Assembly: GCF_963678975.1 (NCBI RefSeq)
Contig: NC_089276.1
Span: forward strand, 22,055,059-22,119,058
Length of the DNA: 64,000 nucleotides
Reading direction: 5' to 3'
Source: Dysidea avara
Taxonomy: Eukaryota > Porifera > Demospongiae > Dictyoceratida > Dysideidae
Shown here: positions 1 through 64,000 of the stretch, piece by piece
How the letters are laid out: each line of letters opens with the position of its first letter
How positions within the stretch are numbered: position 1 is the first letter of the stretch
The notes under the pieces: generated by a model
The model's database searches: none
What the model was told of the DNA's origin: nothing
The model's input: only the letters and a program-made list of their open reading frames with translations
Program-made: the position numbers and the translations under genes

Positions 1-551
1 GACGTTCTTCACCCAGATGGTGAGAAGTCTCAGATCCTTTCCAGACTAACAGCATAGACAGACTATGCATCCAACCTTATCACATCACTATGAGGAAGAG
101 TTGGTTTTTCTTGTCTTGGCTGGTAGGGCAGTTTGAATTCGAAAATTTGTGTTTCGTTTTCTGCTTTTTGAGAGAAAGCAACCCTGTGCCGGGAACCCAG
201 TGAACCATTTGCTTATTACTGTGAGTACTTTTTAACTACATTAACTCTAGATAATACCTATCTAAGTAGCAAGTTCTATCCTGTTCTTTGTGTGGAGCAC
301 GAAATTTAAAAAATAATTTTTGCATCTCACGAAATACTAAAGTCGATATTTCTGTGAAGACAACAATCGTGCCTCGGGTTTCATGGTGGATCTAGCAATG
401 CGATACTACAATGAACAACCCACAATGTTAGGGGGATCGATTTGTAAAAGTTGATTTTTCGGATTGCGGACCCTACCTACAGCTAGGCTGAAGTTGCAAT
501 ATTTACTCAACACGAATCGAACGCTCAAAATGTACACTCGTTCGCTCGCTC

Positions 552-690
552 GAGACTAGCCGAAACACGTCTCGGCTTTAATTAATCCGGGTCAATCCGG
601 GTCACATCCGGATCTGACCCGGATTGCTATCCGGGTCAGTGGGTCATCCGGGTCAGCAGTAGTGACCCGGTTTCAACGTTGACACCAACC
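552..690. repeat. CCGGGTC-rich dispersed repeat, copy 1
   Basis: Short direct and inverted iterations of ATCCGGGTC and GACCCGGAT occur within about 140 bp. Related copies lie at 30,190-30,290 (inverted), 48,390-48,640, 54,650-54,970 and 55,410-55,500. The wider copies also share a GGAGCCACACCCACTTAT segment, so this is an interspersed family and not a local microsatellite. Confidence 0.7.
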
Positions 691-1056
691 TGTAATTTGA
701 AATCAAATTTTGCAGCTCTCGTTCGATTTTGTGAAATCTTTTGAAATTAGTGAAATCTTGAGAAATCTGTTCAAGATTTTGAAATCCGTACCCCTTTTTC
801 GTGAGTTAGTGACCCCTCGACAAACACTGAGTACGCGATCCAACCATTCAGTAGATATATAGCTATATCTAGCTAATATCCAGGGACTATCAAGCAATGG
901 AATAACCTCCCTAATCACATCATCGATACAGAGTCACTAGAACAGTTTAATAATTGTATTTTTGGACTAGATTTGTTGTAATTAACCCCCTTTTTGTTTT
1001 GAGGGTCCCCCCCCCCTCCTGGATGTAACCAGCACTGAGTGCTGTCTTTCCAGTAT

Positions 1057-1091
1057 CTAATCATAATCATAATCATAATCATAATCATAAT
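1057..1091. repeat. ATAATC microsatellite
   Basis: About six uninterrupted copies of a 6-bp unit (ATAATC). It accounts for the poly-Ile/Met reading frame on the minus strand, which is not a gene. Confidence 0.9.
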
Positions 1092-2269
1092 AGACACCCA
1101 TGCTTATTACATGTATATAGTTAGCTAGCTAGAAACAAGTCACCCTGTAGAGAGTTCAGCTACGAAAACATCACCCTGTATAATATAACTAGCTATATAG
1201 CTACTATATAAGCATTATACTAGCCAGCCATACTGTGACAGTCAATTTAGAAGATACTGTGTACTGCACGCATAGGCGGCGGAAAGGGGGGGCTAGGGGG
1301 CTGAAGCCCCCCCTCAGAATGATATCACACCGAAATTATCTTTCTTGGAGTGGGGCTGAAAACCGTGATAAAGATCGAGATACTCTAATAGAGCAGTCAC
1401 TCTAATGAAGTAGTCAGTGTGTAGCGAGCTATGTAAGGATTTTTATGTAGTTTATCAGCTAGAAATGGTAGCTGGTGAGGTGGAAAGCTCTTGTCAGTTG
1501 GTTGTGACCTTTTTTTTTTTTTGGTCTCACCTTAACAAACTATAGAAATAAGTCTGCATGGGTCAGCCCAGTCCCCCCCTCATATCAACTACTTCTTCCG
1601 CCGCTGACTTTAAGATTAGGTACAGGGCAGTCAGCTCAGCTGGTTTGCCCAGGGGGTGAAAACCCCAAATGGTACAATCAAATACATACATACATACATG
1701 CAATTTGATAATTAATTACAGTAGTGAAGGTTAAGTATGTAAATAAATTCATCCAAATTTCTTGATTCTATTATATTAATTGGCAACTCATTCCTGACTG
1801 CATGTATGAGCCAGTAAAGAAAAATAAAAACGTTTATTGTATTTTGAGCTATATAGACTAGCTGTATAACCAACTCGCTCACTAAGGCAAAGTTAGTGCA
1901 ACTATATGTGTGATAGCTAGCATTAATGTGAATATATAGGCAAAGCAAGATGTAGTAAAAGTTGAAAAGTCCAAAACCACTTCCAAAGTAAAGGCAGCTA
2001 TACAGGTTAGTACATATGAAGGATATGTTAGCCTTGCTGGTACTTTTTGTGTATATGTACAATCACTGTATTTTTGTGTCACTATAATTATGTTTTTTAC
2101 AGAACTGTATAATCTACTGTCTCTCTGTATATATTAGAAAACAGACCAAAAGACAACTCGCCCATTGAGTAATCTTACACTGATTACAAATAAAGAAGGC
2201 TCAGAACCACATGTATTACATAATGATATAATACAAACTTGAACAGATATTGTGTTGTGTATCTTTTAG

Positions 2270-3469
2270 AAGCAACTTGAATGCATTTGGAAAGGGCAGC
2301 CATGCCATGCGATAAAAGCAAGAATAAACCATTTCTCCATCCATCATGGGAGCTTTCACATCCTGAAGCAGAATTGTTACTTAAATGATGAGGTATGTAT
2401 AGCTATTTACAGAACCACACGCTGTTACGTAAATGTCTTGTTTGTGTTATACATATAACACTTCTTTAGATTATTAATGGATATCTGAGGCTGTTAGCAG
2501 ATATACATGGCAATTGTTTTGTCATCCCCAGCCAGACACTGAAAACAATAATAAACTGCTCAACTGTATGCCACAGATCTTATCTATTATCCAGGGTAAG
2601 TATACTCCTGTGTGCAATGTTGAAGATGTGTGATATGTCACCTTATACAGGAAAGTTTACATCAGAAGAAATATCTGGTTGGGTGTTACAATCAAGATAG
2701 TAATCATTGGATATTTATTGTAAGCTAATTAATTAAGCAATAAAATCACATTAGGTATTGATGTGCACACTGTTATAGGCTATTGAACTGGAATCAAAGC
2801 ACTTTTACTACCTTGATCCATTTGGACCATCCCGTGCTTTACGTGGTACCTTTGCTGCATTAAAGTGGGTAATTGTTATGCATGTAAATAATTTGGCATA
2901 CGATTATGGTTTTATGCACGTGTACATATATACACACAGGAAATATTTCAAGACAAGGGGCGATTTCATGATTTCTGATGATGTTAGTATAGACAAGTTT
3001 AAAGTACATGAACTGAGCAAGAAGATACAATTTGATCCTTTCAACTGTGGAGTCTTTTGTAGACGTATAAAGCTTAATGGTATAGCTATATACACGAATA
3101 TATTAACAATTACTTTCTTTATGTAGATTGCTGAACAACTCAGCAGTATGGACATTATGCAGGCAAGGATTGACATTGCAATCACAATTTTGTCCCATTC
3201 AGGTATGCAATTGCAGCATTAGTCTTGCATGCATGCATGCATGATGAATAACTATTTAATCTTATAGTGGATATGAAGGAAAGGTGTGTGATGTGTGGCG
3301 CTTCAGACATTAGCTTAAGCCACCCTGACTATACTGTGATTGGGTATATGTATAAAGTAAATATATATTATGCAGCTTGATCTTTTGCAACTCTTTTCTA
3401 CAGATAAAATGTGACCAATGCAAATGTTGGACATGCACACGCGCATTGTGCAAACACCACCATTGCTGA
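2270..3469 (+). CDS. Ulp1/SENP-like cysteine protease with zinc-binding tail (5' part not found)
   Basis: Eight exons are read on the plus strand: 2270-2392, 2470-2595, 2651-2719, 2779-2864, 2940-about 3064, 3127-3202, 3268-3356 and 3404-3469 (stop). The translation shows the C48 (SUMO-protease fold) pattern: LNDEIINGYLRLL near the start, a catalytic His in SNHWIF, Asp in YYLDPFG and Cys in PFNCGVF. A C-terminal tail has Cys pairs (CVMC, CDQC, then CWTC and CKHHHC) that could bind zinc. Family members cleave ubiquitin-like modifiers; several transposon families also carry them. Splice phases agree at every junction except exon 5 to 6, where no canonical donor gives the right frame, so the copy may be decaying or the junction is misread. 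The start codon and first exon were not identified. It may be host or transposon-derived. Confidence 0.7.
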
Positions 3470-6400
3470 AGCAAAGAAGAGCACATTTCTGTGTAGAATG
3501 CTACCAGACTAAGCATAATATTGAGCAATTTGTACATTGATTAGTTATACGTAGCTGCAATCACATGATTTACTCTATATAGCTAGAGATATAGTATTTT
3601 TATTGTGTACATGTACTTGTAGCTACTGTTTTATTAAACTGATGTTATAGCTATATAGCCAAATCACAGCACAGTTTAGCAGTTCTAGTTGAATGCCAGT
3701 GAATGGCTTGATTTCCTCCATCAACATGTATAATTATAGTATTAGTAGTATATACCATGAATGCACTATCATATTACCTAACTGGAGACGAACTATTTTC
3801 CAAGAAGCGATCACTACTGGCTATACAGGCAGTTAGGCTTGTGTACTTCTGCATGAAGGCAAAATGTTTAGGTTTTATAAAGGTCACTATGTGGCTGGAT
3901 TCGCTGGAAGTGTGAAAATCAGCATCCATCAGGCCTGTACTAACCAGTCTTTCAGAGTAGGCACTAAATTCTAGGCATCATGTGAAGCATTGTGATGGAG
4001 AGTAAGTGGTCTGGCCATGCAAGTCTGGACGCTGGCGTGTGACTTGGAGGTACCAATAAATTTTGTGAGTTATAGTTGGTCCCCACTGAGGACCCACCCA
4101 ACTTTTCTGAGGACTCCTCAGTACTGCTTGTATTATGTACACTAGTAATCACTATTGTTATTTATATTCCAGGAGGTGAGAAGTCTATGTGATTGCAGGT
4201 GTGCTCATTCAACACTTCCCAGTTTTACAGTGAAGAACCTTTGGTGATGATGTCCAGATAGGGTCAAGCTTAAGGCAGCAATCAATCTGTAAAGTTGTAA
4301 ATTTGTGTAACTGACAATTTGATTGTAGCTAGCTAGCTATCTACAGTACCAGTGTTGTTCTTTACTTTACATAGGTATTTGTGGAATAATCTATAATATA
4401 TAGATGTGGGATTTTAGTTTGCAACACGCACTCAAATGTTGAACAATATACATCAGTATAATATTTACTACAGCAAGAATATTAACCCTCATGTCGGTAT
4501 TGTAATTGCTATTGTCTCTCTATACTGATACAATATGAACCATATATCTAAAACTGACTGCAATGCTATTCAGTATTGGGGCCTGTGGCCTGTTTTTGTT
4601 TGAGCCTAGGTAAATGTTTTGACTGGTGTGTAGTTCCGACACCGTAACATAGATGGAATAAATAGTTGTGTATGAATTATGTTGTGTATATAGTCAGAAT
4701 TTTTATGCCCTAAGTGTTAAGGTCACACATCTGGTGAATGTGCGATAGTACATTTGATGAAATTACATATCTCACCACTTAAATAATTGTTTTGCAAGTC
4801 TTGCCTTTTCTATACCTCTCATGTCTTCTTTTTCACAAAAAATCTACTAGTGCCTTTCTATGCTCATTTTGTGTTAAGCTTACTCCACCTACCAATTCTC
4901 CCCTCACAGACCAAAGTCTGCCAGTCCACAGTCCAGGATGAGCATCCACCAGTCTTTATCTTGTCTGGCTGCTTAATACTACAGTATAGCCTGACAGATC
5001 AAAGTCTTAGAATCAATTTTTTTCCAACAATTATTCACTTATATTGCCGAGCTATGCTGACTTTGTTCATGATTTAGATGTAGCATATCAATGGATAAAA
5101 TCTTAATATTTACAGGAAAAGTTGAAGGTAAAACTCTGATCCAATGATTTTAAGTTGTCATAGTGAGTGCAACAGGAAATTTTTGAGGTGATAAATTTGC
5201 ATATTGAAATTCAGCAAGTTAAGAATCATTACAGCGTAGCGGACCTACTTTACAACATACAACAGGTGTGAACAAGTAATAACATCCACAAATCATTTTC
5301 TAAAGTGACAAACAGTAGGCAATTAGAATGTATACACACTTTATATATAAACTGATTGTGTGTTGTGTCTTCCCATAACCTTCAGTGCAGACAGCATGCA
5401 GTAGCTCCTTCGAACAGTAGATACCTGTACGGAATGTAAAAGAGGAGTTAAGAAACTTTTTCAGTTAAGTAGGGACAGAAGCTAAAGTTTTGGTAGGGAT
5501 CACAGAAGACAATCAAATCAGCAAGGGAAGCCATCACAAACCCACAAATTGACACTTCTAGAACAGTGGAGTAAGGAATTAGATAAAAGGTAATTCGACA
5601 ATGCACATAATCTTGCAGCTGTGATGGTTGGCATAGGCCCAAATAATGCCTAACAGTAAAGAAACTGAGCCTTAAGTTGTGTTTGGCTGAAGCCATCATT
5701 TAGTCAATGCAAATTTAAGATTTAATAACTTCTCAGAAGCATTTCAGATCACTCTGAAAGCACATTTGGGCTTGACTTTGCCTACCCAATGCAGCCAAGT
5801 AAATTTTGAGTGAGAATTTTAGCAGGAGATGTCAATCTACATACATCATCCTTACTAGCCTGTACTGAATGAACTGAACAAGTGATGATGTTTGATTGAT
5901 GATTTGATTGTCTATATGGTATATACGTTCACTAAAACTTTGTGACAATAGACTTACCTCAGTGGTATCTTGAGGACTTTACATGGCACCCCAACAATAC
6001 AAGCATCTCTGTGCCACTAGCACCTACAGTAATATGAAGAACATTCACTACTTGTGAAAGCAGTTGCTTCTCTAAACTAAAAATCACACAATATGTAGGT
6101 GATTTTGTGAACCAGACCCTCCAGTCAACATGTTGAGTTGTTGGAAACTAATGATAAATACCATAGTCCCTGTCTAAGGTAACCCGAAACACTCCTGCAA
6201 TGAGTAATGGATGTTTAAAATATTATACGCTAGCTACAAACAAGAGTACAGTATATAATAGAAACCAAGAGTGTCGAACGGTGTATTAGCCTGTGATTAA
6301 TCATCACATATAATAACATGGATATTTCAGTAATTGTTCATTTATGTGAAATGGTAATTGGAAATGTGTATGTGGCAACGGGCCTTTGTTCGCCAGTTTT

Positions 6401-7950
6401 CTGTGTTATTCAACCAAGTATTCAACAGTTATTGTACAAGGAAAGTGTAGTAAGGACCCCCAGTTCGCTAAAACAATGGTTGCACAAATGAGAGTGTTGC
6501 CACACCTTCAGGGATCCATTTAGCGATGCCAGAACTTTAACATTAGCCATTTCCCCTTTAATGCTATCATGTTTCCACTGGCTGAATTGGGCTAAATACG
6601 GCAACCCTTAATGGCACTATAAACAAACAGTTACTAAAATATCCATGTTACTTCACGCAATCATTTATCATGGGTGTAAACTCCGTAACAGCAGCACAAA
6701 TGGAACTCAATAACAATCGCATAAAACACGAGGTAACACTTACAACAGCACGTGATCAGGGGGAGCAATAATTGAGATACATCAACAGTGTGTGTGTGTG
6801 TGTGAGCAATACTATTACATGAGTAATACACCTGTTCAGTACTCTTGGTTTCTATTACATACTCTCGCTACAAATTATGAATTGGACTTTGTTATAGGTT
6901 GTAAACAGATAAATCATGCAAGTATCACTCATTTACACCCATGTCAATACACATTAAAGCACACCAATGTACAAATGTGACAATTCACAACCAAAGTTAT
7001 AGCAGGTAGTTCCATTTATGACTGCACCAAATTAAGCAGTAAACGCATGTTCCTAGGTAGTAGTAGTAGTTTTACATCGCCAAAAATTAAATAAGATTAC
7101 ACACAACAAATACCCAGTGATTGCAATTTATATGGAGGTGACTTTAGTAAGAAGCTTAATTTAAGCCCCCCACATACTAGGGGCTGGAAACTAGCCACCT
7201 GCTACTGAGGATGTGGTCACCATTAATTTGAAAGCAAAATCTACAACATTACATGTTGGGAAAATATTAAATACTCATAGTGCAGGGAACGTTCGATAAG
7301 TTAAGACTATTACTACAGTGTTCTTGTGATACTTTAGGATGATCATATCGTGTACGATCAACACTTTCAATTTATTTATATAAAATCATGTCCAAAGACT
7401 GGACATGGTCTATATTAAACAAATAATACACTTACATCAGGATTGTTCAAACTGGTGAATTCTGTGACATCTTGTTTAATACTCTGCAAAATAAAACAAT
7501 CAATATAAGGCACAACAAAATATGGAGTAATTGTTCAACTAAACAAATGCCAGGTATCAAATGAATACCAGGCATAATTTCCAAACATTCTGTTTGCAAT
7601 ACTGCTATTAAACAATGAAATGAAGAACATTGTACAGAGCTCATGGAAAGCATCAAGAAGAGTACAACACAAGCCGTGAAATTCAATCATCTGGGACACT
7701 GAACACGCTTTTACCAATTTTGCAAAAATGTATAAGAACAAATACATGATCAAACACGTGACCCGTGACACGAATATCTTGAACTATATAGCAAGGATTG
7801 TAGTTAACAGTTTGCCAGCAAAACATGATGCATAAGTATTCTGATTGTCATGATAGGCAGAACACAAATTTTCATCAGAAATTCTTCAAGTGAAATGTGC
7901 ACGTGATTTTGTTTTTACATTTTGCAAGCAACCAGTAAATTCCCATGGAA
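3470..7950. other. No gene recognised
   Basis: AT-rich DNA with scattered short ORFs, none over 100 residues and none resembling a known domain. A short TG run lies at about 6,790-6,803. No terminal inverted repeats with target duplications were spotted by eye. Confidence 0.45.
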
Positions 7951-7954
7951 CTCA

Positions 7955-8140
7955 TAACCCCAACACCACTAAGCGACACTAGCTTCCCCAAGTCCCAGTT
8001 ATACAGTCATAGTAGGTAGGTCTCTTGCTCAAGGAAACTGTAACTTACAGTTGGAGTAGGGGGGCATTGAACCTGGAACCTGCAATTACCAAGCCAGCCA
8101 GGTTGGCTATGTCGCTTCACCTATACTATACGGCAACAGC
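7955..8140 (-). repeat. SINE-like repeat with tRNA-like head
   Basis: Read on the minus strand it contains a B-box-like GGTTCAATGCC about 45 nt after an A-box-like stretch, followed by a TTTCCTTGAGCAAGAGACC segment. That arrangement resembles the head and central domain of animal tRNA-derived SINEs. It does not fold as an intact tRNA by inspection. The exact ends were not resolved. Confidence 0.5.
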
Positions 8141-8718
8141 ACAAAGCAGGCATTTGTACTAATCAAAGTTCAAATTCCAACATTGTCCCATGTGCAGATA
8201 ACTGGTAAGGTTACAGGCATTGGTTGGTAAGCTTGGTTGATTTGTAACCACCTGATAACAATGCCATACATTATTAGCTCAAGGCTCAATCACTACTTAG
8301 AGTCCATGTAATGAAAGTGCTACTTGGCATACACAATTACCAGTACACTATACTGACTACTTATTACTCTAAGTATTTAACTCACTACTCAGTTAGTTAG
8401 CATAGTCACACAATTTGAGTTTTATAATACCTTCCATGAAGCAGAAGCCAAGACATAGGGTAGCTTGAGGTCACCTGTTATACATATCCACTCCACTGTA
8501 AACAAATCTTTAAATAAGGTCACTGTTACGCAGAAAACTTGTTGACCACAAAACGGCTTGTGTGGTGATCATGTGACAACCCAGTTTCCTGTATTACGTA
8601 ATTTTGTGATTGAGCAAGTCTGTACATAACGAGATTGGTAGTTATTAAGCTTCGCTAACTGAAGTACATTTCTTCTGTCGATTTGACACTATCCTAGCTC
8701 TGTGACCCGGCTGTGATA

Positions 8719-11516
8719 ATGGCTTTGCTTGACGAATTCGAAGAGTTCGTGAGGGTTAAGGTGGAAGTGGATAAATGTACTCACCAGCAAATAAGCGATG
8801 AGCTGAAGTCATCATTTCCTGGCGAACGGGGCTTCAGTCTTCGTAGCATTGAAAGGTTTTGCAGTGAGAAGGGGATCAAGAAGATAACCAATATTGATGA
8901 TCAACAGTTGGGCGAGGTTATCAGCGATGCTGTTATGCAGGTACTCGTATACACATACACTAGCATATTGAGGTGGATATTTCAATTGAACTATATGTAG
9001 CTTAATTCCATGCAATACAATAAATTCTTTCAGACACTTTTTTGTGAATACAGTATTCTTGTGGAACACTGTTCTGGTTTCTGTTTTGATGCTCAGTCCT
9101 CCAAAATTTTGTCGTGTTGTGTTAGCCTCGCATGGCCAGACCCTATTTTCTCGGGATGGCACTTATCGATTAGAGATTATAAGTGCCCCCCTTGAAATAG
9201 GGTCTGGTCCAGAATGAATACCCCAACTTGTTTTCACACCTTTAGGTGTTAATGAGCGTTTCGTCACAAAACGTGTACTTCCTTTTAATTTGTAAGAGAC
9301 AAGCGACTAGAACCTTACACTCAGTTATTCTTGTTTGTTTTTTTCCCAGGCTAGATGGACTGCCCTTGCCACCACTCCCAGCACTAGGTGTTAAAGTGCT
9401 GGACAGCTGGAAATACCAGCATTCAAACGAGGCCGCCAGACTCCAAGCGACCCTTGGAGTAGGCCAGATCAATGTTGGATGTTGATGGACCTTACACTCG
9501 GTGAAGTGATAGAAGTCGGATTAATCGCGCTTACGTAGCTGAAAGATATGAGGAACCCATAAACCTCAGTTTAAATGCACAAATCGTCCTTCGCCTTTTC
9601 GGTTTTACAAGAACTCAGTGTGTGTCCTTTTCAACCGTAGAAAATCAGCCTCTGTGTCTCTCATCACCTCTACCGGCTTTCATTCATGGCGATTCCAGTG
9701 CGTACACGGCTTAAACTTTAAAAGGAAGTATACGTTTCGTGACAAAAACTGATTAAACACCCCGAGCCCTAGCTTGGGGTGTGAAAACGAGTTGGTGTAT
9801 TCATTCTGGACCAGACCCTATTTCGAGGGGGCGCTTATAATCTCTAATCGATAAGCACCATCCCGAGAAAATAGGGTCTGGCCACACGAGACTACTGTTG
9901 TGTATCCGCTGTTTTGTCACTGTTAACTACAGTACTAATTTTGTTCAATAATTGTAATTTTTTTTTTGTAATTGTACTGTCGATGTTTAAATATTTTTGT
10001 ATTTATTGTGTTTTAGTGTCTTGGGAAGCACCCTTGTACAGGCTTTGCCTTTTAGTGCTACCCTGTAATTTGACAAATCAGATAAACACTACTACTAATA
10101 TATTGGTATGAGATACATAGTAGCTATACAGCAGGTCCTCGATTATCCGGACTTCAATTATACGAACACTCAAACAGTACAAATGACTGTTCTATTAGAG
10201 TATTTTGACAAATACTGTATGTTCTATTAGAGTAGTTGGACTGAGCTCTGTATATAAATGAATGAGATTCACTATTTCACTTATCTGAACACTTTTGTGA
10301 TTGAACTGGCACACAGGTGTTTGGATAGTGGAGAACCCACTGTACTCTATTATACTTAGTATGTTGAGGGTCCAACGGCAACCTATGCCAGTGGCCATTA
10401 CAGTTACTTAAATGGTTAGTTATAAAAGTCACGTATACTCTATAGCTATATATAGTTCAAGAACGATGAATACTTCAACTAAAATTGCATTTTGCTGTGA
10501 AATAGACATCATTGTGCTTCATCATAGTAACTGTGTAAATTTCACTAACTAACTTACAGAGCTCTTTCACAACACTTTTTGTTTCTTTGAATCAGAGGGT
10601 ACCAATTAAGACATTGAAATGCCACAGGCATCTTCCCTTCCAAACGTTTGCCATAGAACAAGAATATGATTTAATTGTGCAAAAATTTCCTTTGATTTTC
10701 TTCCACTATAGCTCAATTGAATTGCCATTCCGAGTCATTGCTCTACATGGTCCCAAATCTGGCATAACTATCCACTTGTCAGGGGTTATGATATCATTTA
10801 TTGTAAGGCTTCAAATACCTTATTGCATGGTTTAATTTAGGCCATTTTAACGCACTAAAATATCCATAGGTTGGGTTTCCACTTTCATCATTGAACTTGC
10901 AGAGAGTTGCTCTGCACATATTATCCCTATAAAGAAAGTTACTAAATGGACTTGAGGTAGGCGGTACACAATAAATAATTTCATTTTCCTTTTGCAAATG
11001 TATTGGACATGCCTGTACAAGCTGTCATTTTTCCCATGACCAAATGTATAGCAATTGTCCACAAACTACTTTGTACGATTTGGATATGCTTGGGGGCTTA
11101 TTACAATGGCCACAGCATGCAGGGGCAAACCTGTATGTGCACTTGAATCAAAATCAGTTTCAAAATCATTCCAGAGATAACCTTCTTGGTGGTAAACTGA
11201 GATCACACTTGACGATGGGTAAGGGATTCCAAATTCGTGGTATTCAATTAAAATAAAAGTTATAAAACCAAATTTACCTTGCTTACTATGTTTTGTAGAT
11301 TGGCAATTTGGAACTGATATGCAGCACAATACAAATGTAGCTACTATGATGCAATATAGACTAAGTTGCAAGGGTTGCCATCTGTATTGAACTCAGTTTT
11401 GCAGTTAACATGTGAAATGACTTAACTGAAAATAAAAGCTTTAGGACAGTTAAAGTGTTAATTCCTTTGTGTATAATGCAGCACTTTCCAATACAATTTC
11501 TCACAACTTTTTGACA

Positions 11517-11608
<92 letters not shown>

Positions 11609-13408
11609 GAGGACAGAGAGGGAGTGCCTCAAGTAAATTAAATAGCTACTGATCAAAATATCAAAATTAGCACAACAGTAACACTTTTTTTGTTTAATAA
11701 AAATTGGAAGTATACAATAGACCCTTGGTTATCTGAACCCCGATGTGTCTCAGGAAATGGTAAAAGTATTCAGATTAGTAAATAGTTCGGATACCTGAAG
11801 CCCATACAATATTAAACAGAGCTCTGTTGAAGTACTCTAGTAGAATAGTCATTTCCACAAATGTTTACAATTGACTGGTAACTAATTCAATTTTACTCTG
11901 TTGTAGAATAGGATCATATACAGGCATTGCCTTTGATTCTAAATCACTAATACTAATAAACGAGGGTACAGATAAATGAAGGTCGAATGATCGAGTATTA
12001 TGTAATAATATTATGTTGATGTTATAGTAATTTTATTCTGGCAAAACTGTCTACTCTCCTCAAAGTATGTGTACTGTTTGCTACTCTACAGGTGGGACCC
12101 ACATACGGTAGGAAAATGATGACAGGACTGTTGTCATCTCAAGGGGTACATGTCAACCAACAGAGGGTAAAAGAATCCTTGTGTAGGGTTGCTCCAGCTT
12201 ACCAAAATGCAAGAAGGACAGATACTGCTCGACAGACAAATCCAGCTCCATATAGAGCAGACTACGTTGGACATAAATTACACCTGGACCAGAATGAGAA
12301 ATTGGTGATGTACGGTGTGACTCATGTGGCAGCCGTGGATGGGTACGGTGGGATGATAATGGGTTTTGTGACCATGCCAATTAAAAACAATGTGGAAATA
12401 TACTCTCACTTATATAAGTAAGTAAATTTTAATGTCACATTCCTAAACAAGCAAATGTATGTACTACAGGCCCATACTTGTTCAGTTTGGCCTGTGGGAC
12501 CAGTTACGTGTGGACCAAGGCAAGGAGTGGGTACTGACACTGCATATACAAGAAACACTAGCACACCTGAGACTCAACACAAGTCGTGCTCCTCACCTGC
12601 AAAGTACATCAAAACAGATGTATATTGTGACCTTACTGACTTGATTTCTATACTACTGCCTTTGTTTAGAATCACATTGTCGAACGCATTTGGGTTGAAA
12701 TCAACAACCGTGTCAATTATCCTATAAAGTCATGCCTGATTGCTTTGGAGGAAGCTGGTGATATCGAAATGGCCTGTCCTCATGTGCAATTCTGTGTTTC
12801 GTGGTTCACCATTAGAGTAGCTAATGTTGGGATAACACTTGCAGTGGAAGCCTGGAACAATCACCCAATATCAGGTGAATGCAGAATGCATTGTGTTCAT
12901 AATATTTGCCATAAAGATATTATTTAGTATGTATTTTAGTGGTTCAGTGAAGCCTATCTATAAGTCACCTTCAGATCAAATTGCTATTCATTAGACAGAT
13001 GATAGTGTGTAAATTAGAAAGTTGACTTGGTATAGAGAGGTGACCTGGATCCTAAGACATGTTTTATTATAGGTATTATTTTCCACAGGTGGGCGAGCAG
13101 TGCCAAGACAGGCAGTTGTGAACGGAAACCAGGCTATCCAGATTGACTCCACCGTAATCCCAGAGGCTGATGATGCAGTGCAACAGTTTCAGTCGGCTGG
13201 TGGACAACTTACTATCTTCAACTGTTTTGGTGAGGACCCCCTGCAGTATAATCCTGCTCTGGTGACTCAATGTGAGATGGATTTTTTCCGTTACCATGCC
13301 AACTTTTCAGACTTTTTTAATACAGTAGTCAACGGAGACTATACCTTGTTTCGAGAGGGAGTCTTATGTTTTTTGGACATAAGTAGACACCTGTGTACTT
13401 TGTTATAG
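8719..13408 (+). CDS. Intron-containing DDE integrase-core protein, about 406 residues
   Basis: Five exons: 8719-8940, 12092-12417, 12470-12617, 12670-12874 and 13089-13408. The ATG at 8719 is the first in frame. Residues 1-74 form a helical N-terminal region. The integrase core follows: D140 in KLHLDQNEKL, D198 in LRVDQGKEW and E237 in NHIVERIWVEI, a D-D-38-E arrangement. The tail includes a conserved-looking VPRQAV segment. DDE integrase cores catalyse DNA strand transfer. I recognise the sequence type as a family widespread in fish and marine invertebrates, but I cannot give it an established name. Introns 2 and 3 are 52 nt. Intron 1 (3.15 kb) contains three transposable-element insertions. 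Intron 3 begins with AT, not GT (CAG then ATGTAT), a probable mutated donor. The convergent RING-type gene ends 94 nt away. It could be a domesticated gene or part of a mobile element. Confidence 0.82.
9123..9895. mobile_element. 773-bp non-autonomous DNA transposon with ~110-bp TIRs
   Basis: It lies in intron 1 of the integrase gene. Long terminal inverted repeats start TAGCCTCGCATGGCCAGACC on the left; the right arm, read on the minus strand, starts GTAGTCTCGTGTGGCCAGAC, and the arms stay similar for about 110 bp. An 8-bp direct duplication TGTTGTGT flanks it at 9115-9122 and 9896-9903. Each TIR itself contains a sub-palindrome built on AGACCCTATTT. The 8-bp duplication fits hAT or Mutator-like elements; the long TIR favours the latter. 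No ORF lies inside. Confidence 0.85.
10129..10342. mobile_element. pogo/Tigger-like MITE, copy 1
   Basis: A 214-bp element flanked by TA on both sides. Its left end CAGCAGGTCCTCGATTATCC and right end (minus strand) CAGTGGGTTCTCCACTATCC are imperfect inverted repeats of the pogo/Tigger type. It contains two spaced copies of TGTTCTATTAGAGTA. It is the same size as the copy at 26,419. Confidence 0.75.
11513..11606. repeat. CA/TG dinucleotide microsatellite
   Basis: Nearly pure CA repeat of about 94 bp in intron 1 of the integrase gene. It produces an artificial Cys-Val reading frame on the minus strand. Confidence 0.97.
11716..11996. mobile_element. Probable decayed pogo/Tigger-like MITE
   Basis: It begins TA CAATAGACCCTTGGTTATC, like the left ends of the elements at 10,129 and 26,419. 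It contains GTACTCTAGTAGAATAGTC, a variant of the recurrent motif, and CAGAGCTCTGTTGAAGTAC, also shared with them. The right end is poorly conserved, so its boundary is uncertain. Confidence 0.45.
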
Positions 13409-13502
13409 TAATCTTTTCATTTTGCAAATATTGATTTATTCACAGCAATTAAATTGTAATTTACATAAAATTTAGCAGTATTGACATTAGGGTTAATATT
13501 GG

Positions 13503-14825
13503 TCAATTTTCCTCTTCTTCTTTTGCATTCTCAGATGTCTCTTGCAATTGATTTCTATCAATCCTACGGCACGCCTCCATAAAATCTGACAACCCACACA
13601 GAATCATAGTTTCGTTACAACCTCTTTCAGCACGGCACATTGGGCACGTTTTTCTCATTGCTTCTGGGCCTGAATACCACGTGTCGACACAAACCTGCAA
13701 AACAAAATTCATAATTATCATTCCATTTCAAAACAGCATTACCTGGCAACCAAGGATATTCTTGCAACATTTTGTTACAATTACTGGTGGCTGCACTGGT
13801 ACAGTATGGCATGTCTGGCACTTAAATGTGTCTCTAACGATCCTCCTTAGTCCAAGTGGTAAAACTGATTCTGGTGTCAAAGACATTGCATCCGACACTG
13901 TTTCCTTCACAGATATAACCTCATCCTTTAAGGACTTTAGGACCTGCTGGGGCAACTCAACATTTCTTGAAAGTCACTGTGACTAACTGCATAGAGTTTT
14001 CTTCTAGGGCTCCTCCAAAATGCTAGACCTATAATAATTATGTGATAACTAGACATAAAGTACTGCTGTTAATTCTGCACTTACTTTGTGTAGCTACAGT
14101 CTTCTATCTCCAAGCCATCAGTGGAGACTACAGTGTACTCTGTTCCCCACTGCCTTTTAACTTGGTCACAAACATTAGCCACAGTGGCCGTGGACTCTGT
14201 CAATGGCAGGTAAGTTTGTCCAGTAGAAGTGTGAAGCCTGGTTTGCCACCCCTCTTAGTGGATGCCGTCATCTTGGCTTTCACAACTTTGACCAAGTGGA
14301 CCGGTTTTTTTGCAGCTGTCACTGAACGAAAGTAAGGTGGGAGACTTGCACTCTGAGCCGCTACACTGACACCCAAGCTATTTTGGCTCGAACCATGTGC
14401 TGCAGCTGGCACCGAGCTCAATCTGCGGGCTGTCGAAGCCATTATACTACTCGTCATAGCTCTTCCGGTGTTTGTAGGGCCCTCCACGATTAGGGTACAG
14501 TAGGGCGACAGCGAGTGCAGGTCGAAGCTGCCGACCTGGTCAGAGAAGTAAACCGAATCATCACATTCATCCCTGAGCCAAGCATCCATCGGTTGTACCT
14601 GCATGGAACGCATTTTAAAAAAAATTCTGTGCCACACTGTGTAACTACCTGAAACATCTTTCTTAGATTTTCGGTGGTCACCTGTTCCACATTACACTCG
14701 ACCCTCCTATCGTTTCTTGTCAGGATCACCTTGACAGGTTGAGGCTGCACACTAGCGTTACTGTCTCGTTGAGATGAGCTGGCCATAGTAGCTAGTTCCT
14801 TCTTGCAACAACTTGTAGCCTTCAT
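13503..14825 (-). CDS. RING-type zinc-finger protein, about 350 residues
   Basis: Five exons on the minus strand: 14825-14649, 14598-14250, 14196-14085, 13965-13743 and 13694-13503. All splice sites used are GT-AG and all phases match. The first ATG is at 14825; a second in-frame ATG at about 14786 is possible. The C-terminus carries a RING-like cluster: C262, C265, C279/C280, C286, C289, C304 and C307 (in TKCCKNILGCQ and CPMCRAERGC). The usual histidine ligand is absent and a CC pair takes its place. RING domains usually act in E3 ubiquitin ligases; activity here is inference. The N-terminal two thirds is Ser/Thr/Ala-rich and unrecognised. The gene is convergent with the integrase gene. A TTATAA box and two CCAAT boxes (minus strand) lie 15-90 nt upstream of the ATG. 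Confidence 0.78.
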
Positions 14826-14833
14826 ACGATGGA

Positions 14834-14970
14834 CACCGCGCTTATAAAGGCAAGTTCACGTGCGCAGCAGTGATTGGTCTAAAAATCACACTGCTGCAAT
14901 CCTATTGGCTGGAAAAGCAGCGTAACCACAAAAAAATAATGAGACATTTCCTTTTACGGTAAGTCCTGGC
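14834..14970 (-). promoter_or_regulatory. Candidate promoter of the RING-type gene (CCAAT/TATA)
   Basis: On the minus strand there are two CCAAT boxes (plus-strand ATTGG at about 14,873 and 14,904) and a TTATAA box about 20 nt before the ATG. A diverged direct copy of the whole segment, with both CCAAT boxes and the TATA-like box kept, lies at 16,136-16,290. Transcription from here is inferred from position only. Confidence 0.5.
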
Positions 14971-15297
14971 ACCGCCTGGCACCGGTATGTACCAACTTTG
15001 CCATTTCATGAACACCATGGAGGTGGCAATACTGACATCGCCCATCAAATATACAAGACCAGGCATTTGCACAGGGCTGAAAGGCAAAGTGGCACTCTCA
15101 GATGTGTAGAGCTTACCTGTGCAACATGTGTGACATTATGTTCACCTGATGTAGAGAGGTCACCCTGAGTGATCACCTCAGATACCAGTCGTAAAATGTT
15201 CTACAATGCAGTAAACATGGACCAAAATTCTTGACATTTCAGCAGCATGCAGCTTGGTCCCAAAGTATCCATCACAATTGTATATATTACACACATA

Positions 15298-16125
15298 CTA
15301 CACTACTATATACTGACTTGTACATAATCTTGGGAAATAGCTATTTTGATATGCTGTGGTGTTTGCACTTGGATGGATAAAATGAAGTGGATGTTGGTGG
15401 CGAGTGTGTCTGGTTGTTTTTAAGAAATGTTGGGGTATATCTACTACACTAGATCCATATATGACATCATGAAAAAATGACAGTCTTGCAACTTTACGAC
15501 GTTCTCTTAAGGTGACCCAGCCCAATTGTTCTATCATGGCAGTTACACTACTATATGTGCTGTAATTGTTACACACCCATCTTGCACTTCTCCTTTGTAT
15601 TTTTTCCAATGAGTTGATATGTACTTGTTGGTATGGGTCCCAAATGATGGATGCATATTCTAGTATAGGACGAACAATTGTAATATATGCTGATTCCTTG
15701 ACTTTTACAGAACAACTTGATAAATTATGTTTCAAGAAATTTAGTACCCTGGATGCTTTGTTAGTAATGCTATTTATATGGGGGGCCCATGACATAGTGT
15801 TATGCAAGATGATTCCCAAGTAAGTATGGTCAGTTCTAACTTCCAGTATGTGATCATTTAGTCTATATTTACAGAATATAATGGATGGTGACTTGCTGCA
15901 ATGCATGACTACACATTTATTAACATTGAAGGACATTTGCCATACTTGTGCCCATTGAGCTAAACAGCCTAGAAGTTGCTGTGTATCAGCTTCTGTACAA
16001 ATTACTCTGTAAAGTAGACAGTCATCAGCAAAGAGATGTAATGGAGATGATACCTGTTCTGAGATATCATTAATATAAATAAGAAACATCAATGGCCCTA
16101 ATACAGTTCCTTGCAGAACACCTGA
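15298..16125 (-). pseudogene. 5'-truncated LINE reverse-transcriptase fragment
   Basis: The minus strand encodes the C-terminal part of a LINE reverse transcriptase: SGVLQGTVLGPLMFLIYIND, then the catalytic LFADDCLLY, then YLGIILHNTMSW and a thumb/connection region with RPILEYASIIWDPY and IQRRSARW. This order matches the Jockey/CR1 group of non-LTR retrotransposons. The frame is open from about 16,125 to the stop at 15,298. Upstream there is an in-frame stop and no further RT or endonuclease sequence, so the copy is 5' truncated, as is usual for LINE insertions. The homologous frame stays open over about 270 codons, suggesting a fairly recent copy. Confidence 0.88.
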
Positions 16126-16135
16126 ACTCAGTCAG

Positions 16136-16290
16136 CACACACCTCGCTTATAAAAGCAAGCACGCATGCGCAGTGTCCTGCTGCATTTGATTGGTCAAAA
16201 TCATGCTGCTGCATTCCTATTGGCCAAATGTACAACATTACTGCAAGAAACTAATGAGACAATTCCTTTTATGGTAACATAAGTCCTGGG
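16136..16290. repeat. Direct copy of the RING-gene promoter segment
   Basis: It matches 14,834-14,970 in order: CGCTTATAAAAGCAAGCACG, GATTGGTC, CCTATTGGCC, AATGAGACAATTCCTTTTA and AAGTCCTGG. It starts within about 15 nt of the truncated end of the LINE fragment and is in the same orientation. It could be a remnant of a second copy of the neighbouring gene unit. Confidence 0.7.
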
Positions 16291-16756
16291 CTTGACCTTA
16301 TTATATGTGTCCAATCAACAGTTCTCTATCACTAACATGTATAAATCTGATCAAACATGGACTGATCCTGGGGGGTGGCTAGCCACCCACCATGAATTAC
16401 TAACTCAGACATGCAAATTAAAGTATATATAATGATAAAGAAGTATAATGATAAAGACCCAACCTGAAACCTTAACTAGCCAGCCACCCTCTTGATCTGT
16501 TAAAGCTGAACTTGTATGGTAGATTTAAAAAAAACAATTTACACATTCTAAACGACTACACAAGCATACTGACTTTTGCTCTGCTCTCCGTACCCCGCTC
16601 CATCCTGTTATATCAAGAGTTAATAATAATAGAAGAAAGTTGCTCATATCACTATTTAAACAGCAATATTGATTGGAAGTACAAAATGAAGATAAATAAC
16701 CCATCCCTTTAACCACTATAAGTTGGTCAGGTCACAAGGCACTTGGGGAAAAACTA

Positions 16757-16851
<95 letters not shown>
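16757..16851. repeat. CA/TG dinucleotide microsatellite
   Basis: Nearly pure CA repeat of about 95 bp, followed by a short CAGA stretch. Confidence 0.97.
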
Positions 16852-16855
<4 letters not shown>

Positions 16856-16859
16856 GACA

Positions 16860-18210
16860 CGTAATACTATACATACATTAAGAAAGCTGCCAGAAAGCTA
16901 AGAAAGTATCTTGTTCTCAAGGGTAATGTACATGCAGTGGTATAATGCCATCAAACAAAATGACATCAGCTGCACTTATCAGGCTGCAGACTTTAAAGTG
17001 GATATGTGTAATCTCTTACTCACTAAACAGCATGTACAGGTAACCAGTGTAAGTACAGAAGAAATGCATACTATAGTCCAGCATCTTGCTGTCTACCAAC
17101 ACCACTGTTATGTGTAGTAGCCACAAAAGGAAAAAATCTTCAGATATTTGCTTGCCATGGTACACGGTCCAACTATAGTATGTACATGTTGAGCTGAATC
17201 CTCAAAAACATTTAACAACTCACTTCAAATTTGTATTAGTACTACTAATAACCCGCTAAAAATATTTCAAAATCTTTTCATTCAAAAAATATCTGACACT
17301 TTATTTATAATGAATCAAAATTTTCCCATACATTTCCTATGGGAAGCCACAAAACCGCATAGTCCTTTATGACCCATTCCCGAACTTGTTTCGATCCTGT
17401 CTTTTCTTCATCTATTGCTTATTGTCATTGATAACCTCCTGGTTGGATGAAAATGCTGTTTCAATGAAGAAAAATCTACTATTTTGTTTTTAGCTGATTT
17501 CTCAGGATTTGTACATACTATATCAGTACCGTACTTCCACTACAGTTAATTATCTTACTTATATGGTAAACTCTCTACAAGCGGAGCTGAAATGCTGTGT
17601 TCCTGCATTCCTTCTTTAATACGTATGAAAGTTACTGAACAGCTAAACCACAATACATTAACACAACAGTTTAGCAAATGGGCTGTGGCGATACCACATT
17701 TTACAGCCAACGCTGATACCCGATATTAAATTTCTGATACAGGCTTTCTAATAAACTGATTTAAAAATACTTAGTAGTTGATACTTAAACCTAACCAATT
17801 GGGGATCAAACACAGGCCAACTCCTGCGCCATGCACTCCAGAAGTTTACCACTCAGCTACATGGTCACTTGGGTGGCTTTAGTGCTTGTAACATGCAGTA
17901 TACACCACTCAAATATCTGTGCTGCCCGATATCAGTATTCGTAATATCAGTACTATTATCAATGCAATCCTAAAATTAGGTGCCCAGCATCTGGTAACTC
18001 ATGATTAAATATCATTGTAAATTGCTAGATGCATGTAGTGTAACATGGAGTATGTTTCTGTGCAAGTATTGTGAGGGTGGAGTGTGTTGTTATGCTATTG
18101 TAAACAATAAAAGTTTCAAGGGAGAAAATTTTGTACCTAACAGTTTGCTAATTCCATGGCTCGAGCCATGTATAGCTACATTTAGTAATTACGGTTTACT
18201 TGAATATCAC
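16860..18210. other. No gene recognised
   Basis: Short ORFs only. A tRNA-like SINE head lies at 17,800-17,885; the rest is unremarkable AT-rich sequence. Confidence 0.45.
17800..17885 (-). repeat. tRNA-derived SINE head
   Basis: The minus strand shows an A-box-like TAGCTGAGTGGTAA and a B-box-like GTTTGATCCCC about 35 nt apart, the layout of a tRNA gene. It lacks an obvious complete cloverleaf and lies in repeat-rich DNA, so a SINE remnant is more likely than a functional tRNA. Confidence 0.5.
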
Positions 18211-18218
18211 AATAAAAT

Positions 18219-19568
18219 CTTTTTTAAGGTGGCGGTCACCTGGAAGTAGTGGTTTTGAAGCCTTTGAAATGTGAAGCCATACACCTCGCCACAAGAATCC
18301 ATTAGTTGCATCATGTGATTAATTATTACATAATAGTAAATGGCCGTTTCACGTGTTAAGGGCCAGAGCTTCAGTGTTGGGCAAGTTACTTTGTAAAAGT
18401 AACTAGTTACATATTACATATTGTTACAGTTACATATTACCCATAAAATAAAGTAACTGTAATAATATTACATATTATATTACTTTGTGTCCACAGCCTT
18501 AAGCTGTCACGTGTGAAACTACCACCTTATCACGTGACATGATTGCGTTGTTGGACAATGTACAAATCTTGGTTATAAGTAAGAAGCTAGTGAATAAGCT
18601 TCATTCAATAGGCCTCGTTACTCCATTGTGGTTAGGCGTTACTCAGAGGATTACTAACGAGATTAGTAACTTCGTTACTTTTAGTAATAATATTACGTCA
18701 TATTAGACTCGTTACAGTAATTAGATTACTTAGGTAACGCGTTATGTTTGTAAGTAAAGTATCTTGCATTATATTACCTGTTTTCATAGCGTATTTCGTT
18801 ATATTACTTTGTTACCACAAAAGTAATAATATTACGTAACGCGTTACTTATGTAACGCGTTACTCCCAACACTGCAGAGCTTCGCAACAAGAAATAGTTT
18901 GTTGTTGTTCTGTGAAACTTATTAAAGAAGAAACCCCTATAAGTAAGTAGAGCAGTAGAGACACCGTGTTTAAAAGAGTTGGTGTCGTTCGCGCGAAACT
19001 TTGGCGGTTTATGTCATCTGTGGTTTAGGATGGCAAGCTAGAGTCGTTTATAATACTTTCTGCGTCAGTTTATTCTTGTATACTAGTGAGGGAGACCTCT
19101 GTTGTTGTGTAATATAAGTGATCAGAAGCGGGCACAGGGCCGCATGTCGAAAATAAAGATTTTTCGTATTGCCAGTCGATTTTTTTGGAGCTTTTGGTTA
19201 CTCTCTGTTCCTTTCGAGATTTTTGAACTCTGCCAACATCGATACACTTCACTACAGAGTTAAATTATGTTCATTGGGCCCTGTATGTGTTGTCAAGGAA
19301 TAGATTCCGAGTAGAGATTGCCTTTGACAGGCCAACAGTTTCGAGTAAACTGACGCTGAATGATATTTTCACGTGTGTTGTTAGTTTCTCGTGTGGCGGT
19401 GGACTGCACTTACGTCTTGGGGTTGTATGCAGTCTCAGAGTTAATGTAAGAGTTGTTTTATTACTCAGTGCTAAGAAATGATGTTTAAACAGCAATAATA
19501 TGAAGTTACGAATTTTATAAAAAGACCTTCACTTTGCGGTTTCAGTGGGTGACCGCCACCTTAAAAAA
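18219..19568. mobile_element. Inverted-repeat element (TTAAGGTGGCGGTCACC ends)
   Basis: CTTTTTTAAGGTGGCGGTCA at 18,219 is repeated inverted at 19,548-19,568. A second, outer pair of inverted similarities (CAATAAAAGTTTC at 18,106 and 19,590) suggests that the element or its host repeat extends further. A related end, TTAAGGTGGCAGTGTACTGG, occurs at 56,813. No coding sequence was seen inside. A hAT-type MITE is nested within it. Confidence 0.6.
18372..18874. mobile_element. hAT-type MITE, 503 bp, 8-bp TSD
   Basis: Ends CAGTGTTGGGCAAGTTAC and (minus strand) CAGTGTTGGGAGTAACGCG. It is flanked by an exact 8-bp duplication CAGAGCTT at 18,364-18,371 and 18,875-18,882. The interior is a series of AGTAAC/GTTACT alternations, typical of a family found in many animals. 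Confidence 0.9.
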
Positions 19569-20895
19569 CACAAAGTTTTCTCCCCTAGAAACTTTTATTG
19601 CATATGGTATGTAGTGTGGCTGGGTTATGTAAGGTGATTACCCACATGAAAACATCTTGTTGTTTAAATTCATAATATATTACACAATGTTTCTCTAATA
19701 TACAATATACTTGTCAAACAGAACGTTAGTCCCTTGTACCATTCTACTGATCAGCAGGACGCAATGTCAAGATCGGTTTTGATAGCCGCTACTGTATATG
19801 CTACCAAGTCATCAGCTTGGATGGAAACACTAACTATTTGTTACTAAAAGTCATTTACCTTTACTTCATAGTTGAATAAGGGATTCATACCTATTTGTCA
19901 AATTTGTTAATTGTTTATTCCATTAAAGTTTTTCGTTGTACCGTACGTCGCAGGTTGCAGGTGAGAATGGGTTGAGATTGTTTGGACCAAAGACACTTAG
20001 ATTCTTGGACTGTGCACGACAGAATTTTTTTATATGCTGAAAATAAAACACGTGCTATACTACACATGCCATGAACATCTTTCAGTACACAACACACACT
20101 GAGTAAAACCATCCATGGATGACACTTAACACCTTACACATATGGTACAGTCTAAACACTTTACACATAAGGTATACAGTGTATATACACATAACAGTAA
20201 AACAAGTTTGTGGCGTTACCAATTAAAATGCAATGTTCCTCAGTTAGCTTTGTACAACAGGCATGTAAATGAGTATCATACCACATACAGCTGGCTTGTA
20301 GCAAACAAAACAATCCTCATTTTTGCCATCTTTGTAGTCGGGAGAAGTTGCAGTGTACTTAAGAGTGGCCATCACTTCAATGAACACTCAGTGTCTCATC
20401 AAAAGCTAACAAAAAAAACATGTTTTTTAAAGAGAAATACATGGATGTGCAGGGATTTCTATATTAAAAATTTATGGTTTAGTAATCACAGTAATTTTGT
20501 CCCTTTCAAGAAAATTCTTAAAGAAACATTTGTTAATTCGTTTGTTAATAAGAAAAATATTTGGATACTTAAACTTTGACAATCATTTCACCCCTATTAT
20601 TAACACTTTCATTGAGCAGCATATCTAGACGCCACAAAATTATCTAAAGTGCTCACACTATGCTAAGATATCTGGTACTACTTCAGGATATGTTCCAGAC
20701 CACACGTACATGTAGATGTCACACCTTTAAACAATCTGTCAGTTACTCAAACATCGTGGCCACACACCCTTATTGGTCTAGTTGCATTTAAAATGATTAG
20801 CAGCAGACTGCCAGCACTTCTTGGTAGGCTATAGGTCGATTTGAGATACTCTAATACAGCAGTCACCCTAATAGAACAATCACATGTGTATATAC

Positions 20896-21233
20896 TAGAG
20901 TTGCAACGATACAGTGTGTAGACGTATCGATATATTGTCTTTGTTGTATCACGATACAGCGATATATTGCATGATACAAAGTGGAGTGTAAACATTAGTG
21001 TATGTTGTTTTTAAGGGAAATTAATGACTTGCTTTTTCTTCGAGGAACATTACATACCATTCAGTTTAACCACAATGTACAATAATTTGATTGGCAGTCA
21101 TGGTAACAGCCATGATACGTCGATATATCACGATACACAAAATATATCGATACGGTTTAACTTTGTATCGATACAACGATACAGCCTTAAAGCGATACGA
21201 TATGCAATATATCAATATATTGTTGCATCTCTA
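20896..21233. mobile_element. hAT-type MITE, 338 bp, 8-bp TSD
   Basis: TIRs TAGAGTTGCAACGATACAG and (minus strand) TAGAGATGCAACAATATATT. An exact duplication GTATATAC lies at 20,888-20,895 and 21,234-21,241. The interior is made of CGATAC/GTATCG and ATATAT palindromes. The repeat into which it inserted has an uninterrupted relative at about 60,510-60,650. Confidence 0.9.
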
Positions 21234-21289
21234 GTATATACAGCTAGCTGTATGCTATGACAACGAAAATAAACAAACCAGTATACTAA

Positions 21290-21510
21290 AACATATCATT
21301 TAAAATGAAGAAGAGATCTTAGTGATAAAAGGTAGTGACATAAGAGACGAATGATGATATTTGGTGAGAAAATCCCTACATTGTGATCTTATAACAATTA
21401 TTTGATGAGGAGAAAAGTTGGGATTTTCTCATGGAGCTATGCTGTGATACAGTCAATCATCTCTTGTTTCAGTACTTGGATACCTTTTTCATTAATTTTT
21501 TTAATATACT
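21290..21510. repeat. Foldback repeat family F2, copy 1 (diverged)
   Basis: Inverted arms around GAGAAAATCCCTACATTG and GTTGGGATTTTCTCATGGAG, with outer GATAAAAGGTAGTGACATAA and CATCTCTTGTTTCAGTACTT. More complete copies lie at 35,650-35,940 and 60,615-61,620. Confidence 0.6.
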
Positions 21511-21892
21511 AGCTGAAACATGATGACTCAGGACTGTTCTCCACATCAAAGGAAAATGAAGTCAGACATATTTGCGCATGTATTCAATGTGCATATGCTC
21601 TCATCATCAATTGCTAGCAAACAACAAGGCAATCTTGCTTCATTTTAGCAATATTCTGCTCATTTACACTACAAAGCAGCACGACAATCATCTCTGCAAT
21701 CAATTCACTTACTTTGAACATATGAGACATGGTCAAAAATTAAGGATGATTTTTGTTTCACTGGCTTCTGCTGAACCTTGACTCAGATCTAAAGCCGTGT
21801 AGTTTTAGTTTCTTTTTCTTTTTTTTTTCGTCTGTATTATCATCATTTATAGAACTTTTCGTGGGCGAGATCAAAGGAAAAAGTGTACTTTA

Positions 21893-22012
21893 AATTTCAT
21901 AAAGTACACTCTCAGCCGGCCAACTGCTTCATCGACCACAAAGAGTGCTTTATTGAACCGCAAAGAGTGCTTTATTCGTTCAATAAAGCACTCTTTGTGG
22001 GCAATAAAGCAC
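21893..22012. repeat. Foldback with repeated AAAGAGTGCTTTATT
   Basis: AAAGAGTGCTTTATT occurs twice directly, and its inverse AATAAAGCACTCTTTGTGGG follows, able to form a strong hairpin. An adjacent GTGTACTTTAAATTTCATAA with its inverse gives a second small hairpin. Confidence 0.75.
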
Positions 22013-25000
22013 AGTTGCCCACGTGTCTTAGTGTAGGCTAATAGCCTACGGGGCTCGCGCCAGTATGACTAATCACCCAAGCCGGTGAAGGCTGATAGCC
22101 TCGCCGCGCTGAGTGATCAATCACCCCAGCCAATACGAGTTCTACCACTGGATTGCTTTTATAGACATACCTAAATGCTTCGATGATGGGTGGGAGAAGG
22201 TAACGTTGCTGTTACGTTTGTTAATGTAAACGGACAAGTCCTGGAGATGTCACGGAAATACTTCACCATGTGACTCACAATAGAATCGATTGTGGGTTGC
22301 GAGCAAAACCTGCCAAAAGACGCGATGAACGTCTACTATGCCAAACTATGGTGAAATATGCATGAGTTACTTTGTTAAACTAGTTTGTGTGCGTTCAGGC
22401 TGCTAATAGTTCGTGCAACGCTTGTTAATTACGAGTCCTAGTGTATGGTGAAGCTACACGACTAGAAAGTTCCATAAATCATTTAAAGCATAGCCTTGCT
22501 CTTGCTATATGAAAAATAAAGTACTCGGTGCTTGGCCTCGATGCTAATAAAGCACGAGGCGAACTCGCGGCTATGCTTTAACATATACGTAAGGCTTTGA
22601 TTCATTGGTAACACATCAGTAGCTTGTTGTGCTGGCTATCAGGTAATTTCATGAGTCAAATTGGAGCAGTTTAAAATGAATAATGCCTTTATATTATACT
22701 GATAGTTGTGGTATACATATGATGAAGCTTGTTTTGTGTGTCGGTGTCGAGTCTGGTCAGATCTCACCGGTCAATGGTACAGAGACCAACGGGGATTTTT
22801 GTTTTAAGTGTGATGTGATTTAGTTATTTTCTTTCGGTTGTAGATCTTGGAGTTGGTCAGTGAAAAGACTAAAACATCAGTTTGGTGTTGCTTCAGATGG
22901 GCATATATCGGACAATTCAGGGTAGTGTTGCCTGAGATAAGTCATTCCGTTTTCGACAGTTACATTAGTGTTCTTATTATAACTACTATCTTTGTTTCAT
23001 TTAATAGTCGAAGTTCTCTGAGTTGAGGCATTAAACTGTGTTCCTTGCTATTGTGCTAGCACGAGCGGCTGAGTCCTAAGAGAAGAAAGCATTGTTCAAT
23101 ATTTACTCAAGACAGCTGTTTCGTGGTTAAAATTCTTGGTTATCCTGTGATACTTTTGAAGGTACTTATTAGCCTTTTAGCATCAAAGCAGTAGTGTTCT
23201 GGTAGAGTATGCTGTTAGAGTGAGCAATAAGCAACTGGCAATAATGAGTGTGTAGATCTGAATGTCTTATCAGCAAGGAACGTGCCACCTATAAGGCTTC
23301 ATGAGAGCATACTTAATTGTCTGGATTGCACAATGGAAGCACCACTACAACTATAGGCTATTTAACTGGCGGGGCATGCCCCCAGAAGGCTTGTGCTTTG
23401 CACTGCGCAGGGTGTGAAATATTTCATAAGATACTCTCTGGGATTCCTCTGGATATAGATACATGAACATATCAAGGAGAAAACATCCTGAATGTCTGGC
23501 AGACTCCTGTAAGCGTTTGAGTACAAATCAGATGGCTGCAAGTTCAAGGCTGTCCAGGTCCAGTCATGGATTTCTTTTCGAACACACCTCTAAACAGGTT
23601 GTAGGACCACGTGTCCTACAGACCTTCAGCACTTGTGCTGTAAAGTCCTAATAAATAAAAAATATAAGATTGTGATACTCTAATAGAACAGTCACCTATG
23701 TAATTTCTCCAGGTTAGCATCCTGAGGCCATATCATGGCTATATTTATCAGTGTTTCTATACAGCTATTGTGTGATGAGATCTTCATACGATTTTAAGTC
23801 AAAATTGCTACTAAATCTCAGGAAGCTAAGTTCTCAAAATTTCCTGGGGGCTATGGCTATGACCATTTGGAGTGTGCTTTTGATACTCCACAGTAACTTT
23901 ATCATGTAGTGTACCCCTGGCCCCTTAGTATATCCTAGAAAATACCCTGAGATATAGCATTTTTAGCTGCTGAAGGAAATGCTTCTGAGAGGGGGAGGGG
24001 GCACACTATCCCTCTATTTTTACATGCCTATATATGTATGCTCCATAAAGCACATGCAACATTAAAATTATGATGGGTTGCAATCGGACAAAATGTCAGA
24101 CCACTTAAAAGCAGTTACAAATCTTTTCTGACTGTTGTACTGTATGCATATGCATATGGTACACTACAGAAGATAGCTTGGATTGTCACAAAATAGCCTC
24201 CATACATAGCAAGCTTGTGGCCCACATGGCAGTATCATGGCTCCTCAGAGTTTATACGTACTAGTAAGACTGTGTGACATTATACAAATCCATGTAACAA
24301 GTAAAAATAGCTAGGTAGCATAAAATAAAAGACATGAAACAAGTGACATCACCTACATCTGCAGATACTAGTGCACAATAGAAAATGATATGCATAGAAT
24401 GCTTTGATCTTTGGAAGATAATGAGGTCTATAAACCCACTAAGAGACCTGCTAGCAGAAATATCTCAGGACATCACACTTTTGATCACTCAGTTGCTTTG
24501 CTCTCCCAAGGCTAACAGCCCGCAATGGGTGACTCCATTCCTTTTATGAGCACACCTAAATGAATTTGGTTGTGGGAGAATGAGTCTAACGTTGCAGCTT
24601 TGTTTGTTACAATGAACGGACAAGTCCCGGAAAATTCCTTTTAGCGCACATTTGTTTTCTAGAGTATTTTAAGCCTCTATCACCTTGTACTGAACTATTA
24701 CAAGGACCTAAATAGGTAAGCTTCACTGTAGAACGGTTATTTTTCGTTACCTGTAGCGTTAGTGTGAGCCATAATTTAAATCATGCCTGCATGGTCTTCA
24801 TGTCAGTGTCGTGCCACAGTTTTACAACTCGTCGTCTTTGTAATTAACTCAAGCTGCATCCTTCAAACTGTATTGTATTTACCTGTTCTTAACACAGCTT
24901 TGATTCTATAGACACTGGCAACAACTTGTCGACTCACCGTGCTTTCCCTCTGTGGCAAGTCTGTCTTGAAAGCAGTGCAATCAAAGGCATGTGCGTGCGA

Positions 25001-28000
25001 GCTTCGATTTCTTCAGCATATCAACAAAAACATGCTTAGTCTTCAACAGTAGTGTGACAAACTTAAAACAACAAATAATTTGATGACTCCATTTATATGC
25101 GGATATATATAACCCCACATTTTCAAAGTCAATTAGAGACCACGACCTCGTATCTTCAACTGACTTTTTAAGACCCACGAATATCCTCGTGCTATGTCTC
25201 TAACCTACACTTAAGTGACCTTCCTGTTTCAGCACTTTTTATTGCCATGATCCCTACTCAAACCTTCACTTCTTTACTAAGGATTACTTTCGTAACATAA
25301 TCTGTCATAATATGCCATAATAATGGAAAGAGTGATGCCAGACATACCTGTATTAGACTACAAAATGCAAGAATAATGCGTACTCCAAATACTAGGAGAT
25401 CAGGAATCAATGTACTCACTTTGAATGCAAGAGATGCTGTACGAACATTATGACATATGTGCTGTCTAGCCAATACATGAAGCCATTAGTGTGCTACCCA
25501 CAAATCACTTTTTATGTTAAAAGAATAAAAGACGGTTATTGTTTCTGGTTATTATTTTTAGGAGGTGGGTATACATCCAACCCTTTGTGATTCCTCCTAC
25601 TACGTACTAGCATACTTACTGATACAGAATTTGGTTAACAAAAAAATACTTTACTACAGGGCAGGACTATTGAATGTTGCAAAACTGCATAGCATGAATT
25701 ACGGACCTCAGTGTTTGCCATAAGCACTTTGATGACATGTTTTCAGGTAGTGAGGCTAGGTCCACAATGGCATAAAGCACTACCCCACACAAGTCATGTA
25801 TATTGTAAATACATGTGAGTCACCATATGTATAACTGGGGTTCAGATATTGCCCATTTACTGAGAAACTCCAATAAAGCAGTCGCCATCTATTCCATTAA
25901 AACAGTCAGAGCTAAGTAGGTACTTGTAAATTTTGTGATTTTTTATTACACATAGTAGTAGTCACCTGTAGGTATAATAGATCAGTATAATAGGCTGGGC
26001 TAATTTAGCACCTGGAACATGGGTCTGCCTCAGAAGCCATGTATGGACCTATTATAATTATAATACACTCACTTTTTGGTGTATATATATATGCACCACC
26101 TCAGGGGCTTCCCCTAAAGAGCACCCAAAAAACTCTGCATAACAAATTGACTTTAATGTTAGTAGCAAATTGACAGTTTCATTCACCAACACTCTATTTT
26201 TCTGATGAAAGTGCTGCACTTGCAAAATTCCTGCAACATTACAGGCCAGTCCCTAAGGATATTGCAATTGTAAGCTATTATAGGTTGCTTATTATAAAGT
26301 GCTAGGTAGCCGAGGGACACAATGGAATATGACAAGTACCTTCTTCTTCCTATACAAACAATAATGATACATATGTCATCCCTTATGTAGCCTGAAGGTG
26401 GCATGGTGCTGACAAGTATAGTAGACTCTCGGTTATCCGACCCTCGTTTATCCGAAATGGGAAATGACTGTTCTATTAGAGTATTTTGAGTACAAGTGTA
26501 TGTTCTATTAGAGTATTTCAACAGAGCTCTGTACACAAATGTATGGCCTTCAGTTATCTGAAATATTCACTTATCTGAACACTTTATCCATTTCCTCAGA
26601 CACATTGTAGTTTGGATAACCGAGGCTCTGCTGTACACAAATCAAACTGTCATTTCTTAATAGTTTAGTACATGGCTACAGTACCCTTTTAAGACGACTA
26701 ATAGTAAAGGGATTTAAAACCACCTCTCCAATTGCTTACACGTGAAATAAAACTATATGTAACACAGTCACTTACTTATACGACATCATCCACACATGTA
26801 CACCACCAATAATGATAAAAATTGCAATTATACAATTTGGATGTCGGAGGTGGACCAGAAACATGACTACCACTTGGAATGGTCTAAATAGTAGGGGATC
26901 ATAACACAGTAGTTATCCCGAGGGCTCATATACTGTATGCCGCAAGCATTTTGCTGTATAAAATTTCACAAAAGAGGAAGACACATAAAACTTGTAGCTG
27001 GATAATTTCATAATAAGCACATCAACTAAGTGTTTGATTCACTTTATCATACCTCACGTTGCACATGGATGGCTACCAGTTCTAAAGGACTACATAGTCT
27101 ACAGTTAATTGTGCACAGTGTATTTTTTATCAATTATTGGCACACTCAAATCATGCCCAGGCGCTTTTTCAGCTTACTGAATGTAACTATGGCTAGACTA
27201 CACAGAGGAGTCTCCAATAGTTTGCACACTTGGCTACCACGTATATACCAGGACAAAAGTGATGGCTCTAATTATAGAAGCTGGAATTTTTGAAGCAGTC
27301 CAACATTGGAAATAGGTGCTTGCATCTCGCATTGCACAAACAGGGCTTTCATAATGCAATAACGACCACAATATTTTAAGTACTACGAAACAATAGAGCC
27401 ATACCTTGCAATCCCCACTACTATCTAACCTGGGGTAGGTGCTGGGTAACTTTGATACGGGTACAATAGGTCAAGTCTACACTTTCAGGAGTAATGCTAT
27501 AATATATTAAAAATATCAAAGACGTGGCCAGTTACTTATTAAGCTCGTCACGCAGGAGAAGCACTCCGTATCATTGGTTACTGACAGATGGCACAGCCTA
27601 CATTGGTTGACTCACAAAATAACTTTTCAGCTAGCAAAATTATCGCTGTACTTGGCTGATTTTGGCCCGAGAAACAAAAGATTTTTACATGAAGCATAGC
27701 CATAGACGCATCCGGTTTACAACTTTCTACTGGGCGCTTGAATACCATTTTCACCATCCATGTTTCCCTCTATATATCGTTACTAAGCGATCAGACTAAT
27801 GGTGAACATTATTTGGAATACTTTCCGTTACACTCGCAAAAAATAAAACCGACACACAAATGAACCCACACCCTGCCACAGCTTTATACATGCACAGCTT
27901 ACCTTGTGAACACTTTTTTCGTAGTGTTGAACATCTTGACACCCCAACATAATGTCCTATACGTTTGACCACTGGGATATTAGAAACAGTATTTCACGAA

Positions 28001-28077
28001 TTACAATAACCTTAGTCCCTAATGACCAAAAGTGAAAGGTAATAGGCGCTTCGCGCGCTGCGTTATGAGTATTGGAG
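22013..28077. other. No gene recognised; repeat-bearing
   Basis: A segment at 22,115-22,255 recurs at 24,490-24,620 (shared landmarks: ACACCTAAATG, GGTGGGAGAA-like, AACGGACAAGTCC). A hairpin pair AAAGCATAGCC/GGCTATGCTTTA lies at 22,485-22,562. A pogo-like MITE lies at 26,419. Short GC-enriched sequence just before 28,078 may be the promoter of the CARD gene. No ORF above 120 residues and no domain was recognised. Confidence 0.45.
26419..26633. mobile_element. pogo/Tigger-like MITE, copy 2
   Basis: 215 bp, flanked by TA. Left TAGTAGACTCTCGGTTATCC and right (minus strand) CAGCAGAGCCTCGGTTATCC form clear inverted repeats. It carries the same paired TGTTCTATTAGAGTA motifs and CAGAGCTCTGTAC block as the element at 10,129. 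Confidence 0.85.
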
Positions 28078-31000
28078 ATGGCGGGAAACTACACGGACCG
28101 TAATGAACAGGATTATTTCATTCCCTATGTATTACCAATTTACATTAGCAAGTCAGAGGGAGATGAGTTGATATCGCAATACAGTTGCCTTCAAGGTGAA
28201 CCTCTTTTGATTCAGTTTGTATCCAACCTCTTGCCAAGAGGATTTTTCTGCTGCTTAGTTGTTCAACTTCTGCAACAACTACCACAAGGTTGGAACCATG
28301 TTCTTGCTCAAAAAGACATTCATCATACATGCAGTAATTTGATCACATTTTGCTTACCCGGTGCATATTTCTTATCATTATTGGACAAATTATCCTACTT
28401 TGAAGTTCAAATAAGACATCAGAAAGCTGATTATTACCAGCAGTGTCCTGTACATTTATCAGTCCAGGACATTCTATCTAGTGCATTGGCAGCAGTTTGT
28501 GAACAGCTAAGTTATAATAATGGAAGGATCCGCTATGGTTTTCATTGTAAATGTGGTGAGATGAGAGAAGAACACATTGCAGCAATCACTAGGCTGACTC
28601 CTCCTTTTGATTATGCACTGTGTAAATATGGAAGTATAGTTACAACTGCGTTGAAGCATTCTCACATTGTAGAGGTGAACACATGTATTGTATTCGTTTA
28701 CATAGCTACATCACTTATAAATTGCAGGTGAAAAAAAGTTCTCAAGTGGATTCAAAGAATGCTCAAATACCACCAAAACCTGGTATGTATACAGTACATA
28801 TACAATATGTAGCAGTGTTGTTAAAGTGCTGATGTAAAAATTGTAACTTGCATATTATATATGTAATAGATTGGTCACTAACTACCATTGTAGTGTTTAC
28901 TAGTGTGCTATTCTATATAACTTCAATAAACTATATCTGTACACTTGTATATACTTGTCAAAACAGCTTTGTTTCATTAAATAATATCTAGAATAGGTAG
29001 ATTAAAATATGTACTACAACACTATATCGTTGTACATGAGTATATGGTGTGTATTTATTTTCCTGTTTTTGCAGGTGATCAGTCACCAGAATACGTTCTA
29101 ATGAAGCGCTACCATAACAAACTGTTAAAAATTTTACCAGTTTGTGATTTGTCTCCTTATTTTGTGTCAGAGAAAGTTATCTCACTCGCAGATAATGACA
29201 AAATTGTTCATTCTTCAACCTCTCAAGCTGCAGCTCAACTTATACTCGATAAAGTATTACTTCAAATACAGAATGGCAACACTGAGATATTTTATAAAAT
29301 GCTATTGATTATGGAACATTATGGGACTGATGCTGCTGAGACACTATCAGCAGAAATCAAACGTAAATGTGAAGAGAAGCAGTCTGCAAATTCTACAGTT
29401 TATAAACAAGGTATACTTTATTGTACTAATTATTGTGCTAATCAGTAGCTAGAGTGGATGAAAATGTATATTTGGGGCAAGGAAGGCTGGGAAAGAATTA
29501 CGTTTTCAGATGTACATACATGAGTATGATTTTAGATTTAAAATCTCCGCGATCAATCTGCTTTAAGTGTCAAGTACAAAAAACTAAGTGTCTTTTAAAA
29601 CTGTGAACTTTGAGTGGTATAATACATTGATAGAAAGAAACATGACAATTGCAGTTTAGATTGCATGAAAGTGTTGTGATATAAGAGCAATGTTCGTTGG
29701 TGACACAAAGTTACATTGTGCTGCACCTGATTTAGTAATGGTATTTCACAAGTGAAAGTTCACCAAATACTGCTGTTAATTTGCTCAAGTATATACAGTA
29801 GAATTGGAACAATGTACAAATACATCCTCCTAAGCTTCTTTTGCTGCTAAATTGGCTTGGCTCCACGTATGTTTACAAACAGAAAGACACACTCCCAATA
29901 CTGAAGTGGACATGGCTCATGAGAGAAACTGACCTATCACAACACTATACTGTCTTGTACAATAACAATTGATTAGTGGGCATGGCTCCATGTATTATAA
30001 AGCATGCAGACAGCAACAGACATGGATCCGTGCATACCTATAGACCTGCATTTAATACTACTGATACATGGGCAAGGCTGCCTACAGATAGTAATCCCAA
30101 GAAGTGGCCATGGCTCATGAAAAGAAGCTGGGCTGCAGCAGGACTAGACTATGACACATCTGTGTTTGTCAAACTAATCAATTCATTGCACACGTGATCC
30201 AATCTGGGTTAGACCTGGATATTCTATTAAACAGGGATGACCAAGACAAAATGTGACCCGGATGACGTGGGTGACCCAATCTGGCTGGTTGCCTTCTGTA
30301 TTTTTGAAAGGAAATGCTTTACAAGAGCAACCATGTACCTTACCTAATAAAACAGTCAAACACAGCTGAGAGAAGGTTTTATGGAATTACTTATCTAATC
30401 CAAAACAGCCAAGCTGTAAAAAAAGAGTGCGGCCCTGAGAAAGGCTATGGTGAAAAAAGATGTGAAATCCAAGGTGGCGGCCAAGAAATGGCTGTGATGG
30501 TAGGTTAATGGTAAAAATTTTAATAACGACAATTCAAGTGAATTTTGTGCCAAGACCTAGCGGCACCAAATTCACCTGAATTGTTGTTATTAAAATTTTT
30601 ACCATTAACCTACCATCACAGCCATTTCTTGGCCGCCACCTTGGATTTCACATCTTTTTTCACCATAGCCTTTCTCAGGGCCGCACTCTTTTTTTACAGC
30701 TTGGCTGTTTCGGATTAGATTTCACTTCTTTTTGTATTTGTATACCCCAAAGCCGGCCTATGGCCGGCTTTAGGGCTTTTTAACCTGTCATTTTTTCTTT
30801 ACTACAGGAAGAAGAAAAGATGAAGCAGGATGATTTCTTTGTAGCTGACCTCTCTGCAAGGTGATCCTTCTAGCTGATCTCTCTACCGGATGACTTGTTT
30901 GTAGCTGAACTCTCTACAGGATGATTTGTTTGTAGCTGAATTCTCTACAAGGTAATTTCTTCTAGCTGATCTTTCTACAGGGTGATTTGTTTGTAGCTGA

Positions 31001-34000
31001 ATTCTCTACAGGCCAATTTGTTTGCAGCTGAACTCTCTACATGGTAGTTTCTTTGTAGCTGAACTCTCTACAATGGGACTTCTTCTAGCTGAACTCTCTA
31101 CAGGGTGACTTGTTTCTAGCTGATCTCTCTACAGTGTAACTTGTTTCTAGCTGAACTCTCTACAGGGTGATTTGTTTGTAACTGAATTCTCTACAAGGTA
31201 ACATCTTCTAGCTGATCTTTCTACAGGGTGATTTGTTTGTCTCTACAGGGCAATTTGTTTGCAGCTGAACTCTCTACATGGTAGTTTCTTTGTAGCTGAA
31301 CTCTCTACAATGTAACTTCTTCTAGCTGAACTCTCTACAGGGTGACTTGTTTCTAGCTGAACTCTCTACAGGGTGATTTGTTTCTAGCTGAGCTCTCTAC
31401 AAGGTAACTTCTTCTAACTGATCTTTCTACAGGGTGATTTGTTTGTCTCTACAGGGAAATTTGTTTGCAGCTGAACTCTCTACATTGTAGTTTCTTTGTA
31501 GCTGAACTCTCTACAATGTAACTTCTTCTAGCTGAACTCTCCACAGGGTAACTTGTTTCTAGCTGAACTCTCTACAGGGTGATTTGTTTGTAGCTGAACT
31601 CTCTACAAGGTAACTTCTTCTAGATGATCTTTCTACAGGATGATTTGTTTGTAGCTGAATTCTCTACAGGGCAATTTGTTTGCAGCTGAACTCTCTACAT
31701 GGTAGTTTCTTTGTAGCTGAACTCTCTACAATGTAACTTCTTCTAGCTGAACTCTCTACAGGGTGACTTGTTTGTAGCTGAACCCTCTACAGGGTGATTT
31801 GTTTGTAGCTGAACTCTCTACAAGGTAACTTCTTCTAGCTGATCTTTGTACAGGGTGATTTGTTTGTAGCTAAATTCTCTACAGGGCAATTTGTTTGCAG
31901 CTGAACTCTCTACATGGTAGTTTCTTTGTAGCTGAACTCTCTACAATGTAACTTCTTCTAGCTGAACTCTCTACAGGGTGACTTGTTTCTAGCTGATCTC
32001 TCTACAGGGTGACTTGTTTCTAGCTGAACTCTCTACAGGGTGACTTGTTTGTAGCTGAACTCTCTACAAGGTAACTTCTTCTAGCTGATCTTTCTACAGG
32101 GTGATTTGTTTGTAGCTGAATTCTCTACAGGGCGATTTGTTTGCTGCTGAACTCTCTACATGGTAGTTTCTTTGTAGCTGAACTCTCTACAATGTAACTT
32201 CTTCTAGCTGAACTCTCTACGGGTGACTTGTTTCTAGCTGATCTCTCTACAGGGTGACTTGTTTCTAGCTGAACTCTCTACAGGATGACTTGTTTGTAGC
32301 TGAACTCTCTACAAGGTAACTTCTTCTAGCTGATCTTTCTACAGGGTGATTTGTTTGTAGCTGAATTCTCTACAGGGCGATTTGTTTGCTGCTGAACTCT
32401 CTACATGTTAGTTTCTTTGTAGCTGAACACTCTACAATGTAACTTCTTCTAGCTGAACTCTCTACGGGTGACTTGTTTCTAGCTGATCTCTCTACAGGGT
32501 GACTTGTTTGTAGCTGAACTCTCTACAGGGTGATTTGTTTGTAGCTGAACTCTCTACAATGTAACTTCTTCTAGATGATCTTTGTACAGGGTGATTTGTT
32601 TGTAGCTGAATTCTCTACAGGGAAATTTGTTTGCAGCTAAACTCTCTACATGGTAGTTTCTTTGTAGCTGAACTCTCTACAATGTAACTTCTTCTAGCTG
32701 AACTCTCTACAGGGTGACTTGTTTCTAGCTGATCTCTCTACAGGGTGACTTGTTTCTAGCTGAACTCTCTACAGGGTGATTTGTTTGTAACTGAACTCTC
32801 TACAAGGCAACTTCTTCTAGCTGATCTTTCTACAAGGTGATTTGTCTGTAGCTGAATTCTCTACAGGGCAATTTGTTTGCTGCTGAACTCTCTACATGGT
32901 AGTTTCTTTGTAGCTGAACTCTCTACAATGTAACTTCTTCTAGCTGAACTCTCTACAGGGTGACTTGTTTGTAGCTGAACTCTCTACAAGGTAACTTCTT
33001 CTAGCTGATCTTTCTACAGGGTGATTTGTTTGTAGCTGAATTCTCTACAGGGCGATTTGTTTGCTGCTGAACTCTCTACATGGTAGTTTCTTTGTAGCTG
33101 AACTCTCTACAATGTAACTTCTTCTAGCTGAACTCTCTACGGGTGACTTGTTTCTAGCTGATCTCTCTACAGGGTGACTTGTTTCTAGCTGAACTCTGTA
33201 CAGGGTGATTTGTTTGTAGCTGAACTCTCTACAAGGTAACTTCTTCTAGCTGATCTTTCTACAGGGTGATTGGTTTGGAGCTGAATTCTCTACAGGGCAA
33301 TTTGTTTGCAGCTGAACTCTCTACATGGTAGTTTCTTTGTAGCTGAACTCTCTACAATGTAACTTCTTCTAGCTGAACTCTCTACAGGGTGACTTGTTTG
33401 TAGCTGAACCCTCTACAGGGTGATTTGTTTGTAGCTGAACTCTCTACAAGGTAACTTCTTCTAGCTGATCTTTGTACAGGGTGATTTGTTTGTAGCTGAA
33501 TTCTCTACAGGGCAATTTGTTTGCAGCTGAACTCTCTACATGGTAGTTTCTTTGTAGCTGAACTCTCTACAATGTAACTTCTTCTAGCTGAACTCTCTAC
33601 AGGGTGACTTGTTTCTAGCTGATCTCTGTACAGAATGACTTGTTCCTAGCTGAACTCTCTACAGGTGATTTGTTTGCATCTGAACTCTCTTACATGGTGG
33701 TTTCTTTGTAGCTGAACTCTCTACAAAGTGACTTCTTCTAGCTGATCTATCTACAGGATGACTTGTTTCTAACTGAACTCTTTACAGTGTTATCTGTTCA
33801 TAGCGGAACTTTGTACTGGGTGATTTGTTTGCAGCTAAACTCTTTGCATGATTGTTTCTTTGTAACTGAACTCTCTACAATGTGACTTCTTCTAGCTGAT
33901 CTCTCTACAGGATGACTTGTTTCTAACTGAACTCTCTATAGTGTGATCTGTTCATAGCGGAACTTTCTACTGGGTGATTTGTTTGCAGCTAAACTCTTTG

Positions 34001-37000
34001 CATGATTGTTTCTTTGTAACTGAACTCTCTACAATGTGACTTCTTCTAGCTGATCTCTCTACAGGATGACTTGTTTCTAACTGAACTCTCTATAGTGTGA
34101 TCTGTTCATAGCGGAACTTTCTACTGGGTGATTTGTTTGCAGCTATACTCTTTGCATGATTGTTTCTTTGTAACTGAACTCTCTACAAGGTAACTTCTTC
34201 TAGCTGATCTCTCTACAGGGCAATTTGTTTGTAGCTGAATTCTCTACAGGGTGATTTATTTGAGCTGAACTCTCTATATGATGGCTTCTTTGTAGCTGAA
34301 CTCTCTATTAGGTACCTTCTTCTAGCTGATCTGACTACAGGGTGACTTGTTTGTAGCTGAATTCCCTACAGAATAACTTGCAATGTAATATAACTGTGTA
34401 AATTATACATGCAGCTGAATGCTTTATTAGGGTGACTGTTCTATTAGAGTATCTCGATCTCGCATTTGCTGCACGTAGTTGCCTTTCGAATCATAACTCA
34501 GTGATTTGTAATGCGATTCTTCTGTACTACTGCAAGAACTTTCTATGATGATTATTCCAGCTACATACTGATTTTCAGCTCGTTGCTCTAAGCGGTTTTC
34601 CTGGTAGACACGAAAACTAATAGTTTTTTTATTCATAAAAATCGATCGCGTAATTTTGTCACAGGTTGGGTTTTGTGTCATATCTCCATGGTCTTTATCC
34701 CGATTCCTTTCAAACCACAAAAAGGCACTCCTACGATGGTTGCTCCATCCACATATCAATTTTCAACTGATTCCTCCAATGGGTTTACCCTGTAGGCGTG
34801 ACAGACTTTCGACCTTATTTTACGCAAATAATCCGTCATAACTCCGTGAATGTTCATCGGATTCCTACCAAAGTTGGTACAGAGATCCGCCTTAATGAGC
34901 CCTTTAAGTGTACCAAATTTCAGCCCAATCCGAGCACGCGTTCGTGTTTTATGGCGAATTTTGCGAAGTGTGCGAAATGAAGAAGAAGAAGAAGAAAAAA
35001 ACGAAGAAATTAAAACGAAATTTTGTTCGCTCGTATCTCGGAAATGGCTGGAGCGATTTTCTTCAAATTTGGTATGTAGACTCCCCTAACTGGGCGGCAC
35101 GTCTCTAGCAAATTTGGTTCCAATCGGATTAGGAATCACAGAGCTACATAGGTGTGAAAATTGCGTTTTCTTTCTTCCTGTTAATATACTCACGGTGTGG
35201 CGCGCCGGCTTCTTGGGCCGCACGACACACTATCGTGTGTCTTGATACAAAGACAAAATGTATGCTAATCGATGTGCCTTAGCATAGCTACAACTATATA
35301 CCCTGCTTACCAATCCTTGCCACCACCCTTGGCATTATAGCAGGTCTAAACATAGTTTTAGAAACCGACAGAGGGAGAGTACTTAACATTCTGATAGTGA
35401 TATACCAGTACCCTATAGCTGATTTGTGTAGCTCTGATCCGCTAGGAGATACAGCAGAAAAACGAGAAATTTTTATGATTGTGTTCTAGGGCATCACAGT
35501 ACTACATGTATGTATATAGAACCTCTCCCTTCAGGGATAGTAAAACTAGTCATTTTTGAACATGTTAGTGCACCTACTTATTTCACAATGCAGATGAGTT
35601 ATAAATTAACCCATCTAAAGTTTCTCAACGTACATAATTGGCTAAGTAGTGGATTAAAAATTATTAACTTAAAAATTAAGCAAGGTTCCAACAATAAAAA
35701 GTAGTGAAACAATTAAGAGATGATGGTAGCTATGAGGGAAAATCCTTACCTGGTTGGCATTGTAGCAATGTGGGAAATCTCTAAATTACCATGTTTCCAC
35801 CATCTTTTCAATGCCAAAGTAGAGGGATTTTCCCACATTTCTACAATAGCAAGTAAAGATTTTCCTCATAGCTACGTACCATCAACTCTTGTTTCACTAC
35901 TTTTTATCACTGGAACCCTACTTCCTTTTTAAATTAATTATTTTTTATTGCACTAGTTTATTAACCCTTTCACCGCTTCAACTGGGTTTATCTGGTTTGA
36001 CGCTATAAAAGGCACTTTGAGTACAATTCTAATGCGCTACCACTTCTATCATGCGTTTCATAGTATGATGCGCTTACCCTGAAACGCGCACGCCCACAGA
36101 GGTCCCATTTCTGGGATAGCCGGATCCTTCACGCACTATTGCGGGTTTGTTACATAATATCGCAAAGTTTTTCTTGTTAGAAAAGATTACTGTCATGCAT
36201 CCTCGAGTTGATAGTCACGTTTTGAAGTCCACTGGATTGTTATTGATAGGCTAAGACAGCCAAGGATCACCATCGGCTGTTTTTCAGAAGTGTGGTGTGA
36301 TTCGCTCGTGTGCGTATACGCATGCATGATACAAGATTTGGGATAAATCTTGAAGAAACTAGCCGAAGAAACAATCGCTCAGTAAGGAGACTGTTTAGAA
36401 TAGTTGTATGGACTGTAATACTTACGTACCTGCAGCAACTTTATTTGTAACTAACTACTTATGTAAGCTGCTTTTACCATATTTTTCAGTTTTGTTGTCT
36501 TGTAATTACTTATCGGTTTTATTTACGTAAACAAAAACAACCTAGTCGAGGTCCTTAGTCTATAGCGATTACTTAGAGGTATGGTAACTAAGTACTATAG
36601 TGTACAGTTAAGCTTGTATAGCGCAATTTGTAGCAGACTCTATGGTCCGCCGGAAAATTCAGCGGTGAAAGGGATAATTATATAATAATCAATTAACTTT
36701 TTGTTAGAGCATAGCTATGAAATACACAAGTGGTTGTAACTGCTATATTAGAGTATCTTGATCTTGCTACTTAGCTATGCAGTAGATTAAGCTAAGGGAT
36801 GACCTTGTTTTCTACAGAGTTAGATCATTAAGGGGCACCAATTATTAGAGGTGTGGTGGTGTGTTTAGATCATTTAAGAGGTGCAATTGTTATATATACT
36901 GTATGCTCAGCTACCCAATAGTACCAGGGATACAGTTCATTAAATGCCTCAGATAGTTTCATGGTGTCTAAATATGCTCTTTCAAGGAAAGTGTCGATAC

Positions 37001-38203
37001 AGAAATTTGATGCCTTAGTATGGCATAAAGAAGATGACCGTTTAATTGAAAACATTAATCAGAACCACAAAAAGCACTTCCCATTGCACCCATGAGTTTG
37101 TTGTTGTGGTATAAAATGGTGGCCATGTGCTGCTTCATTTGGCTTCTAGCCTAGTGATGGTGGTCAGGCAGTGAGATAGTGAGGCAGGCAGGCAGACCAA
37201 ATACGTTTTTTGACAATTTTTATATTGAGCTGCCTGTCTGTTGTTGTTTTTATTTTTTCGATATTAAATAGAGTAACAGTCAACCATGCCAATCTAATAT
37301 CATTTTTGCATTCAAATAATTTTGATGTGATATTCAAACTATGGTTCTTGCATTCGGAGGCTGTGGATACTGGAATGCAATACAATATTTAATATCATTT
37401 TTTGTCTACAAAAGGACTCATGCTGTTATAGATATTCTCACTGGTCGATTAGTATTGATATTAAGGTCATTCATTGTACAAGTATACAAGGAAAAATTAA
37501 AATTTTTAAGTTTGATTAGGGATCATAGGCACAAAAAGAAGTGAGGTTGCCTACACCTGAAGATATACGTACTAGTGGACATTTAATCCATATAGACTGA
37601 ATTAAGAATTACATTAGACTGAATTAGGGATTAAATGTCCACTAGTATATTTTCAGGTGTAGGTTGTTTCACTATGAACCTTAATTGACTTTTGTGGTGG
37701 ACTTTGGAGGTGTCTAAGTTACTTAGACCCTTTTCATGTTTCATCATGTTTATTACATGCACCTCCACTGGTAGCGCTGGCAATGCATTGCTACCTGAAA
37801 ATTAATTTAACTGTTGGCTTGTTTCTACTTATTAATGTTACATTTCTCTGTTACAAGCAACTGTCAGGAGTGTTAAGGAACAACAGCTACATAAACGGTC
37901 TAAATAGGTACTTTAGACCACAGCAGTCTACATAATTTAGTATTCCTCAGGCCCTGTAGTAGTAGCAGCGCCTTTGCTTCGCTCAGGTGTCACAACACAG
38001 GGTCATCAAGTTACTAAATTTCATAGACCTGTGTAATTCTTAGTTTAACTATTACTTAAAATTCCTACATAATTTTTCATTGTACTTGTTTGTTGTAAAA
38101 GTACCTTTAAGGAAGAATCTTAGTGCATCTAGCATCAAATCCAGACTTAAAATAAGAAAACCAAATATTGAATTATTTTTAAATCATAAAACCTGCATTT
38201 GGT

Positions 38204-38294
<91 letters not shown>

Positions 38295-41200
38295 CCCACC
38301 CACCTGCCTGATCACAGTTGCAAGGCTAGAGGCTAAATGAAGAAGTGCACAGTCACCATTTCATGCCACAGTAACAAACTCATGTATCTTTTCTGGATCA
38401 CGTGACTCATATGTATGTTTGGTGTATAACCTATTTTATTTGACTACTTATTAATATTTTTGTGTATAGTACTCTAATACAGTGTGCATTTTTCTGAGCA
38501 CTTCTAATGCAACGCACATAGAATGTTCTAGAGCAGTCTAGAATTTCCATTGATGAGTCTATGTAATATAAATTATATCTAATCAAAAACAGCCAAGCTG
38601 TAAAAAAAGGTGCGGCCCCCATAAAGGCCATGGTGAAAAAAGATGTGAAATCCAAGGTGGCGGCCAAGAAATGGCTGTGATGGTAGGTTAATGGTTACAT
38701 TTTAATAACAACAATTCAGGTGAATTTGGTGCCAAGACCAAGCGGCACAAAATTCACCTGAATTGCCGTTATTAAAATGTAACCATTAACCTACCATCAC
38801 AGCCATTTCTTGGCCGCCACCTTGGATTTCACATCTTTTTTCACCATGGCCTTTATGGGGGCCGCACCTTTTTTTACAGCTTGGCTGTTTTTGATTAGAT
38901 ATCACTTCTTTTTGTATTTGTATACTGCAAAGCCGGCCTATGGCTGGCTTTGGGGCTTTTTTTAACCCATGTGTTTTTTTCTTTACCACAGGAAGAAGAA
39001 AAGAACTTAAAGAAGAATTTTAGTACTTCAATTATTTTTGATTTTATTAGTAATTATACAAATTATATACATATATTTATTACATGCTCATTATTCCCCA
39101 CAGGATTTTTTTTGCAGCTGATCTCTCTACTGGGTGACTTGAAATGTAGCTGAACTATATACAGGATGGTTTCTTTGTAGCTGAACTCTCTGTAACAGGT
39201 GATTTGTTTGCAGCTAAACTCTCTACATGGTGGTGTCTTTATAGCCGAACTCTCTACATGATGGTTTCTTTGTAGCTGAACTCTCTATAAGGTGACTTCG
39301 TCTAGCTGAACTCTCTACAGGGTGATTTTTTTGTAGCTGAACTCTCTGCAGGGTGATTTGTTTGCAGCTGAACTCTCTACATGATGGTTTCTTTGTAGCT
39401 GAACTCTTTACAAGGTGACTTCGTCCAGTTGATCTCTCTACGGGGTGATTTGTTTCTAGCTGAACTTTCTACAGGTGAATTGTTTGCAGCTAAACTCTCT
39501 ACATGGTGGTTTCTTTGTAGCTGAACTCTCTACAAGGTAACTTCTTCTCTACAGGGTGATTTGTTGTAGTTGAATTCTCTACTAGGTGAGGCTGAACTCT
39601 CTACATGGCGGTTTCTTTGTAGCTGAACTCTCTACAGAGTGATTTGTTTGCGGCTGAACTCTCTACATGATGGTTTCTTTGTAACTGAACACTCTACAAG
39701 GTGACTTCTTCTAGCTGATCTTTCTACAGGGTGAATTGTTGTAGCTGAACTATCTACAAGGTAACTTCTTCTAGCTGATCTCTATACAGGGTGATTTGTT
39801 TGTAGTTGAATTCTGTACAGGTGGTTTCTTTGTAGCTGAACTCTGTACATGATGGTTTGTTTGTAGCTAAACTCTTTACAAGGTGACTTCTTCTAGCTGA
39901 ACTCTCTACGGGGTAATTTCTTTGTAGCTGAACTCTCTATATGATGGTTTCTTTGTAAATGAACTCTCTACAAGGTGAATTCTTCTACCTGATCTCTCTA
40001 CAGGGTGATTTGTTTGTAACTGAACTCTGTACAAGTGCGTTTTTGTGGGTGATCTCACTGCAGGTTGATTTGTTTGTAGCTGAACTCACTAAAGGGTGAT
40101 TTTGCTTGTAGCTGAACTCCTTGCATTGTATCTAGTTTCTAGCTGATCTCTCTACAGGGTGATTTGTTTGTAGCTGATCTCTCTACAAGTTGATTTGTGT
40201 GTAGCTGATCTCTCTGCAGGTTGATTAATTTGCAGCCGATCTCTCTACAAGGTAATTTGTTTGTAGCTGAACTGTTTATAAAGTGATTTATTTGTAGCTG
40301 ATCTCTCTGCAGGTTGATTTGTTTTAGCTGAACTCTCTACAGGGTGATTTACTTGTAGCTGAACTCCTTACATTGTGACTAGTTTCTAGCTGATCTCTCT
40401 ACAGGGTGATTTGTTTGTAGCTGATCTCTCTACAAGTTGATTTGTGTGTAGCTGATCTTTCTACTGGTTGATTTGTTTGTAGCCGATCTCTCTACAGGGT
40501 AATTTGTTTGTAGCTGAACTCTGTACAAGGTGCTTTTTTTGTAGGTGATCTCACTGCAGGTTGATTTGTTTGTAGCTGAACTCACTAAAGGGTGATTTGC
40601 TTGTAGCTGAACTCCTTACATTGTGTCCAGTTTCTAGCTGATCTCTCTACAGAGTGATTTGTTTGTAGCTGAACTCTCTATAAGGTGATTTATTTGTAGC
40701 TGAACTCATTACATTGTGTGTAGTTTCTAGCTGATCTCTCTACAGGGTGATTTGTTTGTAATTGATCTCTCTACAAGTTGATTTGTGTGTAGCTGATCTC
40801 TCTGCAGGTTGATTTGTTTGTAGCCGATCTCTCTATAGGGTAATTTGTTTGTAGCTGAACTCTCTATAAGGTGATTTGTTTGTAGTTGATCTCTCTGCAG
40901 GTTGATTTGTTTTAGCTGAACTCTCTACAGGCTGATTTGTTTGTAGCCGATCTCTCTACAGGGTAATTTGTTTGTAGCTGAACTCTCTACAAGTTGATTT
41001 GTGTGTAGCTGATCTCTCTGCAGGTTGATTTGTTTGTAGCCGATCTCTCTACAGGGCAATTTGTTTGTAGCTGATCTCTCTACAGGGTGATTTTTTTGTA
41101 GCTGACCTCTCTTCAGGGTGATTTGTTTCTAGCTGATCTCTCTACAGGGTGATTTTTTGTAGCTGACCTCTCTTCAGGGTGATTTGTTTCTAGCTGATTG

Positions 41201-44200
41201 CTCTACAGGTTGATTTGTTTGTAGATGAACTCTCTACAGGGTAATTTGCTTGTAGCTGAACTCCTTACTTTGTGTCTAGTTTGTAGCTGATCTCTCTACA
41301 GGGTGATTTGTTTATAGCTGAACTCCTTACATTGTGTGTAGTTTCTAGCTGATCTCTCTACAGGGTGATTTGTTTGTAGCTGATCTCTCTACAAGTTGAT
41401 TTGTGTGTATATAGCTGATCTCTCTGCAGGTTGATTTGTTTGTAGCCGATCTCTCTACAGGTAATCTGTTTGTAGCTGAACTCTCTGCAGGTTGATTTGT
41501 TTTAGCTGAACTCTCTACAGGGTGATTGCTTGTAGCTGAACTCCTTACATTGTGTCTAGTTTCTAGCTGATGTCTCTACAGGGTGATTTTTTGTAGCTGA
41601 ACTCTCTTCAGGGTGATTTGTTTCTAGCTGATCTCTCTACAGGTAGATTTGTGTTGATTTGTTCATTGCTGATCGCTCTAAAGGTAATTGATTTGTTGCA
41701 GTTGAACACCCTGCAAAGTGTTTTGTTTGTAGCTGATCACTCTAAAGGGTAATTTGTTTGTAGCTGAACTCTCTCCACAGTGACTTGTGTGTAGCAGAAT
41801 TCTGTGTAACTGAATTCTCTAGAGAGTGACTTAATTGTAGCTGAATTCTCTACAGAGTGCATGACTTGTTTATAGCTGAACTTTCTTCAGTGTGACTTGT
41901 AATGTTCTGAATCTCTATATTTGCTTAACTCTCCACATGGTGACTGTCTTCTTGCTGAACTGTCTATAAGATTAACTGTTTGCAGCTGAACTCCCTACAG
42001 AATAACTTGTGATGTAATAAAATTCTATAATGGAGTAAATAAATGGTAGTTGCTATTCGTCCGGTCCCGGAGTAACAGTTATTCTTCCGGCACTCATCAC
42101 GTGATCTGTTGGGGTATTAATTACACTGAATTACGTGACCCTCGAGGATCATGTGTGCTATTAACTCCGAGATGGACTTATTGTAGATTATCGTTTATTC
42201 ATGAGCGTAAGAATGGGACCCTTCATGGAAGATTGAGATACTCTAATAGAACAGTCAAGGGATATTTTTTAATTCAGGCCATAATGGCACTCCCCTCCAA
42301 GAGCTTTTCACATTCAGATGTGATTTATTGAATGATAAATGGACTGACATGAAATTTAGGTTGAATATTAGGGTAGATTCTGGCTATATAAGCTACTGTA
42401 ACTGGGCTGCTAGGGGTGAATCTCAGCTACTGCATGGACCATGCAAAGATGCTACAGTTACTACCCTTCATGTAGTTATGTAATTAGCTGACCATGCACA
42501 TTCTGGCTACAGTATGATTTTGATTGCAGTGAAACTCATCCAGGATACATGTATATTGTTTTCATAATAAGGTGCCTGAATCCCATAGCTAGTTCAAATT
42601 ACTATTGTAGAAAAATCCTAAAACCTTCGTTACAAAAACATGTTCCAAAGATGTTTGTTATGTTTGCTGAGGCACTAACGAATACCACTAGCACATGTAC
42701 AAATAGAGCAAAACCACACAGAGGATGTAGTATCATCAAAAGTAACGCAAGAACGATGAAATGGCTTGGAACACTTAGAACACCTGATCATGGGATCTCC
42801 ACCATCAGGTAAACGACACAAACAAAAAACATTTACTCTCCGCAGTATTGCCTTGCCTGGAACCTTCATTATATCTTCCTGTGGAAATTTATCGATTGCT
42901 CTATTCTTTAGACATTGTAAAAAATGATTGCGAAACTCAGTTTGCTTGTATACTATTTTGGCAGGATCAATTCCACTGCACAGTGAATAGGCAAATGCCA
43001 AAGAAAAAAGACCGCAACAAGAGCCACCATCCTGCTGTTGAACATCTTGAAATGTCAAGAAGAAATATGAGTGTGGTGTCCTAATCATGGAAGCTATCGC
43101 TCTTTTCGTGTCCAAGGAAACATCTCCACTACGATTGCTATCATAAACCATGACTTGCTTTTCTTTGCAATCCTTATTTGTCACCAACACCCAGTGAGAT
43201 TCATAACATTGTAATACCTGTATGAACTCTCCATCTTCTTGCTCAAAAGTGTTTGTTTGCATTTTCCCAACATCTCGAAAACCACCAAATTGAGGGAATT
43301 TCTTTTTAAGCAAATCCTGTCCAGCATTAACTAATCGTCTATTAAGCCAACCATTGGGATTTTTAAGAATATCAAAATCAGAATACAATACCCTTGACCC
43401 TGAGGTGACATTAAATGCTTCTTCTTTGTCACTTTGAGAACCTTCATCTGAACTAACTGTGATACAGCTGTCTGTTGCAACAGCTGGTGATCTATTCAAT
43501 TTGGATTTCTTGTTGTCTTGCTTTGAGAAACGTTTATGTATTGACACTCCACCTCTGCTGAATTGGTGTTCTGCATGCACAGAACTTCTGCACAGATAGC
43601 AAAACCACTCCTTCTGTTTTGGGACTGCTTTTAATCCAGCACAACGCAAGTGTGCCCATTGTAAACATCCATCGCAGCAAATGGACAGTGATCCATCCTC
43701 TTCCTCCAAATCACATTCGCACACAAGGCAATAATACTTCATACTTCTTTATGATTCAATGGCTTGTAATGCCTTGCTCCATGAAAGATCGGTGAAGTAC
43801 TTTCTAATTCTAGATATGTTAATATTCTCATCAATACATGTACTTGGTAACATCATGGGTCTAAATTCAATCTCGTCTTCACTTAAGGGTAAGCCTTCAT
43901 TCATGGCCTTGACAACAGAAGACTTGGAGACAAACCATTCCAGCATTGCTAAACAAAGGAAAATGAAAATACATGCATCCATGTTTAGCAATTTAGAATA
44001 CACAAATTTAGAATACACAGATCATGTTTCCATGAAAAATTTCAAGCAGAAATATAGGTCTATACACTGAAAGCATACAGTAACAATAAATTATGTAACT
44101 GCATGCATGCATTTGACAAAACCCAGCTTCCATGTACAAAGCTTTGTTAGTATTGTAGTATGCAAGCAAAAGAATTTACACCATTTATAAGCTGTGGGTG

Positions 44201-47200
44201 TATAAGTTTTTTACAGACTGTTTTTCAAGAGGCATTTATATCACAGGTGTGGTGGGCTTGGGAGGGCTTTATATAGGGGCAAATGAAGTGTCAAAGATGA
44301 TTGTACTACTGAGGTCCACGTTTGACTCTCTACGGACTCTCCTTGTACTTCCAAATGATAAAGGACAAGACTGACAAGTCACACATAACACTGTTCCAGC
44401 AGAGCCATGGCCATTGAATGACACCAAACAACTACTTGTGGCTTCTACGGGGTCTGATGAAAAAACCAGACTCGTCACAACTCAGACAAGGACACAGTGG
44501 GAAATGATAGTCTAGTAGATTGGCTATCCTAAAAATGTCAGTTTGATTTTGTGTGCATGGAAATCAGGTTATCTTAAAAAGTTCAATTACGTAATAAACA
44601 AATTTCAGGGATTTTATTACTCAGCTATACTTTGGGTGGAATTATAATTTGTTGAACTCTGCCCCCTGAATATTTACAAGAAAGAAGTCTGTATGTTTTA
44701 AGTCACATCTCACATGTCTCATAAACCATAGAATAAATACGAATAACTCACAAATGCTTGAATTTTAACACAAGGAGTGTACACGTGTTTAGAGAAAATG
44801 TGTGCCTTATGTTGTGTACAGTGGTGAAGAACTCACAATACACCTGCATATGTACCAAACAAACTGTAATATAACAGAAGGCATGCATGTGGAAAATTAA
44901 CTTGTAATATTACATCATTAATAGTACTCAATCATTAACCAACTTGCTTTAACCATTATTGGCTGAAAAAAAAAATTTTACAAGACATCAGTCACAAAGT
45001 TTATTTTGAGTGAGCAAAGTGAGACTTCAAAGTGAGACGTCTTCTCCTATAATACATGCCAGCATGCTATATTTGATCACAACTCCTAACATAAATTACG
45101 TATAAAGTGTTGGATGTTAAATCAAAACAGATATCCAGTGGCTTCATTATCCTTGACATACTATGGATTTTTCAATATCTGGGTGGAGACTGATGAGTTT
45201 ACTTCAAATATCAACACGTACTCTCCATCACCTTCACTCTGCCACCTGTATAATTTGACTATAACTGACAAACCTGGCATTGACACACAGAGCTTTGAGC
45301 ATATGCTTAATTACATGCTTTGGGTAATTGTTTTATGCTGGTAGTAAAATAACACGTGGTAGAGATGGCGGTGGGTGTTCTATAGCACTAAAATAAATTA
45401 AAAGGCAAAAACCAAGAAGACGAATTTAGATTTTCTTTGTACTCATTCACTCAAACATAAAAAAGGATTTAATACGTGCTGGTCATTTCCATTATGTTGA
45501 GTTGTTGGGGAACCTACATTAACATTTTACATAACATTATACCTCTCTCTTGATCTCTAGGATGCATCTTAAGGAATGCAACAGGCTTGTTAAATGCTTT
45601 CTTCTTCTTTGGTAAGCCAACAACCGTCAAATCTCCACCTTTAGGTCTTCCCCTTTTCTTCATGGCACTAGGTAGCTGTACGGTAGATATGTCTATGGTT
45701 ATGAAAAAAGTAGTATGCATGCACTGATGAATTAAATAAGGTATGCATGTACCTCCAGAACAATCGAGAGACTCAACAACAGTAGTAGCATCAGATGGAT
45801 CTGTTTGAATATGCTGTTTCATAGTAACACTTTGAGACACTTCTGGATAGTCATGAAGGGAAATCTCATAACTTTGTTCGTTTGTAGAATCTTGTCTTGC
45901 AGCACTTCTTTCATTTTCTTCTGCAATGGATATATCATCAGGTGTGTCGTCATGGTCACTGTCGTGGTGTTCATTCGCACCATGATCCTCCACATTAGCT
46001 ATCTCATCTAAAGCATCAACAGTGCTCAAATCATCTAAAATATCACACAAATTATAAGTTCAATGTACATAATATTGACTTTTTGAGTATGAAAATTAGA
46101 AGTAATTAATCAGGTAGCACCTAGCATAGAGTAATTAATAAAATTGTTAGAAATGGGTTGAGGGTTATAATTGCCTTAAAGATGTTTCTGTGTTAATTAT
46201 CCATAAACAATTCTGCAAAATGTTCTAATAGATCAGATGAGCCTCGAACATCCACGATCCCTAAATACAGTACAGTAAATTTTATGAGTGATCATGTGAG
46301 TAATTACACGTGACTTTGGTGGCAATTTCAAGTGTTAATATAGAATTAGTACACCAAAGCTCAAATTGAAAAATATTCACTCTAACAGAGTATTCATCAC
46401 AATGAATATTCAAGTTCTCATCTTTAATTATTAGGTTACTAATCAATCACAAACAGAGCTTTATGGGGGTGCCACCAGCTCTAAAATTAGTGAGACATTT
46501 TTTTCCTACAACAGTATATACCTTCACGGTATTCTACAACTTGAGCACGATTGTACTGTAGGCATACAAATTTTCAAGGTATATAATTATCAGTGCCTTA
46601 GCCAGGTAACTAACTTCCACAAAATTTTTATAACTAACCATCATTAGCTATACTTTCTACTCCATCACAACATTCCACTGACACATGATCCCCTCGCTCC
46701 CAAATTTTTGCAATCTCTTCTAAACAAGCAAGCCTTGAGTTGAAGTCCTTCATGGATACTTCCGATGCCAACGTAGCCAATCTCTGAGTAATCCTATTCG
46801 CTTTCCTAAACTTCTCATGCTGAGAAAGCACTGCACGCTTTGGCTGTGTAACCATGCTAACAGGGATAGAATCTCCATCCGTAAACACATAGTGTTCATT
46901 CTGATCCTGTAAAATAAGCTGGCTTGATCTGTAGTACTCTAGTGTCCAACGCTCCGCACACAATGCAGGCTGGAACAGTGGCAAATTAGACTTTTGGCAA
47001 ATGGCTAATATATGCTTACATGGCAGCTGCATTGCTTTTCTAAAAGAACAATTACAATCTTCTGAAGATGCAGAAATGTGAATTTTGCTTGATGATTCAC
47101 ACTCGTATGTATCACCTTCCTCTGGTTTCAACTTAACCTTACTAACCAAATCAATCTGCTTTACTATGTAAGAGAGGGCAAAGGGAGTGACCACCTGCAT

Positions 47201-50200
47201 GTACTGACTCTTGACAGAACCTTTAGGAAATGGCTGGGGAGGAGTCTTCTGAAATAGTGTAATGGCTCTGTGGTCTCGTTCTACATGAAGACTTGACAGA
47301 ACCTTCAACAATTCACGGCAAAACTGAGGGAGACGTGCAAACTTTGACATAACAGACTTCAACTTCTGGTTAATGCTCTCCACACGATTGTTGGTATGGT
47401 TTTGAAACATCAAGTTCTCATCTTTTAAGCCACACACCCACTCATCTCTTATTTCATGCCAATTGTCATTGAAATAATCCAGCACTATTTTGAGCTTAGT
47501 TTGTTTTAATTCTTCGTAAGCACTAAAATAGGCTTCTTCGTTAGTAGCATATGACATTCTTTGCAAGATGTCTAGCACATGTGACCTCTCTGCTGCTGTA
47601 ATGCCCATTTTGTTACTGGTGATCTCTCTCCGAAAGGTCCTTAAAACATGATACAAGCATATCAACAATTTAGCACCGGGGAACTCTTGCAGAAGCACAT
47701 TTCTTTCCGTAAAATCTTTGTCGGACATGATGGTTAGTGTTCTTACCCAATCTTTATTGTGGTTCTTGAATATCAATGCCATTGCTGTAATGGTAACTGC
47801 ATCTTCATTTGCAACCAACCACAGTGATACAATCTGACTTTCTCCATTTCCATCTTCAACTAGTAAAACATATAAGGGCATTCTGAGTTCATTCAGTTTG
47901 TGTGTTGCATCGATGAACAACATCTCTGGGAATCGCTTATAGTTTTCAACCATATAAGCATCTTGAAAATAAATTCTAGATAACACGTTATCATCATTTA
48001 CCGTGACTTCAACTATTGCACCTAGAAAAAGTTAATAAGTTATTTTAAATCAATACTATTACCAACCTGGGGACTTCTTTAATTCCTGTATAGCGTCTTC
48101 TAAGGCTTTGCTTTTGTCTGTTGCTGCTTGCGCATGAGTGGCTAAATTATGTATATCCTTCAGTATCACCACATTTCCACTCTTCGCCGACATATGTTGT
48201 TGCACTAGTTTCTTATCCGCTTTTAATTCTACTACCATGGTGGTAGCCTCATCTTGTAAAGTAACATCTAGTCGCCTCTGCTGGGGATAATGTCCAAATA
48301 TCACCTAAAGAATGAAACAAGATGATCACAGTAAAAATGCAATCTAGAGCTTTCTCATACAAACTGCAGCGTCAAAACACTATCCATCAGCATTGTAAGT
48401 GGGTTGAGTCATTTCAGATTATCTGGGACATTCGGGTCATATTTTGCTTGGGTCAAGTGGGTCTCTCATGCTTCATAGAATACATGAATGAAATCACATG
48501 CAATGACAAATTAGGAGCCACCCGCCACCTTACGATTCAAGAATGCATTTTGTTATTCTTGGAGATATGTACAGCCACACCCACTTATTGAAAAATGTGC
48601 TGCTCTACAGGTATATGCATGGAACTACCCCCACTTATCGTGTTGTTGTTTGTACATAACTATAGTGTGCCATCAAGTTTGTTGTAAGTTATGCTAACAT
48701 GGAGCCACACTCAATTATTCGAGTACTAATCTAGTTATGTTTTGGTTGTTATGAATGATATTCTGAATAATGTATGGAATAAATGCATCATAATCCTGGG
48801 GAGATGGGAAATTTAACTTCAAATTTTGCTTAGGATCTACTACTCTTCCAAATTAATCTGGTCATACCCGGATCACTATATACCCTTTTGCAAATACGAT
48901 AACAAGCCAAAGTAAAATGACTGACTTTGCTAAGTTTATGATTATGGTTGGAGTTGATTGAAGTCACTACCAGGTGCCTTCCATCCTGTGATGCCCGTAT
49001 CTTGATCTCAGCTGGGCAATCCTTTTTAATAGTGCTAAAACAAAAATGCATTTAAATAATAAATAAGGCACCATAAAGTTATTTAGTTTGTCATCCTCTT
49101 TGCAACATTACAAGTGGACAGATTGAGCTATATTTTTGTAGTCTAGTTGGATATCTCACATGACTCAGAATGCAAAATTCTTGTCTGTTCTATATAGCTA
49201 GTTACAAACTTTAAAGATGCCAAGAGGCTGCACTGAGACACCATTTCGGTAAACTTTCTGTGATGAGGTGGGAAATAGCAATGTGAATGGGAATGAGAGA
49301 CTAACAATTAACTTTGTCTAACTAATTTTGCAATTAAATTTCTTGCCTTACGATAAAACATATTTATTTACTGTATAGTCCAAATTAGGGCTGAGACAAA
49401 TGGTTCAAAACTTCAAACCTTTGTTCGGTTTCACAACATTCGACTACTGCTTTAACCTTCCAAAGCTTTGTTACCATGGATACTAGCATGTTAAACTACG
49501 TAGTTCCTTGAGTATAAAACTTTAGTGGGCAACTTGTATTACATGTTGGTATAATTATAGAGTTTAAAAGTGGTTCTGCTAGAGCTGTAACAAAGTGAGA
49601 GCTTGTACTACAGTATACAAACTAATAACCATCAATTGTGTTCATTAATTGCTGACACTACATCTTCGAAGCTTTGGTAGCATTTCCAAAAAGAAGCTTC
49701 GGAGAATGCATTTGGACATTTATTTCAGCCCTAGTCCAAATCAAGATAGATATCTATGGAAGAAGGATAACAGCACTTGACTATTAAAAGATTTTCAATC
49801 ATTCTTCAAATTTTATGTGCTTACACAAATTCCACAAACGATCTGCATTATTGTACCTTGCAAGTACAAATCAAATAAACCTGAATTCGCTTTAAGAACT
49901 CTAAAGTAGAGTTCACTACTCAAGACTAGCTACTTTTTCTTCCTTCTGCAAATAAATTCTAAAGGAGGCAACCACTTGACATTTTTGAAGTCACTAGTGG
50001 GGTAAATTTTAAGTTCAAATTAGATCAAACCCCCACTATTCTCCCATGTATGCTTGGGAGGGGGGATAGGTGTATAAACACTGATGTGGACAGAAAGAAA
50101 TAAAGGTGGCCTGTAATTTACAGCATTTTTCACTCAGATGCAAACTAATTTTCCCAGCAGAAACTAGTTATTCTATCATGATTATGTCATACACAATACA

Positions 50201-53200
50201 GCTGTGTGTCTCTTTCTCTCACTCTCACTCACACGCAAACTATGATAGCTACTTGCAGTAGCAAAAATGATGTGCACAGTGAATAGCAACCGAGAGTCAT
50301 GATGGCAACTTACAGTTGGTTAGGGCGCTCTCCTTTGCTTTCACTTTTGTACTTCTTTCCTCCTTCAACACAACAATAGGTGATTTCAGAATAGACCAAG
50401 CTGGGGTTAAAGGTTCTATTGGGTGCTCTCTGCTTGGCTGCTTTAATCGTTCTGCTGTCTCTAGTAGAAAACTGAACAAAATGCCGCTTCTGATAATTTT
50501 TTATCTCCTGTTCTAAGGCTGAAAATGACCCAAATTTACTTCCTACTTGTATATCGAAGCTTGTGTTGGTCATCACCTGCCTGGGAAATCCTTGACAGCC
50601 ACCACGCGGTAAATAATAGATCACGTTAGTAAATTATAGATCACGTGATGAGTGCCGGAAGAATAACTGTTGCTCCGGGACCGGACGAATAGCAACTACG
50701 TAAATAAATTAGCCGAATGCTCTATTAGGGTGACTGTTCTATTAGAGTATCTCGATCTCGCATTTGCTACACGGAGTTGCCTTTCGAATCATAACTCAGT
50801 GGTTTGTAATCCGATTCTTCTGTACTACTGCAAGGACTTTCTATGAAGATTATTCCAGCTATACACCGATTTTCAGCTCATTGCTCTAAGCGGTTTGCCT
50901 AGTAGGCGTGAAAACTAATACTTTTTTATTCATAAAAATCGATCGCGTAATTGTGACACAGGTTGGGTTTTGTGTCATATCTCCGTGGTCTTTATCTCGA
51001 TTCCTTTCAAACCACCAAAAGGCACTCCTACGATGGTTACTCCATCTACATAGCAATTTTCAACTCATTCCATGAAGCGGTTTACCCTGTAGGCGTGACA
51101 ACAAATTGTTTTACGCGAATAATCGGTCATAACTCCTGAACCATTCATCGAATTTGTACCAAATTTGATGCTAGGATTCGCCTTTGGACTCCCTTTCTGT
51201 GTGCCAAATTTCAAGGCGATCGGAGTACGCGTTTGCTTGTTATAGCAATTTTTGCAAGTGTGCGAAAAGATGAAGAAGAAGAAAAAAAAAACGAAGAAAA
51301 AAAAACGAAACTTTAGCAGCTCGTATCTCGGAAATGGCTGGAGCGATTTCCTTCAAATTTGGAATGTAGACAAATGGCTGGAGCGATTTCCTTCAAATTT
51401 GGAATGTAGACTCCCTTGGCTGGCGGGCAACTGTGTAGCAAATTTGGTTCCAATCAGATAAGTGCTCACCGAGATACAAAGGTGTGAAAATGGCGTTTTC
51501 GTTCTTCCTGTCAATATACTCACGGTGTGGCGCGCCGGCTTCTTGGGCCGCACGACACACTACCGTGTGTCTTGATAATTTTACTATTCTGGTGTAGTAA
51601 ACTAAAACTTTCATGTATAAGGTATGCAGAAAGTAATTGAGGTGAGCAACTGACAGCAGTGGCCGAGTGGAAAAGGTTTGGGTATATAGGAGTGGAGATC
51701 TCTGGTTTGAACCCTGCACATTCAATGTTTTCATGAAGGTTTTTTTACTTCTTGGTTACTGTTCTGTTAGAGTATCTCAATTGCATTTTCACATTATTTG
51801 GTTTTTGCCTTATCTAATATTCTCAGTATTCTGGAATCACAAAAGGTCTGTGTACAATGATATGGTCAGCCTATCTGCACACTGATTTTAAGTTGTTTTT
51901 GTCAGTAATGTATTGTGCAGGTGTGACAAAAAATCACACTTGCAATTTTTGAAAATTGCTTGTAACTTCGCAGAGTTATGGAAATTTTGTTGTAACTGGT
52001 GCGAACAGTAAATTAACGGAATAAAAATAAAATGAACTTTGAAGGCGGGTATCTCAAAGATGGCTGGACCTGTTTAGTCAAATTTGGTATGGACGATGTG
52101 GAACGTTCCACAGAAAAATGGGCTATTTCTGTTAAGCCATTACTGAGGTACAAATGCGTGAAAATCACTTTCCTATAAAATACTCACTTGTCTGTTGAGT
52201 GCCCAGATGCATTGGCTCTTTGACCGCATGGCACACTATCGTATGTCCTGATACCACACTTAGAAATAACGAATGTCATCAGTAACACGCTATATGTAAT
52301 TATTTATTTTCAGAATCACACTTTCACACTACAAGGGAAGAAACTGTTTCTCCAACACGTGAAGAAACGGAAGGTTAGTGCTATAATTTAGATCCCCTAT
52401 ACATTGGACTGCATGTAAATTCTTGAACTGATTGTACTAGAATTAATTGTGCAGTTTCTATATATGCAAAAACAGGGCACGTGGGCACAAACTACACCCT
52501 GTCACTCAAAAGGTCATATCTCAGTACTGGAACAGAATATTTGTAATCTGTAACTGGCATCATGATGCCAATTAAATGCTTACTAAGAGCTGAAAATTGC
52601 AGCATAATGGTACTAAAAGTTATGAGTGATGGACATTTGCAAAAATAGGCTAAAATCATGTGCCCCCACATGCCCTATATTCGCAGGCTTAGTCACATAT
52701 GTTCGTCATTACATTACAGTATTTGCTTTTATGATACATAGTTCAAACTTCTCAACCTTGTTTTGTTAAACTGCTAAGACAAGTTGATTATAGTGTATTT
52801 ATCATTGGGGTACTATAAAAGCACAGTGTTGTTTGCTAGCAACAATGTATACAGAGCTACAAATTGTAAATTATAAACTCATTTTGTGCTATCAGTGTGA
52901 TTAAAGCTCTGTGGTATTGCCTAAACCCTTTATTCGGTATTTTGTAAAAAATCTTTGTATAGATATTAGTGCTCAAACGATTAGCCGAATATTTGGATTA
53001 ATATTCATTTGCATTGTAGCCAAATCATAAAATTAATAAACGATTATTTGCACATGATCATTTATATGGTGACACATGATTAGCTGTCATCACTAACGAA
53101 GTGGAAGACTATGCTAACAAAAAGGAAAGACTATATTGATAAAGTGAAGAGCAGTAATAGCATTAGGCAGCCACTAATTGGTGAAGATGTACTAATTCCA

Positions 53201-56200
53201 CGGTGAATAAGCGTAAGACTTTGTATAGATTTGTGGCTATACTCCAAGTACTTCTACTTTGTTACAAATACTTTCTATCACAGTGTCGCTGTGATAATCC
53301 TTTCAGAAAGGGCACTTTGGTATCTCTTTTTTCTCAGTAAGTTATTCATATGAAGCCACAAACCTGTTTGTGGTTATTTGTAGGCTTCTTGGTAGTGGCC
53401 GCCTTAATTACTGAATTGCATTCATAGCAATGAAACCTTACACCAATTATTCGACTAATTTTGTAAGAGCTGAGTGAATATTCAAATACAATAAACCACT
53501 ATTCTTTTATTTAATGAAATGCTTGTATACCATAAAATTATGTGTAAAAATGGGGTGCATGTATGTAGCTATGATCTACAATATTTAGTCATTTTTTTGC
53601 CATTTATCTTGAATAATTAAGCTTTATAATCACCTGCTGTAATTATTGCTGTTATGAGTCACACAGAAAATTAAGTATTTTCACTGTTATTACATTTCTG
53701 TGCATAAGTTATTAACTAGCCATGTACATTTAAACATAAATGCGTATATTTTTGCTTTAGATACAGAGTCACTGTTACCAGAGTGTGAAGTCTTCATACA
53801 ATATTACAGCCAGATAGTCAACAACATGTCTGCTAAATCATTGGCTCCACATTTTGTTGCTCACAAAATTATATCACCAGATGATCAAGAAGAAATCTCT
53901 TCTGTTGCTTCATCAAAGAAGGCAGCAATGTTACTGCTAAGTAGAGTGTCTTCTGCCCTGGAAGCTGGAATTGTTAAGAGTTTTTACAAGTTTCTTGATA
54001 TCACTGAGCATTGTGGGAGTAATAACAGTAGAACTGTCTCACTTGCTATTACAGAGAAGCTGTTGAAGATAAAGGGTAACCAAGAGGAGATTGGTCCTAC
54101 CCTTGTTGAGAGAGGTATTACTGAATATACATATTGAATTATAATCTGTAATTCCAAAACAGCATCACCATTATTATACAATGTTCCAAAGTGTATACAG
54201 CAGTGCTGTGTCTGTAAAATATGACCAGGATGGTGAAAATTGGGCATTTGGACACAAATCACAACACACAGTTCTTGAGTACAATATCTCTGCTAATAAT
54301 TGCATGGCCATAGCATAATTGTATATAAAGTTATAGCATGAATCATAATGAAGAGACAGGAAAAATATGTGCCATCATTAATGGTTTTCACAATCCTGAT
54401 TGCAAATATATTATATGCACTGTCAAAACTACACTTTAATGCTGCTACCAGTACTGTGTAACTGCAGCATCACTAGTAATTTGTGTCTATATATTTTGTG
54501 CTAGTAGATAATACACAAAGATATTGCATATTGCCAGACATTCATGTATTCAGCAGTTAACCTGTCAGGTAGAGCAACCAGCTATATTAAACTTGTAACA
54601 TTGTAATAAAGTGGTTATCATACAATACGGTAGTACTGTATATTAAGATTTGGGTCAGCATTGTAAGTGGGCCGGGTCATCCAGATTACCGTACAGCGTA
54701 ATAATTTAACGGGGGGAAATTTTGATGAATTTGGTGAATTGTTGCAATTCGTCAAATTTTCCTTGTCAATGCTCACGTGACTGGTTAATTAGAATACTGA
54801 AGTCAGTGCATTCATCAAAATTTTCGTTGTAAATATTTGACAATTGTGAATTCGTCAAAATTTCCCCCTGTCAAATTATTACGCTGTACGGTATCTGGAT
54901 CATTTGGGTCACATTTTGTCCGGGTCAAGTGGGTCTTATCCATGCACTTCACTGAATATCTGGATGAGATCACGTGAGACTATAAGTTCGATTGTATTGG
55001 TGGAAATGCAGTTGTAAACACTCAAGAAACTTACACGGAGCCACACCCTCCTTCCAGGAATATGCTTTGCTGTCTGTGTGGGATATGTAGAGCCACACCC
55101 ACTTATCGGAATTGTATCGGGTGTTCTCTGTGGGCATGCATGGCATCACCGGATCCGTGTTGCTACTAGAAATGTAGGTAACTAACTTCTGGAAATTCTT
55201 AATTGCTGTAGCTGCATGTGGACTTGCGTGGAGCCACACCCACTTGATAATCCGTATGTGGAGCCACACCCACTTGATAATACATAGCTACTCACTTCTT
55301 GCAGACAATCCTTTCTATATTGTAAAAAATACAGGGCTAACTATTGGAACTTGGAACTTGTGGACTTTTAATCTAGCTCTTGAGGCACGCCTCTATTTTA
55401 ATTAAACTGGGTCACATGCTGATCAGATCCGGGTTCCATCTGGATTACTATTCGGGTCAAGTGGGTCAACAGTACTGACCCTCTTACAACGCTGATTTGG
55501 GTTTTTCTGCAAAAATAAATAAATTACCCAAAAACCAGCTTCACAATTCCATCCTGGCACCTTGGCAGTATTGGTTAGGTATAGCCAAGTCCAAAAGTGC
55601 CTTCAGTATGATCCTAAAGGCTTCCAGTATATTGTTACAAAATTAAAAAAAAAATTATTCAATGGAATTGTAGTATCTGGACACGTGCACGCACTATGAT
55701 GTAATACATTATGCTGTAATGTATGCGTGCATGTACATATGTAGTTGTAGAGCCTCTGTGTGCTTTAGTTGTTATTGTAGTTGCTAGATTGTAGTTGTGT
55801 GTTGTAGTGCTATTATTATTGATTCTAATGATCTAATAATCCCGACACTACAGGAATTTTCTACTGACTAACTGCCTACCTGACTAACTGCCTGCCTACC
55901 TGACTAACTGCCTGCCTACCTGACTAACTGCCTGCCTACCTGCCTGATGCCTTCAGACAAGCGTAACTCGATAAAAACTAAGGCTATGGGCTTGATTTTT
56001 TCACTGTTCGATGTTACTTCGTCTCGAGACGTGCCTTTTGACATACGACAGTGCATACAATGCACACATCATGGACTTACCTTTGTCCTCCTTTGTGTCC
56101 CATTTCTTTTTGCTGATAGCTCATAGTGTCGATTCGCGGTAGCACAATGCATGGCTTCCCTACAGTATGTTTGTAAACTGGAATCGTACATTTTTCTATG

Positions 56201-59200
56201 GTGATGGATTGATTGCAGAGGCAATTCTAACACTGTTCTTCATTTGTAACACTGTGTAATGGGCTGAACATAGCTGAAAGTGAAACGTAATAGCTGCTAC
56301 ACTTTCGAGGCAGTAATTGATAGTTAGGGCGTGAATCGTTGTATTTTTGTGGTGACTAGATTGATTGCAGAGGCACCTCTTATACTGTTTTTCATTTGTA
56401 GTGCTGTATAACAGGCTGAAAATAGCTGAAAGCAAAGAGTAATGGCCACTGCACTATCGAAGAAGTATTTGATAGCTGGGGCATACATTCAGATGAAAGC
56501 ATTAATTGTGGTGCCATCCTTTCTTTTGATGCGGTATGCATGGGTTCACCAGTCATAATAATGTAAAAAAGACAAACAAGTGTAAGGAAAAATTACAATT
56601 TTAAGTTCGATTAGGGATCATAGAAAAAAAGTAGGGAAACAAGAGAGGTTGCCTGCACCTGCAGATATACTAGTGAACATTTAATCCAGTTTATACCCAA
56701 GACCAAGACTGAATTATGGATTAAATGTTCACTCCCTTGTTTCCCTACTTTTTTTTTCTATGATCCCTAATCGAACTTAATATTCCTAATTTTTCCTTAG
56801 ACATGTGTACTTAAGGTGGCAGTGTACTGGAAGCCATTGATATTCTGAAAATACATATACCCTTCAGAATACAGTTCTAGCACACAAGACCCTACAAGAT
56901 ACACAGGAAAGTCAAATTGCAATTGAAAAAGTAATCCTCAACTCATGACTACAAGTTCAGAGAAGTACACAACAACTTGTGTCACATATCACAACCAGGC
57001 GGGTTGTAGCAGCAATGTTTTGTATAAATGAAGCACTTTGCCTCGAACAAGATAATCACACCTTCTACTATAATGTATCATTGCCTTTGTTACAAACTTA
57101 CAATGTTAGACAACCCAGCCTGCAGCTGGCTTAAGATCATGATACAAGGACAGATATACAAAAACTGCCACTTTAATGGCACACGTGCTCCTTAATAATG
57201 ATGTGAATTGTTTATGATTACATCATAAATTTGAATGGCTTCATTCATGACGTATTGCCCCTTTAACCATTATAATTTTGTGCATCACAAAGTTGTGAAA
57301 ATACATATCATGAGTATTATTCGCTACAGTAATAGAAGCCTATTTTACACCACTGGTTGCTATGTCTACGTATATATTGTACAACCTGGCACAAATGCAG
57401 AGGTCTTACACACTAGTATACTAGAGAAAACTGACACAGAAAAGTTGTCGTCACCATTAAGGATACCATACCAAAACCACAAATTACCCTTGCTGTCAAA
57501 TTTTGTGCAAAAGAGATGAATCCCCTTAAGATTCTACTCTACTTATTTTTGTGAATGTCTTCTTTACTGTTACACACTAAACAATAACATACATCTTCTT
57601 ATAACAAAGCCACATGCTTTAGGTTGCAACATGGCCATATTATACCACTTTCACACCTCACTTTAAAGGGAAAAGAAGGTGTATAAGTGGTATAATAGCA
57701 CTGCTATCAGTGCTCAGGAATTTATTAACGAGAAATGGAGGTAGTATATTTTATAGTTATAACACTCTTACAAGGGATATGACAAAAATATACACACGAG
57801 TGCCACAGGCGCAAGTGCATATATTTTTGTCATATCCTGAGTAATCGTGTTATAACTGTTATATTCTACACCCCAGTAGATGAAACGATTATAGATAGCA
57901 AGGTATAATGAAACAGCATCTGTTGAGTAGACATCCTTGATGGATCAGACGTTTTAGATTCTTATCGGTGTCACGTCCATCTACTCGCGATTAGTGAAGG
58001 AGACAAGAGTTAGTGAAGGAGACAAGCGTTCATCGAAAATCCTCCTTGCTCAGATGAATGATTCTAGGCTCTTGTCAGTATTAGAGACTTGAAATCCTTG
58101 ATGGATCAGGTGTTTTAGACTCTATAGCAGTGCCACGCCCACCTACTCGCGATTATTGAAGTTAGTGAAGGAGACAAGAGTTAGTGAAGGAGACAAGAGT
58201 TCATTGAAAATTGCTCAGGTGAATAATTGTTGGTTGATTTAGGCACTTGTTGTTAGAGACTTGTTTACCATTTAGATAAGGATTTCGTGGAATGTGTGAA
58301 GTTACACCATATATGGTAAGCGTAGCCACATAGCGTACGTGGTATATCAGTTATATACCACAGTTTGCTGTGGTATATCAGTATATACCACAGCGTGGTG
58401 CTTTTGATCTCAACCACAGGTGTGGTATATACAAGTTATATACCTCCTAGGAGAGATATAACTTGTATATACTACCTCCTATTCTCATTAATGCATTCCA
58501 AGCATTCTCAGAAATCATCTGATTTCTTTGATGAAACTGTGTGATCTCCTCTGCTTTAATATAGTGACACTTCACTGGATCAATAGTGGGTTTTAATTTT
58601 GTAAAGTGAGCCAAAGCATAGATCATGGACTTGGGAAAGAAGATAGTGACTTTTCACCAAAATTATTATTCAGAACTGCAATAAGTGTTGCTTTTGTGTG
58701 AGAAACTATTAACTATAGTGTTTTGCATGTTTCAGAGCCTAGAGACCTGAAGTTACAAATTCATCCCGTTTACCTTTGCTGACTACTTCACAGTAGTATA
58801 TGATGGCTTCCCCACATTTGTAACAGAAATCGATTGTATTTCCATAATGACTAGATTAGGTGCTTCTCATACTGCTCTTTGTTTGTAGTGGTGTGTTTTA
58901 ACAGGCTGAACATAGCTGAAAACAAAGCACAATTATAATGGCCACTGACTAGCCCAGTCATTTTATGGTTTAACCTTTAACTAATTGCAACACAAGCTTT
59001 CTTAACAGTTTCTGACACAGAAAAATGTGCTCTATAACATATCAAAAGTCTTAAGGAATCCCATTAGGGGAAAGTGACCTTTTAAAGCCATTTTTTGGTA
59101 AAAATTGAGATTTCTGTCTATATTTCATTCATATATCAACCAAATTAGTCAAACTTGGTATCAAGTGAATGGTCTCACTGAAAGGAGCAATGTGAAATTT

Positions 59201-61807
59201 GATTGAATTTAATAGCTCATTTCGTTCAGAAGTTATAGCCATTTTCTGGTCAAAATTTCACCGCCCATGCAAATACTTAATAATTTTTGCTCTGCTGTTA
59301 TTTTTTATGTTATAGCATTGAAAATAAATGATTTAGCCATAGTAAGAAACATGGTTGATGGCAAGGGGTAACTATGAATCCTCTAGTGTTGGTGGAAACC
59401 AAATCACTGTTGGAATTTGCAATAATATAATATAATTATAAACATGGTAAATAATTTGTAAGGAAATACAGAAAGTGTACTTCAATTATCGTCATCCTCG
59501 AGAATAAAAGTATCAACATTGGTACAAGCTGTTCCCTTACAATTGCCACATGCAGGAGAACATTTTGCATTATACTTCTTGCATGTACACCTCGTAGTGC
59601 TACGCAATTACACCTTGAGTAGATCATCTGGAGCTGATGCTAATGGCATTAAAGTCCCATCAGACTCTTTCCACCCCCATTCAAGTGGCTTCCACTCCTG
59701 TACTTGTAAGTATACACAGAAGCTGTGGGATTTGGCAGCTGCCAAAGTAGGTGATGAAGAAACCTAGTATTTGTAGCTACTTTCTCACAGAAGCAATTAT
59801 AATGTAAATAGTCCAATGTTTCTCCTGGTTTTCTATTGTATAATGTCACCAAAGCTTGCTCACCTGTAGTAATCATGTCTTTTGGCATAGCTGATGATGC
59901 ATAAAAGACTTCTGCTTGCTCTCAAAAGTGTTCACTAGACCTGAATTTCTTAAGTGAAGCTCCTTTTCCAGTTGCGAAGTAGTATCACATCCAAGTATAG
60001 CATGACGGAACAGAAGGTTTTTGCATATCTCAGGACCAAGTTTCTGCTTAACAGTGCAATGTTCCACACTCTAGGTTTCTTAGTGGTTTATTTTTGCTTA
60101 GGCTAAAAAAATATGGCATCAGAATTTAAGCAGGCATGATAGCATAACAATACTAAAAGGTCAGTGTCATCACCTACTAGTGCAGTGTCTGTTACTGTGG
60201 CTGGTTCTGCAACTTTCTGTACAATCATCACATCAGCATCTCCTGGAGAATAATACACTTTGCAATTCCTTTTTTCTAAGTGATTGCCAAGCATATTAAT
60301 GAAATGCTGCTTGTTGCTTCATGGTACGAACATTGACACAAGATCATACCCATTCTTCATTCTATGCATTATCGATCTATCAATTGAAGCTACGATGACA
60401 CACCCCTTTTACACTAACTGTATTTCAGTGACCACACACCTTCAATTTGGAAGGCTGGGATACTCTATAATCGATCGAAACCACGCCCCTTTTGGGGCAA
60501 GCGCACATTTTTGCAGGCTGACTTGAGATACTCTAACACAGCAGTCACCCTAATAGAACAGTCATGCACATGTTTATAGCTAACTGTATGCCTTAACAAA
60601 AAAACTAAACAAACTATTATATTAAAAAATTTTAAAATAAAGTAGGAATCCAAGCGATAAAAAGTAGTGAAACAAGAGATGAACGATGGTAGCTATTACA
60701 GCATAGCTCGGTGGGAAATTGCTACTTTGGCATTGAACACAAAATAATGGCTATATCATGCCAAAGTAGGGATTTCCCACCAAGCTATGCTGTAATAGCT
60801 ACCATCGTTCATCTCTTGTTTCTAGGCCTGCGCCTATTATGTCGACATAATCTTGAGAATAATAGGTCACCAATTTCGTGAGAATAATTCCGGAATAATA
60901 GGACGGTTACAGGCATAATTTTAGAATAATCGGACGACCATGGGAATAATCGGTGGAATTAGGGGGCGTGTCTCTTCTTGATTACCTAGAAGAAAGAGTT
61001 AAGCTTCTACAAATGATATAAAGCTGACAAGAGTGCTGGCTGAAAGGAGCTAAAAAGCCTCTAAAAGATCGATATACTCTAATAGAACGCTCAGATATTG
61101 TAGTAGAGCAGTCAGATCACTTCATGTTAACAATCTGCAGGGATTTAACTGTATGATTATCTGAAATTCTGAAACTTGTACATCTTATAACAGTGTATCT
61201 CCTTCAAGTCTTTGAGCATTATTATCTACCTAACTTAGTAGCTATACGGTAGTTGCAGCATATTATTACAAAATACACTTGAATTATTATACTGTAGATA
61301 ACTATTCTAAGTCTGCTGTAACTATTATGGATAGAAAAATGATGTGTAAGATGGAATGCTTCAGATATGGCTATTAATAATTTGGACAAAACTACTTATA
61401 GCAGCATCTTGAAGCGACTAGCTAGCCACAGACTGAGAATAATTATGGAATAATAGGGTAAATACAAGAATAACAAAAAGAATAATAAGAGAATTTTTTG
61501 GGAAATTCTGGAAAGAATAATAGGTGAAATTTTGAGCATAATAGGCTCAGGCCTACTTGTTTCACTACTTTTTATCGCTTGGGTCTTTATTTTTAAATTT
61601 AGAATTTTTAATGTACTAGTTATATAGAAGTCCATATTGGTGACTTATATACAAGCTTTTCTATGATAATTTTGGCATGGATATAGCCAAGTAAGATACA
61701 GATGTGTTTAATATTGCAGAAAAATAAAACGTATTTAAATTACAGGTTTGGATCACACAACTACAGTGATGGACAATCCACCAGATATGGGTGGAGCTAA
61801 CACCTGA
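28078..61807 (+). CDS. COR-like module plus two CARD-like domains, about 487 residues; contains a 22.9-kb intron
   Basis: Six exons join with consistent phases: 28078-28674, 28728-28782, 29075-29410, 52314-52373, 53761-54114 and 61746-61807 (stop). All splice sites used are GT-AG. Residues 1-199 resemble the C-terminal part of Roc-COR/NLR-like proteins of invertebrates (PLLIQF, LPRGFFCCLVVQLL, then RIRYGFHCKCGEMREEHIA). Residues about 230-310 and 358-445 are two related CARD-like death-fold domains (compare LSPYFVSEKVISLADNDK with LAPHFVAHKIISPDDQEE). Such domains mediate homotypic assembly in apoptosis or innate-immune signalling; the role here is inference. No GTPase or NACHT precedes the COR-like part, so it may be a truncated paralogue unless upstream exons were missed. 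Intron 3 contains two satellite-bearing repeats and a Mutator-like element; intron 5 (7.6 kb) contains more repeats. Confidence 0.78.
30392..30725. repeat. ~330-bp palindrome of composite repeat A
   Basis: ATCTAATCC-AAACAGCCAAGC...GCTTGGCTGTTT-GGATTAGAT: the arms are about 155 bp with few mismatches around a short loop near 30,555. Copy B has the equivalent palindrome at 38,576-38,908. Short chance ORFs read through both arms. Confidence 0.93.
30825..34390 (+). repeat. 31-bp satellite array A with higher-order structure
   Basis: More than 100 monomers of a 29-32 bp unit built on TAGCTGAACTCTCTACA-GGGTGATTTGTTTG. Variants (AAGGTAACTTCTTC, ATGGTAGTTTCTTTG, ATGTAACTTCTTC) recur in the same order about every 210-250 bp between about 31,030 and 33,660, giving a higher-order repeat of 7-8 monomers. 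The unit length is not a multiple of three and no reading frame stays open, so it is non-coding. Confidence 0.95.
34400..35247 (+). repeat. Tail of composite repeat A
   Basis: It starts with GAATGCTTTATTAGGGTGAC and the recurrent TGTTCTATTAGAGTA motif, then unique sequence shared with 50,711-51,577. It includes TCGTATCTCGGAAATGGCTG, an A/G-rich GAAGAAGAAGAA tract and the terminal GGCGCGCCGGCTTCTTGGGC plus hairpin. Confidence 0.85.
35650..35940. repeat. Foldback repeat family F2, copy 2
   Basis: Inverted arms AATAAAAAGTAGTGAAACAA... and ...TTGTTTCACTACTTTTTATC, with inner GGTAGCTATGAGGGAAAATC and its inverse around a central loop. Same family as 21,290 and 60,615. Confidence 0.85.
35965..36673. 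mobile_element. piggyBac-like MITE, 709 bp
   Basis: TTAA at 35,961-35,964 is followed by CCCTTTCACCGCTTC; the right end is AGCGGTGAAAGGG followed by ATAA, one change from TTAA. CCCTTT ends with a TTAA target are the piggyBac hallmark. No transposase ORF lies inside. Confidence 0.7.
37488..37681. repeat. Foldback repeat family F1, copy 1
   Basis: AAGGAAAAATTAAAATTTTT, then GATTAGGGATCATAGG, then GGTTGCCTACACCTGAAGAT...GGACATTTAATCC with the inverse following at 37,626-37,675. Related copies lie at 56,575-56,805 and 63,425-63,610. Confidence 0.8.
38204..38310. repeat. CCTG tetranucleotide microsatellite
   Basis: About 23 copies of CCTG with a few ACCC variants at the end. It produces an artificial Leu-Pro-Ala-Cys reading frame. 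Confidence 0.97.
38576..38908. repeat. ~330-bp palindrome of composite repeat B
   Basis: Outer TATCTAATCAAAAACAGCC and its inverse, then AAATCCAAGGTGGCGGCCAA and its inverse, around a loop near 38,740. The arms differ at only a few positions, and the two palindromes (A and B) are themselves close. Confidence 0.93.
39105..42012 (+). repeat. 31-bp satellite array B
   Basis: About 90 monomers related to array A (GTAGCTGAACTCTCTACAGG then GTGATTTGTTT), with more variants (TAGCCGATCTC, GTTGATTTGTGTG, CTCCTTACATTGTG). It ends in CTCCCTACAGAATAACTTG, nearly identical to the end of array A at about 34,355-34,385. Confidence 0.95.
42035..42107 (+). repeat. MULE left TSD and 62-bp TIR
   Basis: GTAAATAAAT (TSD, 42,035-42,044), one G, then the TIR 42,046-42,107 ending CATCACGTGATCT. 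Confidence 0.95.
42675..43742 (-). CDS. PHD-Ulp1-PHD protein of the MULE, 355 residues
   Basis: A single uninterrupted ORF. Residues 5-51 form a PHD finger (C5, C8, C23, C26, H31, C34, C48, C51). A Ser/Lys-rich linker follows to about 115. Residues about 120-295 are an Ulp1/C48-like protease with H183 (ESHWVLV), D201 (VYDSNRSGD), Q237 and C243 (GGSCCGLF). Residues about 305-355 form a second PHD finger (FCLC, CSKC, H, C, CSIC). C48 enzymes process or remove ubiquitin-like modifiers; PHD fingers often read histone tails. Ulp1-like genes are known in some plant MULEs (Kaonashi type). Its role in transposition is unknown. All catalytic and zinc residues are present, so it could be active. The start ATG lies 6 nt after the stop of the ORF upstream. 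Confidence 0.9.
   Translation of the reverse strand: MKYYCLVCECDLEEEDGSLSICCDGCLQWAHLRCAGLKAVPKQKEWFCYLCRSSVHAEHQFSRGGVSIHKRFSKQDNKKSKLNRSPAVATDSCITVSSDEGSQSDKEEAFNVTSGSRVLYSDFDILKNPNGWLNRRLVNAGQDLLKKKFPQFGGFRDVGKMQTNTFEQEDGEFIQVLQCYESHWVLVTNKDCKEKQVMVYDSNRSGDVSLDTKRAIASMIRTPHSYFFLTFQDVQQQDGGSCCGLFSLAFAYSLCSGIDPAKIVYKQTEFRNHFLQCLKNRAIDKFPQEDIMKVPGKAILRRVNVFCLCRLPDGGDPMIRCSKCSKPFHRSCVTFDDTTSSVWFCSICTCASGIR
43749..44453 (-). CDS. Small two-exon (or more) ORF upstream of the Ulp1 gene, 5' end uncertain
   Basis: Minus strand. A C-terminal exon 43,948-43,749 has acceptor TTTGTTTAG and encodes MLEWFVSKSSVV... ending WSKALQAIES and stop. A plausible preceding exon is 44,453-44,349 (acceptor TTTTTTCATCAG, donor GTACAA, phase 1), with a CVTCQSC cluster that might bind zinc. 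Phases agree, giving about 100 residues. Further 5' exons were not found. No family was recognised. Its stop is 6 nt before the ATG of the PHD-Ulp1 ORF, so both may lie on one transcript. Confidence 0.4.
44454..45513. other. MULE spacer between the small ORF and the transposase 3' end
   Basis: About 1.1 kb without a recognised gene. A minus-strand CPCLSCDESGFF stretch at about 44,450-44,510 is Cys-rich and might belong to an unfound exon; it is followed by a stop. Confidence 0.4.
45514..50573 (-). CDS. MULE transposase: FAR1-type zinc domain, DDE core, SWIM finger, AT-hook; about 816 residues
   Basis: Six exons: 50573-50314, 49034-48926, 48304-48067, 48021-46639, 46034-45753 and 45692-45514; all phases match. 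The N-terminus (about 1-123) resembles the FAR1/WRKY-GCM1 DNA-binding fold (YCC, KKDCPAEI, NHNHKL). The MULE RNase H-like core has D240 (LFIDATHKL), D303 (MSDKDFTERN), a C-x2-H (LICLYHV) and E417 (NNRVESINQK). A SWIM zinc finger follows at C525, C527, C537 and H539 (CNCSFRKAMQLPCKHI). After an acidic linker the C-terminus has an AT-hook-like KKRGRPKGG. The transposase would bind the TIRs and catalyse cut-and-paste transposition in the nucleus. The layout matches Mutator-superfamily proteins and the related vertebrate ZSWIM1/3 genes. The ATG lies 65 nt inside the right TIR. No stop or frameshift was seen. Introns contain younger insertions. Confidence 0.9.
48390..48640. repeat. CCGGGTC-family repeat inside the MULE, uninterrupted copy
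   Basis: It shares CATTGTAAGTGGG...TCA...CAGATTATCTGG...GGGTCAAGTGGGTC and GAGCCAC..CCACTTAT landmarks with 54,650-55,120. It lies in transposase intron 2 and serves as an empty-site relative for the MITE at 54,689. Confidence 0.75.
49386..49733. mobile_element. hAT-type MITE, 348 bp, nested in the MULE
   Basis: Ends TAGGGCTGAGACAAATG and (minus strand) TAGGGCTGAAATAAATG. An exact 8-bp duplication GTCCAAAT lies at 49,378-49,385 and 49,734-49,741. It lies in transposase intron 1, so it inserted after the MULE lineage formed. Confidence 0.9.
50638..50709 (-). repeat. MULE right TIR and TSD
   Basis: TIR 50,638-50,699 (inverse of the left TIR, one mismatch), then GTAAATAAAT at 50,700-50,709. 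The transposase start codon is 65 nt inward, so the TIR probably contains or adjoins its promoter. Confidence 0.93.
50710..51577 (+). repeat. Tail of composite repeat B
   Basis: Colinear with 34,410-35,247. It includes the recurrent motif at 50,731, an A-rich GAAGAAGAAAAAAAAAACG tract, and GGCGCGCCGGCTTCTTGGGC plus the terminal hairpin. A local 40-bp duplication (AAATGGCTGGAGCGATTTCC) at 51,330-51,410 distinguishes it from copy A. Confidence 0.85.
51656..51718 (+). repeat. tRNA-like sequence (SINE head or tRNA pseudogene)
   Basis: A-box-like TGGCCGAGTGGAAAAGG and B-box GGTTTGAACCC, 25-30 nt apart, as in Ser/Leu tRNAs. The spacing and the missing acceptor pairing argue against a functional tRNA. 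Confidence 0.5.
51890..52259 (+). repeat. Diverged tail-only relative of the composite repeat (copy C)
   Basis: It shares GGTATCTCAAAGATGGCTGG, the CAAATTTGGTATG landmark, ATACTCAC, and the ending GCACACTATCGTATGTCCTG followed by ATA with the tails of copies A and B. Palindrome and satellite are missing. Conservation is strongest at the terminal hairpin. Confidence 0.65.
52970..53520. mobile_element. Possible decayed inverted-repeat element
   Basis: TAGTGCTCAAACGATTAGCC with GAATATTTGG at the left and an imperfect inverse (ATTATTCGACTAATTTTGTA then AGAGCTG) near 53,440-53,475. No clear target duplication. It lies in intron 4 of the CARD gene. Confidence 0.4.
54650..55500. repeat. CCGGGTC-family repeats, two copies
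   Basis: First copy about 54,650-55,130 (interrupted by a MITE at 54,689). Second copy about 55,410-55,500 with CTGGGTCACATGCTGATCAG and GGGTCAAGTGGGTCAACAG. GGAGCCACACCCACTT occurs several times between them. Confidence 0.7.
54689..54891. mobile_element. Tc1/mariner-type MITE, 203 bp, TA target
   Basis: CCGTACAGCGTAATAATTT and its inverse end the element, with TA on each side (54,687-54,688 and 54,892-54,893). Removing it with one TA restores CCAGATTATCTGG, which matches the uninterrupted relative at about 48,415-48,430. Confidence 0.88.
55860..55945. repeat. Minisatellite, CTGACTAACTGCCTGCCTAC unit
   Basis: About four copies of a 20-bp unit, the first one shortened, followed by CTGCCTGATGCC. 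Confidence 0.9.
56200..56440. repeat. Tandem pair of a dispersed repeat
   Basis: Two adjacent copies with GATTGATTGCAGAGGCA...TTCATTTGTA...GGCTGAA.ATAGCTGAAAG. Relatives lie at 58,845-58,955 and, weaker, 63,230-63,320. Confidence 0.7.
56575..56805. repeat. Foldback repeat family F1, copy 2
   Basis: Long inverted arms: AAGTTCGATTAGGGATCATA, GTAGGGAAACAAG, and TGAACATTTAATCC with its inverse. Landmark GGTTGCCTGCACCTGCAGAT is shared with copy 1. Confidence 0.88.
57755..57865. repeat. Foldback, GTTATAACAC arms
   Basis: GTTATAACACTCTTACAAGG then GATATGACAAAAATAT, followed by the inverse after a CCACAGGCG loop. About 48-bp arms with few mismatches. Confidence 0.85.
57927..58262. repeat. Tandem duplication of a ~168-bp unit
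   Basis: Two copies starting ATCCTTGATGGATCAG and ending TTAGAGACTT. Each contains an inner tandem of GTTAGTGAAGGAGACAAGAG. The copies differ at many positions, so the duplication is not recent. Confidence 0.85.
59470..60330 (-). pseudogene. Decayed PIN/FEN-like nuclease plus CXC-domain gene
   Basis: Read on the minus strand from about 60,294: VYYSPGDADVMIVQKV and ALVGDDTDLLVLLCYHACL (acidic residues typical of a PIN/XPG-like fold), then LLFRHAILGCDTTSQLEKE, then a middle region around TRFLHHLLWQLPNPTASVY, then WKESDGTLMPLASAPDDLL and a C-terminal CXC-type cluster RCTCKKYNAKCSPACGNCKG. I recognise the same order from a multicopy family in invertebrate genomes, probably element-associated. 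Here it is broken: a stop after ACLNSDAIFF, stops and a frame change before about 60,067, a frameshift near 59,690 and a stop at about 59,620. It is not a working gene. It lies in intron 5 of the CARD gene, antisense. Confidence 0.72.
60615..61620. repeat. Foldback repeat family F2, copy 3, split by a hAT-type MITE
   Basis: Arms: CCAAGCGATAAAAAGTAGTG, AAACAAGAGATGAACGATGG, then TAGCTATTACAGCATAGCT, and the inverse at 60,775-60,822. The outer part of the right arm continues after the insertion at 61,556. With the insertion removed the two outer arms pair over about 90 bp. Confidence 0.9.
60823..61555. mobile_element. hAT-type MITE, 733 bp, 8-bp TSD
   Basis: Ends TAGGCCTGCGCCTATTATG and (minus strand) TAGGCCTGAGCCTATTATG. 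An exact 8-bp duplication CTTGTTTC lies at 60,815-60,822 and 61,556-61,563. The interior is rich in GAATAATAGG and GGAATAATCGG iterations. It contains one copy of the recurrent TACTCTAATAGAAC motif. Confidence 0.93.
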
Positions 61808-62846
61808 TTTGAACTGTTTTAAACAATGCACAACACAGTATATTCTTTAGTTTAACTTAGCTGTTTGTTGTTTTTGTACTGTAGCTATTATACAGCTGTT
61901 TGTTAGTGATGGGTTTTTCCTCTGAAACACCTAAATTTTGTCAACAAAGGTTTTTCCCCTGAAGATGAATGGGCATTCATCTACTAAATTTTGTTTTTTT
62001 TATCATTTGCAATAGGCCCCAGCTGTATTATGTTCATGCTTAATATATTATTTGAAAACCATAATTATATACAGTGTCGTGTGTGTGTATGTTACAATTA
62101 TTATGTTTGTTACTATAATAATACAATATATTAGGGCTGGGCAATATAACAGTACTGTTGTATTGTTAGTTTTTGATACTGCCTTTTTTTTAAATACTAC
62201 CACACCATGTAGGTATTATGGTTTCCCTAGGGCATGTTTATCGTATTGGGTATTTGGTGCTTTTATTGATTTAAATGACTATTGCTTTGATACTGCGATA
62301 TTTAGTAATAATGTCATAATTTTTACAAAGGGTACACTGTTTGCTGCTATTTTTCAATATTGCCAATCATTGGGGCAATCAACTGCATACACACTTGATG
62401 ATGCATGTGTAGCTATTTAAATGTGGAAATACTGTCAACATCACACTAACAGATGTACATGAATTTTTTTTATATGTTGTGTTAACAACACAACAGGATG
62501 CAAAACCAGGAGGTTTATGTGTCATTCTCAGCCCAAATTCATTAAAACTGCTACATCTCTCTTAACAGAATATTATTGTATAATATTTACACTTCTCCTG
62601 TATATTATGTTTTGTTAACTCTGCCGACTATTGCATATGACATTATGCGAAAATTATTTGTATCAATCTCTAGGCCTGGTGATCCAGAACGTTATACTAC
62701 AAAATAAACAACGTTCCACTACTTCCCCCATATAAGAATCAAGTTAATCAACCACTTTCCCAAAAAATCCTAACAATGAAGGTATTCCTACTATGCACAT
62801 AATAAAATCACCCTTAAACTGGATTTCTCCACACTGACCACTTGTA
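61808..62846. other. Downstream of the CARD gene; no gene recognised
   Basis: Probably includes the 3' UTR of the CARD gene. An open frame at 62,052-62,420 is hydrophobic and low-complexity with no recognised domain. Confidence 0.4.
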
Positions 62847-63335
62847 CTAACATTCCTCATATTTTGTAAATGCTGTCCACATTAACAACCGAAGTTGAAA
62901 GGTTGGTGGAAAATTTGTATTTTTATAATGATATGTGGTTATAATGATTTTCCAAGATAAATCAGTTGATGAAATGACACCGAGGTCACGGTGGGTACTA
63001 CTAGTTTTGATTATAGTGTCGTCTATGAAATGTGATGTGGGGAATTTTGTATTAAATGATAGATGTATAAACTTACTGGTGATAAAAAATTGGTTCCAAT
63101 CTCTAGACCAGTTAGCCATTGAATCAAGGTCTTGTTGAAGTTGTATGGAGTCTAGATGTTCAAGAATTTGTTTAAAGCATTTTGTGTCATCTGCAAAAGA
63201 GAGCATTAGAGCACAGAAACCCTCTGTCATCCATAATGACTGGATTGATTGCAAGGGTACGTTTTTCTTGTATTGTTCTTTCATTTTGTAATGGGTGTAC
63301 CATACTTTTCTTTGGGTATTGATGCATTCAGACAA
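62847..63335 (-). pseudogene. LINE reverse-transcriptase fragment, degraded
   Basis: Minus strand LSFADDTKCFKQI (catalytic FADD box), then LQQDLDSMANWSRDWNQFF and HRDLGVISSTDLSWK, the order expected after the active site of a Jockey/CR1-type reverse transcriptase. Upstream and downstream parts are missing, so it is a fragment. It differs clearly from the fragment at 15,298-16,125. Confidence 0.75.
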
Positions 63336-63424
63336 GAAATTTGTTTTATGATGTCTGGTGCCATTCTATCTTTTGATGCAGTGTGCTCATGTTCAATTAC
63401 GTTATAAGAAGGTAAACATAATAT

Positions 63425-63610
63425 ACAAGGAAGAATTAATTGGAGTTGGGATATAAAAAGTTATGAAACAAGTGAGGTCACTTGGACCTGCAGGTACACT
63501 AGTGACCATTTGATCATCACTTTAATTTGGTTATACTGTATAGCTACATAATACATGTACTATATAGTATAGCTGCAGGTCTAGGTGACCTCCCTTACTG
63601 ATTAGAAATT
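63425..63610. repeat. Foldback repeat family F1, copy 3 (diverged)
   Basis: GAAACAAGTGAGGTCACTTG with GACCTGCAGGTACACTAGTG at the left and CTGCAGGTCTAGGTGACCTC at the right. Same arrangement as copies at 37,488 and 56,575. Confidence 0.6.
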
Positions 63611-64000
63611 CATAACTTCTCTGTATTTGAAAATGGTGGGAGTTATACACTCTAACTACTAATTCATGTTGAGAAAAGCTATTTCAATGGGTAAAATTGT
63701 TCACAAGATTTTTTATGCTTGTGGAATTACACACATGTATCTTATAGAACATTACAATATAATATTATATACATATAAAAAAATATAGGTAAACCAGATG
63801 CAGTCATCTAGTAAAGTCTACACTAATATATTTTATACATTTCCTGCATCCAGCTTTATTTGTAGTGCAGATGGGTCATACATTATAACCCTATAATGTA
63901 TTGCGAGGTACTGGCATGAGTGATTACTGAACCAAACATAGAATTTACATTGATATTTGAGTGAAATTTGTTCACTAGCAATTGAATGATATCAAAGTGA

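Follow-up and report, generated by a model that had tools for sequence, protein, structure and literature searches.

The Mutator-like element at 42045..50700 of the window (the whole stretch analysed, 64,000 nucleotides of Dysidea avara contig NC_089276.1) raises the question of what a protease-like domain between two PHD fingers does in a DNA transposon, and whether it belongs to the transposase or to a gene of its own. Transposons need to be expressed despite host silencing, of which SUMO is a part in the animals studied so far. A transposase combined with a SUMO-protease fold and fingers of the histone-reading type would, if the explanation favoured below is true, constitute a direct counter-weapon to silencing.

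The limits of the element, whose transposase gene lies on the minus strand, were set by its terminal inverted repeats (TIRs) against the ends of sibling copies. By family comparison the left TIR (42045..42107, its outermost base deviating in the window copy) and the right TIR (50638..50700, on the transposase-start side) measure 63 bp, and long TIRs of 62–63 bp, as used to recognise MULEs, are common to the family copies. Target duplications of 8–11 bp, usually 9, were likewise taken as a mark of MULEs and occur in this family. The window element is flanked by a 9-bp, A/T-rich duplication (42036..42044 and 50701..50709, both TAAATAAAT); a perfect 10-bp duplication had been annotated, but sibling comparison rules this out, since 9 bp fits the family. 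Five of the six copies carry the 9-bp duplication with 0–1 mismatches and the sixth, C8, shows 7, while 30 crossed pairs gave 4–8. Genome-wide, 13 TIR matches resolved into six two-ended elements and one single end, the latter on contig 14 with at least 1.45 kb of the transposase side attached. The right TIR of C8 matches over only 39–40 nt and the element sequence picks up again approximately 430 nt further inward, as if this end had been split by an insertion.

The gene comprises seven exons. Exon 1 (50314..50573) holds the ATG start and a ZSWIM3_N-like N-terminus (PF21599, 47.7 bits, cut-off 27.8), and exon 2 (48926..49034) the end of this FAR1/ZSWIM3_N-like domain, where both models score under their cut-offs. 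These are followed by exon 3 (48067..48304) and by exon 4 (46639..48021), which encodes the MULE/RNaseH-like transposase core and a SWIM motif; the motifs FIDAT, SDKD, CxxH and NNRxES span codons 238–421, and we take them, by pattern rather than by computation or structure, to be a candidate acidic (DDE) triad. Exon 5 (45753..46034) forms an acidic spacer, exon 6 (45543..45692) carries an RGRP AT-hook motif, and exon 7 (42675..43948) encodes a linker and the PHD1-Ulp1-PHD2 tail. In a Pfam search of the window exons the MULE transposase domain PF10551 scored 62.4 bits (cut-off 27.6), and PF21056 (132.9 bits), like PF21599, exceeded its cut-off, placing the transposase in the ZSWIM1/3-type lineage. 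The SWIM motif CxCx(n)CxH is present, with Pfam SWIM scores of 17.9 in the window and 17.8–18.7 in MULE kin against a cut-off of 19.6. Neither an integrase domain nor a P element model (PF12017 or other P-transposase) was matched by the window exons, which rules out the P element superfamily. None of the papers searched names ZSWIM3 together with a transposase. The first-pass annotation of an animal Mutator-like element with a SWIM-type transposase joined to PHD-Ulp1-PHD is upheld in this part; the genome contains Wnt genes, which are not known outside animals.

Within the tail, the protease domain (42891..43394), the frame of which is open in the window copy, was assigned to the Ulp1/SENP fold, and the catalytic set claimed for it was recovered in an alignment of 13 sequences (in the window, His at codon 1059, Asp at 1077, Gln at 1111–1113 and Cys at 1119); three of the 13 each lack one catalytic residue (Cys in P0003 and P0005, His in L060). 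Pfam C48 (cut-off 20.7) scored 15.5 in the window and 14.5 in P0001, and among further relatives fell below the cut-off in P0009 (19.8), L064 (19.2) and L066 (19.4) and above it in P0008 (22.0), P0012 (23.1), L062 (32.7), L065 (23.8) and L032 (25.4). Among the families listed, NEDP1 scores almost as high as the SENPs against this domain, which is predicted to cleave SUMO or a SUMO-like modifier. An initial structure prediction for PHD-Ulp1-PHD in its entirety, based on 8 sequences, was of low quality (pLDDT 38.6), and of the 100 PDB matches to profile A1 the 60 listed were all PHD fingers. The two flanking fingers, PHD1 (43590..43730) and PHD2 (42699..42824), were borne out by PF00628, which scored above its cut-off in two stretches (42.9 bits for the whole protein). 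An aromatic cage Trp is a criterion for H3K4me3-reading PHD fingers; the Trp of CxxCxxW is retained in PHD1 and, in the window clade, substituted in PHD2, by Pro in the window. Since PHD2 has lost this Trp in the window clade and is under weaker constraint, it may be mainly structural.

Whether transposase and tail form one protein was judged from related copies. In the window an in-frame stop (43749..43751) separates the linker from PHD1, so that this copy could make at most the 873-residue part without the tail. Two separate proteins, a transposase ending at this stop and PHD-Ulp1-PHD as a second gene of the element, would accord with that division and with a Met at the third codon after the stop; however, the position is a sense codon in all five siblings and the frame runs continuously from transposase to tail in the relatives P0001, P0002, P0009 and L005, the last of which has exons 6 and 7 as a single open frame in support of their join, so that this arrangement appears very improbable. 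On these joined frames a separate cargo gene was rejected, and the pairing of two proteins initially annotated is not supported. Nor is the element "apparently intact", as had been stated, since the stop is private to the window copy and lesions were found in all six copies. MULEs frequently capture host genes, and a captured gene carried passively and without function could account for the 46 of 88 Ulp1/PHD places at which no MULE or P-like transposase was linked among the matches listed. Against this, Ulp1 is constrained as much as the transposase core (dN/dS 0.12–0.16 versus three relatives and 0.13 versus one, respectively), at least two of the 46 unlinked places (L015 and L018) have the window-type linker as well, and all 16 listed pairings of a MULE with the tail within 8 kb share the same order and strand, no other arrangement being seen. 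Furthermore, a search for other copies with the same TIRs, as suggested in the first-pass annotation, found the Ulp1 unit in all six two-ended elements, which excludes its being unique to the window copy, and the tail also occurs in diverged families beyond these six. Passive capture is therefore extremely improbable.

The explanation that we tentatively prefer, with a confidence that approaches but does not reach even, is that of a ZSWIM1/3-type Mutator-like DNA transposon in which the product of the transposase gene is a single long multidomain protein with PHD1-Ulp1-PHD2 at its end, the fused tail acting as a tethered SUMO protease that counters silencing. Using its FAR1/ZSWIM3-like, SWIM and AT-hook parts, the transposase would attach to the TIRs of its own element and in this way keep the protease-like domain on the chromatin of the element, where it would remove SUMO from silencing factors, leaving the element transcribed and cuttable. 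PHD1, with its retained Trp, would bind histone H3 tails, most likely H3K4me, and thereby anchor the complex at open chromatin or select such targets. Sequence establishes the anatomy, the continuity of the reading frame in relatives, the tree conflict described below and the constraint acting on the tail; an anti-silencing role is plausible by analogy with the plant VANC/KIU genes, which bear Ulp1, and with the SUMO-dependent silencing of transposons. Alternatively, the Ulp1 tail might act in transposition or break repair by desumoylating repair or end-joining factors, or the transposase itself, at cutting, with silencing not being the target. MULE and P-like transposases both depend on host repair, and such tails recur behind both. 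A role of this kind was proposed for the Ulp1 and OTU tails of transposases in the Discussion of PMC2836005, but it leaves two fingers of the histone-reading type unexplained, and we regard it as unlikely, if a serious contender. The tail might instead chiefly pick targets, PHD1 steering insertion to H3K4-methylated open chromatin and the protease being secondary. This is consistent with the low dN/dS of PHD1 (0.06, 0.22 and 0.14 versus three relatives), with its retention in L058 and L059, two families in which Ulp1 was not detected, and with the fingers of PHF2, PHF8, SPP1 and BPTF being the closest to the 13-sequence profile over its PHD2 part. The PHD finger of RAG2 is thought to steer in a comparable manner to H3K4-methylated open chromatin. 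Nevertheless, Ulp1 equals the transposase core in constraint, and six full copies are too few to reveal an insertion preference; we consider this explanation rather doubtful.

The first-pass suggestion that a metazoan MULE with Ulp1 and PHD fingers may be new was overstated, as Bao et al. 2010 (PMC2836005) already report hydra and lancelet Mutators that carry Ulp1, and the legend of their Figure 1e refers to the Ulp1 and PHD domains of Mutator and Ginger1 transposases. These MuDR elements (Repbase Reports 2008, 2009, via PMC2836005) are likewise animal Mutator transposons, in a comparison that covers Ulp1 and PHD as domains rather than the layout (flanking PHDs, linker, ZSWIM1/3-type core). 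Ginger1-9_HM of Hydra (Table 1, PMC2836005) also has a transposase with C-terminal Ulp1 and PHD, but Ginger1 has a Gypsy-integrase-type transposase and 4 bp target duplications, CCGG or CCGT (PMC2836005); the 9-bp A/T-rich duplication and the lack of an integrase domain among the Pfam matches exclude this identity. Kaonashi/KIU genes of plant VANDAL MULEs (PMC13317346) similarly place Ulp1 in a MULE and are tied to escape from silencing, although those MULEs lack TIRs and have three coding genes, of which the VANC gene holds Ulp1, and "PHD" is absent from the main text; the TIRs of the window element and an Ulp1 that shares the frame of its transposase gene rule out this identity as well. Rehavkus (Table 1, PMC6446971) shares a PHD finger in a MULE-like transposase, but the main text names no Ulp1 and a minisatellite precedes the 3' TIR. 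TransibVDJ / RAG1-RAG2 (PMC4411706) is also a transposon that supplies a PHD finger to its transposase, although on a separate Kelch protein and with no Ulp1 named in the passages compared. FAR1/FHY3 and ZSWIM1/ZSWIM3 (PF03101, PF21056, PF21599) share the transposase-type domains, the FAR1 model scoring below cut-off here, but are host genes by Pfam name, unlike the window transposon.

Tails stand behind both MULE and P-like transposases in the same genome: L062 and L066 match the P-transposase model and have only the tail in common with the window element. Its presence on unrelated transposons of one genome hints that the tail is an exchangeable device for work on host chromatin, and a tree conflict points to its exchange between lineages. 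It is possible, though doubtful, that PHD/Ulp1/PHD is a counter-silencing module repeatedly acquired and swapped by unrelated superfamilies (several MULE lineages and P-like), which would give each transposase its own tethered SUMO eraser, with chromatin reading shared differently between PHD1 and PHD2 by lineage. This recurrence provides a natural experiment on the benefit of the tail, and the recent siblings and diverged relatives would allow loss or exchange of the module to be dated and matched with element success. The 1.5-kb flanks of L023, L028, L031–L033 and L035–L038 matched no transposase query; at L028, a MULE lies 3 kb upstream.

The inverted arms of the Mutator-like element (MULE; window 42045-50700, transposase gene on the minus strand) were confirmed as 62 nt long with one mismatch (42046-42107 and 50638-50699), as the first-pass annotation had described, and a search for this TIR across the genome of the sponge (550.8 Mb, 108 contigs), in which Wnt genes, not known outside animals, are present, returned 13 ends: six two-ended elements (the window copy and siblings C1, C2, C3, C4 and C8; one end of C8 matches 39 of the 62 nt) plus a solitary end. 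All six two-ended elements retain a transposase match and the PHD-Ulp1-PHD exon (pairwise exon identity 98.7-99.3%), so that no copy with both TIRs lacks the Ulp1 unit. Twelve of the 13 ends extend the TIR outward by one further base, a C, whereas at its left end the window copy bears a G. With this base included, the target duplication is 9 bp, with no mismatch in the window copy and C1, one each in C2, C3 and C4 and seven in C8, against 4-8 in 30 crossed left-right control pairs; five of the six copies, the window copy included, accordingly have a duplication with 0-1 mismatches, and the supposed perfect 10-bp duplication of the window copy is 9 bp long by comparison with the family ends. 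A minisatellite of approximately 87 copies of a 31-bp unit (39107-41803) ends about 240 bp from the left end, related repeats lying even nearer, and a 33-nt inverted repeat (91%; 42225-42257 and 50731-50763) has one arm within the element and the other just beyond its right end.

The window gene comprises seven exons and six GT-AG introns, joined in frame over 1,231 codons. PF21599 (ZSWIM3 N-terminus, 47.7 bits), PF21056 (ZSWIM1/3 RNaseH-like, 132.9 bits), PF10551 (MULE, 62.4 bits) and PF00628 (PHD, 42.9 bits, two stretches) exceed their cut-offs, whereas the SWIM, FAR1 and C48 (Ulp1 peptidase) models score below theirs. The element had been considered apparently intact; however, this gene model places one break in the window copy, a stop at codon 874 between the linker and PHD1, where all five siblings have a sense codon. 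Each sibling carries frameshifting indels; exon 3 of C4 is also interrupted by a 253-bp insertion, and C4 and C8 contain stop codons. None of the six copies is therefore whole by this model.

The first reading also assumed two paired proteins, while related frames indicate, at the level of sequence, that the transposase and PHD1-Ulp1-PHD2 are one protein, not two. The tail (linker-PHD1-Ulp1-PHD2, exon 7) is unbroken in the frame P0001, identical to the C1 copy, and in P0002 (70%) and P0009 (47%). Independent support for the exon 6-7 join comes from L005, an internally deleted MULE from another clade, in which the AT-hook-side segment continues directly into linker-PHD1 in a single frame, Ulp1-PHD lying in an overlapping one. 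In P0018, a SWIM motif (19.0 bits, cut-off 19.6) shares a single 511-residue frame with an RGRP motif, a damaged Ulp1 part and the start of a PHD; this frame matched a 13-sequence profile at 5.8e-27, and alone gave no match to the C48 and PHD models.

Within the tail, the CxxCxxW Trp of PHD1 is retained in 8/8 sequences (window, P0001, P0002, P0007, P0009, L005, L058 and L059). In PHD2 the window and its nearer kin have Pro, Leu, Val, Ser, Ile or Arg at this position and L064 has Arg, while the Trp is present in L060, L065, L062, L066, P0008, P0010 and P0012, among others. Ratios of dN/dS for the window against L057, L015 and L018, decayed relatives in which stop codons were skipped and for which several dS values approach or exceed 1, were 0.06, 0.22 and 0.14 (PHD1), 0.14, 0.12 and 0.16 (Ulp1), 0.21, 0.19 and 0.18 (linker), 0.37, 0.37 and 0.48 (spacer) and 0.36, 0.35 and 0.90 (PHD2), with 0.13 for the transposase core against L057 only; L058 and L059 are too distant for most ratios.

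A genome search for Ulp1/PHD (97 rows from 94 of 1,060 candidates scored) merged into at least 88 places. Of these 88, 16 have a same-strand MULE no more than 8 kb upstream, namely six of the window family, eight others with Ulp1 and two (L058, L059) with linker-PHD1 only; no other arrangement of such pairs occurs among the listed places. Random placement gave a mean of 0.08 and a maximum of 2 in 500 draws, using 153 MULE entries (150 plus three from a second search, one a near-duplicate) and guessed extents for three contigs. L058 shows no Ulp1 within 3.5 kb downstream, and none was seen downstream of L059 in the stretch examined. At a further 26 of 88 places the upstream sequence matches the transposase region of L062, a P-like protein, based on 36 of 63 match rows, the random control covering MULE pairings only; 46 of 88 have neither transposase upstream among the matches listed. 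Both P-like proteins tested carry a C-terminal Ulp1-PHD in the transposase frame: L062 (L062:43-3630, minus; 1,196 residues; PF12017 24.8, cut-off 23; C48 32.7) and L066 (L066:105-3836, minus; 1,244 residues; PF12017 23.8, cut-off 23; C48 19.4, below 20.7). Two copies of the L062-type element are 99.7% identical over 6.3 kb. Ulp1-PHD also follows a MULE from a different lineage, whose N-terminus is ALS2CR8-like (L065:3237-4295, minus), and a Macro domain (L036:2336-3061, minus; 83.4 bits, cut-off 22) lies upstream of a same-strand Ulp1-PHD frame.

Among the MULEs, transposase and Ulp1 disagree in their phylogeny. The Ulp1 tree joins the window group to L060/L063/L027 with L061 outside (support 100/99), while the transposase tree joins L061 to L060/L063/L027 (100/98). 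In AU tests on groups defined only after the first trees, each data set rejected the grouping favoured by the other: the Ulp1 data rejected that of the transposase with p 0.010, and the transposase data that of Ulp1 with p 2e-46. The second trees held 11 of 26 rows and 12 rows, included L059 and L027 (each less than half filled), omitted from the transposase set L002, L005, L006, L007 and L065 of the first, and drew a long-branch warning from the program. We read these trees, together with L058 and L059, as tails probably being gained, lost and swapped as modules.

Beyond the anatomy, joined frames, constraint, recurrence and tree conflict, which are established from sequence, we propose that the transposase, by binding the TIRs, would place the protease on the element, and that the protease would there strip SUMO off silencing factors. 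Support comes from a fly screen that found SUMO pathway components to be needed for transposon repression, from the dependence of SetDB1 recruitment on SUMOylated KAP1 or Su(var)2-10 (PMC9406493), and from plant MULEs, whose VANC proteins bind their own elements and cause silent marks to be lost (PMC10398659); Ulp1 occurs in some VANC genes, its precise function there being described as unknown (a portion of PMC13317346). The main alternative, that the tail acts in repair or in transposition proper, has itself been proposed for such transposase tails (passages of PMC2836005).

The pairing had been thought possibly new for a metazoan MULE, but Bao et al. 2010 (PMC2836005) already report Ulp1 from Mutator elements of hydra and lancelet, and a Ginger1 bearing both Ulp1 and PHD is among the elements they list. 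Neither PMC6446971 nor PMC13359780 has a word starting with Ulp in its main text, and no title or abstract in the open literature searched, which excludes subscription papers and Repbase, concerns a P element with Ulp1 and PHD. The window element is accordingly rated a variant of something known rather than wholly new.

The RNaseH-like ZSWIM1/ZSWIM3 model matches window exon 4, L058, L061 and L064 at 117-135 bits (cut-off 27.2), and on this strong match MULEs of this type may lie near the origin of the ZSWIM1/ZSWIM3 host genes. The window also contains weak, below-cut-off CARD matches (frames at 53661-54134 and 28984-29445) and a reverse transcriptase fragment (15301-16131, minus; PF00078 46.0 bits, cut-off 29.6).
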